Positions 1 to 50,244 of a DNA stretch of 50,244 nt are shown here, in pieces (positions within the stretch are counted from its first letter, which is position 1; every line of letters begins with the position of its first letter). This DNA comes from an uncultured Bacteroidales bacterium (GTDB lineage: Bacteria > Bacteroidota > Bacteroidia > Bacteroidales > Bacteroidaceae): contig CACZCZ010000017.1 of assembly GCA_902779845.1 (NCBI GenBank), forward strand, positions 1 to 50,244, written 5' to 3'. Position numbers and translations under genes: made by a program. Under the pieces are notes generated by a model. It did not search any database. It had not been told where the DNA came from and was given only the letters and a program-made list of their open reading frames with translations.

Positions 1-54
1 GGAAAGGCTGATGGTCGAGTCATTTCTGAGATTGTAAAGAAACTCTTGGCATAA
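1..54 (+). CDS. GatB/YqeY domain protein, C-terminal end only
   Basis: The frame is open from base 1 to a TAA at 52-54 and gives 17 residues ending SEIVKKLLA, which matches the end of GatB/YqeY-domain proteins (small helical proteins related to the tRNA-binding domain of the GatB amidotransferase). In Bacteroidales this gene usually follows ftsA-ftsZ at the end of the cell-division cluster, so that cluster may lie just to the left; that is known gene order, not something visible here. Only the tail is in the window, so the call rests on a short match. Confidence 0.6.
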   Translation, partial: GKADGRVISEIVKKLLA

Positions 55-162
55 ACTTAGATTTTATGTTTGGAATTAGTGGCACAATAATGGCACAGAG
101 CACCGTAACTCGTTGGTACTCAGTATGAGCTTTAAACTTCAACGAGGATGAGTATTGATTCT

Positions 163-182
163 GCCTCCCTAAAGGGGAGGGC
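163..182. repeat. GC-rich palindrome downstream of the sufS part
   Basis: CCTCCC (164-169) pairs with GGGAGG (175-180) around a 5-nt loop. It lies 10 bases past the stop of the ruvB-sufS frame and may act as its transcription terminator. The core matches the palindrome family found inside several genes of this window (4506-4543, 23063-23101, 23248-23289). The rest of the 55-191 gap shows no gene. Confidence 0.6.
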
Positions 183-191
183 ACCAACTTC

Positions 192-2405
192 TTAGAACAT
201 CTGACGAACGCGGTCGATGCCTTGCACAAGGGCATCGACCTCTTCTTTTGTATTGTAGAGGGCGAAGCTGGCACGCACGGTACCTTCGATGCCGAGACGA
301 TGCATGAGGGGCTCGGCGCAGTGATGTCCCGTGCGCACGGCGATGCCAAGCCGATCCAAGAGGGTGCCGAGATCGAGATGGTGGATGAAAGGCCCCCTAC
401 CAGCCTCCCCGAGGGAAGGAGCTGCTAAATTGAAAGAAATAACGGGACTCGGGGCGGGTCCGTAGATATGCATACCCTCGATTTGCATGAGCTGCTCATA
501 GGCATAAGCCCCCAGCTCGTGCTCGTATTCCGCAATCTTGTCCATGCCGATACCTCTGACGAAGTCGAGGGCCACAGCAAGGCCGCGGGCAGCAACATAG
601 TCGGGGGTACCGGCTTCGAACTTGTAGGGCAGCACATTGAAAGTGGTGTGCTCGAAGCTGACCTTGCCAATCATCTCACCGCCACCCATATAAGGGGGCA
701 GCTTCTCCAGCCATTCCTCCTTACCATAAAGGACTCCGATGCCGGTGGGGCCATAGACCTTATGACCGCTGAAGGCGAGGAAGTCACAGTCGAGGTCCTG
801 CACATCGACAGCCATGTGGGGCACGCTCTGGGCTGCGTCGATGAGCACGGGCACACCGCGGGCATGAGCCATCGCAATGATGTCCTTCACGGGATTCACG
901 GTGCCGAGGACATTGCTGACATGGGTGCAGGCAAGCAGTTTGGTTTTGGGCGAGAAGAGCGTGGGAAGGACATCAAGGTCAAGGCGGCCGTCATCGGTGA
1001 TGGGGCACACCTTGATTTTAATATCTTTGCGCATCTGCAACAGCTGCCAGGGGACGATGTTGGAGTGGTGCTCCATCTCCGTGACGATGACCTCGTCGCC
1101 CGGCTGCATACAGGCCTGACCAAAGGTGGCCGCCACGAGGTTGACGCTTTCGGTGGTGCCGCGTGTGAAGATGATTTCAGCGGTGGAATGGGCATTTATG
1201 AACGCCCTTACAGTCTCGCGTGCCTCCTCGTAGAGGCGTGTGGCCTCCTGCGAGAGATAGTGGACACCACGGTGCACGTTGGCATTGACATTCAGGTACT
1301 CTTCGGTGATGGCATCGATGACGCACTGCGGTTTCTGCGTCGTGGCACCATTGTCGAGATAGACGAGGGGTTTGCCATAAATGGTGCGGGTGAGGTTTAG
1401 GTGCTCATAGGCCAAGTCTGTCACCTCGCGGCCACGAGGCGTACGCTTGATGAAGCCTTCCTTGATGAGGAAGGGTTCATAGACTTCCTCGACGGTACCG
1501 GGGTCTTCGCCGATAGCCGTAGCAATGGTGGTGATGCCTACGGGGCCGCCCTTGAACTTGTCAATGATGGCCAGGAGAATCTTGCGGTCGATGAGGTCGA
1601 GGCCGTGGCGGTCGATGTTCAAGGCTTCGAGGGCATATTTGGCGATTTCGAGGTCAATGCGGCCGTTTCCTTTGACCTGTGCAAAGTCACGCACACGGCG
1701 CAGCAGGGCATTGGCGATACGTGGCGTGCCACGCGAACGGCCCGCAATCTCAGCCGCTGCAGCCTCATTGATAGGCTGTCCCAGGATGCTCGCAGAGCGC
1801 AGCACGATGCCCTTGAGGGTCGTAGCATCATAGTATTCCAGATGTAGGTTGATGCCGAAGCGGGCACGCAGGGGAGCCGTCAGCAAACCGCTCCGCGTGG
1901 TGGCACCTACGAGCGTGAAGGGGTTCAAGTCAATCTGTATGGAGCGCGCACTGGGGCCGCGGTCTATCATGATGTCGATGCGGTAGTCCTCCATTGCCGA
2001 GTAGAGGTACTCCTCCACGACGGGCGACAAGCGATGTATCTCATCGATGAACAGCACATCCTGCGGCTCCAGAGAGGTGAGGATGCCGGCCAGGTCGCCA
2101 GGCTTATCCAGCACAGGGCCGCTGGTAATCTTGAAGCCTACGCCCAACTCATTAGCGATGATGTTGGAGAGCGTCGTCTTACCCAGACCCGGGGGGCCGT
2201 GCAGCAGCGTATGATCCAGTGGTTCGCCGCGATAGCGGGCAGCCTCCACGAAGACCTTCAGGTTCTGCACCACCTGCGATTGTCCCGCAAAATCCTGGAA
2301 GTGCAGCGGGCGCAGGGCATTCTCGAAGTCCGAGGAGCTGCCCTCCCGGCCGTCTGTCGAGGGGACGGGAGCAGCATGTAAAAGTTCATGTAGATCTTGA
2401 TCCAT
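192..2405 (-). CDS. RuvB-SufS fusion: Holliday junction helicase joined in frame to cysteine desulfurase
   Basis: One frame of 737 residues. Residues 1 to about 336 are RuvB, the AAA+ motor that drives Holliday-junction branch migration: Walker A GPPGLGKT (70-77), Walker B DEIHR (121-125), sensor GATTRSG and the C-terminal winged helix ending [13 protein letters not shown]. From residue 338 the sequence is SufS, the PLP cysteine desulfurase that feeds sulfur to the SUF iron-sulfur system: PLP lysine in SGHKVYG (about K549) and active-site cysteine in RTGHHCAEP (about C696). Missing are only the last several residues of RuvB and roughly the first 14 of SufS. No in-frame start lies at the junction, so SufS could be made only as a fusion. 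The SufS part also carries a short extra loop (389-426). Start ATG at 2405; the frame stays open further upstream but that part is not RuvB-like and overlaps the divergent promoter. Either a real fusion by deletion or an assembly join. Confidence 0.85.
389..426 (-). repeat. Palindromic insertion within the sufS part
   Basis: The stretch contains CCTCCCCGAGGGAAGG and encodes SLGEAGRG between 'PVISFNLAA' and '[14 protein letters not shown]'. SufS homologues normally run almost directly from the ISFN strand to the H-x-x-D-x-GTLLD segment, so about 10-12 residues look inserted, in frame, near the end of the desulfurase. Confidence 0.55.
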
Positions 2406-2524
2406 GATACCTATTATTTCTATTGCGGTGCAAAGTAAGTACATTTTCACGAGGTACGCAATCCCCCTCACGGCCAAGAATGTTAATAAACACAAAAAAG
2501 AATGGTCATGCAATAATTCTGTCG

Positions 2525-2532
2525 TATCTTTG
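2525..2532 (+). promoter_or_regulatory. Bacteroidetes -7 promoter element (RidA-like gene)
   Basis: TATCTTTG matches TAnnTTTG. Transcription would begin near 2537-2540. No clear -33 TTTG is present. The divergent ruvB-sufS gene has only a one-mismatch TTACTTTG (minus strand, 2438 to 2431) in the same 135-bp gap. Confidence 0.55.
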
Positions 2533-2570
2533 CACCGTTTTTGACGATTGGAGACAAAAAAAACAGAACA

Positions 2571-3764
2571 TTGACATACGAGAAAATCATATTCCAGGAC
2601 TTCGGCGTGACAGCAGAACTCTCTACTTTCATGACCGAAGACGGCATCACAGAGCAACACGCGATTCTCCACGTAGAACCGCGCGGTGATTTGTTTGCCG
2701 GGCAGTTCCAGCGCCTGCAGCAGGCTGAAGAGGCGTTGTTGCACAATGAAGCATGTGCAGGTTCCCAGGTGGTCTTCAAGCGCTACTTCCTCAGCGATGC
2801 CACGAACCAAGCCCCATCCCTCATTCCTCATCCCTCATCCCTCAGCCCTCATCCCTTCCCAACGCTCCCCTTTAGGGGGCTCGGGGGCTCCTCAGCCGTC
2901 AGCTACATCCAGCAGCCTCCCCTCGACGGCTCGAAGGTAGCCGTCTGGCTCTACCTCGTGCAGGGCATGGACATCGAGGACCACGACGGCCTCGTCATTG
3001 CGCGCCACAACGGCTATGAGCACCTGTGGAAGATGGGGATGTGCGTCCCAGAGGGCGACAGCGCCCAGCAGACCACCACCCTGCTGAAACAGTATGAGGA
3101 CCTTCTGCAGCGCCATGGTGCCACGTTGGCCGACAACTGCATCCGCACCTGGTTCTATGTCCGTGATGTCGATACCCAATATGCGGGCATGGTGAGGGCG
3201 CGCCGTGAGAACTTCCAGGAACAAGGGCTAACAGAAAATACCCATTTCATCGCCTCCACAGGCATCGGAGGCTCGCCTGCCGACACAAAAGCATTGGTAC
3301 AATTGGGCACCTATGCCCTCGTGGGCTTCGCGCCCGAGCAGCAGCGCTACCTCTATGCCAAGACTCACCTCAACCCCACCTACGAATATGGTGTCACCTT
3401 TGAGCGCGGCACCACCATCAGCTACGGCGACCGCAGCCACGTTTTTATCAGCGGCACCGCCAGCATCAACAACCGCGGTGAGGTGGTGCATGTGGGGGAC
3501 ATCGTGAAGCAGACCCATCGCATGTGGGAGAATGTGGAAGCGCTCCTGAAGGAAGCTGACGCCAGCTTCGATGATGTCGCACAGATTATCGTCTATCTCC
3601 GCGACACTGGTGACTACGATGTCGTGAAAGAGCTCTTCGCCAGTCGCTTCCCCGGCATCCCCTGTGTCATCACCCTCGCGCCTGTCTGCCGTCCCACATG
3701 GCTCATCGAGATGGAGTGCCTGGCCATCAATGCGGTCAGGAATCCGCTATTCAAAGCGTTCTGA
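2571..3764 (+). CDS. RidA/YjgF-superfamily protein with long N-terminal domain
   Basis: About 397 residues. The last ~130 follow the YjgF/YER057c/UK114 pattern: '[17 protein letters not shown]', then [12 protein letters not shown]....IVYLRD and the closing [12 protein letters not shown] that carries the family arginine. RidA proteins hydrolyse reactive enamine/imine intermediates; longer forms such as FkbO/Hyg5 chorismatases pair this fold with an N-terminal domain, so the substrate here is unknown. No ATG opens the frame. TTG at 2571 leaves a short A-rich leader behind the promoter at 2525-2532; TTG at 2541 would sit at the transcription start. Residues ~80-108 are a low-complexity proline/serine insertion made by DNA repeats (2813-2893) that splits a conserved region before '[12 protein letters not shown]'. 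Followed after 59 bp of quasi-repeats by the M16 gene, probably co-transcribed. Confidence 0.75.
2813..2893 (+). repeat. Quasi-tandem CCTCATCC array plus GC palindrome inside the RidA-like gene
   Basis: Five or so copies of an 8-base word close to CCTCATCC (2813-2858) run into GCTCCCCTTTAGGGGGCT and a G-rich tail (2864-2893). The translation is PHPSSL-type repeats ending LPFRGLGG, unlike either flank. The insertion keeps the reading frame. Confidence 0.7.
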
Positions 3765-3770
3765 TTTTGT

Positions 3771-3820
3771 CGTTATAACGTTATTCCGTCATTCCGTTAT
3801 TCCGAGATTCCGTCATTCCC
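3771..3820. repeat. Intergenic 8-bp quasi-tandem repeat
   Basis: Words close to CGTTATTC and CGTCATTC repeat about six times between the RidA-like stop and the M16 start. Same style as the AT-rich phrases at 24604-24640, 26128-26190 and 36403-36445. Confidence 0.7.
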
Positions 3821-3823
3821 ATA

Positions 3824-5089
3824 ATGTTTCAATCTTTCAATTTAGACAGCGGCCTTCGCGTCATCCTGGCCCCCTCGGCCACCGATGTCGTCTATGCGGG
3901 CATCGCTGTGGCCACCGGCACGCGCCATGAGCTGGACAGCGAGAGTGGCATGGCGCACCTCGTGGAGCACATGACCTTCAAGGGCACCCAGCGCCTCACA
4001 TCCATGCAGATCCTGAACCGCATGGAGAGCGTGGGAGGCGACCTCAACGCCTACACGGGCAAAGAAGAAACCATCTACTATGCCACCTTCCTGCGTCAAC
4101 ACCTGAAACGCGCCATCCCCCTGCTCCTGGACATCGTCTTCAACAGCACCTTCCCCCAGGAGGAACTCGACAAGGAGGTGGAGGTGGTCATCGATGAGAT
4201 CGAGAGCTACAACGACTCACCAGCCGAACTCATCTACGACGACTTCGAAGCCCTCCTCTTTCCCGACCACCCTCTCGGACGCAGCATCCTCGGCAATGCC
4301 GACCGCCTGCGGCAGTACCGCACGTCCGACCTGCAGGCCTTCGCCCGCCGCACCTACAGCCCCGAACGTGCCGTGCTGTTCGTGAAGGGGAATGTGACGG
4401 AAAAGGAAGTAAAGACCCTCTCCCCGCTCCCCCGCCCCTCCCTCGTAAGGAGGGGAGTAATTACCTTTGAGAATGAGATTGCGGATGCCCGCTCAAAACA
4501 TTCTACTCCCCTCCCTACAAGGGAGGGGCAGGGGGGTGGGTCCGTTATATTAAAGAAGCCCGTCCACCAGGCCCATGTCATGCTCGGTTCGCGTGGCTAT
4601 GCCGCCACGGACCCGCGCTACTACGGTCTCTTCCTGCTGAACAACCTGCTGGGCGGTCCAGCCATGAACTCCCGCCTCAGTCTCGCCCTGCGCGAGCGCA
4701 CCGGTCTCGTCTATACCGTGGAAAGCAACCTCACCGCCTACACCGACACCGGCGTGTGGTCTGTCTATTTCGGCTGTGATGCTGAGGATCTGAAGCGCTG
4801 CCTGCGTCTCGTACACCGTGAGCTACGCCGCCTCATCGACCGTCCCCTCAGCCCTCGCGCCCTCAACGCTGCCAAGCAACAGCTCCTGGGACAGCTCGGC
4901 ATCAGCTACGACCATTTTGAGAACGTAGCCCTCGCGATGGGCAAGCGGTATCTCCACTACCACCGCGTCCTCACACCCGTCGAAATCGCCCAATCCATCG
5001 AGGCTCTCACCCCTGAAGACCTTCAATCCATTGCCACTGAAATATTCAACCCCGACCGCCTCACCACCCTCATCTACCAGCCCGAGTAA
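3824..5089 (+). CDS. M16-family zinc peptidase (processing-peptidase type)
   Basis: 421 residues, no signal peptide, so probably cytoplasmic. The inverted zinc motif HxxEH is H45-L-V-E48-H49 (HLVEHMTFKGT), followed by NAYTGKEETIYY and the third zinc ligand region EVVIDEIESYNDSP. This is the small M16 form related to mitochondrial processing peptidase and PqqF-like enzymes; its substrate is not known. Residues about 198-240 are a 40-45 residue insertion (LSPLPRPSLVRRG...TPLPTREGQGGG) made of two inverted copies of a GC-rich palindrome (4417-4543), between the two domains and just before the conserved KKPVHQAHVMLGSRGY. The gene ends only 4 bp before the stop of the convergent CAZyme operon, with no terminator hairpin in between. 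Confidence 0.9.
   Translation: MFQSFNLDSGLRVILAPSATDVVYAGIAVATGTRHELDSESGMAHLVEHMTFKGTQRLTSMQILNRMESVGGDLNAYTGKEETIYYATFLRQHLKRAIPLLLDIVFNSTFPQEELDKEVEVVIDEIESYNDSPAELIYDDFEALLFPDHPLGRSILGNADRLRQYRTSDLQAFARRTYSPERAVLFVKGNVTEKEVKTLSPLPRPSLVRRGVITFENEIADARSKHSTPLPTREGQGGGSVILKKPVHQAHVMLGSRGYAATDPRYYGLFLLNNLLGGPAMNSRLSLALRERTGLVYTVESNLTAYTDTGVWSVYFGCDAEDLKRCLRLVHRELRRLIDRPLSPRALNAAKQQLLGQLGISYDHFENVALAMGKRYLHYHRVLTPVEIAQSIEALTPEDLQSIATEIFNPDRLTTLIYQPE
4417..4543. repeat. Inverted pair of GC-rich palindromic elements in the M16 gene (MITE-like)
   Basis: Left arm 4417-4456 (...CCCCTCCCTCGTAAGGAGGG) and right arm 4506-4543 (CTCCCCTCCCTACAAGGGAG followed by GGGCAGGGGGGTGGGTCC) are near reverse complements over about 40 bp and enclose about 50 bp of AT-richer DNA. 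Each arm has its own small palindrome. The unit looks like a miniature inverted-repeat element whose length keeps the host frame open. Confidence 0.75.
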
Positions 5090-5093
5090 GGCA

Positions 5094-8000
5094 TCATTTC
5101 AATCTCAACAGCGCTTCGAGATAGTAGTAGTCGGCATAAACGATGCTGGCATCGATTTCAGAGCCAGCAGGATGATGACCCGTGGAATGCATGAGGAAAG
5201 CGACGTTACGGCCGCGGCTCTGGTAGCGCTCGGTGCTGAGATCACGAAGCATATTGACGGCAGCCTCATAGTATTCACGATTTACGGATTTACCATTTAC
5301 GGTTTCCCTGTCTCCGCTGACATCATACTGGCAGAGTTCCAGCAGGGCGCTGGCCACCACACAGGCTGCTGAGGCATCTTTCAATTTTTCGCTGTTCACT
5401 CCTTCACTTTTCACTTCAGGAATGTCCATATCCCAGAGAGGTACCCAGTCGTCGCTGGTCTCACGGAGGCGCTTCAGGTAGATGTCTGCTACTTTCCGGG
5501 CGTGGTCGAGGAAACGCTTTTCCTTGGTGAACCGATAGACCATCGTGTAGCCGTAGATGGCCCACGACTGTCCACGGCTCCACATCGACTCGTCACTGTA
5601 GCCCTGGTGAGTCACGCCCCTGAGGAATCTGCCCGTCAGGGTGTCATAGACAGCAACATGATAGCAGCTTCCATCCTTGCGGAACTGGTTTTTCATCGTT
5701 GTCTCCGCATGGCGGACGGCAATCTCGCGCCATCTTTCACTTTTCATCCTGTCGCCCTTCAGCTCCTTGCTGGCCCATAGCAGCAGCTCCAGATTCATCA
5801 TGTTGTCTATGATGGTGTTGTGTCCGCCGTAGTCCTGTACATGGCGTGGCCAGCTGAGGAGCGTCCCCACCTTGTCATTAAACAACGTGGTCAGCGAATC
5901 GGCTGCCCGCAAGGCGAGTTGCCGGTAGCGTTCGTCCTTGGTGGCTCCATATCCCTTCAGCATGGAGTTAATGGTGATGAAGCCGAGGTCGTGGTCAAAG
6001 GCTGGCTGACGGATGATCGGTGCAATGGCCTCAGTGTAGCCTGCTGCGGCTTTCTGCACAGCTTCGCTACGGTTGTAGTCGTAGGCCATCCAGAGGATGC
6101 CCGGCCAGAAGCCCGAGCACCATTCCTGAGGGCAGGCAGGGCGAAGATTCCAAAGCCCTGTGCGGGGCTCTATATTCCTCGGCATCATCGCGAAGTCGTA
6201 GGGGCGCAAAGCTTCCAAGGCCCGGTCCACCTGAGAGCTGCAATAGGAAAGTTGCTGGTTCGCATGGAACTGCCCTATCTCCTTCGTGAACACGACACCG
6301 CTGACATGATTACCCACGTACATCGGCACGTAATCAGCGGTGGCATACCACCGTGGCTTGCCGGGCATATCATCATAGATGGTACGGCCGTTGATCTTCA
6401 AGCCTTCAAAGGTGACGTTCTGCACACGGTGATTGGCATCGTAACCGTTGATGATGGAAAGGCTCCTGTTGGGGGAGAGGCCGTTATATCTGACATTGCG
6501 GAAGGTGACATCTTCCACCCCCCTGCCTGGAGCCGTACACCACTTCTGGTTGTAGCTCACCTTCACCTGCGCGATACAGCCGTCCTCGATATGCTCGATG
6601 CGGATGTTGTCGAAGGTGACATCGCGCACGAGATTGCCGTCGCCGCAGTTGATGGCCAGACAGCCTTGGTAATCCACCTGTGGCTCGGCCTGTCCCAGGA
6701 TGTCGATGTTCTCATACACCAGATGCTCTATGGTGTCGCCCACCTCGGGGTTGCCGTGGATGCCGATGAAGATCGGGTGTGCCACGTCGGCCCACAGCGT
6801 AGCGTTCCGCATGTGAACATTGCGGCAGTTGCCGCTGAAGCCCTTGCGCGTGGCGTAGGCCGTGGTGCAGTCGTCAGAGTTGCGACAGAACACGCGGTCC
6901 AACAGCACATTCTGCGAGGCAAAGACATTCAGACCATCGCCCCAGCCCGGGTGAGAGATACTGCGCACGTCGTGCAGCGTGACGCCGTCAGAGCCTCCTG
7001 TCGGGCAGGTGTTCACGATCAGTCCATCAATCAACACATTCTTTGAGCGATAGACATGAGCGCCTTCATAACCGCGAGGCGGACGCGCCACACCGCGGCC
7101 TAAGATACGAACATTCTCAGCATCGTTGATGGCAAAGGTACCGGTGAAGTAGCTGCCGCCAGCGAGATAGACTGTTGTGTTTGACGGCACGTAGATCGTA
7201 TCCTGCTGATTGTAGAATCCGGGAGCATAGTATTTGAACTCACGTCCTTGAGCCTTCGCCTCACGCGCTGCTTCTTCTTTGCTTACAGGAGGTTTGGACG
7301 TAAAGACGAGGAGGTTATTGGTGATGTCCCCGTCCAGTTCCACGCTGACATTTTCCGGCTGGAACAGCAGGAACTGCACCGTGGAATCGTTCTGCACGTT
7401 GGCAATCACGCCGCGGTAGTCTGGCCTGATACGTGCCGTCCTGAACTTTTTCTTCTTGCTGACAACCCGCACAGACACATCGCCCTTGAAATCAAAAATA
7501 CAGTAACTAATCTCTGAGACTCGGTGCGACCTCATTGGGGTGAAGCTATTCACCTTTGCCATATACGTATCGATTTTTGTCCACTCCTTACTGCCACGGG
7601 GACATACATAGACATCGTAGTCGTGCTTCAGCGGTGCACCTTCAGGAGCGGAATAGGTGAATACCTGATGGAGTTTCTCGCCCTCGGTGACACCTGGCGC
7701 CAGGAAAGTATGCGACTCTACATTACCCGATATCTCACCACGTCTGATAGCTTTCTCTCGCACTGTCAGCACCTGCTTCGTATATGGCATCTTTAATCTC
7801 TTGCGCTTCACATAATGATTATATGGTTTTTGATAGATATCCCACAGCTTGCCACGTCCCATCGCCCCTGGTTCCGTCCACTCGCAGTAGAGGCCGGTCA
7901 AGTCCGTCCATGTCTCGAAAGGAACATCATAACCGAGGTTGTATTTCGCTGTATATTCAAAACCTTTCATCAAACGGTTGTCGAGCGCTCCCCATAAATC

Positions 8001-8672
8001 GTCCCCCTGCTCCCAAGCCATCTCGCAGATGTCAGCCATCGCCTCCAAACCCAGCTGCGTATGCGCCTGATCGCGTCCTGTCTCTTGACACTGTCCCGTC
8101 TCGCTGATAAAGCGCGATAGAGAACCGTTGTCGTAGCCATGAAGATAATAATCAATCGCAGCCTGGTACATCGCAGAATCCCCAATGGCGAGCGCACACG
8201 CCATGCGGAAGCGGTTCACAATGGCTCCCCAGTTGCCGTTGGCATACGGGCTGTCCGCCTCGAACTTGTTCATCGTCGGCACCATCGCCCGACGAAGCAT
8301 TGCCTCCCATTCTCCCCTCTCTGAAGGAGATGCGCCGTGGGTGAGGCTCATCATCGCCCTGCATAGCCAGTACCCCTGAATCAGACACAGCGGCGCATCG
8401 TGTCCGTCTAAGCGCTGGAGTGTCTGGGCATACGCTTTAATAATCCGTCGTGCCTCATCGTGCTTTCCTTCCTTGGCAAAGTCCCATGCCGCTTTCATAT
8501 CGCGTTCGCTTCCGCCTTTTGAAGAACGAAACTCACCGTCGCGCGCCACAACCTCGTATGGTCCCGCCATCTTATACTCCTGCGCGAGCGCTGAGGTCAA
8601 TGAAAAATGAAAAGTTAAAAATGAAAAATGACTTGCGCTAAGGAGCGCGAGGGTAAAGACGAAACGTTTCAT
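5094..8672 (-). CDS. Three-module secreted enzyme: alginate-lyase-like + GH28 + GH88
   Basis: 1192 residues with an N-terminal signal peptide (MKRFVFTLALL...SALAQ). Module 1 (~60-300) is an alpha/alpha-toroid of the alginate-lyase type: 'GQCQETGRDQAHTQLGLEAM' and 'WEQGDDLWGALDNRL' also match the lead gene of this operon (15242-18070). Module 2 (~440-790) is a GH28 right-handed beta-helix with GWGDG, NSDDC and GIHG at the polygalacturonase active-site positions. Module 3 (~815-1192) is a GH88/105-type unsaturated glucuronyl hydrolase with Asp in IIDNMMN and in YSDESMWSRGQ. The natural reading is cleavage of a polyuronide backbone and removal of the unsaturated end sugar by one polypeptide. Last gene of the operon. 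Phrase-type DNA repeats form the signal peptide (8600-8631) and several linkers (KGDRMKSE; VKSEGVNSEK), and SPSERGE near residue 115 resembles the palindrome-coded peptides. Confidence 0.87.
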   Translation of the reverse strand: MKRFVFTLALLSASHFSFLTFHFSLTSALAQEYKMAGPYEVVARDGEFRSSKGGSERDMKAAWDFAKEGKHDEARRIIKAYAQTLQRLDGHDAPLCLIQGYWLCRAMMSLTHGASPSERGEWEAMLRRAMVPTMNKFEADSPYANGNWGAIVNRFRMACALAIGDSAMYQAAIDYYLHGYDNGSLSRFISETGQCQETGRDQAHTQLGLEAMADICEMAWEQGDDLWGALDNRLMKGFEYTAKYNLGYDVPFETWTDLTGLYCEWTEPGAMGRGKLWDIYQKPYNHYVKRKRLKMPYTKQVLTVREKAIRRGEISGNVESHTFLAPGVTEGEKLHQVFTYSAPEGAPLKHDYDVYVCPRGSKEWTKIDTYMAKVNSFTPMRSHRVSEISYCIFDFKGDVSVRVVSKKKKFRTARIRPDYRGVIANVQNDSTVQFLLFQPENVSVELDGDITNNLLVFTSKPPVSKEEAAREAKAQGREFKYYAPGFYNQQDTIYVPSNTTVYLAGGSYFTGTFAINDAENVRILGRGVARPPRGYEGAHVYRSKNVLIDGLIVNTCPTGGSDGVTLHDVRSISHPGWGDGLNVFASQNVLLDRVFCRNSDDCTTAYATRKGFSGNCRNVHMRNATLWADVAHPIFIGIHGNPEVGDTIEHLVYENIDILGQAEPQVDYQGCLAINCGDGNLVRDVTFDNIRIEHIEDGCIAQVKVSYNQKWCTAPGRGVEDVTFRNVRYNGLSPNRSLSIINGYDANHRVQNVTFEGLKINGRTIYDDMPGKPRWYATADYVPMYVGNHVSGVVFTKEIGQFHANQQLSYCSSQVDRALEALRPYDFAMMPRNIEPRTGLWNLRPACPQEWCSGFWPGILWMAYDYNRSEAVQKAAAGYTEAIAPIIRQPAFDHDLGFITINSMLKGYGATKDERYRQLALRAADSLTTLFNDKVGTLLSWPRHVQDYGGHNTIIDNMMNLELLLWASKELKGDRMKSERWREIAVRHAETTMKNQFRKDGSCYHVAVYDTLTGRFLRGVTHQGYSDESMWSRGQSWAIYGYTMVYRFTKEKRFLDHARKVADIYLKRLRETSDDWVPLWDMDIPEVKSEGVNSEKLKDASAACVVASALLELCQYDVSGDRETVNGKSVNREYYEAAVNMLRDLSTERYQSRGRNVAFLMHSTGHHPAGSEIDASIVYADYYYLEALLRLK
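8600..8631 (-). repeat. AT-rich phrase repeat forming a signal peptide
   Basis: On the plus strand the words TGAAAAATG, AAAAGTTAAAA and ATGAAAAATG follow one another. Read on the minus strand they encode HFSFLTFHFSL, the hydrophobic core of the signal peptide of the 5094-8672 enzyme. Confidence 0.7.
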
Positions 8673-8717
8673 ACAGCTATATTGCGTGTTTATCTATTAA
8701 TCATTAAAAAGCGATGC

Positions 8718-10250
8718 TCAAAGCCTGAGCTCAGCCCATCCTTTGGACTTGGCGTCATGAGTGATGCTGAAAACGCCATATTTCGAACCGATCCACTTAC
8801 CCCCGCGGGCCTGGAAGGGGTTTGTGACAGGTACGAACCAGTGGCCGTCTGTGCTGTAGGAGAAGTAGCAGAGAGCACCTTTTTCGCACTGTATGCGAAC
8901 GCTGAGATGACACTCATAATTGTTTTTTGCGCCAGCATTGTAGGAACGCGCCTTGATACGCCCTATGATGGCGGACTCTTCAGTCCCATGCTGGTCAGCT
9001 TCCCTGCAAATGATACGTTTCAGCACAAAGGCTTCCCCCTGCAGCTCAACGGACAGGCGGCAATAGTCGCGCCCCATCACCACGAAGCCCGACTGCTGAC
9101 CTTCGTCTGTTGCTGTGATGGTCATGTGAAGGGTGTCAGTGAATATTTCCCCCTCGAATTTCTTCAGATACAGGTTTGGCACTTCCCATAAGTTTTTGAA
9201 GTTGGACGACACCGGATGGCCATAGACGCGCACGCCGCTATTCGTTGCAAAACCTGAGCAGTCCTGGTAATTGGCGTGCCACTGGTATTGGAGACTAATA
9301 GGGGATTTATAATTTTCACCTTTCATTCTATCGCCCTTGACTTCCTTCATCATCGGCCATCCGTTCTTCCAATCCACTTCAAGCAGGTGAAGGATGCGAC
9401 CGTATGGGCCTTTATCCTGAAAAGCGATGAATCTATCTGCCACCCAACCGCCTTGGTGGATGCCATGCTTATTGAACACAATCCTGCTCTCATACGGGCC
9501 ATACACAGACCTGCTTCTGAGTGCTACCTGCCAACCTTTTTCCACACCGCCCGCAGGGGCAAGGATGTAATAATAGCCATCACGTTTGTAAAACTTAGGC
9601 CCTTCGATGGTGTGGTTACCTTCCACCTGACCGTCATAGACAAGAACAGGCTTGCCGATGACCTGAGTACCGTCGGCAGACAGTTCGCGCACCGTCAGCA
9701 CACTGTTGAAGCCACAACGGCTGGCAGCCCATCCATTCACGAGATAGCATCGCCCGTCCTCGTCCCACAGCGGGCAAGGATCTATCACACCCTTGCCCTC
9801 CACCACCAACACCGGATCACTCCATTGCCCGAGCGGATCATCGCTCTTCACCATGAACACGCCAAAATCAGGGTCGCCCCAATAGATGTAATAGGTACGG
9901 TTATGACAACGGATGCTGGGTGCCCATACGCCGCAGCCATGATGGACGGTATTGTAATGCTCTATGGGCAGCAAGCGTTCCACTGCATAGTTCACCAAAT
10001 CCCAATGCTCCAAATCTGTACTGTGCAGTATCGGCAGTCCCGGCGTACACTGGAAACTGCTGGCTGTCATCCAATAGCCTCCATCAGCGCCCTCGCAAAC
10101 ATCGGGATCACTATAATCCGCATACAGCATAGGGTTGTCATAGGTTTCGTCCCAATTATCCGGTGACAACACTTGCGAGCGATACGGCGCCTGTGCATTG
10201 ACAATCACTGCCAAAAGACACAGGAGTTTAAAGAGAAAGAGCCTATTCAT
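8718..10250 (-). CDS. GH43 family glycosidase (beta-xylosidase/arabinofuranosidase type), secreted
   Basis: 510 residues from ATG at 10250, which opens a clear signal peptide (MNRLFLFKLLCLLAVIVNAQ). A five-bladed propeller follows with the three GH43 catalytic carboxylates: base Asp in ADYSDPDVC, pKa-tuning Asp in VIDPCPLWDEDGR and acid Glu in HTIEGPKFYKRDGYYY. The last ~190 residues form the beta-sandwich usual for large GH43 xylosidases/arabinosidases. In the cell it should remove arabinose- or xylose-type side chains so that the GH28 and lyase-like partners can reach the backbone. Fourth gene of the operon, 45 bp ahead of the three-module enzyme. A linker 'KGDRMKGENYK' is encoded by nearly the same DNA as a linker in the next gene. 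Confidence 0.88.
   Translation of the reverse strand: MNRLFLFKLLCLLAVIVNAQAPYRSQVLSPDNWDETYDNPMLYADYSDPDVCEGADGGYWMTASSFQCTPGLPILHSTDLEHWDLVNYAVERLLPIEHYNTVHHGCGVWAPSIRCHNRTYYIYWGDPDFGVFMVKSDDPLGQWSDPVLVVEGKGVIDPCPLWDEDGRCYLVNGWAASRCGFNSVLTVRELSADGTQVIGKPVLVYDGQVEGNHTIEGPKFYKRDGYYYILAPAGGVEKGWQVALRSRSVYGPYESRIVFNKHGIHQGGWVADRFIAFQDKGPYGRILHLLEVDWKNGWPMMKEVKGDRMKGENYKSPISLQYQWHANYQDCSGFATNSGVRVYGHPVSSNFKNLWEVPNLYLKKFEGEIFTDTLHMTITATDEGQQSGFVVMGRDYCRLSVELQGEAFVLKRIICREADQHGTEESAIIGRIKARSYNAGAKNNYECHLSVRIQCEKGALCYFSYSTDGHWFVPVTNPFQARGGKWIGSKYGVFSITHDAKSKGWAELRL
9321..9346 (-). repeat. Dispersed phrase coding KGDRMK, copy in GH43
   Basis: TCACCTTTCATTCTATCGCC and the next six bases differ at only a few positions from 5739-5764 in the GH88 module. 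Both code KGDRMK(G/S)E in unrelated folds, so the DNA rather than the protein is shared. Confidence 0.6.
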
Positions 10251-10351
10251 ATTCTGCGGAACCAACCGCTCGTAGGAATCAGCGAGCAAACGGCGACCAG
10301 GAAAGAAAAAAAGATGTTTCGATTCATAATTTTCATTGTTTATTAGATTAT

Positions 10352-13300
10352 TTATTTGATTGCGATTTTTTTGCCATTCACAACATATAGTCCCTTTGTA
10401 GGTTTCTGTACGCGACGGCCGCTGAGGTCATAGATGAGTCGATCATTTGCTTTGATCTCCATGTCCTGTACGCCCGTGACCGTAGCACTACTCAGCGTCC
10501 ATATATAGAGCGGAGTGGAGCTAGTGTCAATACAGTCATAGGGAGACTTCCATGTCATGGTAGCAGCCCAGAAGCGGCCATCGCTGATGCGACGAATGGC
10601 AAAAGCGGTATCATCTGCATTTTCTTTCACAAAAGAGAACTCGGGCAGTATGACAGTGCTTATCCCTTCTTCCTGGAGAAGCTGGATGTAACCATCGGGG
10701 GTCATGTATCCATCCTTATGAGTTATGGTGATGTTACTGCTACCTTCTACAGGAGTTATCGTGAAAGTCCAGCTATAATCATCGATGGTCGTGGAGCTCT
10801 TTTGTATGTCTGACAAGATAGCCGCATAGTTATTAACCGCAGCGTAGCAATAGTTGTCGCCAGCCTGATTCTTTTTAGTCAGGAACTTATCCGTTCCATT
10901 AAGTTGGATAGCAAAATCACCTTCTGGCTGCAAGGTATAGAAAATACGAGCCTGTTTGTAGGTCTCGATCCCCTCTTTCACGATTTTCACGAACTCGTCA
11001 ATGATTTTTTGCGTCAAACTGGGATCACCTTCGTCTTTGAGGATGTCGCGAGCTTCGGAAACAAGCAAGGCAAATGTGCTACGAGCCTCCTCGGGATACT
11101 GTCCCGGTTCGTCACCGGCTTCTGTGGTATCCAGCAGTACCTCCGCCTCGGCGACAGCCGCCTTCAACGCATCCATCGTCGGTTCTACGGGGTCTATAGA
11201 CGGAATGGTATCGTTGCTGAGTGTCCAGATGTAGCGTGGTGTAGAGCTCGTTTCTATTCGGTTGTAGGAAGACTTCCATACCATCGTTGCGGTCCAATAG
11301 CGGCCGTCACTATTGCGGCGGATGGCGAAGACGGAGGCTTCTGGTGTTTCTCTCACAAGGGTGAATTGGGGAAGCTCTATGGTTTCTCGCTCCTCTTCAC
11401 TGAGAATCTGGATGTAGCCGTCGGCCGTCATATAGCCATCTTCGGTAGTAATGGTCACACTGGTGGAGCCCTCAACAGGGGTTATTTTAAAGGTCCAGCT
11501 ATACGCCTCAATACCGGTGTTGTTCTTCTGCATGTCGGCCAGGATGGCATCGAAATTGTCCACCGCAGCGTAGTAATAATTGCCACTGGCTTGGTTCTTT
11601 TTTGTCACATATTTATCTGTTCCTGCCAACTGAATGGCGAAGTCGCCCTGCGGCTGCATACTATAGGGCACACATGTCTCTTTGTAGGCATCAATGGCCT
11701 TTTGAAGAGTCTTCGTCATTTCATCGACATCATTTTGTGTCAGCGTTGGGTCACCCTCGTCCTTAATCATATCACGAGCGTCTGCTAACACAAGGCCTAA
11801 TTCATTGCGTGCCTCCTCGGAATACTGGCCAGGTGCATCGCCGGGCTCGGTGGTATCCAGCAGTTCTTCAGCCTCGGCCACGATTTCCTTCAATGTAGTG
11901 CAGTCACCTGACCCATAGGGGTTGATGAAGAGCTGACCCGAATTCTGTGCCATTTCGAGGCTGACATATTCCTCTTCGCTGACACGGCTGCAAGCTGAAA
12001 GGCTGAGAATCTGCGTACCAGCGCTGGAGTTACGACCAGAGGTATATGAGTCAATCTCGAAGAAGACACGATCACCCTTTTGCATATTGACGTAGAAAGC
12101 TGTACTGACTGGCTTCTTACCTCCCTCGCCATCGTTTGCCACACTGCCATACTGGACGGAGAGCATGGCATCGCTGGTGGCAGCCGTCTCTTCCCCACTG
12201 AGCATGTGATACCAATGCACATAGAGCGGATTCTCTACACCCGGATTCGGGTTGGGGCGATAGAGTGTAAGGTCGAGGTGGTAGATGCCATCATTCAGCG
12301 CTGTAAACATAATGCCAGGAGCACGGTCATTAAGCGGGTGCATCATACCTGAATCTGTGATATAGTACCATTGGTTACTGCCGCGATACCAAGCCGTTTT
12401 ATTTGACAAGTTATTGGAATCATGGTTGCCCAGACGCTCAAAGGCGCCGGAAGATACAACATGACCATAGAAGCCCCAGGGCTGGTCTGCATTCTCTGCC
12501 ATCATCTCTTCGTTGCCCTTCACTTCCAGTGTCTCATCCTTGGTGCTGCCAGTATAGGAAAAGAGCCCATAGTTGCCCTCAAGATCTAAATCGAAGGTCT
12601 TCATACTGGCCATCAGTTCCTTCCAGGCACTCTCCAGACGCTCGAGATACGTTCGAGCATTCAGCGCATTAATGACACCATTCTCAAGCATCTCAACATA
12701 TCCAAAGAGTAATTCGTCGAAGTCTTCCCATTTATCAAAGGGGACAGTTCCCGACGTGGTTCCATAGGGGAGGTCTGAAAGGGCCTCGCTGTAAGCGTCA
12801 ACGAGCTCGAATACCGTGTTGAGGATTGTGTCATCGTAGGGGTCTATATAGTTTTCCACGGCACAGGCAGCCGATTCGCTCACCTGTTCGATATTCAGTT
12901 CGCGATAGAAAGCACGTGGATAATATTCGCGGGGCCATGTAGATGTGGCCAGATTTTGGTAGCTCACCTCGAAAGAAACCACATCACCTTTCTTAGCTTT
13001 GAAGGCAAAGGTGAAAGCACTAGCCTCCTGAGCACTGTAACGCTGTTCTGCGCCATCGGCCAGGCTCGTATTCTTAGCATCTGGAAGTTGGGTGCCCCCC
13101 TCGCCAAAAGCAAAAGCCCACCCCATCGTAACATCGGGATCTATGGTCTCCTCTCCCTGATAGCGGAAGCGTGGAACCACATGGATAGCCTTCAGGTTTG
13201 CACCATCCTGTCGGATAATACTACCTTCCACCTTATAGAAACCATCGGCAGGTACCCAGAAAGAGATGGAGGGAGTGTACTGCTTGTTACCACACACCTC

Positions 13301-13708
13301 AAAAGCGTTGTCTAGCTCGGCAAGACGGCTGACATAGACAAATTTCTCGTTGGCATGGGTGCGTGTGGGCTCCTCATCATTCCACTCTGTATCATACCAC
13401 GCCTGACGGGTGTTGTTGGCCCAGGTATATTCGCCATTGGGCACCACACCGCTAATATCTTGAACGCGGATGCCCCCCACGCGCTCGGGCTGGTAAATAT
13501 CAACATAGTTTACAGTACTATGTCCACCAAACATGGTAAAACTGGTGTAGCTTCCCGTTTGATAGGTAAACTTTTCGAACGACCACTGTTCATCGCCACC
13601 TTGGGCAAAGGCGCCATCGCTCAGTTCTGTGAGTTTCCAGGTTTGTGCATTGGCTGTCAGCGATGCCGACAAACATGCAATGATTGCTAAGATAGTCCTC
13701 ATGTTCAT
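10352..13708 (-). CDS. Large secreted repeat protein with FIVAR-like helical modules, function unknown
   Basis: 1118 residues with a signal peptide (MNMRTILAIIACLSASLTANA). No catalytic motif recognised. Residues ~20-560 look like beta-rich binding domains. After that a unit of about 200 residues occurs twice: a helical stretch (LLDTTE.GD.PGQY.EEAR......ARD..KDEGDP.LTQ), resembling FIVAR domains, followed by a beta domain (GDFAIQL.GTDK..TKKNQA ... YSWTF.ITPVEGS ... W.ATM.WKS.Y..I.TSSTP.YIWTLS) that resembles a lectin-type fold. It ends with YDLSGRRV...KGLYVVNGKKIAIK, the tail seen on other secreted proteins here. Third gene of the operon between GH28 and GH43, so probably a surface or periplasmic glycan-binding protein (inference). 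Confidence 0.75.
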   Translation of the reverse strand: MNMRTILAIIACLSASLTANAQTWKLTELSDGAFAQGGDEQWSFEKFTYQTGSYTSFTMFGGHSTVNYVDIYQPERVGGIRVQDISGVVPNGEYTWANNTRQAWYDTEWNDEEPTRTHANEKFVYVSRLAELDNAFEVCGNKQYTPSISFWVPADGFYKVEGSIIRQDGANLKAIHVVPRFRYQGEETIDPDVTMGWAFAFGEGGTQLPDAKNTSLADGAEQRYSAQEASAFTFAFKAKKGDVVSFEVSYQNLATSTWPREYYPRAFYRELNIEQVSESAACAVENYIDPYDDTILNTVFELVDAYSEALSDLPYGTTSGTVPFDKWEDFDELLFGYVEMLENGVINALNARTYLERLESAWKELMASMKTFDLDLEGNYGLFSYTGSTKDETLEVKGNEEMMAENADQPWGFYGHVVSSGAFERLGNHDSNNLSNKTAWYRGSNQWYYITDSGMMHPLNDRAPGIMFTALNDGIYHLDLTLYRPNPNPGVENPLYVHWYHMLSGEETAATSDAMLSVQYGSVANDGEGGKKPVSTAFYVNMQKGDRVFFEIDSYTSGRNSSAGTQILSLSACSRVSEEEYVSLEMAQNSGQLFINPYGSGDCTTLKEIVAEAEELLDTTEPGDAPGQYSEEARNELGLVLADARDMIKDEGDPTLTQNDVDEMTKTLQKAIDAYKETCVPYSMQPQGDFAIQLAGTDKYVTKKNQASGNYYYAAVDNFDAILADMQKNNTGIEAYSWTFKITPVEGSTSVTITTEDGYMTADGYIQILSEEERETIELPQFTLVRETPEASVFAIRRNSDGRYWTATMVWKSSYNRIETSSTPRYIWTLSNDTIPSIDPVEPTMDALKAAVAEAEVLLDTTEAGDEPGQYPEEARSTFALLVSEARDILKDEGDPSLTQKIIDEFVKIVKEGIETYKQARIFYTLQPEGDFAIQLNGTDKFLTKKNQAGDNYCYAAVNNYAAILSDIQKSSTTIDDYSWTFTITPVEGSSNITITHKDGYMTPDGYIQLLQEEGISTVILPEFSFVKENADDTAFAIRRISDGRFWAATMTWKSPYDCIDTSSTPLYIWTLSSATVTGVQDMEIKANDRLIYDLSGRRVQKPTKGLYVVNGKKIAIK

Positions 13709-13730
13709 TCGCTTTAAAATGATTATTATA

Positions 13731-15224
13731 TTAATGTTTTTTGTTATCTAAAAGCAGTTCCCGCTGGACAGGTAATGCCACCCCATTGACTGTGATATTG
13801 TTGAAGCGAATATTCTTTCCCACAGCGTGGCTGGCATCATGGTCACGGATGAAACTGGCCGCTAGTTGCGTGGTATCGCCAGAGAAATGGATATTAGAGA
13901 ACTCCACATCATCGATGCCGTTTCCAGGTGCCCGGTTGTATTTCTCGCCAAAGACCACGGCTATTCCGAAAAGGGCCGTCTGTTCCAGCCCTTCCATTCT
14001 TATGTCGTGGAAACGAACATCGCGAACCCAGTTCTTGTCACCACAGGAGAAGTAAAGGGCGGCATTGGTGCGGGCATAGAGGATGTCGCAGTCATGGATG
14101 CGCACACCAAGAAGCGTCTCGCCTGTCTCGGAACGGTCATCGCCGTGAGAGCCGATGTTAACGGGGTGAGCCACATCTGGCCAGAACGTGCAACGGGTAA
14201 CTTCGATGTCCTCACTTCCACCCCAGTACCACCAGCGATGGTTGTAAAGAGCGATGCAATCATCACCCGTGCGCAAGAAGCAGTCCTCGACCTTAACATG
14301 GCGGCAGCACATCAAATCAACGCCGTCGCTCCATGGGCGGGCTGAGAAGCTTTTGATATGGCGAATTCGGATATTCTCGCTTTGACCGCCATAAACAGTA
14401 TAGTGGGCAGGATTCAAGACCGTGATGCCATCTACAAGGACATTCTTCGAGTAGGTAATCTCGATGCCACGCAGGGGATGGTCAAGAATGCCACGCCCTA
14501 TGATGCTGACGTTCTCTGCGTGATCCACGATGAGGCGTGCCTTCACAACAGACCCTGGAGCCAGATAGACAATGCAGTTACTGGGAATCTTGATCTCCTC
14601 GCTCGGCAGGTCCTTCGGACGATGTATGCCAGGACCGAAATAGATGAAACGAGCATTGTTGACGAAAACATCGTGCGAATTCTCACCCTTCCATGTAATG
14701 AGTCGTTTCTCATTTTCATCCAAAGGTGTTAAGCCCCACTGCTCCAAACCCTTTCCGGTGGGGGAGATGGAGGGAGATATGGGATTGGCAAACAAATGCA
14801 GGTTGTGTGTGCGGTCACCCCCAAATTCCACACTGAGATATTCAGGCTTGGTGAGCCTCAGCTCTATGGTCGCATCGTCAATGCGGCTATATTTGATCTT
14901 GCGAGAAGACGGACGGATGACAACGTCGTCACCTGCCTCTTTTCTCTCTTTTTTCCTGTTCTCCTTAATTCTCACCACGACAGCGCCCTCCATGTCAAAC
15001 TCTGCGAATGCAGCTTGTTGGACCTTTTTCAGATCCACATCGCATCGCAGTACCTCTACTTGTTGCCAGTCGATTTTTCCCTCGGCACGCACACTCACCT
15101 CATAGGCTTCAGAGCGATAGGGAGCATCTTTCTCGGGCAGCTGCCACAGGCGCACTTGTGCCGAGGAGCCGGTTGAAGAGAGCAGCACAAGGATAAAGAG
15201 TCGAAGACATGCTTTTGGATTCAT
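13731..15224 (-). CDS. GH28 family polygalacturonase-like enzyme, secreted
   Basis: 497 residues with a signal peptide (MNPKACLRLFILVLLSSTGSSAQ). A beta-sandwich-like N-terminus leads into a right-handed beta-helix with the GH28 active-site set WSDGVDL, RTGDDCIAL and GSHGDD. The RIK motif of classical polygalacturonases is not evident, so the bond cut may be a rhamnogalacturonan or other uronide linkage. Residues ~150-190 (NPISPSISPTGKGLEQWG) look inserted, coded by a diverged CTCCC/GGG palindrome at 14741-14785. Second gene of the operon, 17 bp after the lyase-like gene and 22 bp before the repeat protein. Confidence 0.88.
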   Translation of the reverse strand: MNPKACLRLFILVLLSSTGSSAQVRLWQLPEKDAPYRSEAYEVSVRAEGKIDWQQVEVLRCDVDLKKVQQAAFAEFDMEGAVVVRIKENRKKERKEAGDDVVIRPSSRKIKYSRIDDATIELRLTKPEYLSVEFGGDRTHNLHLFANPISPSISPTGKGLEQWGLTPLDENEKRLITWKGENSHDVFVNNARFIYFGPGIHRPKDLPSEEIKIPSNCIVYLAPGSVVKARLIVDHAENVSIIGRGILDHPLRGIEITYSKNVLVDGITVLNPAHYTVYGGQSENIRIRHIKSFSARPWSDGVDLMCCRHVKVEDCFLRTGDDCIALYNHRWWYWGGSEDIEVTRCTFWPDVAHPVNIGSHGDDRSETGETLLGVRIHDCDILYARTNAALYFSCGDKNWVRDVRFHDIRMEGLEQTALFGIAVVFGEKYNRAPGNGIDDVEFSNIHFSGDTTQLAASFIRDHDASHAVGKNIRFNNITVNGVALPVQRELLLDNKKH

Positions 15225-15241
15225 CGTTTTTTGGGGAAATG

Positions 15242-18070
15242 TTAAGGATGGTATATCTTCTGTCCATTTGATATGACAACGCTACGTCTGAGCGCCTTAT
15301 ACACTCGGCAGCCACTCAAATCATAGTTCTCCGCACGATTTGTCTGCCTTCTATTTGCAACATCACCATTCACGCTTCCTACTCCCACGTCCTCTGAACC
15401 GGGAATCAGCAGAAAAGGGAATGCCGTGAGCGTAGTAGCTGCAGCGGTATTCAGTGCGGCATCGGGGCCCACCTCCCAATACTTGCGAGTAGAAGCTGTT
15501 GAGCCAGTATGAATGGCCATGCGGGCAGAGGCAACAGCCTGATCGATATAAAAGGAAGGGCTGGCGGTGGCGACCAGCTTGGCTGTCGTCGCTAATTTCA
15601 AGCTATCCTCACCGTCCAAACTAATAAAGCCATATTTGGGTGTGGCAGAGGAGGAGCGCTCAAGATACCACAATTGGCTTGCGTTATCCTCGTTGCGCGG
15701 TTCAAAGGTCACGAGTTGGTTCTTACCGTGAGCCGTCAGGTAGGTGTCTGTGGAGGCATGGCGTAGCAGGTATTGACCCGGCTCAAGAACCGTAGCGCTA
15801 ACAGGCTTTACCAGGATATCAAAAATCATTTGAACCTCTTCACCCGCCAGTGAGAATGTGGCCACACAAGTGCGGCTCTCCTGAATGCCTGCAACGAGAT
15901 ATTCATTTCCTGTGGCACCAGTGTCCCACGTAACGCTGGATGCACGCACGGCAGAGGGGAGGGTGAGCCCTAATGTGACATCACTTCCAGCATCAACAGC
16001 CAACGACGAGCGCAGAGTCAAGAAGCTATCGGCGACGGGAAAGACTCCCTCTTCAACTAAGGCTACCCGCGTTGCGCCGACATTGGCATAAGGCTCTGCG
16101 GCCAGCACATCGAGATGGAAAGTCATGGTGGTGAGGGCACCACCCTGATTGGTATATTCTACAACATATTCCGTAGTCTTGCGCAAGGAGGCTGTTGTCA
16201 ACGATTCCGTAGTCTTGTTGCCCGTCCACTTCCATGTTCCGTAGCGGGCAGACGGGGAGGCCTTCAGCGTTGCGGTTTTTCCATAGAGCACACGAACAAT
16301 AGAGTCATTGATTACGTCCGTCCCTACAGTGACTGTGGGGGTAAGACGGTCGGGGCTGCAGTCGCCAGCAGTGGCAACCGAAAAGCATTGCTGGCTTTCA
16401 ATGCCATTACGATTCGTATAGGACACCCGATAGATGAAGCTATGGTCCGTCGTGACTGTGATATCACGCGTGGTTTCACCAGTATTCCAACGCCATTTTC
16501 CGGTGTCCTCTTCACCATCGGGCAGCTGCGGCATCAGTCGTAACGACTGTCCGGCCGGAACGCAGGTCTTCGTATTCGTGGCATAGGTATTGACGAGACC
16601 GCCCAGTTCGTTGTGTCGTAGGGTATTACCACTGACAAGCCCACGCGTCTTTTCATTGGCTAGACTGGGGATAAGGTTCGTATTCAGCGTTCCGCTGTAT
16701 TCCATAAACGGCGAGAGTTCTGCAGGCACTTTATCAGGAGGACAGAGCTGCAAGTCGCGCGTATTCATCAGCACGGAATATCCCAAGTGGTCGAATCCAC
16801 CGCTAGTGCTACCCTGAGCGCCCCCATCGATGCCCATCTCTGCATAAGCCTTCTCAGCAAAAGGCATACGCACACCCTTTACGCTCTCATATATGCCAAT
16901 CACCGTGCCCCAGTAGGGACGCATCTGCGCCCCCATCGCAGGTTCCGTCATCAGCCATGAGCGGGAATCTGTGTAACTATATCCACTGGAGATGTAGAGA
17001 TACGGTGTCCAAGGGAGACCGTCAACGCTCTGTGTTTGTGCTGCGACATACTCGATGCCGGCAGCCAGGCGGTGATCCATGTAAGCAAAAAGGTCGTCAC
17101 CCTGATTCCAGCCCACCTTGGCGATATCCACCGCGAGGCCGAGGGCCAGCGCACAATGGCCGACATCCCGACCGCTCTCGTTCATTTGTCCAATATGGCC
17201 ATACGCACCTGTTTCCAGCTCACTCTCTACGCAGGTGACGACAAAGTTTCCCAGGAAGTCCGTGAGTCCATTGTTCCAGATGACCTTGCCTGCGAATTCA
17301 TCCCTAGACATGTCATGTAGTGCAGGTGGATTGACATAGGTGCCGCACTGGTCGTATTTGAAGAACGACATACCTTGATTATATATATATACGTCGTCGC
17401 ACAGGATTCCAATTGAGATGACCGCGAGCAAATTGGCCAGGCTCCAGTTACTCCAGTAATGTCCAGGTGCCCGCCACCACTTATCGGCGTTCTCCCAAGA
17501 ACCGTTGCGCCGATGCAGAAAGTCCACAGCCTTGGGGTACCACAACGTAAGCATCCATTGTTTATATTCCTCAAAATCATCGCGGCTCCAACCATCATAG
17601 TCACGCATCAGCTCGGCAGCTTGTGCAAACTGATAGCCATAGAGTCCAGAGGCAAGAAACGAATTGGAGTCGCCCGAGATAGCTTTGGTGGTACGCGCCC
17701 ATTCCATCAGAATACGCACTGCGGCATTAGCGTTGGCCTTTGCGCCACTTATTTTCCATCGCAGAGCGTTCTGGTAAGCCGCTGTGGCTGCACGCGCGGC
17801 ATTCATATAATTTTCTCCGCTACCACCACGCACAATGGTCTCCACAGGATTCGTCTGCACACTGCTCTGTGCATATTCCGAGCTCGTCAGCTTCGCATAC
17901 GCCGCCTTTACAGCGGCATTGCCTTCAGCCAACTGCGCCTTCACACGCTCGAAGTCGGCCTGTGTGTGTAGCCCGCCAGGATGGATGAAACCACGATCTA
18001 TCGTCTGCGAAACAATCGCAGTTGAAGAATGAAAAATAATGAAAGAGAGGATAAAAAGTCTTGCTTTCAT
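15242..18070 (-). CDS. Alginate-lyase-superfamily protein with Ig-like C-terminal region, secreted
   Basis: 942 residues from ATG at 18070, which opens a signal peptide (MKARLFILSFIIFHSSTAIVS). Residues ~25-450 form an alpha/alpha-toroid of the alginate-lyase type (HPGGLHTQADFERVKAQL near the start; 'WWRAPGHYWSNWSLANLLAV'; GQMNESGRDVGHCALALGLA; WNQGDDLFAYMDHRL). Polysaccharide lyases of this fold cut uronic-acid polymers by beta-elimination; the substrate cannot be told from sequence. The rest is beta-rich: Ig-like repeats (TGKWRWNTGETTRDITV, YGTWKWTGNKTTESL), a possible ricin-like stretch (YLLRHASTDTYLTAHG) and a degenerate copy of the secreted-protein tail (NYDLSGCRV...ISNGQKIYHP). First gene of the operon, behind the promoter at 18094-18124. 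Confidence 0.82.
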   Translation of the reverse strand: MKARLFILSFIIFHSSTAIVSQTIDRGFIHPGGLHTQADFERVKAQLAEGNAAVKAAYAKLTSSEYAQSSVQTNPVETIVRGGSGENYMNAARAATAAYQNALRWKISGAKANANAAVRILMEWARTTKAISGDSNSFLASGLYGYQFAQAAELMRDYDGWSRDDFEEYKQWMLTLWYPKAVDFLHRRNGSWENADKWWRAPGHYWSNWSLANLLAVISIGILCDDVYIYNQGMSFFKYDQCGTYVNPPALHDMSRDEFAGKVIWNNGLTDFLGNFVVTCVESELETGAYGHIGQMNESGRDVGHCALALGLAVDIAKVGWNQGDDLFAYMDHRLAAGIEYVAAQTQSVDGLPWTPYLYISSGYSYTDSRSWLMTEPAMGAQMRPYWGTVIGIYESVKGVRMPFAEKAYAEMGIDGGAQGSTSGGFDHLGYSVLMNTRDLQLCPPDKVPAELSPFMEYSGTLNTNLIPSLANEKTRGLVSGNTLRHNELGGLVNTYATNTKTCVPAGQSLRLMPQLPDGEEDTGKWRWNTGETTRDITVTTDHSFIYRVSYTNRNGIESQQCFSVATAGDCSPDRLTPTVTVGTDVINDSIVRVLYGKTATLKASPSARYGTWKWTGNKTTESLTTASLRKTTEYVVEYTNQGGALTTMTFHLDVLAAEPYANVGATRVALVEEGVFPVADSFLTLRSSLAVDAGSDVTLGLTLPSAVRASSVTWDTGATGNEYLVAGIQESRTCVATFSLAGEEVQMIFDILVKPVSATVLEPGQYLLRHASTDTYLTAHGKNQLVTFEPRNEDNASQLWYLERSSSATPKYGFISLDGEDSLKLATTAKLVATASPSFYIDQAVASARMAIHTGSTASTRKYWEVGPDAALNTAAATTLTAFPFLLIPGSEDVGVGSVNGDVANRRQTNRAENYDLSGCRVYKALRRSVVISNGQKIYHP

Positions 18071-18093
18071 ACTTTTGTCTTTTAAAGTCGTCA

Positions 18094-18124
18094 CAAAATT
18101 AGTTGCTAAATGATCATCTATCAA
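18094..18124 (-). promoter_or_regulatory. Promoter of the five-gene uronan operon
   Basis: On the minus strand TAATTTTG (18101 to 18094) matches TAnnTTTG, and TTG (18124 to 18122) lies 20 bp upstream as a -33 element, which is the Bacteroidetes spacing. Transcription would begin near 18087, leaving a leader of about 17 nt before the ATG at 18070. Confidence 0.6.
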
Positions 18125-18167
18125 GTGCATTTTATCCAAAAGCACACGTCTGATTTGTATTTCACCC

Positions 18168-18200
18168 TTTTTAGACAATTCACACGTATTTTTTAGACAA
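18168..18200. promoter_or_regulatory. Direct repeat, candidate AraC-type operator
   Basis: TTTTTAGACAA occurs at 18168-18178 and again at 18190-18200, exactly 22 bp apart, about two helical turns. It lies 45-80 bp upstream of the operon's -33 element and also upstream of the regulator's -7 element. Paired half-sites at this spacing suit an AraC-family dimer. Binding by the adjacent regulator is inferred. Confidence 0.5.
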
Positions 18201-18229
18201 ATGAAGCCGTCGATTCCATGTTTTTTCCA

Positions 18230-18237
18230 TATCTTTG
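18230..18237 (+). promoter_or_regulatory. -7 promoter element of the regulator gene
   Basis: TATCTTTG, 22 bases before the ATG at 18260. No convincing -33 element. Confidence 0.5.
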
Positions 18238-18259
18238 CCCGCATCTTATCAAAACACGA

Positions 18260-20380
18260 ATGACAAGAAGACACATTATTATCTTTTCAAGCCTGTTCTT
18301 ATTATTAGCAAATATGAGAGGACAACGGCATTGGACGGTGGCTGATGGGCTAGCGACTGGCGAAGTACGCCAGATTATAGAACTTCCCAACGGACAGATG
18401 CTGGTGAACTGTGAAGGAGTCTTTTGTATTTCGAACGGTCGTTCCTTCGATGTGATACCCTGTGACCAAAGCCAGGCCTCGCATCTCTCGAAATATGGCG
18501 ACAACTATGGACAACGTTGGCAGGGAGACTCGCTTCTGTGGTTGCGTGACCTTTACCGCATCTATCTCTTCGACACACAGCGACGGAGTTTCCTACCCAA
18601 GATCGACAACCATCTTCATGAAGAGCTCCTGAGAAGCATCGTATCAGAAGAAGCAGACACCCCCCTACCCACTGTAGAACAGTCCCAAATCATCGATACC
18701 ATCCATTTGCAAGACGTCACTGTCGCCACCACCGATCGCCAGGGCGGCCTATGGATAGGTACGCGCAGCTACGGAATCGTGTATATTGCTCCGCATCGGG
18801 TGAAACCGGAACTGCACATAGGCAACGATTCCCTCATCGCAAAGGCCCGGGCTGCCTCCCTGCGTAACAGAGAGACCACGTTTGTTATTACGCTTCCCGA
18901 TGGTCGCATACTCCGATGCGACTCGCTCTGTCATCTCAGCTACGTCCTGCCAGACAAACGACAACGTCAGCCCCTCAACGCTCGTCTGCCCGGTCTTCGT
19001 GCCTACAGGTGTATCGTCGGAGCCTGCATCCTCAACGAACAATGGACTGCCGTGTACACGCAAAACGGAGCATTCTTGCTCGATATAAAAAACGACACCC
19101 TAGCACCTTTCCCAAATGTTTCTGAGATAGAACGGCATAGCAGCAAATACAATTGTATGCTGAAAGACAAAGACGGACGGCTTTGGGTAGGGACTCAAAA
19201 TGGACTTTTCCTAATGGAAAGCGAAAAAGGGAAAGTGAAAAGTGAAAAATATAAGCTACCTGTTAGAATAGAGGGGCTGGCCAACAACTGCATCAGGAGT
19301 TTGGTGCTAGATGCCGATGGACACCTATGGGCTGGTACCTCGTATGGTGTATCTCGCATAACACCTACGATTATCAACTTCGACATTGACGATGGATTCC
19401 CCGCAACGGCCATGTTGGATCGGGCGGCACTGCTACTGGATGACGGACGATTGGTTTTTGCTGCCGGCGGTGGGGTGGCCGTCTCCTTCCAGCCCAACGA
19501 ATTAGTAGGAAAAGAGAAGCCCCTACCCGTAGTCATCACCAGGATAACTGTCAACGGAGAGAGTGCGTTTGCCGAGCCTCAATCTTTATCTTACACCCAA
19601 AACAATCTCACAATTTATTTTTCCACGCTCAATTACGCCACACCTTCCCACGACAGCTACCGCTACCGCCTTCGCGGTTTGGAAGACGGTTGGAATCTAT
19701 GTGGTGATGGCAAGGGCCAGGGAGCGGCCAACTACAGGGCGTTGCCACCAGGAGACTACATTTTTGAAGTACAAGCATCTACGGCATCGAGTGAATGGGG
19801 ACCCGCTACAAAGCAGCCCATAGCTATCCTACCGCCTGTATGGCTCACATGGTGGGCAAAAATCATATATGCGTTGGCTATACTAATGGGGCTCATGGGG
19901 CTAATGAGCCTGTATTTGAGGAAAAAGCGTGCTCGCCTCATTGCAGAGAATGATGCGCGCGTTAATCGTCTTTTCGAACTACGCGAAGAAGCTCGGCATC
20001 AGTTTGCGGAGTCTGCCAACATCGCTCCCGACAAGATTACGGTAAATGCCGAGGAAGAGAAACTCGTCGCTTCAATGCTCAAAGCCATAGAGACACACAT
20101 TGATGACGAACACTACAACGCCGACTTATTGGCGCGTGACGTAGCCATGAGCCGTGCATCGCTCTACAAGAAACTCCAGACCATGCTCGGTATCACACCT
20201 ACCGATTTCATCCGCAACGTCCGTCTGAAACGAGCCGCCCAACTATTGGCCAGCACGCAACTATCCATCAATGAGATCGCCGACCGTGTCGGTTTTGTCA
20301 CCCCGCGCAACTTCTCCACCCAGTTCAAGAAGATGTTTGGCGTCACACCATCGGAGTATCGCGAGCCTAAGGAAGTCTAA
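18260..20380 (+). CDS. SusR-like one-component membrane regulator (propeller, Y_Y_Y, TM, AraC HTH)
   Basis: 706 residues from ATG at 18260. An N-terminal signal/anchor (IIIFSSLFLLLANM) is followed by two-component-regulator propeller repeats (DRQGGLWIGTRSYGIVYI, KDGRLWVGTQNGLFLM, ADGHLWAGTSYGVSRI), a Y_Y_Y domain (YRYRLRGLEDGWN...FEVQAS) and one TM helix at ~525-548. Then come only ~50 residues and an AraC double HTH ending 'ADRVGFVTPRNFSTQFKK'. Hybrid two-component regulators of Bacteroidetes polysaccharide loci have kinase and receiver domains between TM and HTH; these are absent, so a periplasmic sugar signal would have to pass directly to the DNA-binding domain, as in SusR. It is divergent from the uronan operon and very likely its activator. 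The TM helix includes LMGLMGLMSLYL, coded by a phrase repeat (19884-19914). Confidence 0.9.
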   Translation: MTRRHIIIFSSLFLLLANMRGQRHWTVADGLATGEVRQIIELPNGQMLVNCEGVFCISNGRSFDVIPCDQSQASHLSKYGDNYGQRWQGDSLLWLRDLYRIYLFDTQRRSFLPKIDNHLHEELLRSIVSEEADTPLPTVEQSQIIDTIHLQDVTVATTDRQGGLWIGTRSYGIVYIAPHRVKPELHIGNDSLIAKARAASLRNRETTFVITLPDGRILRCDSLCHLSYVLPDKRQRQPLNARLPGLRAYRCIVGACILNEQWTAVYTQNGAFLLDIKNDTLAPFPNVSEIERHSSKYNCMLKDKDGRLWVGTQNGLFLMESEKGKVKSEKYKLPVRIEGLANNCIRSLVLDADGHLWAGTSYGVSRITPTIINFDIDDGFPATAMLDRAALLLDDGRLVFAAGGGVAVSFQPNELVGKEKPLPVVITRITVNGESAFAEPQSLSYTQNNLTIYFSTLNYATPSHDSYRYRLRGLEDGWNLCGDGKGQGAANYRALPPGDYIFEVQASTASSEWGPATKQPIAILPPVWLTWWAKIIYALAILMGLMGLMSLYLRKKRARLIAENDARVNRLFELREEARHQFAESANIAPDKITVNAEEEKLVASMLKAIETHIDDEHYNADLLARDVAMSRASLYKKLQTMLGITPTDFIRNVRLKRAAQLLASTQLSINEIADRVGFVTPRNFSTQFKKMFGVTPSEYREPKEV
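19884..19914 (+). repeat. Phrase repeat GGGGCTCATGGGGCTAATGA within a TM helix
   Basis: The words ATGGGGCTC/ATGGGGCTA/ATGAGCCT code LMGLMGLMSL in the regulator's membrane helix and resemble the intergenic phrase GGGGCTCATAGGGCCCATAA at 26163-26182. Confidence 0.5.
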
Positions 20381-20430
20381 GTCCTCCCTTTCCATCGCGC
20401 CACCAACATGTCACAGAGCTTGAATACCAG

Positions 20431-23208
20431 TTATCTCACGACGAATTTCCGTCCGTTCACGATGTAGAGCCCCTTGGGTAAATGACGAGTGACGAATGAT
20501 GAATGACGAGTGTCGCGCTCGAGCTTGCTCGCTTGACCCTTCAAGAATGACGAATGACGAATTTGGCGGCCTTGCAGGTCAAACACTGCGCCAGCCGTCT
20601 CCCCTCCATGACGGGAGGGGTCGGGGGTGGGTCCTCCGATGCCATCGGCGAAGGGGTCGTCGGCAATATAGACATGGATGCGCTGGTGCAGCGGTGTTGA
20701 CTCCTGCAGCTCCTCTTCACCGATGATGGCGGCTTTGGCGGTGAGCTCGTAGTCACCCACTATCGTAGGTGTCCAGCTGCCGAGGGTGCAGAAGAGGAGG
20801 GTGCCTTGGCCGGGGGCGAGGGGGGCGAGGGCTGAGGGTTGAGGGGTGAGGGTGGAGGGTTGGCTGTTGCTGACGCCGAGGGCGGTGTTGGGTACGTCCT
20901 CGGTGCCCACGATGAGGGCCCACATGTCGGCAGGTGCCGTACCCTGGTTCTTGACATAGGCGTAGAAGGTGACCTCTTCGCCGACACGCGGATGGCGGGG
21001 ATGGGTGAAGAGCTCCGTGACGCGCAGGTCGGGGGCCGGCTCAAAGAGGCGCGGCTCGAAGGTCGTGGAGAGGGGCAGATCGGCGCTGGAGGGGCCCACG
21101 CTGATGTTCACCATGCTGGCAGGCATCTCGTAGGCCTCATGCGCTACATCCCACTCGTAGAAGTCCTCGGGGGTGAGGCGGAAGCTGACGCGGCGCGTCT
21201 GGCCCGCAGGAATCATCACGCGCTCGAAGCCGCGCAGCTGGCGCAGCGGCTGCCAGTCGGCAGGGCTAAGCGGCCCCACATAGAGCTGTGCCACTTCCTC
21301 GCCGTCGCGGTCGCCGGTGTTGGTGATATCTACGCTGACGGTGATGGCGAGGTCAGCATGGGATTCGTCTTCGTCGGCATGGCGCTCCACGGAGATGAAA
21401 GGGCCGTAATGGAATGTGGTGTAGCTGAGGCCGTAGCCGAAGGGGAACTGCGGCGTGAGGCCACGGCGCTGGAACCAGCGGTAGCCGCCGCCCCAGTCGT
21501 CGGTGAAGTAGGTGTCGTTCCATTCGGGCAGCTGCTCGTCGCTGACGGGCATGGTCATGGGCAGACGGCCGGCGGGGTTGACGGCGCCGAAGAGGACGTC
21601 GGCGATGCCGTTGCCGGCTTCCTGGCCGCTGTAGAAGGAATAGACGAGGGCGGGGATGTCGGCGATGCAGTCGGCCAGCGACACGATGCCACCGCTCTGC
21701 AGCACCACGACGAGGTTGGGGTTGGCGGCATGGAGGCGGCGGATGAGCTGCTGCTGGATGGCGGGCAGGGCGGTGGTGGTGCGGTCCTGCACCTGCACGC
21801 CGATGATGCTCTCGCCCTCCAGCGTCTTGTCGAGACCTCCGGCGAAGATGACGACATCGGCAGCACGCGCAGCAGCCTCGGCAGCGGCGAAGCCCGAGGT
21901 GTCGTCGCCGCTGATGGCGCAGCCCTGCACATAGGTGGCTTCGGGCACTACGGCGCGGATGCCGACGAGGAGGCTGACGGCGTAGGCGGGTTGTGTCTCG
22001 CTGCTGCCGAAGCAGTTGAGGTTCTCGGCAGCGGCATTGGGACCGATGACGGCAATCTTCAAGGATGAGGCAGCGTCGAGGGGCAGCAGACGGCCCTCGT
22101 TGCGCAGGAGCACGACGGCCTTGGCCGTAGCCTCGCGGCAGAGGGCACGGTGCTCGGTGTTATCCACCAGCGCGGCGGAGTCGGCACAGGCGGGCTGCCA
22201 GCCCATCAGGCCCATGGCATATTTGGTGAGCAGCACGCGCGCCACAGCGGTGTCGAGGTGCTGCTCGGTAATCGTGCCAGCCTCCAAGGCCTTGGGGAGT
22301 TGTTGTTTGTAGTGGGTGGAGCCCATGCAGACATCGGTGCCCCCCACGAGCGAGGCGGGCCCGTCCTTGACGCCACCCCAGTCGGAGATGACGGTGAAGG
22401 GGAAGCCCCAGCGATGGCGCAGGATGTCGGTGAGCAGATGGCGGTTGGCGGCGGCCTGCACGCCGTTGACGAGGTTGTAGCTGGACATCACGCTCAGGGG
22501 CACGCCCTCCTGCAGGGCGGTGCGGAAGTTGATGCCGAAGAAGCCCATGAGGTCGCGCTCGGCGATGATTTCGTCGCATGTCTTGCGGTAGGCTTGCTTG
22601 CCCTCAATCTCGAAGTGCTTGAGGCACGCCATGACGGGCATCGACTGGATGCCGCGCACGATGTACTTGCCAATCTGTCCGCTCATGTAAGGGTCCTCGC
22701 CCGCACTCTCAGCGGTGCGTCCGCCACGCGGGTCCAGGCAGAGGTCGATGCAGGGTGCGAGGGCCACATGCTGACCGGCAGCCCAGAACTCCTCGCCCAT
22801 GGCATGACCGAGGCGCAGCAGCAGCTGGCGGTCCCAGAGGGCTGCCATGGCGATGCCGGTGGGGAAGGAGGTGTAGCCCTGGCGGTGTACGCCATGCGGG
22901 CCGTCGGACATCAGCCAGCCGGGGATGCCCAGCTCCTCATCGTCGGCCATCGCAAAGAGTGTCTTGCCCGTGAGCTGCGCCACCTTCTGCGAGGGGGACA
23001 TCAGAGAAAGATAATAGGGGACAAACTCAGACTCCTCAGCAGACCCCTCAGACTCCTCAGCAGACCCTCCCCCCTGCCCCTCCCTTGTAGGGAGGGGAGT
23101 GGTTACCTGTGCGAATGAGGGTACAAGAGGTGTAACGGACAAGAAGATGAGGAATATTCCTAATAAGAAAGAATGATTGTTTGCTATAGTCTTCATATTC
23201 TTCTTCAT
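20431..23208 (-). CDS. GH3 family beta-glycosidase, secreted
   Basis: About 925 residues. ATG at 23208 follows an AGGAG with good spacing and opens the signal peptide MKKNMKTIANNHSFLLGIFL; upstream ATGs are less well placed. The TIM-barrel carries the nucleophile Asp in TVISDWGGVKDG and the GTDVCMGS loop; the alpha/beta sandwich and an Fn3-like domain (TNTGDRDGEEVAQLYVGPL) follow, then a CARDB-like Ig domain (PDLRVTELFTHPRHPRVGEE). GH3 enzymes release terminal beta-glucose, xylose or related sugars. The tail GLYIVNGRKFVVR matches that of the 40615 protein. It carries two palindromic insertions (23063-23101 just after the signal peptide; 20597-20634) and phrase repeats (TLTPQPSALAPLAPGQG; 'RHSSFVTRHLPKG'). 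Convergent with the regulator and 82 bp downstream of tyrS. Confidence 0.9.
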   Translation of the reverse strand: MKKNMKTIANNHSFLLGIFLIFLSVTPLVPSFAQVTTPLPTREGQGGGSAEESEGSAEESEFVPYYLSLMSPSQKVAQLTGKTLFAMADDEELGIPGWLMSDGPHGVHRQGYTSFPTGIAMAALWDRQLLLRLGHAMGEEFWAAGQHVALAPCIDLCLDPRGGRTAESAGEDPYMSGQIGKYIVRGIQSMPVMACLKHFEIEGKQAYRKTCDEIIAERDLMGFFGINFRTALQEGVPLSVMSSYNLVNGVQAAANRHLLTDILRHRWGFPFTVISDWGGVKDGPASLVGGTDVCMGSTHYKQQLPKALEAGTITEQHLDTAVARVLLTKYAMGLMGWQPACADSAALVDNTEHRALCREATAKAVVLLRNEGRLLPLDAASSLKIAVIGPNAAAENLNCFGSSETQPAYAVSLLVGIRAVVPEATYVQGCAISGDDTSGFAAAEAAARAADVVIFAGGLDKTLEGESIIGVQVQDRTTTALPAIQQQLIRRLHAANPNLVVVLQSGGIVSLADCIADIPALVYSFYSGQEAGNGIADVLFGAVNPAGRLPMTMPVSDEQLPEWNDTYFTDDWGGGYRWFQRRGLTPQFPFGYGLSYTTFHYGPFISVERHADEDESHADLAITVSVDITNTGDRDGEEVAQLYVGPLSPADWQPLRQLRGFERVMIPAGQTRRVSFRLTPEDFYEWDVAHEAYEMPASMVNISVGPSSADLPLSTTFEPRLFEPAPDLRVTELFTHPRHPRVGEEVTFYAYVKNQGTAPADMWALIVGTEDVPNTALGVSNSQPSTLTPQPSALAPLAPGQGTLLFCTLGSWTPTIVGDYELTAKAAIIGEEELQESTPLHQRIHVYIADDPFADGIGGPTPDPSRHGGETAGAVFDLQGRQIRHSSFLKGQASKLERDTRHSSFVTRHLPKGLYIVNGRKFVVR
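20597..20634 (-). repeat. GC palindrome copy in the GH3 C-terminus
   Basis: GTCTCCCCTCCATGACGGGA followed by GGGGTCGGGGGTGGGTCC. Encodes GGPTPDPSRHGGE in frame between the Ig domain and the 'VFDLQGRQI' tail. Confidence 0.75.
23063..23101 (-). repeat. GC palindrome copy at the mature N-terminus of GH3
   Basis: CCCCTCCCTTGTAGGGAGGG with the C-rich flank (G-run on the other strand); nearly identical to 4506-4543 on the opposite strand. Encodes TPLPTREGQGGGS, the same peptide as in the M16 insertion. A 17-18 bp direct repeat (GACTCCTCAGCAGACCC) lies next to it. Confidence 0.8.
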
Positions 23209-23247
23209 TATCATTTCTCCTTTAGATGTCATGTCTTGTCAGGTAAT

Positions 23248-23289
23248 CACTTCCCTCCCTAAAGGGAGGGGCAGGGGGGAGGGTCTTCC
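23248..23289. repeat. Intergenic GC palindrome between GH3 and tyrS
   Basis: ACTTCCCTCCCTAAAGGGAG, then GGGCAGGGGGGAGGGTC, one base from the tyrS stop codon. Same family as the copies inside genes. It may also end tyrS transcription. Confidence 0.75.
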
Positions 23290-23290
23290 T

Positions 23291-24592
23291 CTACTCTGCT
23301 ATCAGCAGATAGTAGTTCTTCTTGCCCTTCTGCACGAGCAGGTAGCGGCCGTCGATGAGGTCGGCGGTGGTGACGGGCTGGTCGAACTGCGCGAGCTTCT
23401 CCTTGTTGAGGCTAACGCCGCCGCCCTGCACCATCTTGCGCATCTCGCCCTTGCTGGGGAAGCACAGCGTCTCCACGGCCGTGAGATCCACGGCCTTGAT
23501 GCCTTCGCCTTCGAGGAGACTGCGGCTGATGGTGAAGTGGGGCACGCCGCTGAAGACGTCGAGCAGCGTCTGCTCGTCGAGCTTCACGAGGCTCTCCTTC
23601 GTGGCCTTGCCGAAGAGGATGTTGGAGGCTTCCAGTGCCAGCTCATACTCCTCGCGGCCGTGCACGAGAACGGTGACCTCCTCGGCCAGGCGCTTCTGCA
23701 GCACGCGGCAACCCGGGTCTTGGCGGTGCTCAGCGATGAGGGCGTCGATGGTCTCTTTGTCCAGCGATGTGAAAATCTTGATGTAGCGCTCGGCCTCCTC
23801 GTCGCCCACGTTGAGCCAGAACTGATAGAACACGTAGGGGCTGGTGCGGTTGCGGTCGAGCCAGATGTTGCCCTGCTCCGTCTTGCCGAACTTCTTGCCG
23901 TCGGCCTTGGTGATGAGGGGGCAGGTGAGGGCGTAGGCCTCGTTCTCGGCGCCCAGCTTGCGGCGGATGAGCTCCGTGCCGGTGGTGATGTTGCCCCACT
24001 GGTCGCTGCCGCCCATCTGCAGCTTGCAGCCCTTGGTCTCGTAGAGGTGCAGGAAGTCGTAGCCCTGCAGCAGCTGGTAGGTGAACTCGGTGAACGACAT
24101 GCCCTCCTGGAACTCGCCGTTGAGGCGGCGCTTGACGCTGTCCTTGGCCATCATGTAGTTCACGGTGATGCACTTGCCGATGTCGCGTGCGAAGTTGAGG
24201 AAGGTGAAGTCCTTCATCCAGTCGTAGTTGTTGACGAGCTCGGCGGCATTGGGCGCATCGCTGTCGAAGTCGAGGAAGCGCGACAGCTGCTCGCGGATGC
24301 AGGCCACGTTGTGGCGCAGCGTGGCCTCGTCTAGCAGGTTGCGCTCCTGGCTCTTGCCGCTGGGGTCGCCAATCATGCCGGTGGCGCCGCCCAGCAGGGC
24401 GATGGGCTTGTGGCCGCAGCGCTGCAGATGGCGCAGCATCATGACGCCACAGAGGTGGCCGATATGGAGACTGTCGGCAGTGGGGTCGATGCCCACGTAG
24501 GCCGTCACTTGTTCTTTCTCAAGGAGTTCTTCGGTGCCCGGCATCATCTGGTGGATCATGCCGCGCCATGTAAGTTCTTGTACGAAATTCAT
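23291..24592 (-). CDS. tyrS: Tyrosyl-tRNA synthetase
   Basis: 433 residues. Class I synthetase that charges tRNA-Tyr: the HIGH box is in [13 protein letters not shown] and the KMSKS-type loop in [13 protein letters not shown]; the tyrosine-binding [13 protein letters not shown] and [11 protein letters not shown] are present. A C-terminal S4-like RNA-binding domain carries [10 protein letters not shown]. Normal length. ATG at 24592 opens the typical [16 protein letters not shown]; the frame continues five codons to a TTG that is less likely. A -7 element on the minus strand lies at 24641-24648. No insertion was seen in this gene. Confidence 0.96.
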
Positions 24593-24603
24593 CTTTTTAT
24601 TTG

Positions 24604-24640
24604 ACAATTTGACGATTTACAATTTGACGATTTGCGGGTG
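24604..24640. repeat. Intergenic AT phrase repeat (ACAATTTGACGATTT)
   Basis: Three near copies of ACAATTTGACGATTT between tyrS and its promoter. A second set of related words (GTTTAGAGTTGAAGGTTTAA) lies at 24655-24685. Confidence 0.7.
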
Positions 24641-24648
24641 CAAAGGTA
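24641..24648 (-). promoter_or_regulatory. -7 promoter element of tyrS
   Basis: TACCTTTG on the minus strand; the leader of about 45 nt contains the phrase repeats. No clear -33 element. Confidence 0.5.
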
Positions 24649-24710
24649 GTGAAAAGTTTAGAGTTGAAGGTTTAAAGTTGGAAGAAAATGCAAGTTTTAT
24701 GGCTTTTTAC

Positions 24711-24741
24711 TTGACTTCGGCGTTTTGATGTTGTATCTTTG
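24711..24741 (+). promoter_or_regulatory. Promoter of miaB
   Basis: TTG at 24711-24713 and TATCTTTG at 24734-24741, with a 20-bp spacer, fit the Bacteroidetes -33/-7 consensus. The ATG follows 33 bases later. Confidence 0.7.
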
Positions 24742-24774
24742 CAGCCGAATTTGAGCTGTTAAGCAATACGTTAG

Positions 24775-26127
24775 ATGAAAAAGCTGCTGATAGAGACCTA
24801 TGGTTGTCAGATGAACGTGGCCGACTCCGAAGTGGTAGCATCGGTCATGCAGATGGCAGGCTACGAGGTCACCGAGACGATGGACGAGGCTGATGCCGTG
24901 TTCCTCAACACCTGTTCCGTGCGCGACAACGCGGAACAGAAGATCCTCTCGCGCCTGGAATTCCTGCGCAGCATCAAGCGGCGCAGGCCTCTCATCATCG
25001 GCGTGCTGGGCTGCATGGCAGAACGCGTGAAAGAGGAGCTCTCGGAGCAGTATGGCGCCGACCTCGTCTGCGGTCCGGACTCCTACATGGCGCTGCCCGA
25101 CCTGATAGCGCAGGCGGAGCTGGGACACAAAGCCGTCGATGTGGAGCTGTCCATGACCGAGACCTACCGCGACGTAGTGCCGCAACGTCTGCACGCCAAT
25201 CATATCGGAGGTTTCGTGAGCATCATGCGCGGCTGCAATAATTTTTGCCACTATTGTATTGTTCCTTATACGCGCGGACGCGAGCGCAGCCGCGATGTCG
25301 AGAGCATCCTGCGAGAGGTGCGGGACCTGAGCGACCGCGGGTTCAAGGAGGTGACGCTGCTGGGACAGAACGTCAATAGTTATATTGGACAATTGGACAA
25401 TTTACAAATGGACAATGGACAATTGGACAATGGACAATGTATAATTCGTTTTCCTGAGTTGTTGAAGCGCGTGGCGGAGGCTGTGCCGGAGATGCGGGTG
25501 CGCTTCACGACCAGCCACCCGAAGGACATGAGCGACGAGACACTGCGCGTGATTGCCGAGATGCCCAACGTGTGCAAGCACATCCACCTGCCCGTGCAGA
25601 GCGGTTCGGATGCCGTACTGCAGCGCATGAACAGGAAATATACGCGAGCCTGGTATCTGGACCGCGTGGCTGCCATCCGACGTATCATCCCCGACTGCGG
25701 CCTCACAACAGACATCTTCGTGGGCTACTGCGGCGAGACGGAGGAGGACCACCAGCTGTCGCTGTCGCTGATGCGCGAGGTAGGCTATGACTCGGCCTTC
25801 ATGTTCAAATACAGTGAACGCCCCGGCACCTACGCCAGCAAGCACCTTCCCGACGATGTCCCCGAGGACGTGAAGATACGCCGTCTCAACGAGCTCATCG
25901 CCCTGCAGAACGAGATCTCCGCCGAACGCAACGCCGCACAGGTGGGAAAAACGGTGGAGGTGCTGGTGGAAGGCACCAGCAAGCGCAGCCGCGACCAACT
26001 TTTCGGGCGCACAGAGCAAAACCGCGTTGTGGTCTTCGACCGCGGACGACACCACATCGGCGACCGTGTCATGGTGAACATCACCGAGAGCTCATCGGCG
26101 ACGCTGAAAGGGAAAGAGGACTCATAG
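24775..26127 (+). CDS. miaB: tRNA-2-methylthio-N6-dimethylallyladenosine synthase
   Basis: 450 residues. Radical-SAM methylthiotransferase that modifies A37 of tRNAs reading UNN codons. The N-terminal UPF0004 domain holds three cysteines for the auxiliary cluster (ETYGCQMN, NTCSVRDNA, VLGCMAERV); the radical-SAM cysteines are in GCNNFCHYCIVPYTRGRERS; a TRAM domain closes the protein. Residues ~202-222 (GQLDNLQMDNGQLDNGQ) are coded by a near-perfect tandem of GGACAATT/TGGACAAT words at 25381-25440, in a surface loop of variable length between LLGQNVNSY and the next helix. First gene of a long plus-strand run with its own promoter. Confidence 0.95.
   Translation: MKKLLIETYGCQMNVADSEVVASVMQMAGYEVTETMDEADAVFLNTCSVRDNAEQKILSRLEFLRSIKRRRPLIIGVLGCMAERVKEELSEQYGADLVCGPDSYMALPDLIAQAELGHKAVDVELSMTETYRDVVPQRLHANHIGGFVSIMRGCNNFCHYCIVPYTRGRERSRDVESILREVRDLSDRGFKEVTLLGQNVNSYIGQLDNLQMDNGQLDNGQCIIRFPELLKRVAEAVPEMRVRFTTSHPKDMSDETLRVIAEMPNVCKHIHLPVQSGSDAVLQRMNRKYTRAWYLDRVAAIRRIIPDCGLTTDIFVGYCGETEEDHQLSLSLMREVGYDSAFMFKYSERPGTYASKHLPDDVPEDVKIRRLNELIALQNEISAERNAAQVGKTVEVLVEGTSKRSRDQLFGRTEQNRVVVFDRGRHHIGDRVMVNITESSSATLKGKEDS
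25381..25440 (+). repeat. Quasi-tandem TGGACAAT array inside miaB
   Basis: About six copies of a word close to TGGACAAT(T) in 60 bp, in frame. Comparable to the intergenic AT phrases at 24604-24640. Confidence 0.8.
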
Positions 26128-26190
26128 GGCCAATAGGACCAATAAGACTCATAAGATTTTAATGGGGCTCATAGGGCCCATAAGACTCAT
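26128..26190. repeat. Intergenic phrase repeat (CTCATAGGGCCAATAGGACC)
   Basis: Repeating words ACTCATAAGA/GGGCTCATA/GGGCCCATA fill the whole gap between miaB and ftsX. Confidence 0.7.
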
Positions 26191-26193
26191 AAA

Positions 26194-27066
26194 ATGAAAA
26201 AGAAAAGACATAGAGCGTTCCGGCAGATGCAATGGCTCACATCCTGCATCTCCACCACTTTGGTATTGCTCCTGTTGGGGCTCGTGGTGCTCTTTGGCCT
26301 CTCGGCACGCAAGCTGTCACAGTCCGTGCGTGAGAACCTGACCATCACGCTCCTGCTTGACGACGATGTAGAGACACCGCAGGCCGACACGCTGGCCCTG
26401 CGCCTGCAGATGGAGCCGTATGTCCGCAACGTCACGGTCATCTCCAGCGAGCAGGCCCTGAAAGAAGAGAGCGAGCGCATGGGCACAGACCCTACCGAGT
26501 TCCTAGGCGGCGAGAACCCCTACACCGCCAGCATCGAGATGACGGTGGCTGCCGACTACGCCTGCACAGATAGCCTCATCTGGATTGCCAAGGAGTTGAA
26601 AGGGATGTGGCAGGTGACGGATGTGGTGTATCAGCGTGAGCTCGTGGACAACCTGAATCGCACGCTGCAGCAGGCGACCGTGGTGTTGGCAATCCTGGCC
26701 CTGCTGCTGATGATCATCTCCGTGGTGCTCATCAACAACACCGTCCGTCTGAGCGTCTATGCCCGTCGGTTCACCATCCACACGATGCGCCTCGTGGGAG
26801 CCTCATGGGCCTTCATCCGCTGGCCCTTCCTCAAGCGCAGTCTGGGCATTGGCCTCACGGCTGCCGTGATTGCCGACGTCCTGTTGCTCGGCGGTGTCTG
26901 GTGGGCACTGCAGCAAGATGCGTTCATCGGCACCATCGTCACCACAGAGATTATCATCATCATGGCTGCCGCCGTCCTCGTAGCAGGCTTCCTGCTGACA
27001 TTCGTCTGCACATGGCTCAGCGTGGGCCAGTTCCTGCGGATGAAGGAGGCGGAGATGTATAGGTAG
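26194..27066 (+). CDS. ftsX: Cell-division protein FtsX, ABC-transporter-like permease
   Basis: 290 residues. Four membrane helices in the FtsX pattern: one near the N-terminus (LVLLLLGLVVLFGL), a periplasmic domain (~60-165) and three at the C-terminus with the conserved NTVRLSVYARRFTIHTMRLV stretch between the second and third. With FtsE it controls peptidoglycan hydrolases at the septum; ftsE is not beside it, as is usual in Bacteroidales. The order ftsX-DUF3098-uppP-truB-queA that follows is conserved in this phylum. Confidence 0.93.
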   Translation: MKKKRHRAFRQMQWLTSCISTTLVLLLLGLVVLFGLSARKLSQSVRENLTITLLLDDDVETPQADTLALRLQMEPYVRNVTVISSEQALKEESERMGTDPTEFLGGENPYTASIEMTVAADYACTDSLIWIAKELKGMWQVTDVVYQRELVDNLNRTLQQATVVLAILALLLMIISVVLINNTVRLSVYARRFTIHTMRLVGASWAFIRWPFLKRSLGIGLTAAVIADVLLLGGVWWALQQDAFIGTIVTTEIIIIMAAAVLVAGFLLTFVCTWLSVGQFLRMKEAEMYR

Positions 27067-27103
27067 TTTAAGGTTTAAGGTTTATGGTTTAAAGTTTTAA
27101 AAG
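27064..27103. repeat. Intergenic phrase repeat (TTTAAGGTTTAAGGTTTATG)
   Basis: Five copies of a word close to GGTTTAA between ftsX and the DUF3098 gene. Confidence 0.7.
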
Positions 27104-27112
27104 ATAGATACA

Positions 27113-27334
27113 ATGAAAGAGTTTGCTTTTGACCGCATGAATTACATCCTGCTGGCTATCGGCATGGCGGTCGTCATTATCGGATTCATCCTCATGTCGG
27201 GGTCCGGCTCCAATGAGGAGGCGTTCAACCCTGAAATATTCAGCGCCCTGCGCGTGAAGGTGGCTCCGGCCGTCACATTCTTCGGCTTCGCTTTCATCAT
27301 CTACGGCATCATGCACAAGCCGAAGTCACGTTAA
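27113..27334 (+). CDS. DUF3098 family small membrane protein
   Basis: 73 residues with two hydrophobic helices ([18 protein letters not shown] and '[18 protein letters not shown]') around the polar loop [16 protein letters not shown]. This is the DUF3098 family, found in Bacteroidetes between ftsX and uppP; function unknown, perhaps envelope or division related from its neighbours. Starts 46 bp after ftsX and ends 16 bp before uppP. Confidence 0.88.
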
Positions 27335-27350
27335 CACCCTTCTACGAACA

Positions 27351-28214
27351 ATGGATACACTACAAACCATCATCATTGCCATCGTAGAGGGCTTGACAGA
27401 ATTCCTGCCTGTGTCCTCCACGGGGCACATGATTATCACGCAGAACCTGCTGGGAGTGGAAAGCACGCCCTTCGTGAAGGCTTTCACCATCATCATCCAG
27501 TTCGGTGCCATCCTCTCGGTGGTATGCCTCTATTGGCAGCGCTTCTTCCGCCTCAACCACACTCCTGCACCCGCAGGCAGCACACCTTGGCAGGCATTCC
27601 TCCACAAATGGGATTTCTACTGGAAACTGTTTGTGGCCTTCGTCCCCGCCATCCTCATCGGCTTCTTGGGCAAGATGAGCGGATTGATAGACCGCTTCTT
27701 GGAGAGCGTGGAGGTGGTGGCCATCATGCTCGTAGTCGGAGGCATCTTCATGCTCTTCTGCGACCGCCTGTTCAATAAGGGCAGCGAGGACACACAGCTG
27801 ACAGAAGCCCGTGCCTTCCGCATCGGCCTCTTTCAGTGCATTGCCATGATTCCGGGTGTCTCGCGCTCCATGGCCACCATCGTAGGCGGCATGGCACAGA
27901 AGCTGACGCGCCGCGCAGCGGCCGAATTCTCGTTCTTCCTGGCTGTGCCCACCATGGCGGCAGCCACGGCATTGGATGTTCTACAGCTGTTCTTCGGCGA
28001 TGAAGCCGATGCCAGCTGGGCGACCTCCGATAACCTGATGATGCTGGCACTGGGCTGCGTCGTAGCCTTCGTGGTGGCGCTGTTGGCCATGAAGTGGTTT
28101 GTCAGTTTCCTGACGAAGTACGGCTTCAAGGCTTTCGGCATCTATCGCATCATCGTGGGTATCATCATTCTGGCCCTCGTCTGGACGGGACACTCACTGG
28201 TAATGGTTGACTGA
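27351..28214 (+). CDS. uppP: Undecaprenyl-diphosphatase (bacitracin-resistance type)
   Basis: 287 residues, eight or so membrane helices. The two BacA/UppP signatures are present: [17 protein letters not shown] near the N-terminus and '[16 protein letters not shown]' in the middle. The enzyme removes a phosphate from undecaprenyl diphosphate so the lipid carrier can be reused in peptidoglycan and surface-glycan synthesis. Its TGA overlaps the ATG of truB (TGATG), implying translational coupling. Confidence 0.95.
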
Positions 28215-29029
28215 TGAACTTTCAAGAAGGAGAAATACTATACATCGACAAGCCCTATCGCTGGACCTCCTTCGATGTGGTCAACAAGGTGCGATGGCTG
28301 TTGTGCAAACACCTCGGCACGAAGAAGCTGAAGGTGGGACATGCCGGTACCCTCGACCCGCTGGCCACCGGCGTGATGATTATCTGCACGGGGCGCGCCA
28401 CCAAGCGCATCGATGAGCTGCAGGCACACACGAAAGAGTATGTCGCCACGCTGCGTCTGGGCGCCACGACACCGAGCTTCGACCTGGAGCATCCCATCGA
28501 TGCCTACTACCCCACAGAGCATATCACCCGCGAGCAGGTGGAAGAGGTCCTGAAGCACTTCCTCGGACGCATCAAGCAGGTGCCACCCTCCTACTCCGCC
28601 GTGAAGGTCGATGGCAAGCGCGCCTATGACCTCGCCCGCAAGGAGAAAGAGGTGGAGCTGAAACCCAAGGTGTTGGTGATTGACGAGATAGAGCTGGTGG
28701 AGTGTCGTTTGGCTTGCGAAGGCCATACGGTCTTCGCAAGCCAGATGACAGTTCCGCGCACGGGGATGCGGAATAAAGCTTTTCTCACTTCGCCGGACAC
28801 GCCCAATGACACAAATGAGTTCCCCTATATCACCATTCGCGTGGTCTGCTCCAAAGGCACCTACATCCGCGCCCTGGCACGCGACATCGGTCAGGCCCTC
28901 GGCAGCGGAGCCCATCTGACAGCCCTTCGCCGCACACGCGTCGGTGATGTCCGTGTGGAGAACTGCATGAGCATGGAACAGTTCCCACAGTGGCTGGAAC
29001 AGCAGGATATGGAGACATTAAAAGATTGA
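28214..29029 (+). CDS. truB: tRNA pseudouridine-55 synthase with inserted segment
   Basis: 271 residues. Makes the pseudouridine of the T-loop in tRNAs: catalytic Asp in HAGTLDPLATGVM, then VPPSYSAVKVDGKRAYDLAR and VVCSKGTYIRALARDIG. Residues ~161-200 are an extra segment of about 40 residues between the strand IDEIELVEC and ITIRVVCSKG, where homologues have only a few. It is coded by two DNA hairpins (28710-28743 and 28752-28773). The segment lies in a loop, so activity may be retained. Overlaps uppP by one base. Confidence 0.95.
   Translation: MNFQEGEILYIDKPYRWTSFDVVNKVRWLLCKHLGTKKLKVGHAGTLDPLATGVMIICTGRATKRIDELQAHTKEYVATLRLGATTPSFDLEHPIDAYYPTEHITREQVEEVLKHFLGRIKQVPPSYSAVKVDGKRAYDLARKEKEVELKPKVLVIDEIELVECRLACEGHTVFASQMTVPRTGMRNKAFLTSPDTPNDTNEFPYITIRVVCSKGTYIRALARDIGQALGSGAHLTALRRTRVGDVRVENCMSMEQFPQWLEQQDMETLKD
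28710..28773. repeat. Two hairpin palindromes inside truB
   Basis: TGGCTTGCGAAGGCC (28710-28724) pairs with GGTCTTCGCAAGCCA (28729-28743), 14 of 15 bases, loop ATAC. A second stem TTCCGC (28752-28757)/GCGGAA (28768-28773) follows. Different sequence from the CTCCCT palindromes, same outcome: an in-frame insertion. Confidence 0.75.
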
Positions 29030-29049
29030 AAACATAAAACTTACCGTAT

Positions 29050-30114
29050 ATGAAATTATCACAGTTTAAGTTCAAGCTCGACTCAGAGCGCATCGCACAG
29101 GAGCCCACCCCGTTCCGCGACGACTGCCGCCTGATGGTGCTGCACACCAAGAGTGGTGTCATCGAGCATCGCGACCATTTCTACGACATCCTCGACTACT
29201 TCGATGACAAGGATGTGTTCGTGTTCAACGACACGAAGGTGTTCCCCGCCCGACTCGAAGGCAACAAGGAAAAGACGGGTGCCAAGATCGAGGTGTTCCT
29301 GCTGCGCGAGCTCAACGCAGAGCTCCGCCTATGGGATGTCCTCGTAGAGCCTGCGCGCAAGATTCGCATTGGCAACAAGCTCTATTTCGGCGAGGACGAG
29401 AGCATGGTGGCCGAGGTCATCGACAACACCACCAGCCGTGGCCGCACGCTGCGTTTCCTCTACGACGGTCCCCACGAGGAGTTCAAGGAAGCCCTCTACG
29501 CCCTCGGCGAGGCTCCCCTGCCCCGTCAGATGATTACGCGCAAGGCAGTGCCCGAAGACATCGAGAACTTCCAGTGTGTCTTTGCCAAGAACGAGGGTGC
29601 CGTCACGGCCCCCACCTCAGGTCTGCACTTCTCCAAGAACCTGATGAAACGGATGGAAATCAAGGGCATCGAGATGGCCTTTGTCACCATGCACTGCGGC
29701 CTGGGTAACTTCCGCGACATCGATGTCGAGGACCTTTCCAAGCACAAGATGGAGAGCGAGGAGATCCATGTCGGTGCCGAGGCCTGCCGCATCGTGAACA
29801 CCGCCAAGGAGAACGGCCGTAAGATATGCGCCGTGGGCACCACCGTGCAGCGAACCCTGGAGACCGCCATCGGTGCGGATATGCGCCTGAAGGAGTTCGA
29901 CGGCTGGACCAACAAGTTCATCTACCCGCCCTATGACTTCGGCATCGCCACCGCCATGGTTGCCAACTTCTACCTCCCCTACTCTACGCTGCTCATGCTC
30001 ACCTGTGCCTATGGCGGCTACGACTTGGTGATGAAAGGCTACAAGGAGGCACTCCGCGACCATCGCTACCGCTTCGGCACATACGGCGACGCCATGCTCA
30101 TCATCAACGACTAA
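29050..30114 (+). CDS. queA: S-adenosylmethionine:tRNA ribosyltransferase-isomerase
   Basis: 354 residues, normal length. Transfers the ribosyl part of SAM to preQ1 in tRNA to form epoxyqueuosine. Family landmarks: '[19 protein letters not shown]', [37 protein letters not shown] and the C-terminal [20 protein letters not shown]. Starts 20 bp after truB in the conserved cluster. Confidence 0.95.
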
Positions 30115-30143
30115 GCGTCCACGGATTCAGCACTTAACGGGCC

Positions 30144-30551
30144 ATGACGGAAATCGATGTTTACTTAGGTTTAGGCAGCAATCTCGGCGACCGCCACACG
30201 CTGTTGCTCAAGGCCATCGAGCTGTTGGCACAGCGCGTAGGACGGTTGGCGCGCTGCTCATCGTTCATCGAGACCGATCCCTGGGGCTTCGCCTCGGAGC
30301 ATCGTTTCCTGAATGCCGTGGCCCTGTTCCGCACAACACTCACGCCACGCGAGCTGCTGACAGCCACACAAGACATCGAACGTCAGCTGGGGCGTCGGGA
30401 GAAGAGCAACGGCACCTACCACGACCGTCCCATAGACATCGACATCCTGCTCTACGGTGATGCTGTCATCGATGAGCCCGACCTCAAAATACCGCATCCC
30501 CGGATGCAAGAGCGTGACTTTGTCATGCGACCCCTTCGAGAAATTCATTAA
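30144..30551 (+). CDS. folK: 6-hydroxymethyl-7,8-dihydropterin pyrophosphokinase (HPPK)
   Basis: 135 residues, at the short end for the family. Transfers pyrophosphate from ATP to hydroxymethyl-dihydropterin in folate synthesis. Shows YLGLGSNLGDR, ETDPWGFASEHRFLNAV, the Mg/ATP motif DRPIDIDILLYGD and IPHPRMQERDFVMRPL. Follows queA by 29 bp, which is the usual order. Confidence 0.93.
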   Translation: MTEIDVYLGLGSNLGDRHTLLLKAIELLAQRVGRLARCSSFIETDPWGFASEHRFLNAVALFRTTLTPRELLTATQDIERQLGRREKSNGTYHDRPIDIDILLYGDAVIDEPDLKIPHPRMQERDFVMRPLREIH

Positions 30552-30573
30552 CACATAATCAAACAACTTGATC

Positions 30574-33405
30574 ATGAAGAAATTCTTTTTCACCCTCATG
30601 CTGACAGTGGCCAGTGCTGCCGCATGGGCACAGGGCATGGAGCAGATGATGCAACCCATGTCAGTAGATCCCAAAGTCAAGGTAGGACGTCTGGACAACG
30701 GACTCACCTACTACATCCGTCACAACGAAGAGCCCAAGAACCAAGCGTTCTTCTACATCGCGCAGAAAGTGGGCTCCATTCAGGAGGAAGAGAGCCAGCG
30801 CGGTCTCGCACACTTCCTAGAGCACATGTGCTTCAACGGCACCACACACTTCCCCGACAGCTCACTGGTGGAATATCTGGAGAGCATCGGTGTGAAGTTC
30901 GGCGCGCAGCTCAACGCCTACACCAGCGTGGAGGAGACCGTTTACAATATTGATAATGTACCCGCGCGCGAGGGAGCCATCGACTCCTGTCTGCTCATCC
31001 TGCATGACTGGAGCCACGACCTGACTCTCGACGGCAAGGAAATCGACAAGGAGCGCGGTGTCATCCACGGCGAATGGCGTATGCGAAATGTGGGCTTCAC
31101 CCGCATCCTCGTACGCAATCTGGAGAAACTAATGTCCAACAGCCGCTATGGCCGCCGCTTCCCCATCGGTCTGATGGAGGTCGTTGACGAGTGCCCCTAC
31201 GACACCCTGCGAGCCTACTACCACAAGTGGTACCGCCCCGACCTGCAGGGCATCATCGTCGTCGGTGACATCGACGTCGATCAGATTGAGGGTAAGATCC
31301 AGAAGCTCTTCTCACCCATCCAGCTGCAGCAACCCGTTGCCAAGCGTGAGTACTACAGCGTGCCGAACAACGACGAGGCGGTTGTCGTGAGCGACAAAGA
31401 CCCCGAGGTCACACAGCAGGTTGTCATGATCTCCCTCAAGCACGAAGCCATCCCCGACAGCATCCGCAACACGTATGCCATCTACCTGACCGAGAGCATC
31501 AAGCGCATTGCCTGCAACGTGCTCAACCAGCGTCTCCACGAGCTGTCGCTGAAGCCCGAATGTCCCTTCCGCGGCGCCAGCGTTGACGACGGCGACTTCC
31601 TGCTCTCCAGCAAGGTGACAGGAGCCTTCAACGTGGAGGTGTATCCCAAGGAAGGCCGTGTGGAGGAAGCCGTGCAGGCCGTCATGGCAGAGGTCTATCG
31701 TTTAGATCAGTTCGGCTTCACGAAAGGCGAGATCGACCGTGCTGCAGCGGAAGCCATCAGCAACATGGAGCGTCTGTATAACAACCGCGACAAGCAGAAG
31801 TCCATCAGCTACGCCCGCGAGTACTACAGTTCGTTCCTCAACAACGACCCCATCCCCGGCATCGAAGTCGAATACCAGCTGTTCCAGCAGATGTTGCCCA
31901 ATATCCCCGCACAAGTCTATAACATGGTGATGCAGGAGCTGATCACGCGCACCGACAGCAACCTCGTCGTGCTTGCCCTGAACCCCGAGAAGGAAGGACT
32001 GGAAATCCCCACGGAAGCCAACCTCCTGGGCGCCATCCACGCAGCACAGGCCATGCAGCTTGAGGCATGGGTGGACAACGTGAAGACCGGTCCGCTCATC
32101 ACCAGCCTGCCCAAGCCCGGCAAGGTGAAGAAGGAAGAAGCTGGTCCCTGCGACTCCAAGATCCTGACCCTCAGCAACGGCGTAAAAGTGGTCATGAAGG
32201 AGACCGACTTCAAGGACGACGAAATCCGAATGACGGCATGGAGCGAGGGCGGCACCGCCCGCTACGGCCTCAAGGAGCGTATCAATCTGGCAGCCTTTGA
32301 CGCTGTCATGGGACGCAGCACCCTCGGTGGCTTCACACAGGTGGAACTGAACAAAGCCCTTGCCGGCAAGCAGGTCAGCGCTTACGCCAGTGTCAGCGGC
32401 CGTCAGGAGAACATGGGTGGCCAAAGCGGCAAGAAGGACGTGCAGACGCTCTTCGAGCTCATCTATCTCTATTTCCAGCCACGCACGAAGGACACGGATG
32501 CTGTAGGCGCCTACCTCGCCAGCCTCCGCGAGAGCCTCCGCAACAAGCAGCTCAACCCCATGTCCAGCCTCAGCGACAGCATCCAGGCCACCCTGTTCAG
32601 CCACAACCCCCTGGTGCAGCCCCTCACGGAAGCCGAGGTTGATCAGGTCAACTACGACCGCATCCTAGAGATGTATGCCGACCGCTTCGCCGATGCCAGC
32701 GACTTCACCTTCCTGTTCATCGGTAACATCAACGAGCAGCAGATCCGCGAGCTCTCCCTGCAGTACCTGGCCACCCTGCCCGTTGCCAAGCGTAAGGACA
32801 CGCCCGTGGATAACGGCCTCCGCTTCGCCACCGGCGATGTCATGAACCGCTACCAGAAGAAGATGGAGACACCGCAGAGCGTGCTCGTCAGCGCATGGAC
32901 GGGTCCCATCGAGCTCTCCGTGAAGAACGAAGCCGTCATGGAGATTCTCGGCACCTGCGTGGCAGAAGTGTATCTCAAGAAGATCCGCGAGGAGCTCGGT
33001 GCAGCCTACAGCACCAGCGCCAATGGTCAGGTCACCCGCGGCGCCGACGACAAGACCTACTATGTCCTTCAGACCGGTTTCCCCCTGAAGCCCGAGATGA
33101 CCGACACCTGTCTGCAGATTGTCCAGGCCGTGGTTGAGGACATCGCTGCCAAGGGCGCTGCCGAGGAAAGCATCACCAAGGCCAAGGAATATATGCTCAA
33201 GACCTTCACGCAGAACCAGCGTGAGAACGGCTACTGGATGAACCGCATCAGCACCATCCTGTACCGCAACTACGACTCCTCCAAGGACTACGAGGCCGTC
33301 ATCAACGGCATCACCTCCGCCGACATTCAGCAGATGGCCAAGACCATCCTCAGCAACGGCAACCGCGTGCGCGTAGTCATGGAGCCCGAAACGACTAACG
33401 AATAA
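30574..33405 (+). CDS. Secreted/periplasmic M16 zinc protease, PqqL-like
   Basis: 943 residues from ATG at 30574, which opens a signal peptide (MKKFFFTLMLTVASAAAWAQ). Two tandem M16 halves: the first has the zinc motif H80-F-L-E83-H84 (HFLEHMCFNGT), NAYTSVEETVYNI and the downstream glutamate in DKERGVIHGEWR; the second half lacks HxxEH, as usual. Insulinase-type peptidases of this size in Bacteroidetes are periplasmic; substrate unknown. In the plus-strand run between folK and ychF, close to both. Unlike the smaller M16 gene at 3824 it carries no palindromic insertion. Confidence 0.92.
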   Translation: MKKFFFTLMLTVASAAAWAQGMEQMMQPMSVDPKVKVGRLDNGLTYYIRHNEEPKNQAFFYIAQKVGSIQEEESQRGLAHFLEHMCFNGTTHFPDSSLVEYLESIGVKFGAQLNAYTSVEETVYNIDNVPAREGAIDSCLLILHDWSHDLTLDGKEIDKERGVIHGEWRMRNVGFTRILVRNLEKLMSNSRYGRRFPIGLMEVVDECPYDTLRAYYHKWYRPDLQGIIVVGDIDVDQIEGKIQKLFSPIQLQQPVAKREYYSVPNNDEAVVVSDKDPEVTQQVVMISLKHEAIPDSIRNTYAIYLTESIKRIACNVLNQRLHELSLKPECPFRGASVDDGDFLLSSKVTGAFNVEVYPKEGRVEEAVQAVMAEVYRLDQFGFTKGEIDRAAAEAISNMERLYNNRDKQKSISYAREYYSSFLNNDPIPGIEVEYQLFQQMLPNIPAQVYNMVMQELITRTDSNLVVLALNPEKEGLEIPTEANLLGAIHAAQAMQLEAWVDNVKTGPLITSLPKPGKVKKEEAGPCDSKILTLSNGVKVVMKETDFKDDEIRMTAWSEGGTARYGLKERINLAAFDAVMGRSTLGGFTQVELNKALAGKQVSAYASVSGRQENMGGQSGKKDVQTLFELIYLYFQPRTKDTDAVGAYLASLRESLRNKQLNPMSSLSDSIQATLFSHNPLVQPLTEAEVDQVNYDRILEMYADRFADASDFTFLFIGNINEQQIRELSLQYLATLPVAKRKDTPVDNGLRFATGDVMNRYQKKMETPQSVLVSAWTGPIELSVKNEAVMEILGTCVAEVYLKKIREELGAAYSTSANGQVTRGADDKTYYVLQTGFPLKPEMTDTCLQIVQAVVEDIAAKGAAEESITKAKEYMLKTFTQNQRENGYWMNRISTILYRNYDSSKDYEAVINGITSADIQQMAKTILSNGNRVRVVMEPETTNE

Positions 33406-33411
33406 GAGATT

Positions 33412-34515
33412 ATGGCATTAAAAGCAGGTATCGTAGGCCTCCCCAACGTGGGAAAATCTACGTTATTCAATTGTTTGTCCAGTGCCAAAGCACAGGCTGC
33501 GAACTTCCCGTTCTGCACCATCGACGCTCAGATGGGACAGATTACTGTCCCTGACGAGCGCCTGAACAAGCTCGCAGAGCTGGTGCACCCCGGACGTATC
33601 GTGCCTGCCACTTGCGAAATCGTGGACATCGCAGGCCTGGTGAAAGGCGCCTCGAAGGGCGAAGGACTGGGCAACCAGTTCCTGGGAAACATCCGTGAGT
33701 GCGACGCCATCATCCATGTGCTGCGCTGCTTTGACGATGCAAACATCGTGCATGTCGATGGCAGCGTAGATCCCGTCCGCGACAAGGAAATCATCGACAC
33801 GGAGCTGCAGCTGAAGGACCTCGAGACCATCGAGGGCCGGATGCAGCGTGTGGAGAAGCAAGCCCGCGTGGGCGGCGACAAGCAGGCCAAAATCGAATTG
33901 GGCGTGCTCGAAGCCTACAAGGCAGCCCTGATGGAGGGACGCAGTGCCCGCACCGTGACCTTCGACACCGAGGACGAGACGACAGCCGCCAAGAACCTCT
34001 TCCTGCTCACCACCAAACCCGTGCTCTACGTCTGCAACGTCGATGATGCCTCGGCAGCCAACGGCAATGCCTACGTGGAAGCCGTGCGCAAGGCCATCGC
34101 CGACGAGGACGCAGCGCTGCTCATCATCAGCGCCCAGACCGAGGCCGACATCGCCGAGCTGGAGAGCTACGAGGAGAAGCAGATGTTCCTGGAAGACATG
34201 GGCCTCACGGAGAGCGGCTGCGACCGCCTCATCAAGGCCATCTACACGCTGCTGGGCCTGCAGACATTCATCACCGCCGGCGAGATGGAGGTGAAGGCCT
34301 GGACATTCCGTCGCGGCTGGAAGGCTCCGCAGTGCGCCGGCGTCATCCACACCGACTTCGAGAAAGGCTTCATCCGAGCCGAGGTCATCAAATATGACGA
34401 CTACATCAAATATGGCTCCGAGGCCGCTGTCCGCGAGGCCGGCAAGATGGGTGTCGAGGGCAAGGACTATGTGGTGCAGGACGGCGACATCATGCATTTT
34501 AGATTCAACGTTTAA
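33412..34515 (+). CDS. ychF: Ribosome-binding ATPase YchF (Obg family)
   Basis: 367 residues, full length. P-loop GLPNVGKS (9-16), switch region VDIAGLVKGASKGEGLGNQF, a coiled-coil insertion (~130-165) and the C-terminal TGS domain ending GKDYVVQDGDIMHFRFNV. Members prefer ATP to GTP and associate with ribosomes in stress responses. Two bases before the lgt start. Confidence 0.96.
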   Translation: MALKAGIVGLPNVGKSTLFNCLSSAKAQAANFPFCTIDAQMGQITVPDERLNKLAELVHPGRIVPATCEIVDIAGLVKGASKGEGLGNQFLGNIRECDAIIHVLRCFDDANIVHVDGSVDPVRDKEIIDTELQLKDLETIEGRMQRVEKQARVGGDKQAKIELGVLEAYKAALMEGRSARTVTFDTEDETTAAKNLFLLTTKPVLYVCNVDDASAANGNAYVEAVRKAIADEDAALLIISAQTEADIAELESYEEKQMFLEDMGLTESGCDRLIKAIYTLLGLQTFITAGEMEVKAWTFRRGWKAPQCAGVIHTDFEKGFIRAEVIKYDDYIKYGSEAAVREAGKMGVEGKDYVVQDGDIMHFRFNV

Positions 34516-34517
34516 AG

Positions 34518-35354
34518 ATGGTAAGTTTATTCATCCATTGGAACCCGGATATATTCGCGTTCACCATCGGCTCGTTCGGCGTTCGCTGGTACTCGCTCTG
34601 CTGGTGCATCGGCCTGCTGCTCGTATTCCTGTTGGAACAACGGCTGTTCAAGGAACAGAAGATTCCCGACGAGAAGTTTGAGCCGCTGTTCCTGTACTCG
34701 TTCCTGAGTATCCTCATCGGCGCACGTCTGGGGCACTGTCTCTTCTATGAGCCGGAGTATTTCCTGTCCTCGCCCCAGCACATGCTGGAGATGATTGTCC
34801 CCGCCAAGATCGGGGCCGACGGCTCGTGGCATTTCACGGGTTACACGGGACTTGCCTCGCATGGCGGCACCATCGCCTTCATCTTCGCCCTGTGGCTCTA
34901 TTCACGGAGGATGAAGATTCCGGTACTCACCGTCTGGGACAACATCGGCATCGTGACACCGCTGTGTGCTGCCGCCATCCGCATGGGTAACCTCATGAAC
35001 TCCGAAATCATCGGCAAACCCACGGATGTACCCTGGGCCTTCATCTTCGAACAGGTGGACAACGTCCCCCGCCACCCGGGGCAGCTCTATGAGGCGTTGG
35101 CCTACTTCGTGTTCTTCATCGTGGGCTGGCTCATCTACCGCCGTCACCCGGAGCGCGTGGGCAGCGGCTACTACTTCGGCTACTGCATCTTCACCATCTT
35201 CACGTTCCGCTTCTTCATCGAATACACGAAGGAGGTACAGGTGTCGTTCGAGAACGGGATGCTCTTCAATATGGGACAGCTGCTGTCTGTGCCCTTTATC
35301 CTGGTGGGTGGATATGCGATGTGGCGAGGAAGGAAAAGGACGGTTGAGGGTTGA
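34518..35354 (+). CDS. lgt: Prolipoprotein diacylglyceryl transferase
   Basis: 278 residues, about seven membrane helices. The Lgt signature R-x-G-N-x-x-N-x-E-x-x-G is present as RMGNLMNSEIIG, preceded by SHGGTIAF and followed by HPGQLYEALAYF. It attaches diacylglycerol to the lipobox cysteine of prolipoproteins in the inner membrane, the first step for lipoproteins such as the DacB-like and 44795 products here. Starts two bases after ychF ends. Confidence 0.96.
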   Translation: MVSLFIHWNPDIFAFTIGSFGVRWYSLCWCIGLLLVFLLEQRLFKEQKIPDEKFEPLFLYSFLSILIGARLGHCLFYEPEYFLSSPQHMLEMIVPAKIGADGSWHFTGYTGLASHGGTIAFIFALWLYSRRMKIPVLTVWDNIGIVTPLCAAAIRMGNLMNSEIIGKPTDVPWAFIFEQVDNVPRHPGQLYEALAYFVFFIVGWLIYRRHPERVGSGYYFGYCIFTIFTFRFFIEYTKEVQVSFENGMLFNMGQLLSVPFILVGGYAMWRGRKRTVEG

Positions 35355-35385
35355 GGGGTTATGGTTGAGAGTTTCTGGTTTATGG
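35340..35385. repeat. Phrase repeat at the lgt-porin junction
   Basis: Words close to GGTTGAG/GGTTATG repeat across the lgt stop into the porin leader. Confidence 0.55.
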
Positions 35386-35390
35386 ATAAA

Positions 35391-36404
35391 ATGAGAACGT
35401 TCATAGCAATGCTGGTGGTGATGGCGGCGATGCCGCTGTCGGCACAGAGCATCGGCGAGCAGCTGAAGCAGAACACCTCCTTCGGCGGCTATGTCATCGG
35501 TCGCGTGAATGGCACCACCCGCCAAGACGCCGATGTGAAAGCTGACATGGGTGTGCGTCTGGCACGTGCCTACGTGGATACGAAAATCGGTGACTTCGCC
35601 ATGAAGTTGCAGCTGCATCTCTCGGGCAGCCCCCTGAACAAAAAGGAGAATGCCATCCGACTGGTCGATGCCTGGGTGGAGTGGCAGCACTGGAAGGAGT
35701 TCCGCGTGAAGTTCGGACAGTTCAAGCGCTGCTTCACCTTCGAGAACCCGATGCACCCATGGCTCTTGGGAGAGGGCACCTATGCCCAGCTTACCGACCG
35801 CCTGGCAGGCTACAACGACCGCACAGGCGAACACGCCTCCAACGGCCGCGACTTCGGTCTGCAGCTGCAGGGCGACCTCTTCACCTCGAAACGCGACGGC
35901 CATCGCTGGCTGCACTACCAGGCAGGTGTCTATACGGGGCAGGGTATTAACCACGCCGACAAGAACACCATGAAGGATTTCATCGGCGGCCTCTGGATTA
36001 TGCCCATCAAGGACCTCCAGATTGGTGCCTTCGGCTGGTGGGGTGACTATGTCCGTGATGACGGCACCACCATCGACCGCCGTCGCTACAGCTTCGGCAT
36101 CAACTACACGGGCGACTGGACAGTGCGCGCCGAATATGCCGTGGATCAGGCCGCCGGGAAAGCCGATGCCTGGTATGCCATAGCCGGAACGCCCTCATGG
36201 CATCGCGCCAAACTCTTCGTGCACTACGACGTCTATCGCGAAGGTCGCAGCTGGGACAATGCCCACAGCATCTACGGCGTCTCGGCACAGTACCATTTCC
36301 ACCCCAACCTCATGCTGCAGCTCAACTACGGCTTCCATGTCAACAAGATGGCCGAAGACGAGCGTTATCACGCCGTGGATCTGCAGTGCTATTGGAGATT
36401 CTAA
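35391..36404 (+). CDS. Phosphate-selective porin O/P family outer-membrane protein
   Basis: About 337 residues. ATG at 35391 opens a signal peptide (MRTFIAMLVVMAAMPLSAQ); ATGs at 35382 and 35361 are in frame but fall in repeat DNA. The mature protein has alternating beta-strand patterns typical of porin O/P (FGGYVIGRVNG, VKFGQFKRCFTFENPMHPW, NGRDFGLQLQGDLF) and ends in an aromatic residue (YWRF), as outer-membrane barrels do. The transported solute cannot be told; the family name comes from Pseudomonas OprO/OprP. Confidence 0.85.
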   Translation: MRTFIAMLVVMAAMPLSAQSIGEQLKQNTSFGGYVIGRVNGTTRQDADVKADMGVRLARAYVDTKIGDFAMKLQLHLSGSPLNKKENAIRLVDAWVEWQHWKEFRVKFGQFKRCFTFENPMHPWLLGEGTYAQLTDRLAGYNDRTGEHASNGRDFGLQLQGDLFTSKRDGHRWLHYQAGVYTGQGINHADKNTMKDFIGGLWIMPIKDLQIGAFGWWGDYVRDDGTTIDRRRYSFGINYTGDWTVRAEYAVDQAAGKADAWYAIAGTPSWHRAKLFVHYDVYREGRSWDNAHSIYGVSAQYHFHPNLMLQLNYGFHVNKMAEDERYHAVDLQCYWRF

Positions 36405-36445
36405 ACGAGTTAACGTGTTAACGTGTTCATAATAACAGATTAACG
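36403..36445. repeat. Intergenic phrase repeat (GTTAACGTGTTAACGTGTTC)
   Basis: Words close to GAGTTAAC/GTGTTAAC repeat from the porin stop to just before the rpoN start. Confidence 0.7.
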
Positions 36446-36455
36446 GCCTACTGAC

Positions 36456-37910
36456 GTGGCAAACAAGTTCTCTCAGATCAGCACGCAAGTGCAGACACAG
36501 ACTCAGGCACTGACTCCTCAGCAACTGCTGGTGAGCCAGCTAACAGAGATGCCCGTGGAGGCGCTCTATGAGCGCGTGGACCAGGAGCTGAAGGAGAACA
36601 CGGCGCTGGAGCGCGAGAGTGCCGACTTCGCCGACAGCGAGGAAGGCTATGGCGAGCCCCCCGTTGCCGAAAAAGCCGATTTCACCGATGACTTCTCCGA
36701 GTCTTCGGGTCTCTCCGACGATGCTCCCGAGGGAGGCTACCGCGCAGAAGTGCCCGAGACATTGGTGGGCGAGACGATGTCCTTCTACGACCAACTGGAG
36801 GAACAGATAGGCTTCTTCCATCTCACCGAGCACGAGGAGGAGATGATTCGCTACCTCATCGGGTCGTTGGACGACGACGGTCTGTTGCGCACTTCACTGC
36901 AGCAGATACAGGACGAGCTGGAAGTGTATCACAACATCAACACCTCGCAGGCCGAGCTGGAACGTCTCCTGGACACGCTTCAACACTTTGAGCCCGCCGG
37001 CATCGGCGCACGTTCGCTACAGGAGTGTCTGCTCCTGCAGGTGCGACGCGCCCCCGACCATGACTCACCGCTGAAGCGCAAGCTGGAACGTGTGCTGACA
37101 GAACAGTTTGACAACCTCATGCTGAAACGCTGGGACCGCATCGGGCGCAGTATGCACCTGACAGACGCCGAGGTGTCGCGCCTACAGCATGAAGTGCGAC
37201 GCCTGAACCCGCGGCCCGGCAGTTCTATGGGCGAAGCCCTGGGCAAGAGCCTGCAACAGATAACGCCCGATTTCATCGTGGACACAGACCCCTACGGGCA
37301 GCTGTCCATGAGTCTGAACAACGGACATATTCCAGCGCTGCATGTGAGCGACGATGACATATCCTTCCTGCAGAGCTATGAAGGGCGCGACAGCAAGAGC
37401 CTCTCACGCTCGGAGCGCGAAGGGCTCCTCTATCTTCGCGAGCGCGTGGAGAAAGCACGCGGTTTCATCGAAGCCATGCAGCAACGCAACCGCACACTGA
37501 CCCAGACCATGCAGGCCATCATCTCCATGCAGCGTCCCTTCTTCGAGAGCGGCGATGAGACGCTGCTGCGCCCGATGACACTGGAGGACGTAGCCGCCAA
37601 GACGGGCCTGCATCTCTCCACCATCTCGCGCGTGAGCAACAGCAAATGGGTGCAGACGCCCTACGGTATCTACCCCCTGCGCTGGTTCTTCACTTCTGCC
37701 GCACGCCGTCAGGATGGTGACGAGGTCAGCGTCCGCAGCATCAAGGCCGCGCTGCAGGACGTCATCGACAGCGAGGACAAGCACAACCCGCTGACGGACG
37801 AGGCATTGGCGACCGAGCTCCAGCAGCGCGGCTTCGACGTAGCCCGCCGCACAGTCACCAAATACCGCGTCGCCATGGGCATCCCTGTGGCACGCCTCAG
37901 AAAATTATGA
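36456..37910 (+). CDS. rpoN: RNA polymerase sigma-54 factor
   Basis: 484 residues from a GTG start. Region I is glutamine-rich ('FSQISTQVQTQTQALTPQQL'), an acidic region II follows, then the core-binding region and the RpoN box ARRTVTKYR that reads the -24 promoter element. It directs transcription that depends on AAA+ enhancer-binding proteins. No binding partner is encoded in the window. Its stop overlaps the next start (ATGA), so the membrane protein downstream is coupled to it. Confidence 0.96.
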   Translation: MANKFSQISTQVQTQTQALTPQQLLVSQLTEMPVEALYERVDQELKENTALERESADFADSEEGYGEPPVAEKADFTDDFSESSGLSDDAPEGGYRAEVPETLVGETMSFYDQLEEQIGFFHLTEHEEEMIRYLIGSLDDDGLLRTSLQQIQDELEVYHNINTSQAELERLLDTLQHFEPAGIGARSLQECLLLQVRRAPDHDSPLKRKLERVLTEQFDNLMLKRWDRIGRSMHLTDAEVSRLQHEVRRLNPRPGSSMGEALGKSLQQITPDFIVDTDPYGQLSMSLNNGHIPALHVSDDDISFLQSYEGRDSKSLSRSEREGLLYLRERVEKARGFIEAMQQRNRTLTQTMQAIISMQRPFFESGDETLLRPMTLEDVAAKTGLHLSTISRVSNSKWVQTPYGIYPLRWFFTSAARRQDGDEVSVRSIKAALQDVIDSEDKHNPLTDEALATELQQRGFDVARRTVTKYRVAMGIPVARLRKL

Positions 37911-38587
37911 AGCTGATGGAAGAACCCTACACAAAGCCCACCCATGCAGGTTTCTCCACTCCCCGCAGTGTAGAATCCGCGCTTCTGCTGGCAGCCCGTT
38001 GGCTGTCATCCATCTTCCGTCCCGAATTTATGCCACTCATGGGCTTCGTGGGCCTGTTCATGTTCACCTACCTGAGCCTCCTGCCCTGGGCCTTCAAGGG
38101 AGCCGTACTGTCGCTGGTGTTGCTGGGCACCGTGCTACTGCCGCGCTGGACCATCCGTTTCTGGCGCAAGGCCCGCGGTTGGGAACGTCATCTCCTGCGC
38201 CTGCGTGAGAACCGCCTGTTCCCCTACCTCATCTACATCCTCTACTACGCCTTCACGCTGCACATGCTGAACCGCTTTCACCTGCCCGTGTATATGTCGG
38301 GAATCCTCATCAGCTCCCTGCTTATCCAGGGCTGCGGCTTCCTCATCAACCTACGCTGGAAGATTTCCATGCACAGTGCAGGCGCCGGCGGTGTCATCGG
38401 AGCGCTGGCGGGCTACAGCATCCTCTTCTACTTCAATCCCATCGGCTGGCTCTGCCTGTGCATCTTCATCTCAGGCCTCGTCGGCAGTAGCCGTATGCTC
38501 CTGCGCCAGCACGACCTCTGGCAAGTCCTCGCCGGCACCCTTCTCGGTGTCGTCTGCGGCTTCCTTGGCATCATCATCCCTTGGTAG
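37907..38587 (+). CDS. PAP2-like integral membrane protein
   Basis: 226 residues with about six hydrophobic helices. The motif ISMHSAGAGGVIGALAGY resembles the central S-x-x-H-x-x-G motif of PAP2 phosphatases, but the flanking KxxxxxxRP and SRxxxxxHxxxD motifs are not clear, so it may be a non-catalytic relative. A gene of this kind next to rpoN is common in Bacteroidales. Overlaps rpoN by four bases. Function unknown; lipid phosphate handling is a guess from the fold. Confidence 0.65.
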   Translation: MKLMEEPYTKPTHAGFSTPRSVESALLLAARWLSSIFRPEFMPLMGFVGLFMFTYLSLLPWAFKGAVLSLVLLGTVLLPRWTIRFWRKARGWERHLLRLRENRLFPYLIYILYYAFTLHMLNRFHLPVYMSGILISSLLIQGCGFLINLRWKISMHSAGAGGVIGALAGYSILFYFNPIGWLCLCIFISGLVGSSRMLLRQHDLWQVLAGTLLGVVCGFLGIIIPW

Positions 38588-38613
38588 AATCATTGTATAT
38601 ATATAATAATGTG

Positions 38614-38621
38614 TACCTTTG
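38614..38621 (+). promoter_or_regulatory. -7 promoter element of dacB, abutting its start codon
   Basis: TACCTTTG ends 4 bases before the ATG at 38626; a TTG at 38593-38595 could be the -33 element (18-bp spacer). The transcript would start at or very near the A of the ATG, so the mRNA may be leaderless. Confidence 0.5.
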
Positions 38622-38625
38622 CGCC

Positions 38626-39987
38626 ATGAGACAGTTCAGAAAGAGTGCATACATCCTCGTCCTCACCACGTTGCTGGCAGCGTGCGGCACCAGCCAAAAG
38701 GCACGCCGCGACTACGCCCCCGATGCCACACATGCCGCGCTGGACAAGGGCTGGCCGGAGAGGAAGACCGTGCCTGTCAAGGAATATGTCGGCAAGGACC
38801 TGGGGCCATTTCCGCCCTCCATCACAGACCGCATCGACAGCCTTCTGCTGGCGGCAGACACGCTGTTGCAGCGCACGCAGCTGGGCCTGCACATCGTAGA
38901 TCTCAACACCGGCGCAGTGCTCTATGCCCGCAACGAGCAGCAGCGAATGCGCCCGGCTTCAACGGAGAAGGTGGTCACGGCCATCGCCGCCCTCGACCGT
39001 CTCGGGCCGTCATATCTGCTGGCCACACGCCTGCTGACCACGGCAAAAGTTTCTGGCGGAACGCTGCAGGGCGACCTGTATGTCCAAGGTGTCATGGACC
39101 CCTTGCTCTCCACGGCCGACGTGCAAGCCCTTGCCGCACAACTGAAGAGCGCAGGCATCCGCCGCATCGCCGGACGCCTCATGGCCGATGCCTCGTTTAA
39201 AGACACCGATGAATACGGCTGGGGCTGGTGCTGGGATGATGACAACCCCACGCTGTCACCCCTCCTCGTGGGTGGCAAGCCCGACCTGATGGCTGCGCTG
39301 CGCAAGGCCCTCTCCAAAACCGGCATCACGGTGACCAAGGGCACGGCCACAGGCACGGCACCGGCCTCGGCACGCTGTCTGGCAGCCTTGCAACGCCCGC
39401 TCACTGACGTCCTCCAGCCGATGATGAAGGAGAGCGACAACCTGTGTGCCGAAGCGGTGTTCTATCAGTTAAGATCGGCACCCAGTTCCTCCCCTAATGG
39501 GAAGGAAAGGCTGGCGCAAGGGAAACATTATAGCAGGAATATAGTTGCCAAGGTTGTTAGAGATGTCATTGAGCGTGCCTATGCGCTGCAAAGCCTCTCT
39601 TCCGTCACGGGAGAGGGCGGCGGTGGCTCCTCCGTCATTGCCGACGGCAGCGGCCTCTCGCTATACAACTACCAGACCCCTGAGACCTTCACGCGGTTGC
39701 TCGCCTATGCCGCCGCCCGCCCCGACAGCATCTTCAACCCACTGCTGGCAGCGCTCCCCATCGCCGCTGTCGATGGCACGCTGAAAAAGCGCATGGCCGG
39801 CACGCCGGCAGCAGGCAATGTACGTGCCAAGACGGGCTCCGTCACGGCGGTCTCCACCCTCGTAGGCTACACCACGCAGCGCTCCACAGGCCACCTGATT
39901 GCCTTCGCCATTATGAACCAAGGCGTCCAGCGCATGGCCGACGGCCGCGCGCTACAAGATAAGATCTGCATTCTGCTCAGTGAATAG
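38626..39987 (+). CDS. dacB: D-alanyl-D-alanine carboxypeptidase/endopeptidase, PBP4 type, lipoprotein
   Basis: 453 residues. Lipobox LAAC closes a short signal peptide ([20 protein letters not shown]), so it is lipid-anchored. Penicillin-binding motifs: S-x-x-K in [11 protein letters not shown] in [13 protein letters not shown] and K-T-G in [11 protein letters not shown]. It trims peptide stems and cross-links in peptidoglycan. Two in-frame insertions sit between SDN and KTG: '[14 protein letters not shown]' (~286-302) and [13 protein letters not shown] (~322-335), both coded by CTCCC/GGG-type palindromes and both in places where family members run straight on (the second just before [16 protein letters not shown]). 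Confidence 0.93.
39486..39526 (+). repeat. Diverged palindromic insertion 1 in dacB
   Basis: TTCCTCCCCTAATGGGAAGG with a purine-rich tail; encodes [14 protein letters not shown]. Confidence 0.5.
39593..39633 (+). repeat. Palindromic insertion 2 in dacB
   Basis: CTCTCTTCCGTCACGGGAGA followed by GGGCGGCGGTGGCTCC, the same layout (palindrome, then G-run, then CTCC/GTCC) as 4506-4543 and 20597-20634. Confidence 0.65.
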
Positions 39988-39992
39988 CCATC

Positions 39993-40589
39993 ATGCTAAA
40001 GCCCTACCATACCCCCGATGTCATTGAAGCCGGCTGCGACGAAGCAGGCCGCGGCTGTCTGGCAGGCCCCGTCTTCGCGGCGGCCGTCATCCTGCCGCCC
40101 GACTTCCACAACGAGCTCCTCAACGACTCCAAGCAGCTCACCGAGCGCCGCCGCTACCAACTGCGTGAGGTCATCGAGCGCGAGGCCGTGGCATGGGCGG
40201 TGGCCGAGTGCTCACCGACCGAAATCGACAAACTGAACATCCTGCGTTGCTCCATCATTGCCATGCAGCGTGCCTTGGATCAGCTCACCGTGCGACCCCA
40301 GCACGTCATCGTCGATGGCAACCGCTGGATGCACTATGCGGTGCCGGCAGACACCATCGTCAAGGGCGACGCCACCTACATGAGCATCGCCGCCGCCAGC
40401 ATCCTCGCCAAGACCTACCGCGACGACCGCATGAAGGCGCTGGCACAGGAGTTCCCGCAGTATGGTTGGGACAAGAACATGGGCTACCCCTCGGCCGCTC
40501 ATCGCGAGGCCATCGCGCAGTATGGCACCACACCGCACCACCGCCTGTCCTTCCGCCTCCTGCCCGAGCGCCAGCTGTCCCTCTTCTGA
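39993..40589 (+). CDS. rnhB: Ribonuclease HII
   Basis: 198 residues. Cuts RNA in RNA-DNA hybrids and removes misincorporated ribonucleotides. Active-site carboxylates: Asp and Glu in '[18 protein letters not shown]', Asp in [10 protein letters not shown] and a final Asp in '[13 protein letters not shown]'. Ends in a PIP-like LSLF. Five bases after dacB, 25 before the GH105 gene. Confidence 0.96.
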
Positions 40590-40614
40590 AGCACCAACAT
40601 AAAAGGAAAACATA

Positions 40615-43600
40615 ATGAAGAAACAGATTCTCTCCCTGATGCTCCTGGCTGCTGCCACGATGGCAACAGCGCAGGACTACGCATTCCGCCTCAAGAACAC
40701 GCTCGGCTTCCAGCGTACGGGCGAGACCGTGGAAGTGGCCGTGCCCGAGGGCACTGACCTCTCCCATTCAGCCCTCTTCGACGAGGCCGGTGCCGCCGTG
40801 CCCTTCGAGACTGTCGATGCCACCACCATCCGCTTCCAGGCCACTGTGGCACACGGAGCCACTGCAGGCTACGTCCTGCGCGAAGGCACACCACAGACAC
40901 CCACGAAGGTGACCTATGCTGCCGTAAAGATTCCCGCCACGCGCGCCGACATAGCCTGGGAGAACGACCTCTGCGCCTACCGCATGTATTCCACCGTGCT
41001 GCTCAAGAACGAGCCCAACACGGCACAGGGCGTGGATGTATGGTTCAAGAAGAAGGCTACGCCCGTCATCGATGACATGTACGGCCTCAGCAACTACCAC
41101 AACGAGAGCCAGTATGGCGTGGATGCTTATTCCGTCAACGGCAAGCGCTTAGGATGCGGCGGCACGGCGGCTGTCGTGGGCGGTAAGCTGCAGATGCACA
41201 ACCCCTACTCCACCTGCGCCCTCGGCGAGCAGAGCGCGCTGCGCTCCAGCTTCACACTGACCTATGACAACGTCAGCATCGACGGCGCCAGCTACACGAA
41301 GACGCTGACCGTGGAGACTACCGCCGGCGCCCTGCTGAACAAAGCCACCGTGCGCTTCGACGGTCCTGCCAAGACCTTCCGCCTCGCCGTGGCCATCTAC
41401 CAGCACACCGACATGACCCACCTCACCGAGGGCGTCGCCTTCACCGAGGTGCCGGGCATCGTAGGCTGGGCTGAGGCCAAGAGCGAGGGCAGCATCACCA
41501 GCGCGGGCGCCCGCTTCTTCCAGGGGGCATACATCCCTTCGGGAGAGACCTCAGGAACCGTAACGACAGAGGTCATCGACGACCACCTCTGCCTGGTGGT
41601 GGACTACACCGTGGGCACAGAGCTGACCTTCTACTTCGGCGGCGGATGGAACATCTTCCCTGCCGGACGCTATGACAGCGACGAGGCTTGGTTTGAAGCC
41701 CTCAGCCGCTTCAAGCAGACGATCGAACAGCCCCTCACACCCACCTCCATGCAGACGCTGCCTGCGAAGGACGACGTGATGGCCATCCTGAACACCGTCA
41801 ACCAGACATGGCAGGAGAAACACCCGACACACGGCGACTACTTCTGGAACCGTGCCGTCTATCACATCGGTAACATGGCAGCCTACGATGCCACCGGCGA
41901 TGCCGACTACCTCGACTACTCCACAGCTTGGGCCAACCGCAGCAACTGGTGGGGTGCCACAGGCACGGACAAGAGCAGATGGAGATATGCCACCTACGGC
42001 GAAGGTGCCGACTGGGTGCTCTTCGGCGACAACCAGGTGTGCTTCCAGGTCTATGCCGACCTCTACAACCTCGACCCTGTCCACGACGCGAAGAAGATTG
42101 AGCGCGCCTTGGAGGTCATGGGCTACGAGATCTCTACCGCAAACACCGACTACCTCTGGTGGGTGGACGGCCTCTTCATGGTGATGCCGATCATGACAAA
42201 GCTCTATCACATCACGGGCGACCAGACCTACCTCGACAAGATGTACGCCTACTGGCAGTACGCCAACAGCATCATGTACGACGAGGAGACGGGTCTCTAC
42301 TTCCGCGATGCGAAATATGTCTATCCCGCCCATAAGACCAATGCCGGCAAGAAGGACTTCTGGGCACGCGGCGACGGCTGGATCTTCGCTGCCTTCGCCA
42401 AGGTGCTGCAGGAGCTGCCCGCAAGCGATGCACACCGCGATGAGTACATCGCCTACTACCGTCGCATGGCAGCTGCATTGAAGGCCTGCCAGCAGGACGA
42501 AGGCCACTGGACACGTTCGCTCCTCGACCCCGCTCAGGCACCGGGCTATGAGACCTCGGGCACTGCCTTGAACACCTTCGCCTACGCCTGGGGCATCCGC
42601 AACGGCATCCTCTCGGAAGTGGAATATGGCAGCACGCTGGAGCGCGCATGGAACTACCTCACCACCATCGCGCTGCAGGAGGACGGCACCGTAGGCTATA
42701 TCCAGCCCATCGGCGAGAATGCCAGCCCCAGCACCACCGTGAAGCCCACCGACTACCACGACTTCGGCGTCGGCGCCTACCTGATGGCTGCCGCTGAGAT
42801 GAGTCGCCTCGCCGTGGGCGACATGGAGATGCCGAAGCTGCGCGTGACGGGAGTCACCCTCGCCGACGAGACACACATCGTCGTGCGCTTCAACCAGCAA
42901 CCCGATGCCGAGGAAGCCACGCTGGCGGCCAACTACACGCTGCGCTCCACCCTGGACGGCGACCCGTACATGAGCGAAGAGACGGCCGTGGATGCCGATG
43001 AAATCGTCCTCTCTGACGACGCCACCGCCACCATCACACTGGCCGAGCCCCTCGACTACGGCATCTTCACCTTCACCGCCACGGGCATCCACAGTGCCGA
43101 CGGCGGCGAGATGGCCGACAACCAGCGCCGCACGCTGCTGCGCACAGTGCCCCTCGATGCCAAGCAGCAGGGCATCACCATCACCGCCATCGGCTCACAG
43201 GAAGGCAACCCCTATAGCAATGTCAACGACAAGAACCTCTCCACACGCTGGAGCCAGGAAGGCACCGGCCAGTGGCTGCGCTTCTACCTGAAAGAGGTCA
43301 AGAAAGTCTATGCCGTCGATGCAGCCTTCTACAACGGCAACCAGCGCGTGTTCTTCTTCAAGGTGCAGACCTCCATGGACAACAAGACCTGGACCGATGC
43401 CACCGGCGACATCGCCAGCAGCGGCCTCACCAACGACATGGAGCGCTATCGCTTCACACCCGTAGAAGCCAAGTATGTGCGCCTGCTCTGCAACGGCAAC
43501 AGCGTCAACAAATGGAACAGCCCCACCGAAGTGCGCATCCGCTTCACGGCTCCCGATGGAATCGAGGACGTGAACAGTGAAGGAGTGAACAGTGAAGAAA

Positions 43601-43716
43601 GTGCAGGCCCCGTTTATGACCTGAGTGGCCGCCAAGTTGTAAATAGTAAATCATTAAATAGTAAATTACCAAGGGGTATCTACATCGTCAACGGACGGAA
43701 ATTCGTCGTGAGGTAA
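40615..43716 (+). CDS. Secreted multidomain protein: DUF4861 + GH105 + Ig-like + F5/8C
   Basis: 1033 residues with a signal peptide (MKKQILSLMLLAAATMATAQ). Residues ~30-370 match DUF4861. Residues ~385-745 are a GH105-type alpha/alpha barrel (unsaturated rhamnogalacturonyl hydrolase) with candidate catalytic Asp residues in WWVDGLFMVMP and FWARGDGWIFAAF. Next come an SbsA-like Ig domain (~750-850), a discoidin/F5-8C carbohydrate-binding domain (~855-990, NLSTRWSQEGTGQWLRFYL) and the tail VYDLSGRQV...GIYIVNGRKFVVR. It would remove the unsaturated end sugar left by pectin lyases, complementing the 5-18 kb operon although the two are 22 kb apart. Phrase repeats (VNSEGVNSEES; SKSLNSKL) interrupt the tail. 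It lies in housekeeping surroundings. Confidence 0.87.
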   Translation: MKKQILSLMLLAAATMATAQDYAFRLKNTLGFQRTGETVEVAVPEGTDLSHSALFDEAGAAVPFETVDATTIRFQATVAHGATAGYVLREGTPQTPTKVTYAAVKIPATRADIAWENDLCAYRMYSTVLLKNEPNTAQGVDVWFKKKATPVIDDMYGLSNYHNESQYGVDAYSVNGKRLGCGGTAAVVGGKLQMHNPYSTCALGEQSALRSSFTLTYDNVSIDGASYTKTLTVETTAGALLNKATVRFDGPAKTFRLAVAIYQHTDMTHLTEGVAFTEVPGIVGWAEAKSEGSITSAGARFFQGAYIPSGETSGTVTTEVIDDHLCLVVDYTVGTELTFYFGGGWNIFPAGRYDSDEAWFEALSRFKQTIEQPLTPTSMQTLPAKDDVMAILNTVNQTWQEKHPTHGDYFWNRAVYHIGNMAAYDATGDADYLDYSTAWANRSNWWGATGTDKSRWRYATYGEGADWVLFGDNQVCFQVYADLYNLDPVHDAKKIERALEVMGYEISTANTDYLWWVDGLFMVMPIMTKLYHITGDQTYLDKMYAYWQYANSIMYDEETGLYFRDAKYVYPAHKTNAGKKDFWARGDGWIFAAFAKVLQELPASDAHRDEYIAYYRRMAAALKACQQDEGHWTRSLLDPAQAPGYETSGTALNTFAYAWGIRNGILSEVEYGSTLERAWNYLTTIALQEDGTVGYIQPIGENASPSTTVKPTDYHDFGVGAYLMAAAEMSRLAVGDMEMPKLRVTGVTLADETHIVVRFNQQPDAEEATLAANYTLRSTLDGDPYMSEETAVDADEIVLSDDATATITLAEPLDYGIFTFTATGIHSADGGEMADNQRRTLLRTVPLDAKQQGITITAIGSQEGNPYSNVNDKNLSTRWSQEGTGQWLRFYLKEVKKVYAVDAAFYNGNQRVFFFKVQTSMDNKTWTDATGDIASSGLTNDMERYRFTPVEAKYVRLLCNGNSVNKWNSPTEVRIRFTAPDGIEDVNSEGVNSEESAGPVYDLSGRQVVNSKSLNSKLPRGIYIVNGRKFVVR
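43566..43592 (+). repeat. Dispersed phrase GTGAACAGTGAAGGAGTGAA
   Basis: Nearly identical to the minus strand at 5387-5414 in the GH88 module (coding VKSEGVNSE), here coding VNSEGVNSE in an unrelated protein. Confidence 0.7.
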
Positions 43717-43746
43717 ACAACCCTTTCACACACATTCTACTTTTTT

Positions 43747-43833
43747 ACAACGAATTACACTAATTAGACGAATTCCTTAAATAGCTATCTAAGAGGCACC
43801 TTGACAATTCGTAAAATTAGTGTAATTCGTTGT
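43747..43833. repeat. Long inverted repeat
   Basis: ACAACGAATTACACTAATT (43747-43765) is perfectly repeated in inverse at 43815-43833; with two mismatched bases the arms extend to about 30 bp (43747-43776 and 43804-43833) around a 27-bp loop. It lies between the convergent 40615 and 43917 genes, ahead of the terminator. Confidence 0.85.
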
Positions 43834-43847
43834 CTAAAACAAGAAAA

Positions 43848-43876
43848 GAGGCTGTGTTAGAATTTAACACAGCCTC
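43848..43876. terminator. Bidirectional rho-independent terminator
   Basis: GAGGCTGTGTTA (43848-43859) pairs perfectly with TAACACAGCCTC (43865-43876), loop GAATT. The minus-strand exit is T-rich (CTTTTCTTGTTTT); the plus-strand exit has AATCTTTC. Serves two convergent genes. Confidence 0.8.
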
Positions 43877-43916
43877 AATCTTTCAATCTTTCAATGTTCA
43901 AAGTCAGCGCTGGCTG

Positions 43917-44486
43917 TCAGCGACCGCGGGAGTGGCTGCCCTGGTTGCCCCGGCTGGAACCTTGCTGTGCCAGACGGTTGTCCTTCTTGTCGGGACGCGG
44001 CGTGTTCTGAAGGGCGGCAGGGTTGCCACGCGTGGAACCGTGGTGGCTGGGCTGCGCGTTGATGTGCTTGTCATGGCCTTTACCCTTATAGCTAGCGTAG
44101 GTCTTCGGGCGAGCCTTGTAGAAGTGATTCCTGTTGCTGTAGTGGCTATAGACATTGAACGCCCAACCACCGTTCTTCCAGCTCAGCGGACGGTAGAAGT
44201 AGTTCAGGCCCACATACTGGTTGTACTGATGCACCGTGAGGACATACTGCAGGTCGGCATTGCGGCGGTCCCAGGCTCTGCCGAAGACATCGTGGCGACC
44301 GCTCACGCTCATCATGTAGTCCAGGTTGATCTCATACACCGCCTCGTACTGCGACACGGAGAGGTTCAGCTCGTAGGCCATCTTGTCACTCAGGAACAAT
44401 GCCTCGTTCTTGGCTGCGCTATAACTCATTGCATTGGCCGTGATGGTCATCGCCATCATCATTGCCATAAACATCATTTTCTTCAT
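43917..44486 (-). CDS. Small secreted basic protein, function unknown
   Basis: 189 residues. Signal peptide MKKMMFMAMMMAMTITANA, then a helical region (AKNEALFLSDKMAYELNLS, VSQYEAVYEINLDYMMSV) and an aromatic stretch ('YNQYVGLNYFYRPLSWKNGG'). The C-terminal ~65 residues are disordered, rich in Arg, Lys, His, Gly, Ser and Gln (GSSRGNQGSHSRGR). A GGAGA lies upstream of the ATG. The 'LSDKMAYELNL..QY' part recalls sensors that track folding or envelope stress, but no family is claimed. Ends at the shared terminator at 43848-43876. Confidence 0.7.
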   Translation of the reverse strand: MKKMMFMAMMMAMTITANAMSYSAAKNEALFLSDKMAYELNLSVSQYEAVYEINLDYMMSVSGRHDVFGRAWDRRNADLQYVLTVHQYNQYVGLNYFYRPLSWKNGGWAFNVYSHYSNRNHFYKARPKTYASYKGKGHDKHINAQPSHHGSTRGNPAALQNTPRPDKKDNRLAQQGSSRGNQGSHSRGR

Positions 44487-44794
44487 AGTAGTGTCTCCTT
44501 TTTAATATTAAGATTAGACATTCGTTTCATGTTTCACGCTGCAAAGTACGGCATTCCGCGCGACATGACGAAAGGAATGTTCCTAATCCGCCCGGCGAAA
44601 ATCCCTAAACCTCATCGGGATTCTCCCCACCCTGCTGGAAACGACGAGGTGGCAAGCCAGCAAGGGTGAAGCAACTTTTTACCTGTTTTTTTGCAAAAAT
44701 CCGTCATCTTACAAGATATTACACATGAAATGCGTACCTTTGCCGCGGATTAAACATCCAACCCACTAATTGTTCCACAAAAAACAAAAATGAA
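44487..44794. other. 308-bp divergent intergenic region
   Basis: Holds the start regions of the two flanking genes. A weak minus-strand -7-like TACTTTG lies near 44542-44548. CACCCTGCTGG (44629-44639) can pair with CCAGCAAGGGTG (44658-44669), followed by two T-runs; this could be a terminator of an unseen short transcript. No coding sequence was recognised. Confidence 0.4.
44735..44742 (+). promoter_or_regulatory. -7 promoter element of the alanine-rich lipoprotein gene
   Basis: TACCTTTG, 52 bases before the ATG at 44795; transcription would begin near 44748. Confidence 0.55.
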
Positions 44795-45412
44795 ATGAAA
44801 AAGATTCTTGTCTATGCCATGGCCCTCGTCGCCATGAGCTTCGCCGCCTGTGGCGGCAAGACCGCAGCATCTGCTGATGCTGACTCCCTCGCTGTAGAAG
44901 GTACCGCCGAGGAACAGGCACAAACCGTAGTAGCCCTCCTGCAGGACCAGCTCCAGAATGCCGACCCCGAGCAGATCAACGCCATCAGCAGCACGATTGC
45001 CGAGAAGGTGTCTGAGTACATCGCTGCCGGCGACACGGCAGCTGCAGCAGCCTACACGGCCGTCATCACCGAGTTCCTCACGGAGAATGCCGAGAAGCTG
45101 AAGAACAGCGACATCGTCTCCACCGTCACCAATGCCATCAGCAGCGTACAGGGCATCCCTGCCAACATCTGCGAAGCTGCACAGACGGCCGCCACCACCG
45201 TGGCAACAGATGCCGACGCCCAGGCCGCTGCCCTGCAGCAGTCCGCAGAAGCAGTGAAGGAAGCCGTAGAAGCTGCCCCCGAGGCTGTTAAGGAAGCTGC
45301 TAAGGCGAAGGCCGAGGAAGCCGCTGCCGCTGCACAGCAGAAAGCACAGGAGTCCGCCAACAAAGCCATTGACGACGCTGCCGCCGCTGCCAAGAAGAAG
45401 CTCGGACTGTAA
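44795..45412 (+). CDS. Alanine-rich coiled-coil lipoprotein, function unknown
   Basis: 205 residues. Signal peptide with lipobox MSFAAC, so lipid-anchored. The mature part is almost entirely helix: residues ~40-135 are acidic (AEEQAQTVVALLQDQLQ...), residues ~140-205 are alanine/lysine/glutamate heptad repeats (AKAKAEEAAAAAQQKAQESA) that should form a long coiled coil, resembling Lpp-like spacers or LEA-type proteins. Own promoter (44735-44742) and a strong terminator (45455-45494) make it a single-gene transcript. High expression is plausible but not shown. Confidence 0.8.
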   Translation: MKKILVYAMALVAMSFAACGGKTAASADADSLAVEGTAEEQAQTVVALLQDQLQNADPEQINAISSTIAEKVSEYIAAGDTAAAAAYTAVITEFLTENAEKLKNSDIVSTVTNAISSVQGIPANICEAAQTAATTVATDADAQAAALQQSAEAVKEAVEAAPEAVKEAAKAKAEEAAAAAQQKAQESANKAIDDAAAAAKKKLGL

Positions 45413-45454
45413 GACCATAAGATCACATATCAATCACATATCGATCACTTATAC

Positions 45455-45494
45455 AAGCTTCGCAACCCGTCACTTGGGTTGCGAAGCTTTTTTC
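45455..45494 (+). terminator. Rho-independent terminator
   Basis: AAGCTTCGCAACCC pairs with GGGTTGCGAAGCTT (14 bp, loop GTCACTT), followed by TTTTT. Ends the lipoprotein transcript. Confidence 0.9.
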
Positions 45495-45507
45495 AAAAAA
45501 AACTTTT

Positions 45508-45681
45508 GCGGAAAACCCTACGAACCCTCCGCAGAAAAAACGTAAACAGCACCTGCCGCCTAAACTGAAATATCTGTACAAATATGCTGGCGACATGGAA
45601 CTGACCTTTGGAGAGTTCATGTTTGACTACATGCTCGACATGGAGAATGACAGCGAGAAGCTAACATCCTTCTTCAAGTAA
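45508..45681 (+). pseudogene. Gene remnant or small ORF without a clear start
   Basis: An open frame runs from about 45493 to a TAA at 45679-45681, but the first in-frame ATG is at 45595, leaving 28 codons. The translation has protein-like character (HLPPKLKYLYKYAGD, MELTFGEFMFDYMLDMENDS) and ends four bases before the next gene. It looks like the 3' end of a larger gene whose upstream part was lost next to the terminator, possibly the partner of the TOPRIM-like gene. Family not recognised. Confidence 0.4.
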
Positions 45682-45684
45682 AAC

Positions 45685-46281
45685 ATGGCGATGGAGAAAA
45701 AGAAACCGGCGAACCTTTCGCATGTGTTGATATTTGTAGAAGGAGATACTGACGAGGTATTCTTCAAAGCCCTCATAGATTATTATGCATCCGTCAGCAG
45801 CAATAAGCTGTTGCCTTATGATGTATGTAACCTAAAGGGGGTAACAAGATATTCCAGCAAACTATTGGCAAAGTTGAAAAACGAATACTTGCCTACAGCC
45901 AAGACGGGTAGTTACAAAATAAAGACGGTCTGTTGTTCGTATGATACTGATGTCTTCAAGGTCAAGCAACCGCAAATTGTAAAATGGGATGCTATTGGCA
46001 AAAGCGTCAAGCGTATGGGTATTGATGAATTTATACGAGTCTGTGTCAAGAGTTCCATTGAGGACTGGATTCTCGATGACATGCATGGCATTTGCAACTT
46101 CCTTCGATTGAAGCAAGTTCCTTCATCATTGAAGGGGATAAACGGGTATCAGAAATTGTTGGATTTGTATAATAAGGCTCGTTTTACAAACAACCGAATA
46201 AAACGCCCACAAGAGGGAACTCTCAGGGGAGTACAGAGCCCCCTCCCCGAACCCTGCAGGGTTTTCGCGAAAAGGGTGTAG
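45685..46281 (+). CDS. TOPRIM-like protein, 3' end replaced by palindromic DNA
   Basis: 198 residues. The start 'LSHVLIFVEGDTDEVFFKAL' has the E-G-x-x-D pattern of TOPRIM or OLD/RloB-type nucleases, and SYDTDVF about 75 residues later could supply the D-x-D. 'SSIEDWILDDMHGICNFLRL' is like the second half of such proteins. Proteins of this kind often act with an ATPase in phage defence; here only an unrecognised fragment precedes it. After 'YNKARFTNNRIKR' the last ~25 residues are coded by palindromes (46215-46281), so the native C-terminus is probably missing. AT-richer than its neighbours, consistent with transfer. Confidence 0.5.
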   Translation: MAMEKKKPANLSHVLIFVEGDTDEVFFKALIDYYASVSSNKLLPYDVCNLKGVTRYSSKLLAKLKNEYLPTAKTGSYKIKTVCCSYDTDVFKVKQPQIVKWDAIGKSVKRMGIDEFIRVCVKSSIEDWILDDMHGICNFLRLKQVPSSLKGINGYQKLLDLYNKARFTNNRIKRPQEGTLRGVQSPLPEPCRVFAKRV

Positions 46282-46307
46282 GGTTTTGGCCAAAACCCTG
46301 CACCCTT
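46248..46307. repeat. Nested palindromes at the end of the TOPRIM-like gene
   Basis: AACCCTGCAGGGTT (46250-46263), TTTTCGCGAAAA (46262-46273) and an 18-bp-arm palindrome (46272-46289 with 46290-46307, AAGGGTGTAGGGTTTTGG against its inverse, one mismatch) overlap each other. A CCCCCTCCCC run precedes and CAGCCCCCCTGTGGGG follows. Confidence 0.8.
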
Positions 46308-46355
46308 CGGACAGCCCCCCTGTGGGGATGACTTTTGAGAGCTACAGTGTAAGCA

Positions 46356-46427
46356 CAGCAGGTTGCATCGCATGATGCAGCCTGCTGGATAAGAATTCGT
46401 GCGATGTGCGCACTTTTTTTGTTAAGA
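46356..46427 (+). terminator. Hairpins with T-run after the TOPRIM-like gene
   Basis: CAGCAGGTTGCATC (46356-46369) pairs with GATGCAGCCTGCTG (46374-46387), one wobble, loop GCAT. A second stem GTGCG...CGCAC is followed by TTTTTTT (46413-46427 region), giving a plausible plus-strand terminator. Confidence 0.55.
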
Positions 46428-46432
46428 AATAT

Positions 46433-49400
46433 TTATTTTACGAGGACTTTCTTAGTCTTGCCATTATGTCGGCGGATAATCACGCCACGTTGCATGCGGT
46501 TAATGCGCTGGCCACTTAGATTGTAGAGATTGGCGTCATCAACGGCCGGCTGTTTGGATGAAAGCGTCTCAATAGCGTCATACAGCGGCTGTGCTTCTTC
46601 CACGCGGAAGGTGGAGCCGTCGTCGGTGGTGCTGCCTGCGTTGTTCCAGAACTTCAGGGGGCCACTGGTGCCGCCGAACTGGTTGATACAGTTGTAGGAC
46701 GTACCCGTTTCGCGCAGCACGAAGCCGTCGGAGTTGGCCAGAAGGTCCCATGTGTAGTCGCCTGCGCGCATCACGACGTTATCACCGTCCTTGGCTAGTG
46801 TCTCCGTGAAGCCCGTAGTACGGTTATACACCTTCACGTGATAGGGGTCGCCACCGAATGCCCAGTGGTAAGCCTCCGTCTTCAGCAAGTCGCCTGCGTT
46901 CAAATCCGGATAGTAAGGCTCGTTTTCCTGCTTGCCGATATAGTAGCCGCTGCGGATGTGCATGTTGTACCACTTGGCGCTGGCCAATTTTTTTGAGAAC
47001 TCGAATGGCCCGTTCCATGTGGCTGTATATTGGACTGTCACATCTTGGGTCACCTTTGACGGATGCGTACCGTATTTTGTAAGGGTAATATAGATGTTCG
47101 TCAGCGAGGCGGGTGTAGCGGGCAGGGCATCGCCGATGGCCACTTCTTCCGTGGCCGTGGCAACTACCTGATTGTTAAACCTCACCTTATACGTCACCGT
47201 GCATGTCTGCTTGCCTGCCAGCGCCAGTGCCTCCGTCGGGTCGAAGTCGGCCACAGCCTCGATGAGCCAGCGATTGCCGTCATCAGGTGTGTCCCAACTA
47301 TTTATGACGATATTGCCATTATTATTGAAGTACCAAGTCTCGTCGTTTGTACCTTGTGTACTAAGCATAAACTTGTACTCACCGTCAGCCTTACTATCAT
47401 CGAAAGTGATAGGTGACCCCAGACGGTTCACAAAGCTGCCGTCAAAGAGCAGATACTGTTTGTTTACAGGGCTATAGAGGTACTGTGCACCCTCGTAGGT
47501 GATAATGGCGAAGCGCGTGTCTGCCTCCGGCGCATCCGTCCTTTTCTGTCCTGCTGCCAACCCTGTACCCTCTGCGTTCATTACCAGCCCGCCGCGCTTA
47601 CACGTCAGCGTGTAGAGCTTGTTGTTGCTAAATACATCGGACACATTCACTTCCACCCAACAGGAGGCCGTCTTGTTCGTGCCGTCGGCAGTTGTAGCTA
47701 TAATCTGTGCCGTGCCCTTTCCTACAGCCGTGACAAGGCCGTTATCTACGGTCGCCACAGCCACATTCGTGCTGCGCCATGTCACATTGCGGTTTGTCGC
47801 GTATTTGGGCAGGACGGTGGCCGTCAGCTGTGCCGTGCTGCCGATGGCATCGAACTCAAGCGATGTCTGACTCAGCTGAACGCTCGTTGCCTTAATCTCC
47901 TCTTCATCAAGCCAGCGAATGTTCGTTTCGTCATCGAAGGTACCGACAATAGGCACCTGTACTCTGAAGACCACCTCACCCCAATAGTGTACGACATGAT
48001 AGGGGATGAAGATGTTATAGGAACCTACGGCTCCACCATTGTTCTGGTAACGTATATAGCCGATGTTCGTGCGGAAATAGTTGCGTGTTGACCATTTTGT
48101 TCTGTCTGTGGGAACATGGCGAGTGAGGCTGAGGTTCGGGTCTTCCAGCTTCTCTATCTTCCCATCGCGGTCGGTTTCAATCTCGTCCAAGTTGAAGTAG
48201 ATGTCGTGGATTCCGTAGAAATCCATCCAGTTATCGCGGCCGGAGATATTGTATCCGAAGGGATAAATCTGTCGCCAATCAGTGAAGGTGAAGAGGTCTG
48301 CTATATACAATACATCAGATCCTGCTTCGGCACCATCCTTCAAATAGGCCTTACCCGAATGCACATGCGTGAGGTCTATAGGACGCAGGTAGCGGACTCG
48401 GAAGTCTATGTCGCCCGTAATGTTCATCGGAACGGGGTTCTTCAGGTCGGCCAGTGTCATCTCCGTGTAGAAAGCATCCGTAGTGGTGCCGTCGGCATTG
48501 AAGATGGGATTGGCATTCAGCAGATCCTTGGCGAAGTCGTTGTTTTGGAACTCCGTCCAGCGCCCAGCTTTATTCTTATAGGAATCTATCAGTTTCACCA
48601 CCGCCATTGTCTCGCCGTTATAAGTAGCAGAAACCACATCATTGGTGGCTGTCATCTTGTAAGACCTGCCGCTGACTCCCACTTGCGTGATGCCATTCGC
48701 GTACTTCTGGGTATTGAAGATGATAGTCAGTTCCTTACTCAAATCACGCGGATCAGAGGTCGTGGCATTGATGACGCCGCCCTTGAATCCTGAAAGCAGG
48801 TTGAACACAAACACCTTGTTGTTCCCCACCGTTGTACCATCGCCGCTGCGATCCGTATTGCCAGGCTGGTAGTGCACGGCGTGCATTTCCTGAAGGCCGG
48901 AACGCGGCTCCATGCTGCGGTTAGCATACCATGTTGTAGTAATCTTACTCTCGCTGCCGTCAAATGTGGCATTCGCGGGTGTCATCATAACAAGAACTTC
49001 GCATGTGGCAGTGAGATTCGTACCATCCTTGGTTGTTGCAGTAATAGTAGCTGTACCGTCAGTAACTGCGGTCACCTTACCATTCGCGTTAACGGTTGCT
49101 ACAGACGGATTACTGCTTGACCATGTAACTGTCTTCATGGCTGCTTCAGGTACAATCGAAGCAAAAAGCGTTGCTGTTGGCGCGGTTGACGTCAATTTTA
49201 ATTCGGTTTTATCCAATGAGATGCCTGTAGCTGGCAAGTGGAATTCTTCAATATCCTTAAAATCCTTCCAGATATCAGCAGCCTGATAGGCCGCCTTGCT
49301 ACCAACGGGTACATATAGAGTAGTGGCTTTATTTTCGCCTGTAAAACAAAATGTAGAAATCGATATCGGTGTCATCCAATATACTTTCATTGATGTTAGA

Positions 49401-49687
49401 TTGTGACAACCTTCGAATGCTCGGTCTTCGATGCTCGTCACGCTGTTAGCGATGGTAATGGAGGTGAGACTAGAGCAGTTTGCAAAAGCACAAACATCAA
49501 TCGTGGTCACACTGTTGGGAATGGTTATGGTGGTTAGGCCGCTGCATTCATGGAACGCATAAGATCCTATTAAGGTTACACTATTGGGGATGGTAATGGA
49601 GGTGAGGCTAGAGCAGTTTGCAAAAGTACCACTTCTAATCGTGGTCACGCTGTTGGGAATGGTTATGGTGGTTAGGCCGCTGCATGG
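46433..49687 (-). pseudogene. BspA-like LRR/Big_2 surface protein, 5' end lost
   Basis: The frame is open from 49687 to the stop at 46433 (about 1084 codons) but has no signal peptide: it begins inside a leucine-rich repeat. The LRR_5 units (C.SLTSITIPNSVT.I...AF; about five) are followed by a Big_2 domain ('LPATGISLDKTELKLTST'), a ~330-residue beta-rich region, a second Big_2 domain (TSVQLSQTSLEFDAIGSTAQ) and a final lectin-like part ending in LYNLSGQRINRMQRG...KKVLVK, a version of the secreted-protein tail. BspA-like proteins are surface adhesins. The GTG at 49648 is not a credible start. Homology to the internal repeat stops exactly at 49684, where AT-rich DNA leading to tetQ begins. Confidence 0.8.
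49464..49684 (-). repeat. 138-bp direct repeat of LRR codons
   Basis: The stretch containing AGAGCAGTTTGCAAAAG at 49472 recurs at 49610, 138 bp apart (two 23-residue LRR units). The second copy breaks off after GCCGCTGCAT at 49676-49685. Confidence 0.85.
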
Positions 49688-50069
49688 TTAGTATTTGCAA
49701 ACCGCTTTATTTCAACTATTTACGTGTTAAACGGTAGAAAAGTGATGACGTGCATTCTAAAGAAGCTAAAAAAGAAGAAGATTTAACGTTTTTAACTTTT
49801 GCAAACCTCAAAATCGGCGTATCTGTGCATTTTTTGAAGGTGGTTCTTACAAAAATACAAGACATATGCAATGAAAGACTCAAAAAACAGTCAGTCATTG
49901 GTACAAAAATAAAAACAACTTGCAAATAATTGCGCTGAACATATCAATTCAACCTGTTTTTCTCGTATATAATGCCACCTAAATATAAAATAACGAGCTA
50001 TTTTCGGCAAAAAACGGTTAAAGTATTCAAAAAGTATCAGCAAAATTATTATTCTATGACGATTTTTTC
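49688..50069. other. AT-rich region without a recognisable gene
   Basis: About 380 bp, much richer in A and T than the rest of the window. No credible coding frame on either strand. TTTGC lies 10 bp inside the junction with the BspA-like fragment. Probably the left part of the element that carries tetQ. Confidence 0.5.
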
Positions 50070-50070
50070 G

Positions 50071-50078
50071 TAACTTTG
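50071..50078 (+). promoter_or_regulatory. -7 promoter element of tetQ
   Basis: TAACTTTG; transcription would start near 50084, giving the leader of about 130 nt known for the tetQ operon. Confidence 0.75.
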
Positions 50079-50083
50079 CGTTC

Positions 50084-50213
50084 AATTATGCGGCAGTAAT
50101 AATATACATATTAATACGAGTTAAGAATCCTGTAGTTTTCTACATGCTACGAGGAGGTATTAAAAGGTGCGTTTCGGCAATGCATCTATTGTAGTATATT
50201 ATTGCTTAATCAA
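50084..50213 (+). promoter_or_regulatory. tetQ translational-attenuation leader
   Basis: A leader of about 130 nt precedes tetQ and holds three candidate leader peptides: 3 codons (50088-50099), 16 codons (50144-50194) and 16 codons (50167-50217). This is the arrangement described for CTnDOT tetQ-rteA-rteB, where ribosomes affected by tetracycline stall on the 3-codon peptide and free the tetQ ribosome-binding site from a long-range hairpin. Confidence 0.8.
50088..50099 (+). CDS. Three-residue tetQ leader peptide (MRQ)
   Basis: ATG CGG CAG TAA just after the predicted transcription start. The 3-codon peptide is the one shown in CTnDOT to be needed for tetracycline control. Confidence 0.7.
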   Translation: MRQ

Positions 50214-50244
50214 ATGAACATTATAAATTTAGGAATTCTTGCTC
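50214..50244 (+). CDS. tetQ: Tetracycline resistance ribosomal protection protein TetQ, first residues
   Basis: The window ends after MNIINLGILA, which is the N-terminus of TetQ, an EF-G-like GTPase that dislodges tetracycline from the ribosome; the P-loop (AHIDAGKT) would follow directly. The complete leader upstream supports the call. In CTnDOT-type conjugative elements tetQ is followed by rteA and rteB, which control excision and transfer. Confidence 0.88.
   Translation, partial: MNIINLGILA

Follow-up and report, generated by a model that had tools for sequence, protein, structure and literature searches.

How does the same GC-rich palindrome come to lie in frame within conserved genes that are unrelated to one another? 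The question is raised by a 50,244-nt stretch of an uncultured Bacteroidales genome (contig CACZCZ010000017.1, GCA_902779845.1; the window), in which the initial annotation recognised a family of palindromic elements that keep the reading frame and lie in loops or near termini. That description is supported here; the annotation's observation as a whole is partly confirmed, and its interpretation partly supported. The genome that holds the window (G000) is a draft of 2.92 Mb in 47 contigs, ~86% complete, and the named records closest to it are MAGs of uncultured Prevotellaceae/Bacteroidaceae, several of them from gut or rumen. Gene calls are home-made and the compared genomes are drafts.

Palindromic copies in the window

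The motif CTCCCTN{2,8}AGGGAG occurs three times in the window against an expectation of 0.04, and 0 of 100 shuffles reach three. A covariance model of the family, built from 40 copies and run on the window with filters off, returns four strong matches (E 2e-16 to 1.6e-12). Two of them are the inverted pair that had been claimed in an M16 peptidase-like gene (3824-5089, plus strand; PF00675 at residues 13-157, PF05193 at residues 169-354). The left arm (4423-4468, minus strand, E 1.6e-12) has a type A tail (GTAATTACC) and carries its G-run and GAC outward, and the right arm (4495-4541, plus strand, E 6e-16) has a type B tail (ACATTCTAC) and encodes HSTPLPTREGQGGGS. The model leaves a 26-nt spacer between the arms (4469-4494), with ~50 nt separating the two hairpins. 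As single-stranded DNA the pair folds into one long hairpin of -40.3 kcal/mol (z -7.1). In a structure model with a mean pLDDT of 88.7 (28-sequence alignment) the insert falls below 50 at residues 203-226, a low value that may in part reflect the variable alignment.

The other two strong matches are an in-frame copy in the GH3 gene (23064-23110, minus strand, E 2e-16, QVTTPLPTREGQGGGS), which by eye directly follows a signal-peptide-like N-terminus, and a copy between tyrS and GH3 (23239-23284, plus strand, E 4e-13), which adjoins the tyrS stop codon and bears out an intergenic copy previously placed at 23248-23289. Together they form a pair that brackets the intergenic region along with the start of GH3. 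Two copies had been claimed in GH3; the first is this strong match, but the second is only a degenerate one near the C-terminal end (20599-20634, plus strand, E 5e-4). The peptide TPLPTREGQGGGS is indeed common to two unrelated proteins, M16 and GH3. Other proposed members did not hold up as well: the copy at 163-182 is weak, a short related hairpin that lacks the G-run tail (164-180, E 0.015) whose membership is doubtful; dacB (Peptidase_S13, 38626-39984) has only a hairpin stub (39488-39505, E 4.4); the GH28 gene (13734-15188) gives no model match up to E 5; and the RidA-like copy is not a member by model score. In the sufS part, a 12-residue peptide resembling those of the family can be seen by eye, but it lies beyond the model's reach. 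The remaining model matches in the window (E 0.1 to 5) are at chance level. Pfam confirms M16, GH3, RuvB-SufS and TyrS.

Several neighbouring features were also recorded. RuvB and SufS are one fused ORF at 192-2831 on the minus strand (PF05496/PF05491, then PF00266); at this junction the sister genome G061 has a REP-like pair of the second sub-family described below, and the two genes are apparently separate, by eye. Degenerate short-period repeats (e.g., GAGGGTT, CGTTATTC) lie at 2814-2855, 3771-3818, 20813-20875 and 35339-35387, and similar repeats occupy some of the family's slots in sister genomes. Directly behind a long ORF, positions 43735-43845 hold an imperfect inverted repeat of unrelated sequence, with 40-nt arms that are 85% complementary and 31 nt apart.

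A dispersed family with a conserved outer edge

Across the 2.9 Mb of G000 the model gives at least 151 matches at E <= 0.1, with 150 of 1162 first-look candidates scored; all copy statistics for this genome rest on the 150 matches listed, which lie on 27 of the 47 contigs. The core pattern has 35 + 38 = 73 strand matches, corresponding to 43 distinct places (a perfect hairpin matches both strands), and the reversed control pattern has none. By profile and genome scan alike, the palindrome family is genuine and far in excess of chance. With REPs it shares a short hairpin that is dispersed in high copy number.

Each unit is ~47 nt long and consists of a hairpin and, on its outer side, a G-run that ends in GTC[T/C]. 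This G-run and GTC[T/C], ~10 nt from the stem, is the conserved edge: beyond the terminal GTC, on which the 146 of 150 anchorable copies were aligned so that the GTC itself is fixed by construction, conservation is lost within ~3 nt. On the inner side it fades over about 10-20 nt, and the inner tails are of two main types, with a second sub-family that has tails of its own (130 of 150 copies parsable). Reading the alignment, we found neither a GTAG/GTGG nor a CGTC tag at the base of the hairpin. At 38121-38278 of contig C13, four same-strand units follow one another every 37 nt, and the fourth pairs outward with the copy at 38353.

Of the 36 other genomes of the genus, 21 have the looser core pattern, as does 1 of 24 genomes outside it. 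The strict long pattern occurs in G000 alone among 295 genomes of the order, a sample without congeners of G000. No description of the family was found in the portions of the open-licence PMC literature consulted.

Outward pairs at gene ends and in protein loops

The copies follow an orientation rule. Among the 150 matches listed, 49 neighbours lie less than 500 bp apart, and these comprise 44 outward-facing pairs ('-+'), five '--', no '++' and no inward-facing '+-'. The sisters G061 and G062 have at least 149 model matches each, of which 70 and 80 listed copies were used; they show 22 and 26 outward pairs, 0 and 1 inward pairs (the latter 440 bp apart) and no other order. Inverted doublets, the mark of REPINs, are thus the main close arrangement among the copies listed in all three genomes (44/49, 22/22 and 26/27). 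By eye, a few short pairs in different genes seem to have similar spacers, and in other pairs the spacer is native DNA.

Of the 150 listed copies, the 5' ends of genes account for 42, the 3' ends for 40 and the interior of ORFs for 61; seven have no adjacent called gene. Copies placed at random in the window would give 5.3%, 2.2%, 85% and 7.3%. The outer edge falls between -10 and +3 nt of a stop codon in 29 cases (0.44% if placed at random in the window) and 60-115 nt past a start codon in 27 (1.7% expected). Both flanks lie in one called ORF for 87 of the 150 copies; the 83 that could be located and translated comprise 63 sense and 20 antisense copies, none with a stop codon, as expected inside ORFs, and TPLPxREGQGGGS, TPSLIGRAGGES and LPSLTGGVGGGS are frequent among their peptides. 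In-frame palindromic insertion into unrelated proteins, as in the Rickettsia-type elements, is therefore a property of the family. Twelve of the 44 pairs have both outer flanks inside one called ORF. For nine genes that hold or adjoin such copies, the proteins identified above the NCBIfam curated cut-off are UvrA (two pairs), HemW, a CbiE-CbiT fusion, Pth and FeoB, and those below it are Mfd (partial) and the citramalate/isopropylmalate-synthase-like, beta-galactosidase-like and AmgK/RapZ-like proteins. The FeoB pair (13:21380) counts as intra-ORF only by virtue of a gene call that begins 123 residues before the FeoB match, and it may be N-terminal or intergenic.

Outer edges that adjoin stop codons or sit just within start regions could mean that the copies are regulatory hairpins selected at gene ends, acting as terminators, mRNA stabilisers or translation-coupling stems. 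REPs of E. coli located at stop codons affect translation. REPs near ORF 3' ends are also known in other bacteria, according to the sections of PMC3733652 consulted. The large share of copies internal to ORFs speaks against such a role, as do the sister genomes, which at several sites differ in the presence or sequence of the element although the flanks are otherwise conserved, and we regard selection for regulation as a most improbable explanation of the copies.

Sites with and without the element

Judged by comparison with relatives, the copies are insertions. In the AmgK/RapZ-like gene the 118-nt pair is absent from all 11 relatives that gave a match, most of which have a short loop there. 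No element is present at 1:57802 in G062. At 7:65646, G061 has a native coding segment (EDTYVFQLIDAIADL) without arms, and G000 and G062 have the segment between two arms; native coding DNA can therefore lie inside a pair. The N-terminal insertion at the rplY-pth junction is missing from G011, which has another hairpin-like sequence behind its rplY stop; the intergenic hairpin enclosed at this junction is common to several species (all by eye). The enclosure of native DNA by the pairs at 7:65646 and rplY-pth argues against simple REPIN insertion. No target-site duplication, of the kind that accompanies MITEs, is evident by eye at the sites inspected, where the flanks are too diverged for a firm test.

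These comparisons bear on the two most sceptical readings. That the segments are ancestral protein sequence, the explanation which the initial annotation named as fatal to its own, was rejected: it is contradicted by relatives without the element at the tested sites. Draft MAGs in which identical arms could confuse assemblers might in principle generate such structures, but G000, G061 and G062 were assembled separately and have common sites, in frame, and the units are short (about 120-130 nt). Site sharing was compared only in copy-bearing regions, which biases the shared fraction upward. The chance that the family reflects either artefact or ancestry is close to negligible.

Spacer inversion and arm likeness

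The M16 spacer is inverted between G061 and G062, within flanks of 97.6% and 95.3% identity; the orientation in G000 is that of G061. Among 32 comparisons of orthologous pairs, 27 spacers are forward, two inverted, two uninformative owing to very different spacer lengths (6:95713 and its G061/G062 counterpart) and one was dropped. Both inverted comparisons involve M16 of G062, such that the two orientations are seen between two species at one locus. The comparison that was dropped, a second candidate inversion at 27:30589, rests on a 115-nt flank match between unrelated genes.

Intragenic invertons exist in Bacteroides, and an in-frame spacer inverted between two sisters, together with tails of both types found on both sides at internal sites, is what would be expected if the pairs were sites of a dedicated DNA invertase that switches protein variants. 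A single inverted locus beside 27 comparable pairs that are forward fits this poorly, and the arms, as dispersed repeats of imperfect identity, do not amount to a single recombination site. We therefore hold an invertase to be very unlikely.

Within pairs, the arms resemble each other more than re-dealt partners do, although partners tend to share a sub-family, which inflates the likeness. Core identity is 0.880 against 0.779 +/- 0.015 in G000 (39 of 44 pairs usable), 0.876 against 0.821 +/- 0.013 in G062 (25 of 26) and 0.879 against 0.824 +/- 0.020 in G061 (20 of 22), where the observed value merely equals the top of 200 re-deals.

Other palindromes in the same slots

Several slots are filled differently in relatives. 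The 1:169714 slot in G061 holds a TGGTCAAA-type repeat instead, and other palindromes occupy the slots 19:28088 (G061) and 5:74246 (G062). Both pth sites of G018 carry an AT-rich inverted pair, with 15-nt perfect arms, and G016 has a divergent palindrome in pth that resembles the family. In the CbiE/CbiT loop, which holds a pair in G000, perfect palindromes were found in three of the seven relatives parsed (arms of 23 nt in G061, 9 nt in G017 and 8 nt in G018), and no palindrome of 7 nt or more in G062, G016, G015 or G011; G003 was left out.

The M16 loop was surveyed more broadly, with 97 of 110 loci parsable into 87 distinct linkers. Arms that match perfectly over 12 nt or more occur in 12 of these 87 and in none of 522 equal-length windows of the same genes, though the control windows represent conserved domain and the loop was picked for its pair in G000, making 12/87 an ascertained figure. 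The fairer figure comes from the linkers without REP1-like sequence, of which 6 of 75 have such arms; 50 codon shuffles of the same 75 give a mean of 0.06 and a maximum of 1. That inverted repeats of unrelated sequence recur in these loops suggests a process that is not bound to the REP family. Together with the bracketing of native segments and intergenic regions and the inverted M16 spacer, these repeats extend the findings beyond what was initially annotated.

A general excess of short perfect palindromes was considered as well and dropped, with two of five sequence sets showing none. The window has 5 against a Markov expectation of 2.55 +/- 1.43 (no clear excess) and L246-L258 has 4 against 3.12 +/- 1.96 (no excess); contig C15 of G061 (9 against 1.85 +/- 1.53), L259-L290 (20 against 7.50 +/- 3.16) and L291-L323 (18 against 6.88 +/- 2.80) exceed expectation, and these three excesses may be ordinary terminators.

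The main rival to a mobile element is template switching alone, in which no transposase is involved, quasi-palindrome template switching during replication makes all the inverted repeats in the slots, REP-like or not, by copying at short range, and families are later copied between sites. The unrelated repeats of the M16 loop, the different palindromes that fill the CbiE/CbiT loop and the three sets with surplus palindromes all point in this direction. It would also explain pairs around native DNA, and alike arms with an inverted spacer are the two marks, arm homogenisation and spacer inversion, reported for template switching in yeast genes (PMC8604942, in the sections consulted). On the other side, 150 or more copies of one family on 27 contigs need long-range copying, short-range copying should give both orders where the inverted pairs of G000 are outward only, and the window and L246-L258 lack a clear palindrome surplus, which elsewhere may be due to terminators. 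On balance we consider this account unlikely.

Relation to known elements

The initial annotation drew a parallel with the Rickettsia palindromic elements, which is fair, but REP/REPIN sequences are a closer known kind. Like the family in G000, the Rickettsia elements are palindromic, in frame and tolerated in unrelated proteins; they differ from it in length and host and probably in sequence, and we know of no paired bracketing among them. They are mentioned in PMC3733652, which, like the other sources compared here, is represented by those of its sections that were consulted.

That paper and PMC6006769 already describe in-frame intragenic REPs and REPs at 3' ends. REPINs, known from Pseudomonas and E. 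coli, are inverted doublets with a spacer less conserved than the arms that form one long hairpin (PMC3116915), and the family in G000 shares these features and the multitude of short hairpins. Unlike them, it has the end tag GAC(T/C)C...G(A/G)GTC instead of GTAG, many of its copies lie in ORFs or at their very ends, no flanking RAYT was found, and several doublets enclose native DNA. The GTAG/CGTC-tagged intragenic REPs come closer in placement, being in frame in unrelated conserved genes, with dual inserts in uvrA and many copies near termini or close to ORF 3' ends (PMC3733652); the family differs in tag and organism group, and shows both bracketing of an intergenic region by one pair and spacer inversion, neither of which was found for these REPs in the sections consulted.

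The REPs of TnpA-REP subclasses 2.4 and 2.6 also occur in Bacteroidetes, with in-frame REP inserts in the tnpA-REP genes of subclass 2.4 and atypical hairpins in subclass 2.6 (PMC6006769). Variable in-frame inserts between the HuH and Y motifs, as described there, can be seen by eye in several RAYT-like ORFs here, but no copy of the family stands beside the six RAYT-like ORFs of G000. Inverted repeats within coding genes are further known as the coding palindromes of Nematomorpha mitochondria (PMC6649704) and from the yeast cases (PMC8604942), where, unlike in G000, they are not described as a dispersed repeat family in the sections consulted.

Proposed mobility and remodelling

RAYT-like hits correlate with copy number across 37 genomes of the genus (Spearman 0.41, p 0.011, uncorrected for kinship or completeness), and at least 10 core strand matches are found in 9 of 20 RAYT-positive against 1 of 17 RAYT-negative genomes. 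Within about 500-600 nt of the six RAYT-like ORFs of G000, among them one at C7:43824-45128, REP-like sites were found at none; these ORFs are weak profile hits in a genome that is 86% complete, and a missing gene is possible. RAYT genes as neighbours of the copies, in the manner of a REPtron, were accordingly discarded as a candidate. Since none of these ORFs is flanked, the mobilising enzyme is one that we infer, and a HUH (TnpA-REP/RAYT-like) enzyme would be the putative mover of the palindromes.

Template switching accounts for the alike arms, the flipped spacer and the unrelated palindromes, and fails to account for the dispersal and the outward rule. We therefore favour, and consider probable, a combination in which the copies belong to a non-autonomous mobile palindrome of the REPIN type that survives at permissive slots and is later reshaped by template switching or recombination. 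The ~47-nt unit would spread largely as outward-facing inverted doublets, with survivors just past stop codons, early in genes (the first ~25 codons) and in flexible loops of proteins, where a copy would last only if in frame; such insertions would presumably be neutral for the host proteins. Polymerase template switching or recombination may then act on the long inverted arms; this would keep the arms alike and could flip the spacer to give a new in-frame linker. Template switching as the cause of the arm likeness and of the M16 inversion is thus the putative second step.

A broader proposal may be put forward more tentatively. Certain protein loops and gene ends of this lineage could repeatedly capture inverted repeats, whatever their sequence, with species-specific filling, a templated process that keeps the arms complementary and spacer flips that give in-frame linkers; we see this as conceivable, though somewhat doubtful. 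Were it true, such loops would evolve via palindrome turnover and not point mutation. If slots of this kind hold, they would provide a route for large in-frame steps in the loops of UvrA, Mfd and Pth, and would tie REPIN biology to template-switch mutagenesis in bacteria. The empty, filled, replaced and flipped states at one site make the fate of intraprotein palindromes comparable across relatives.
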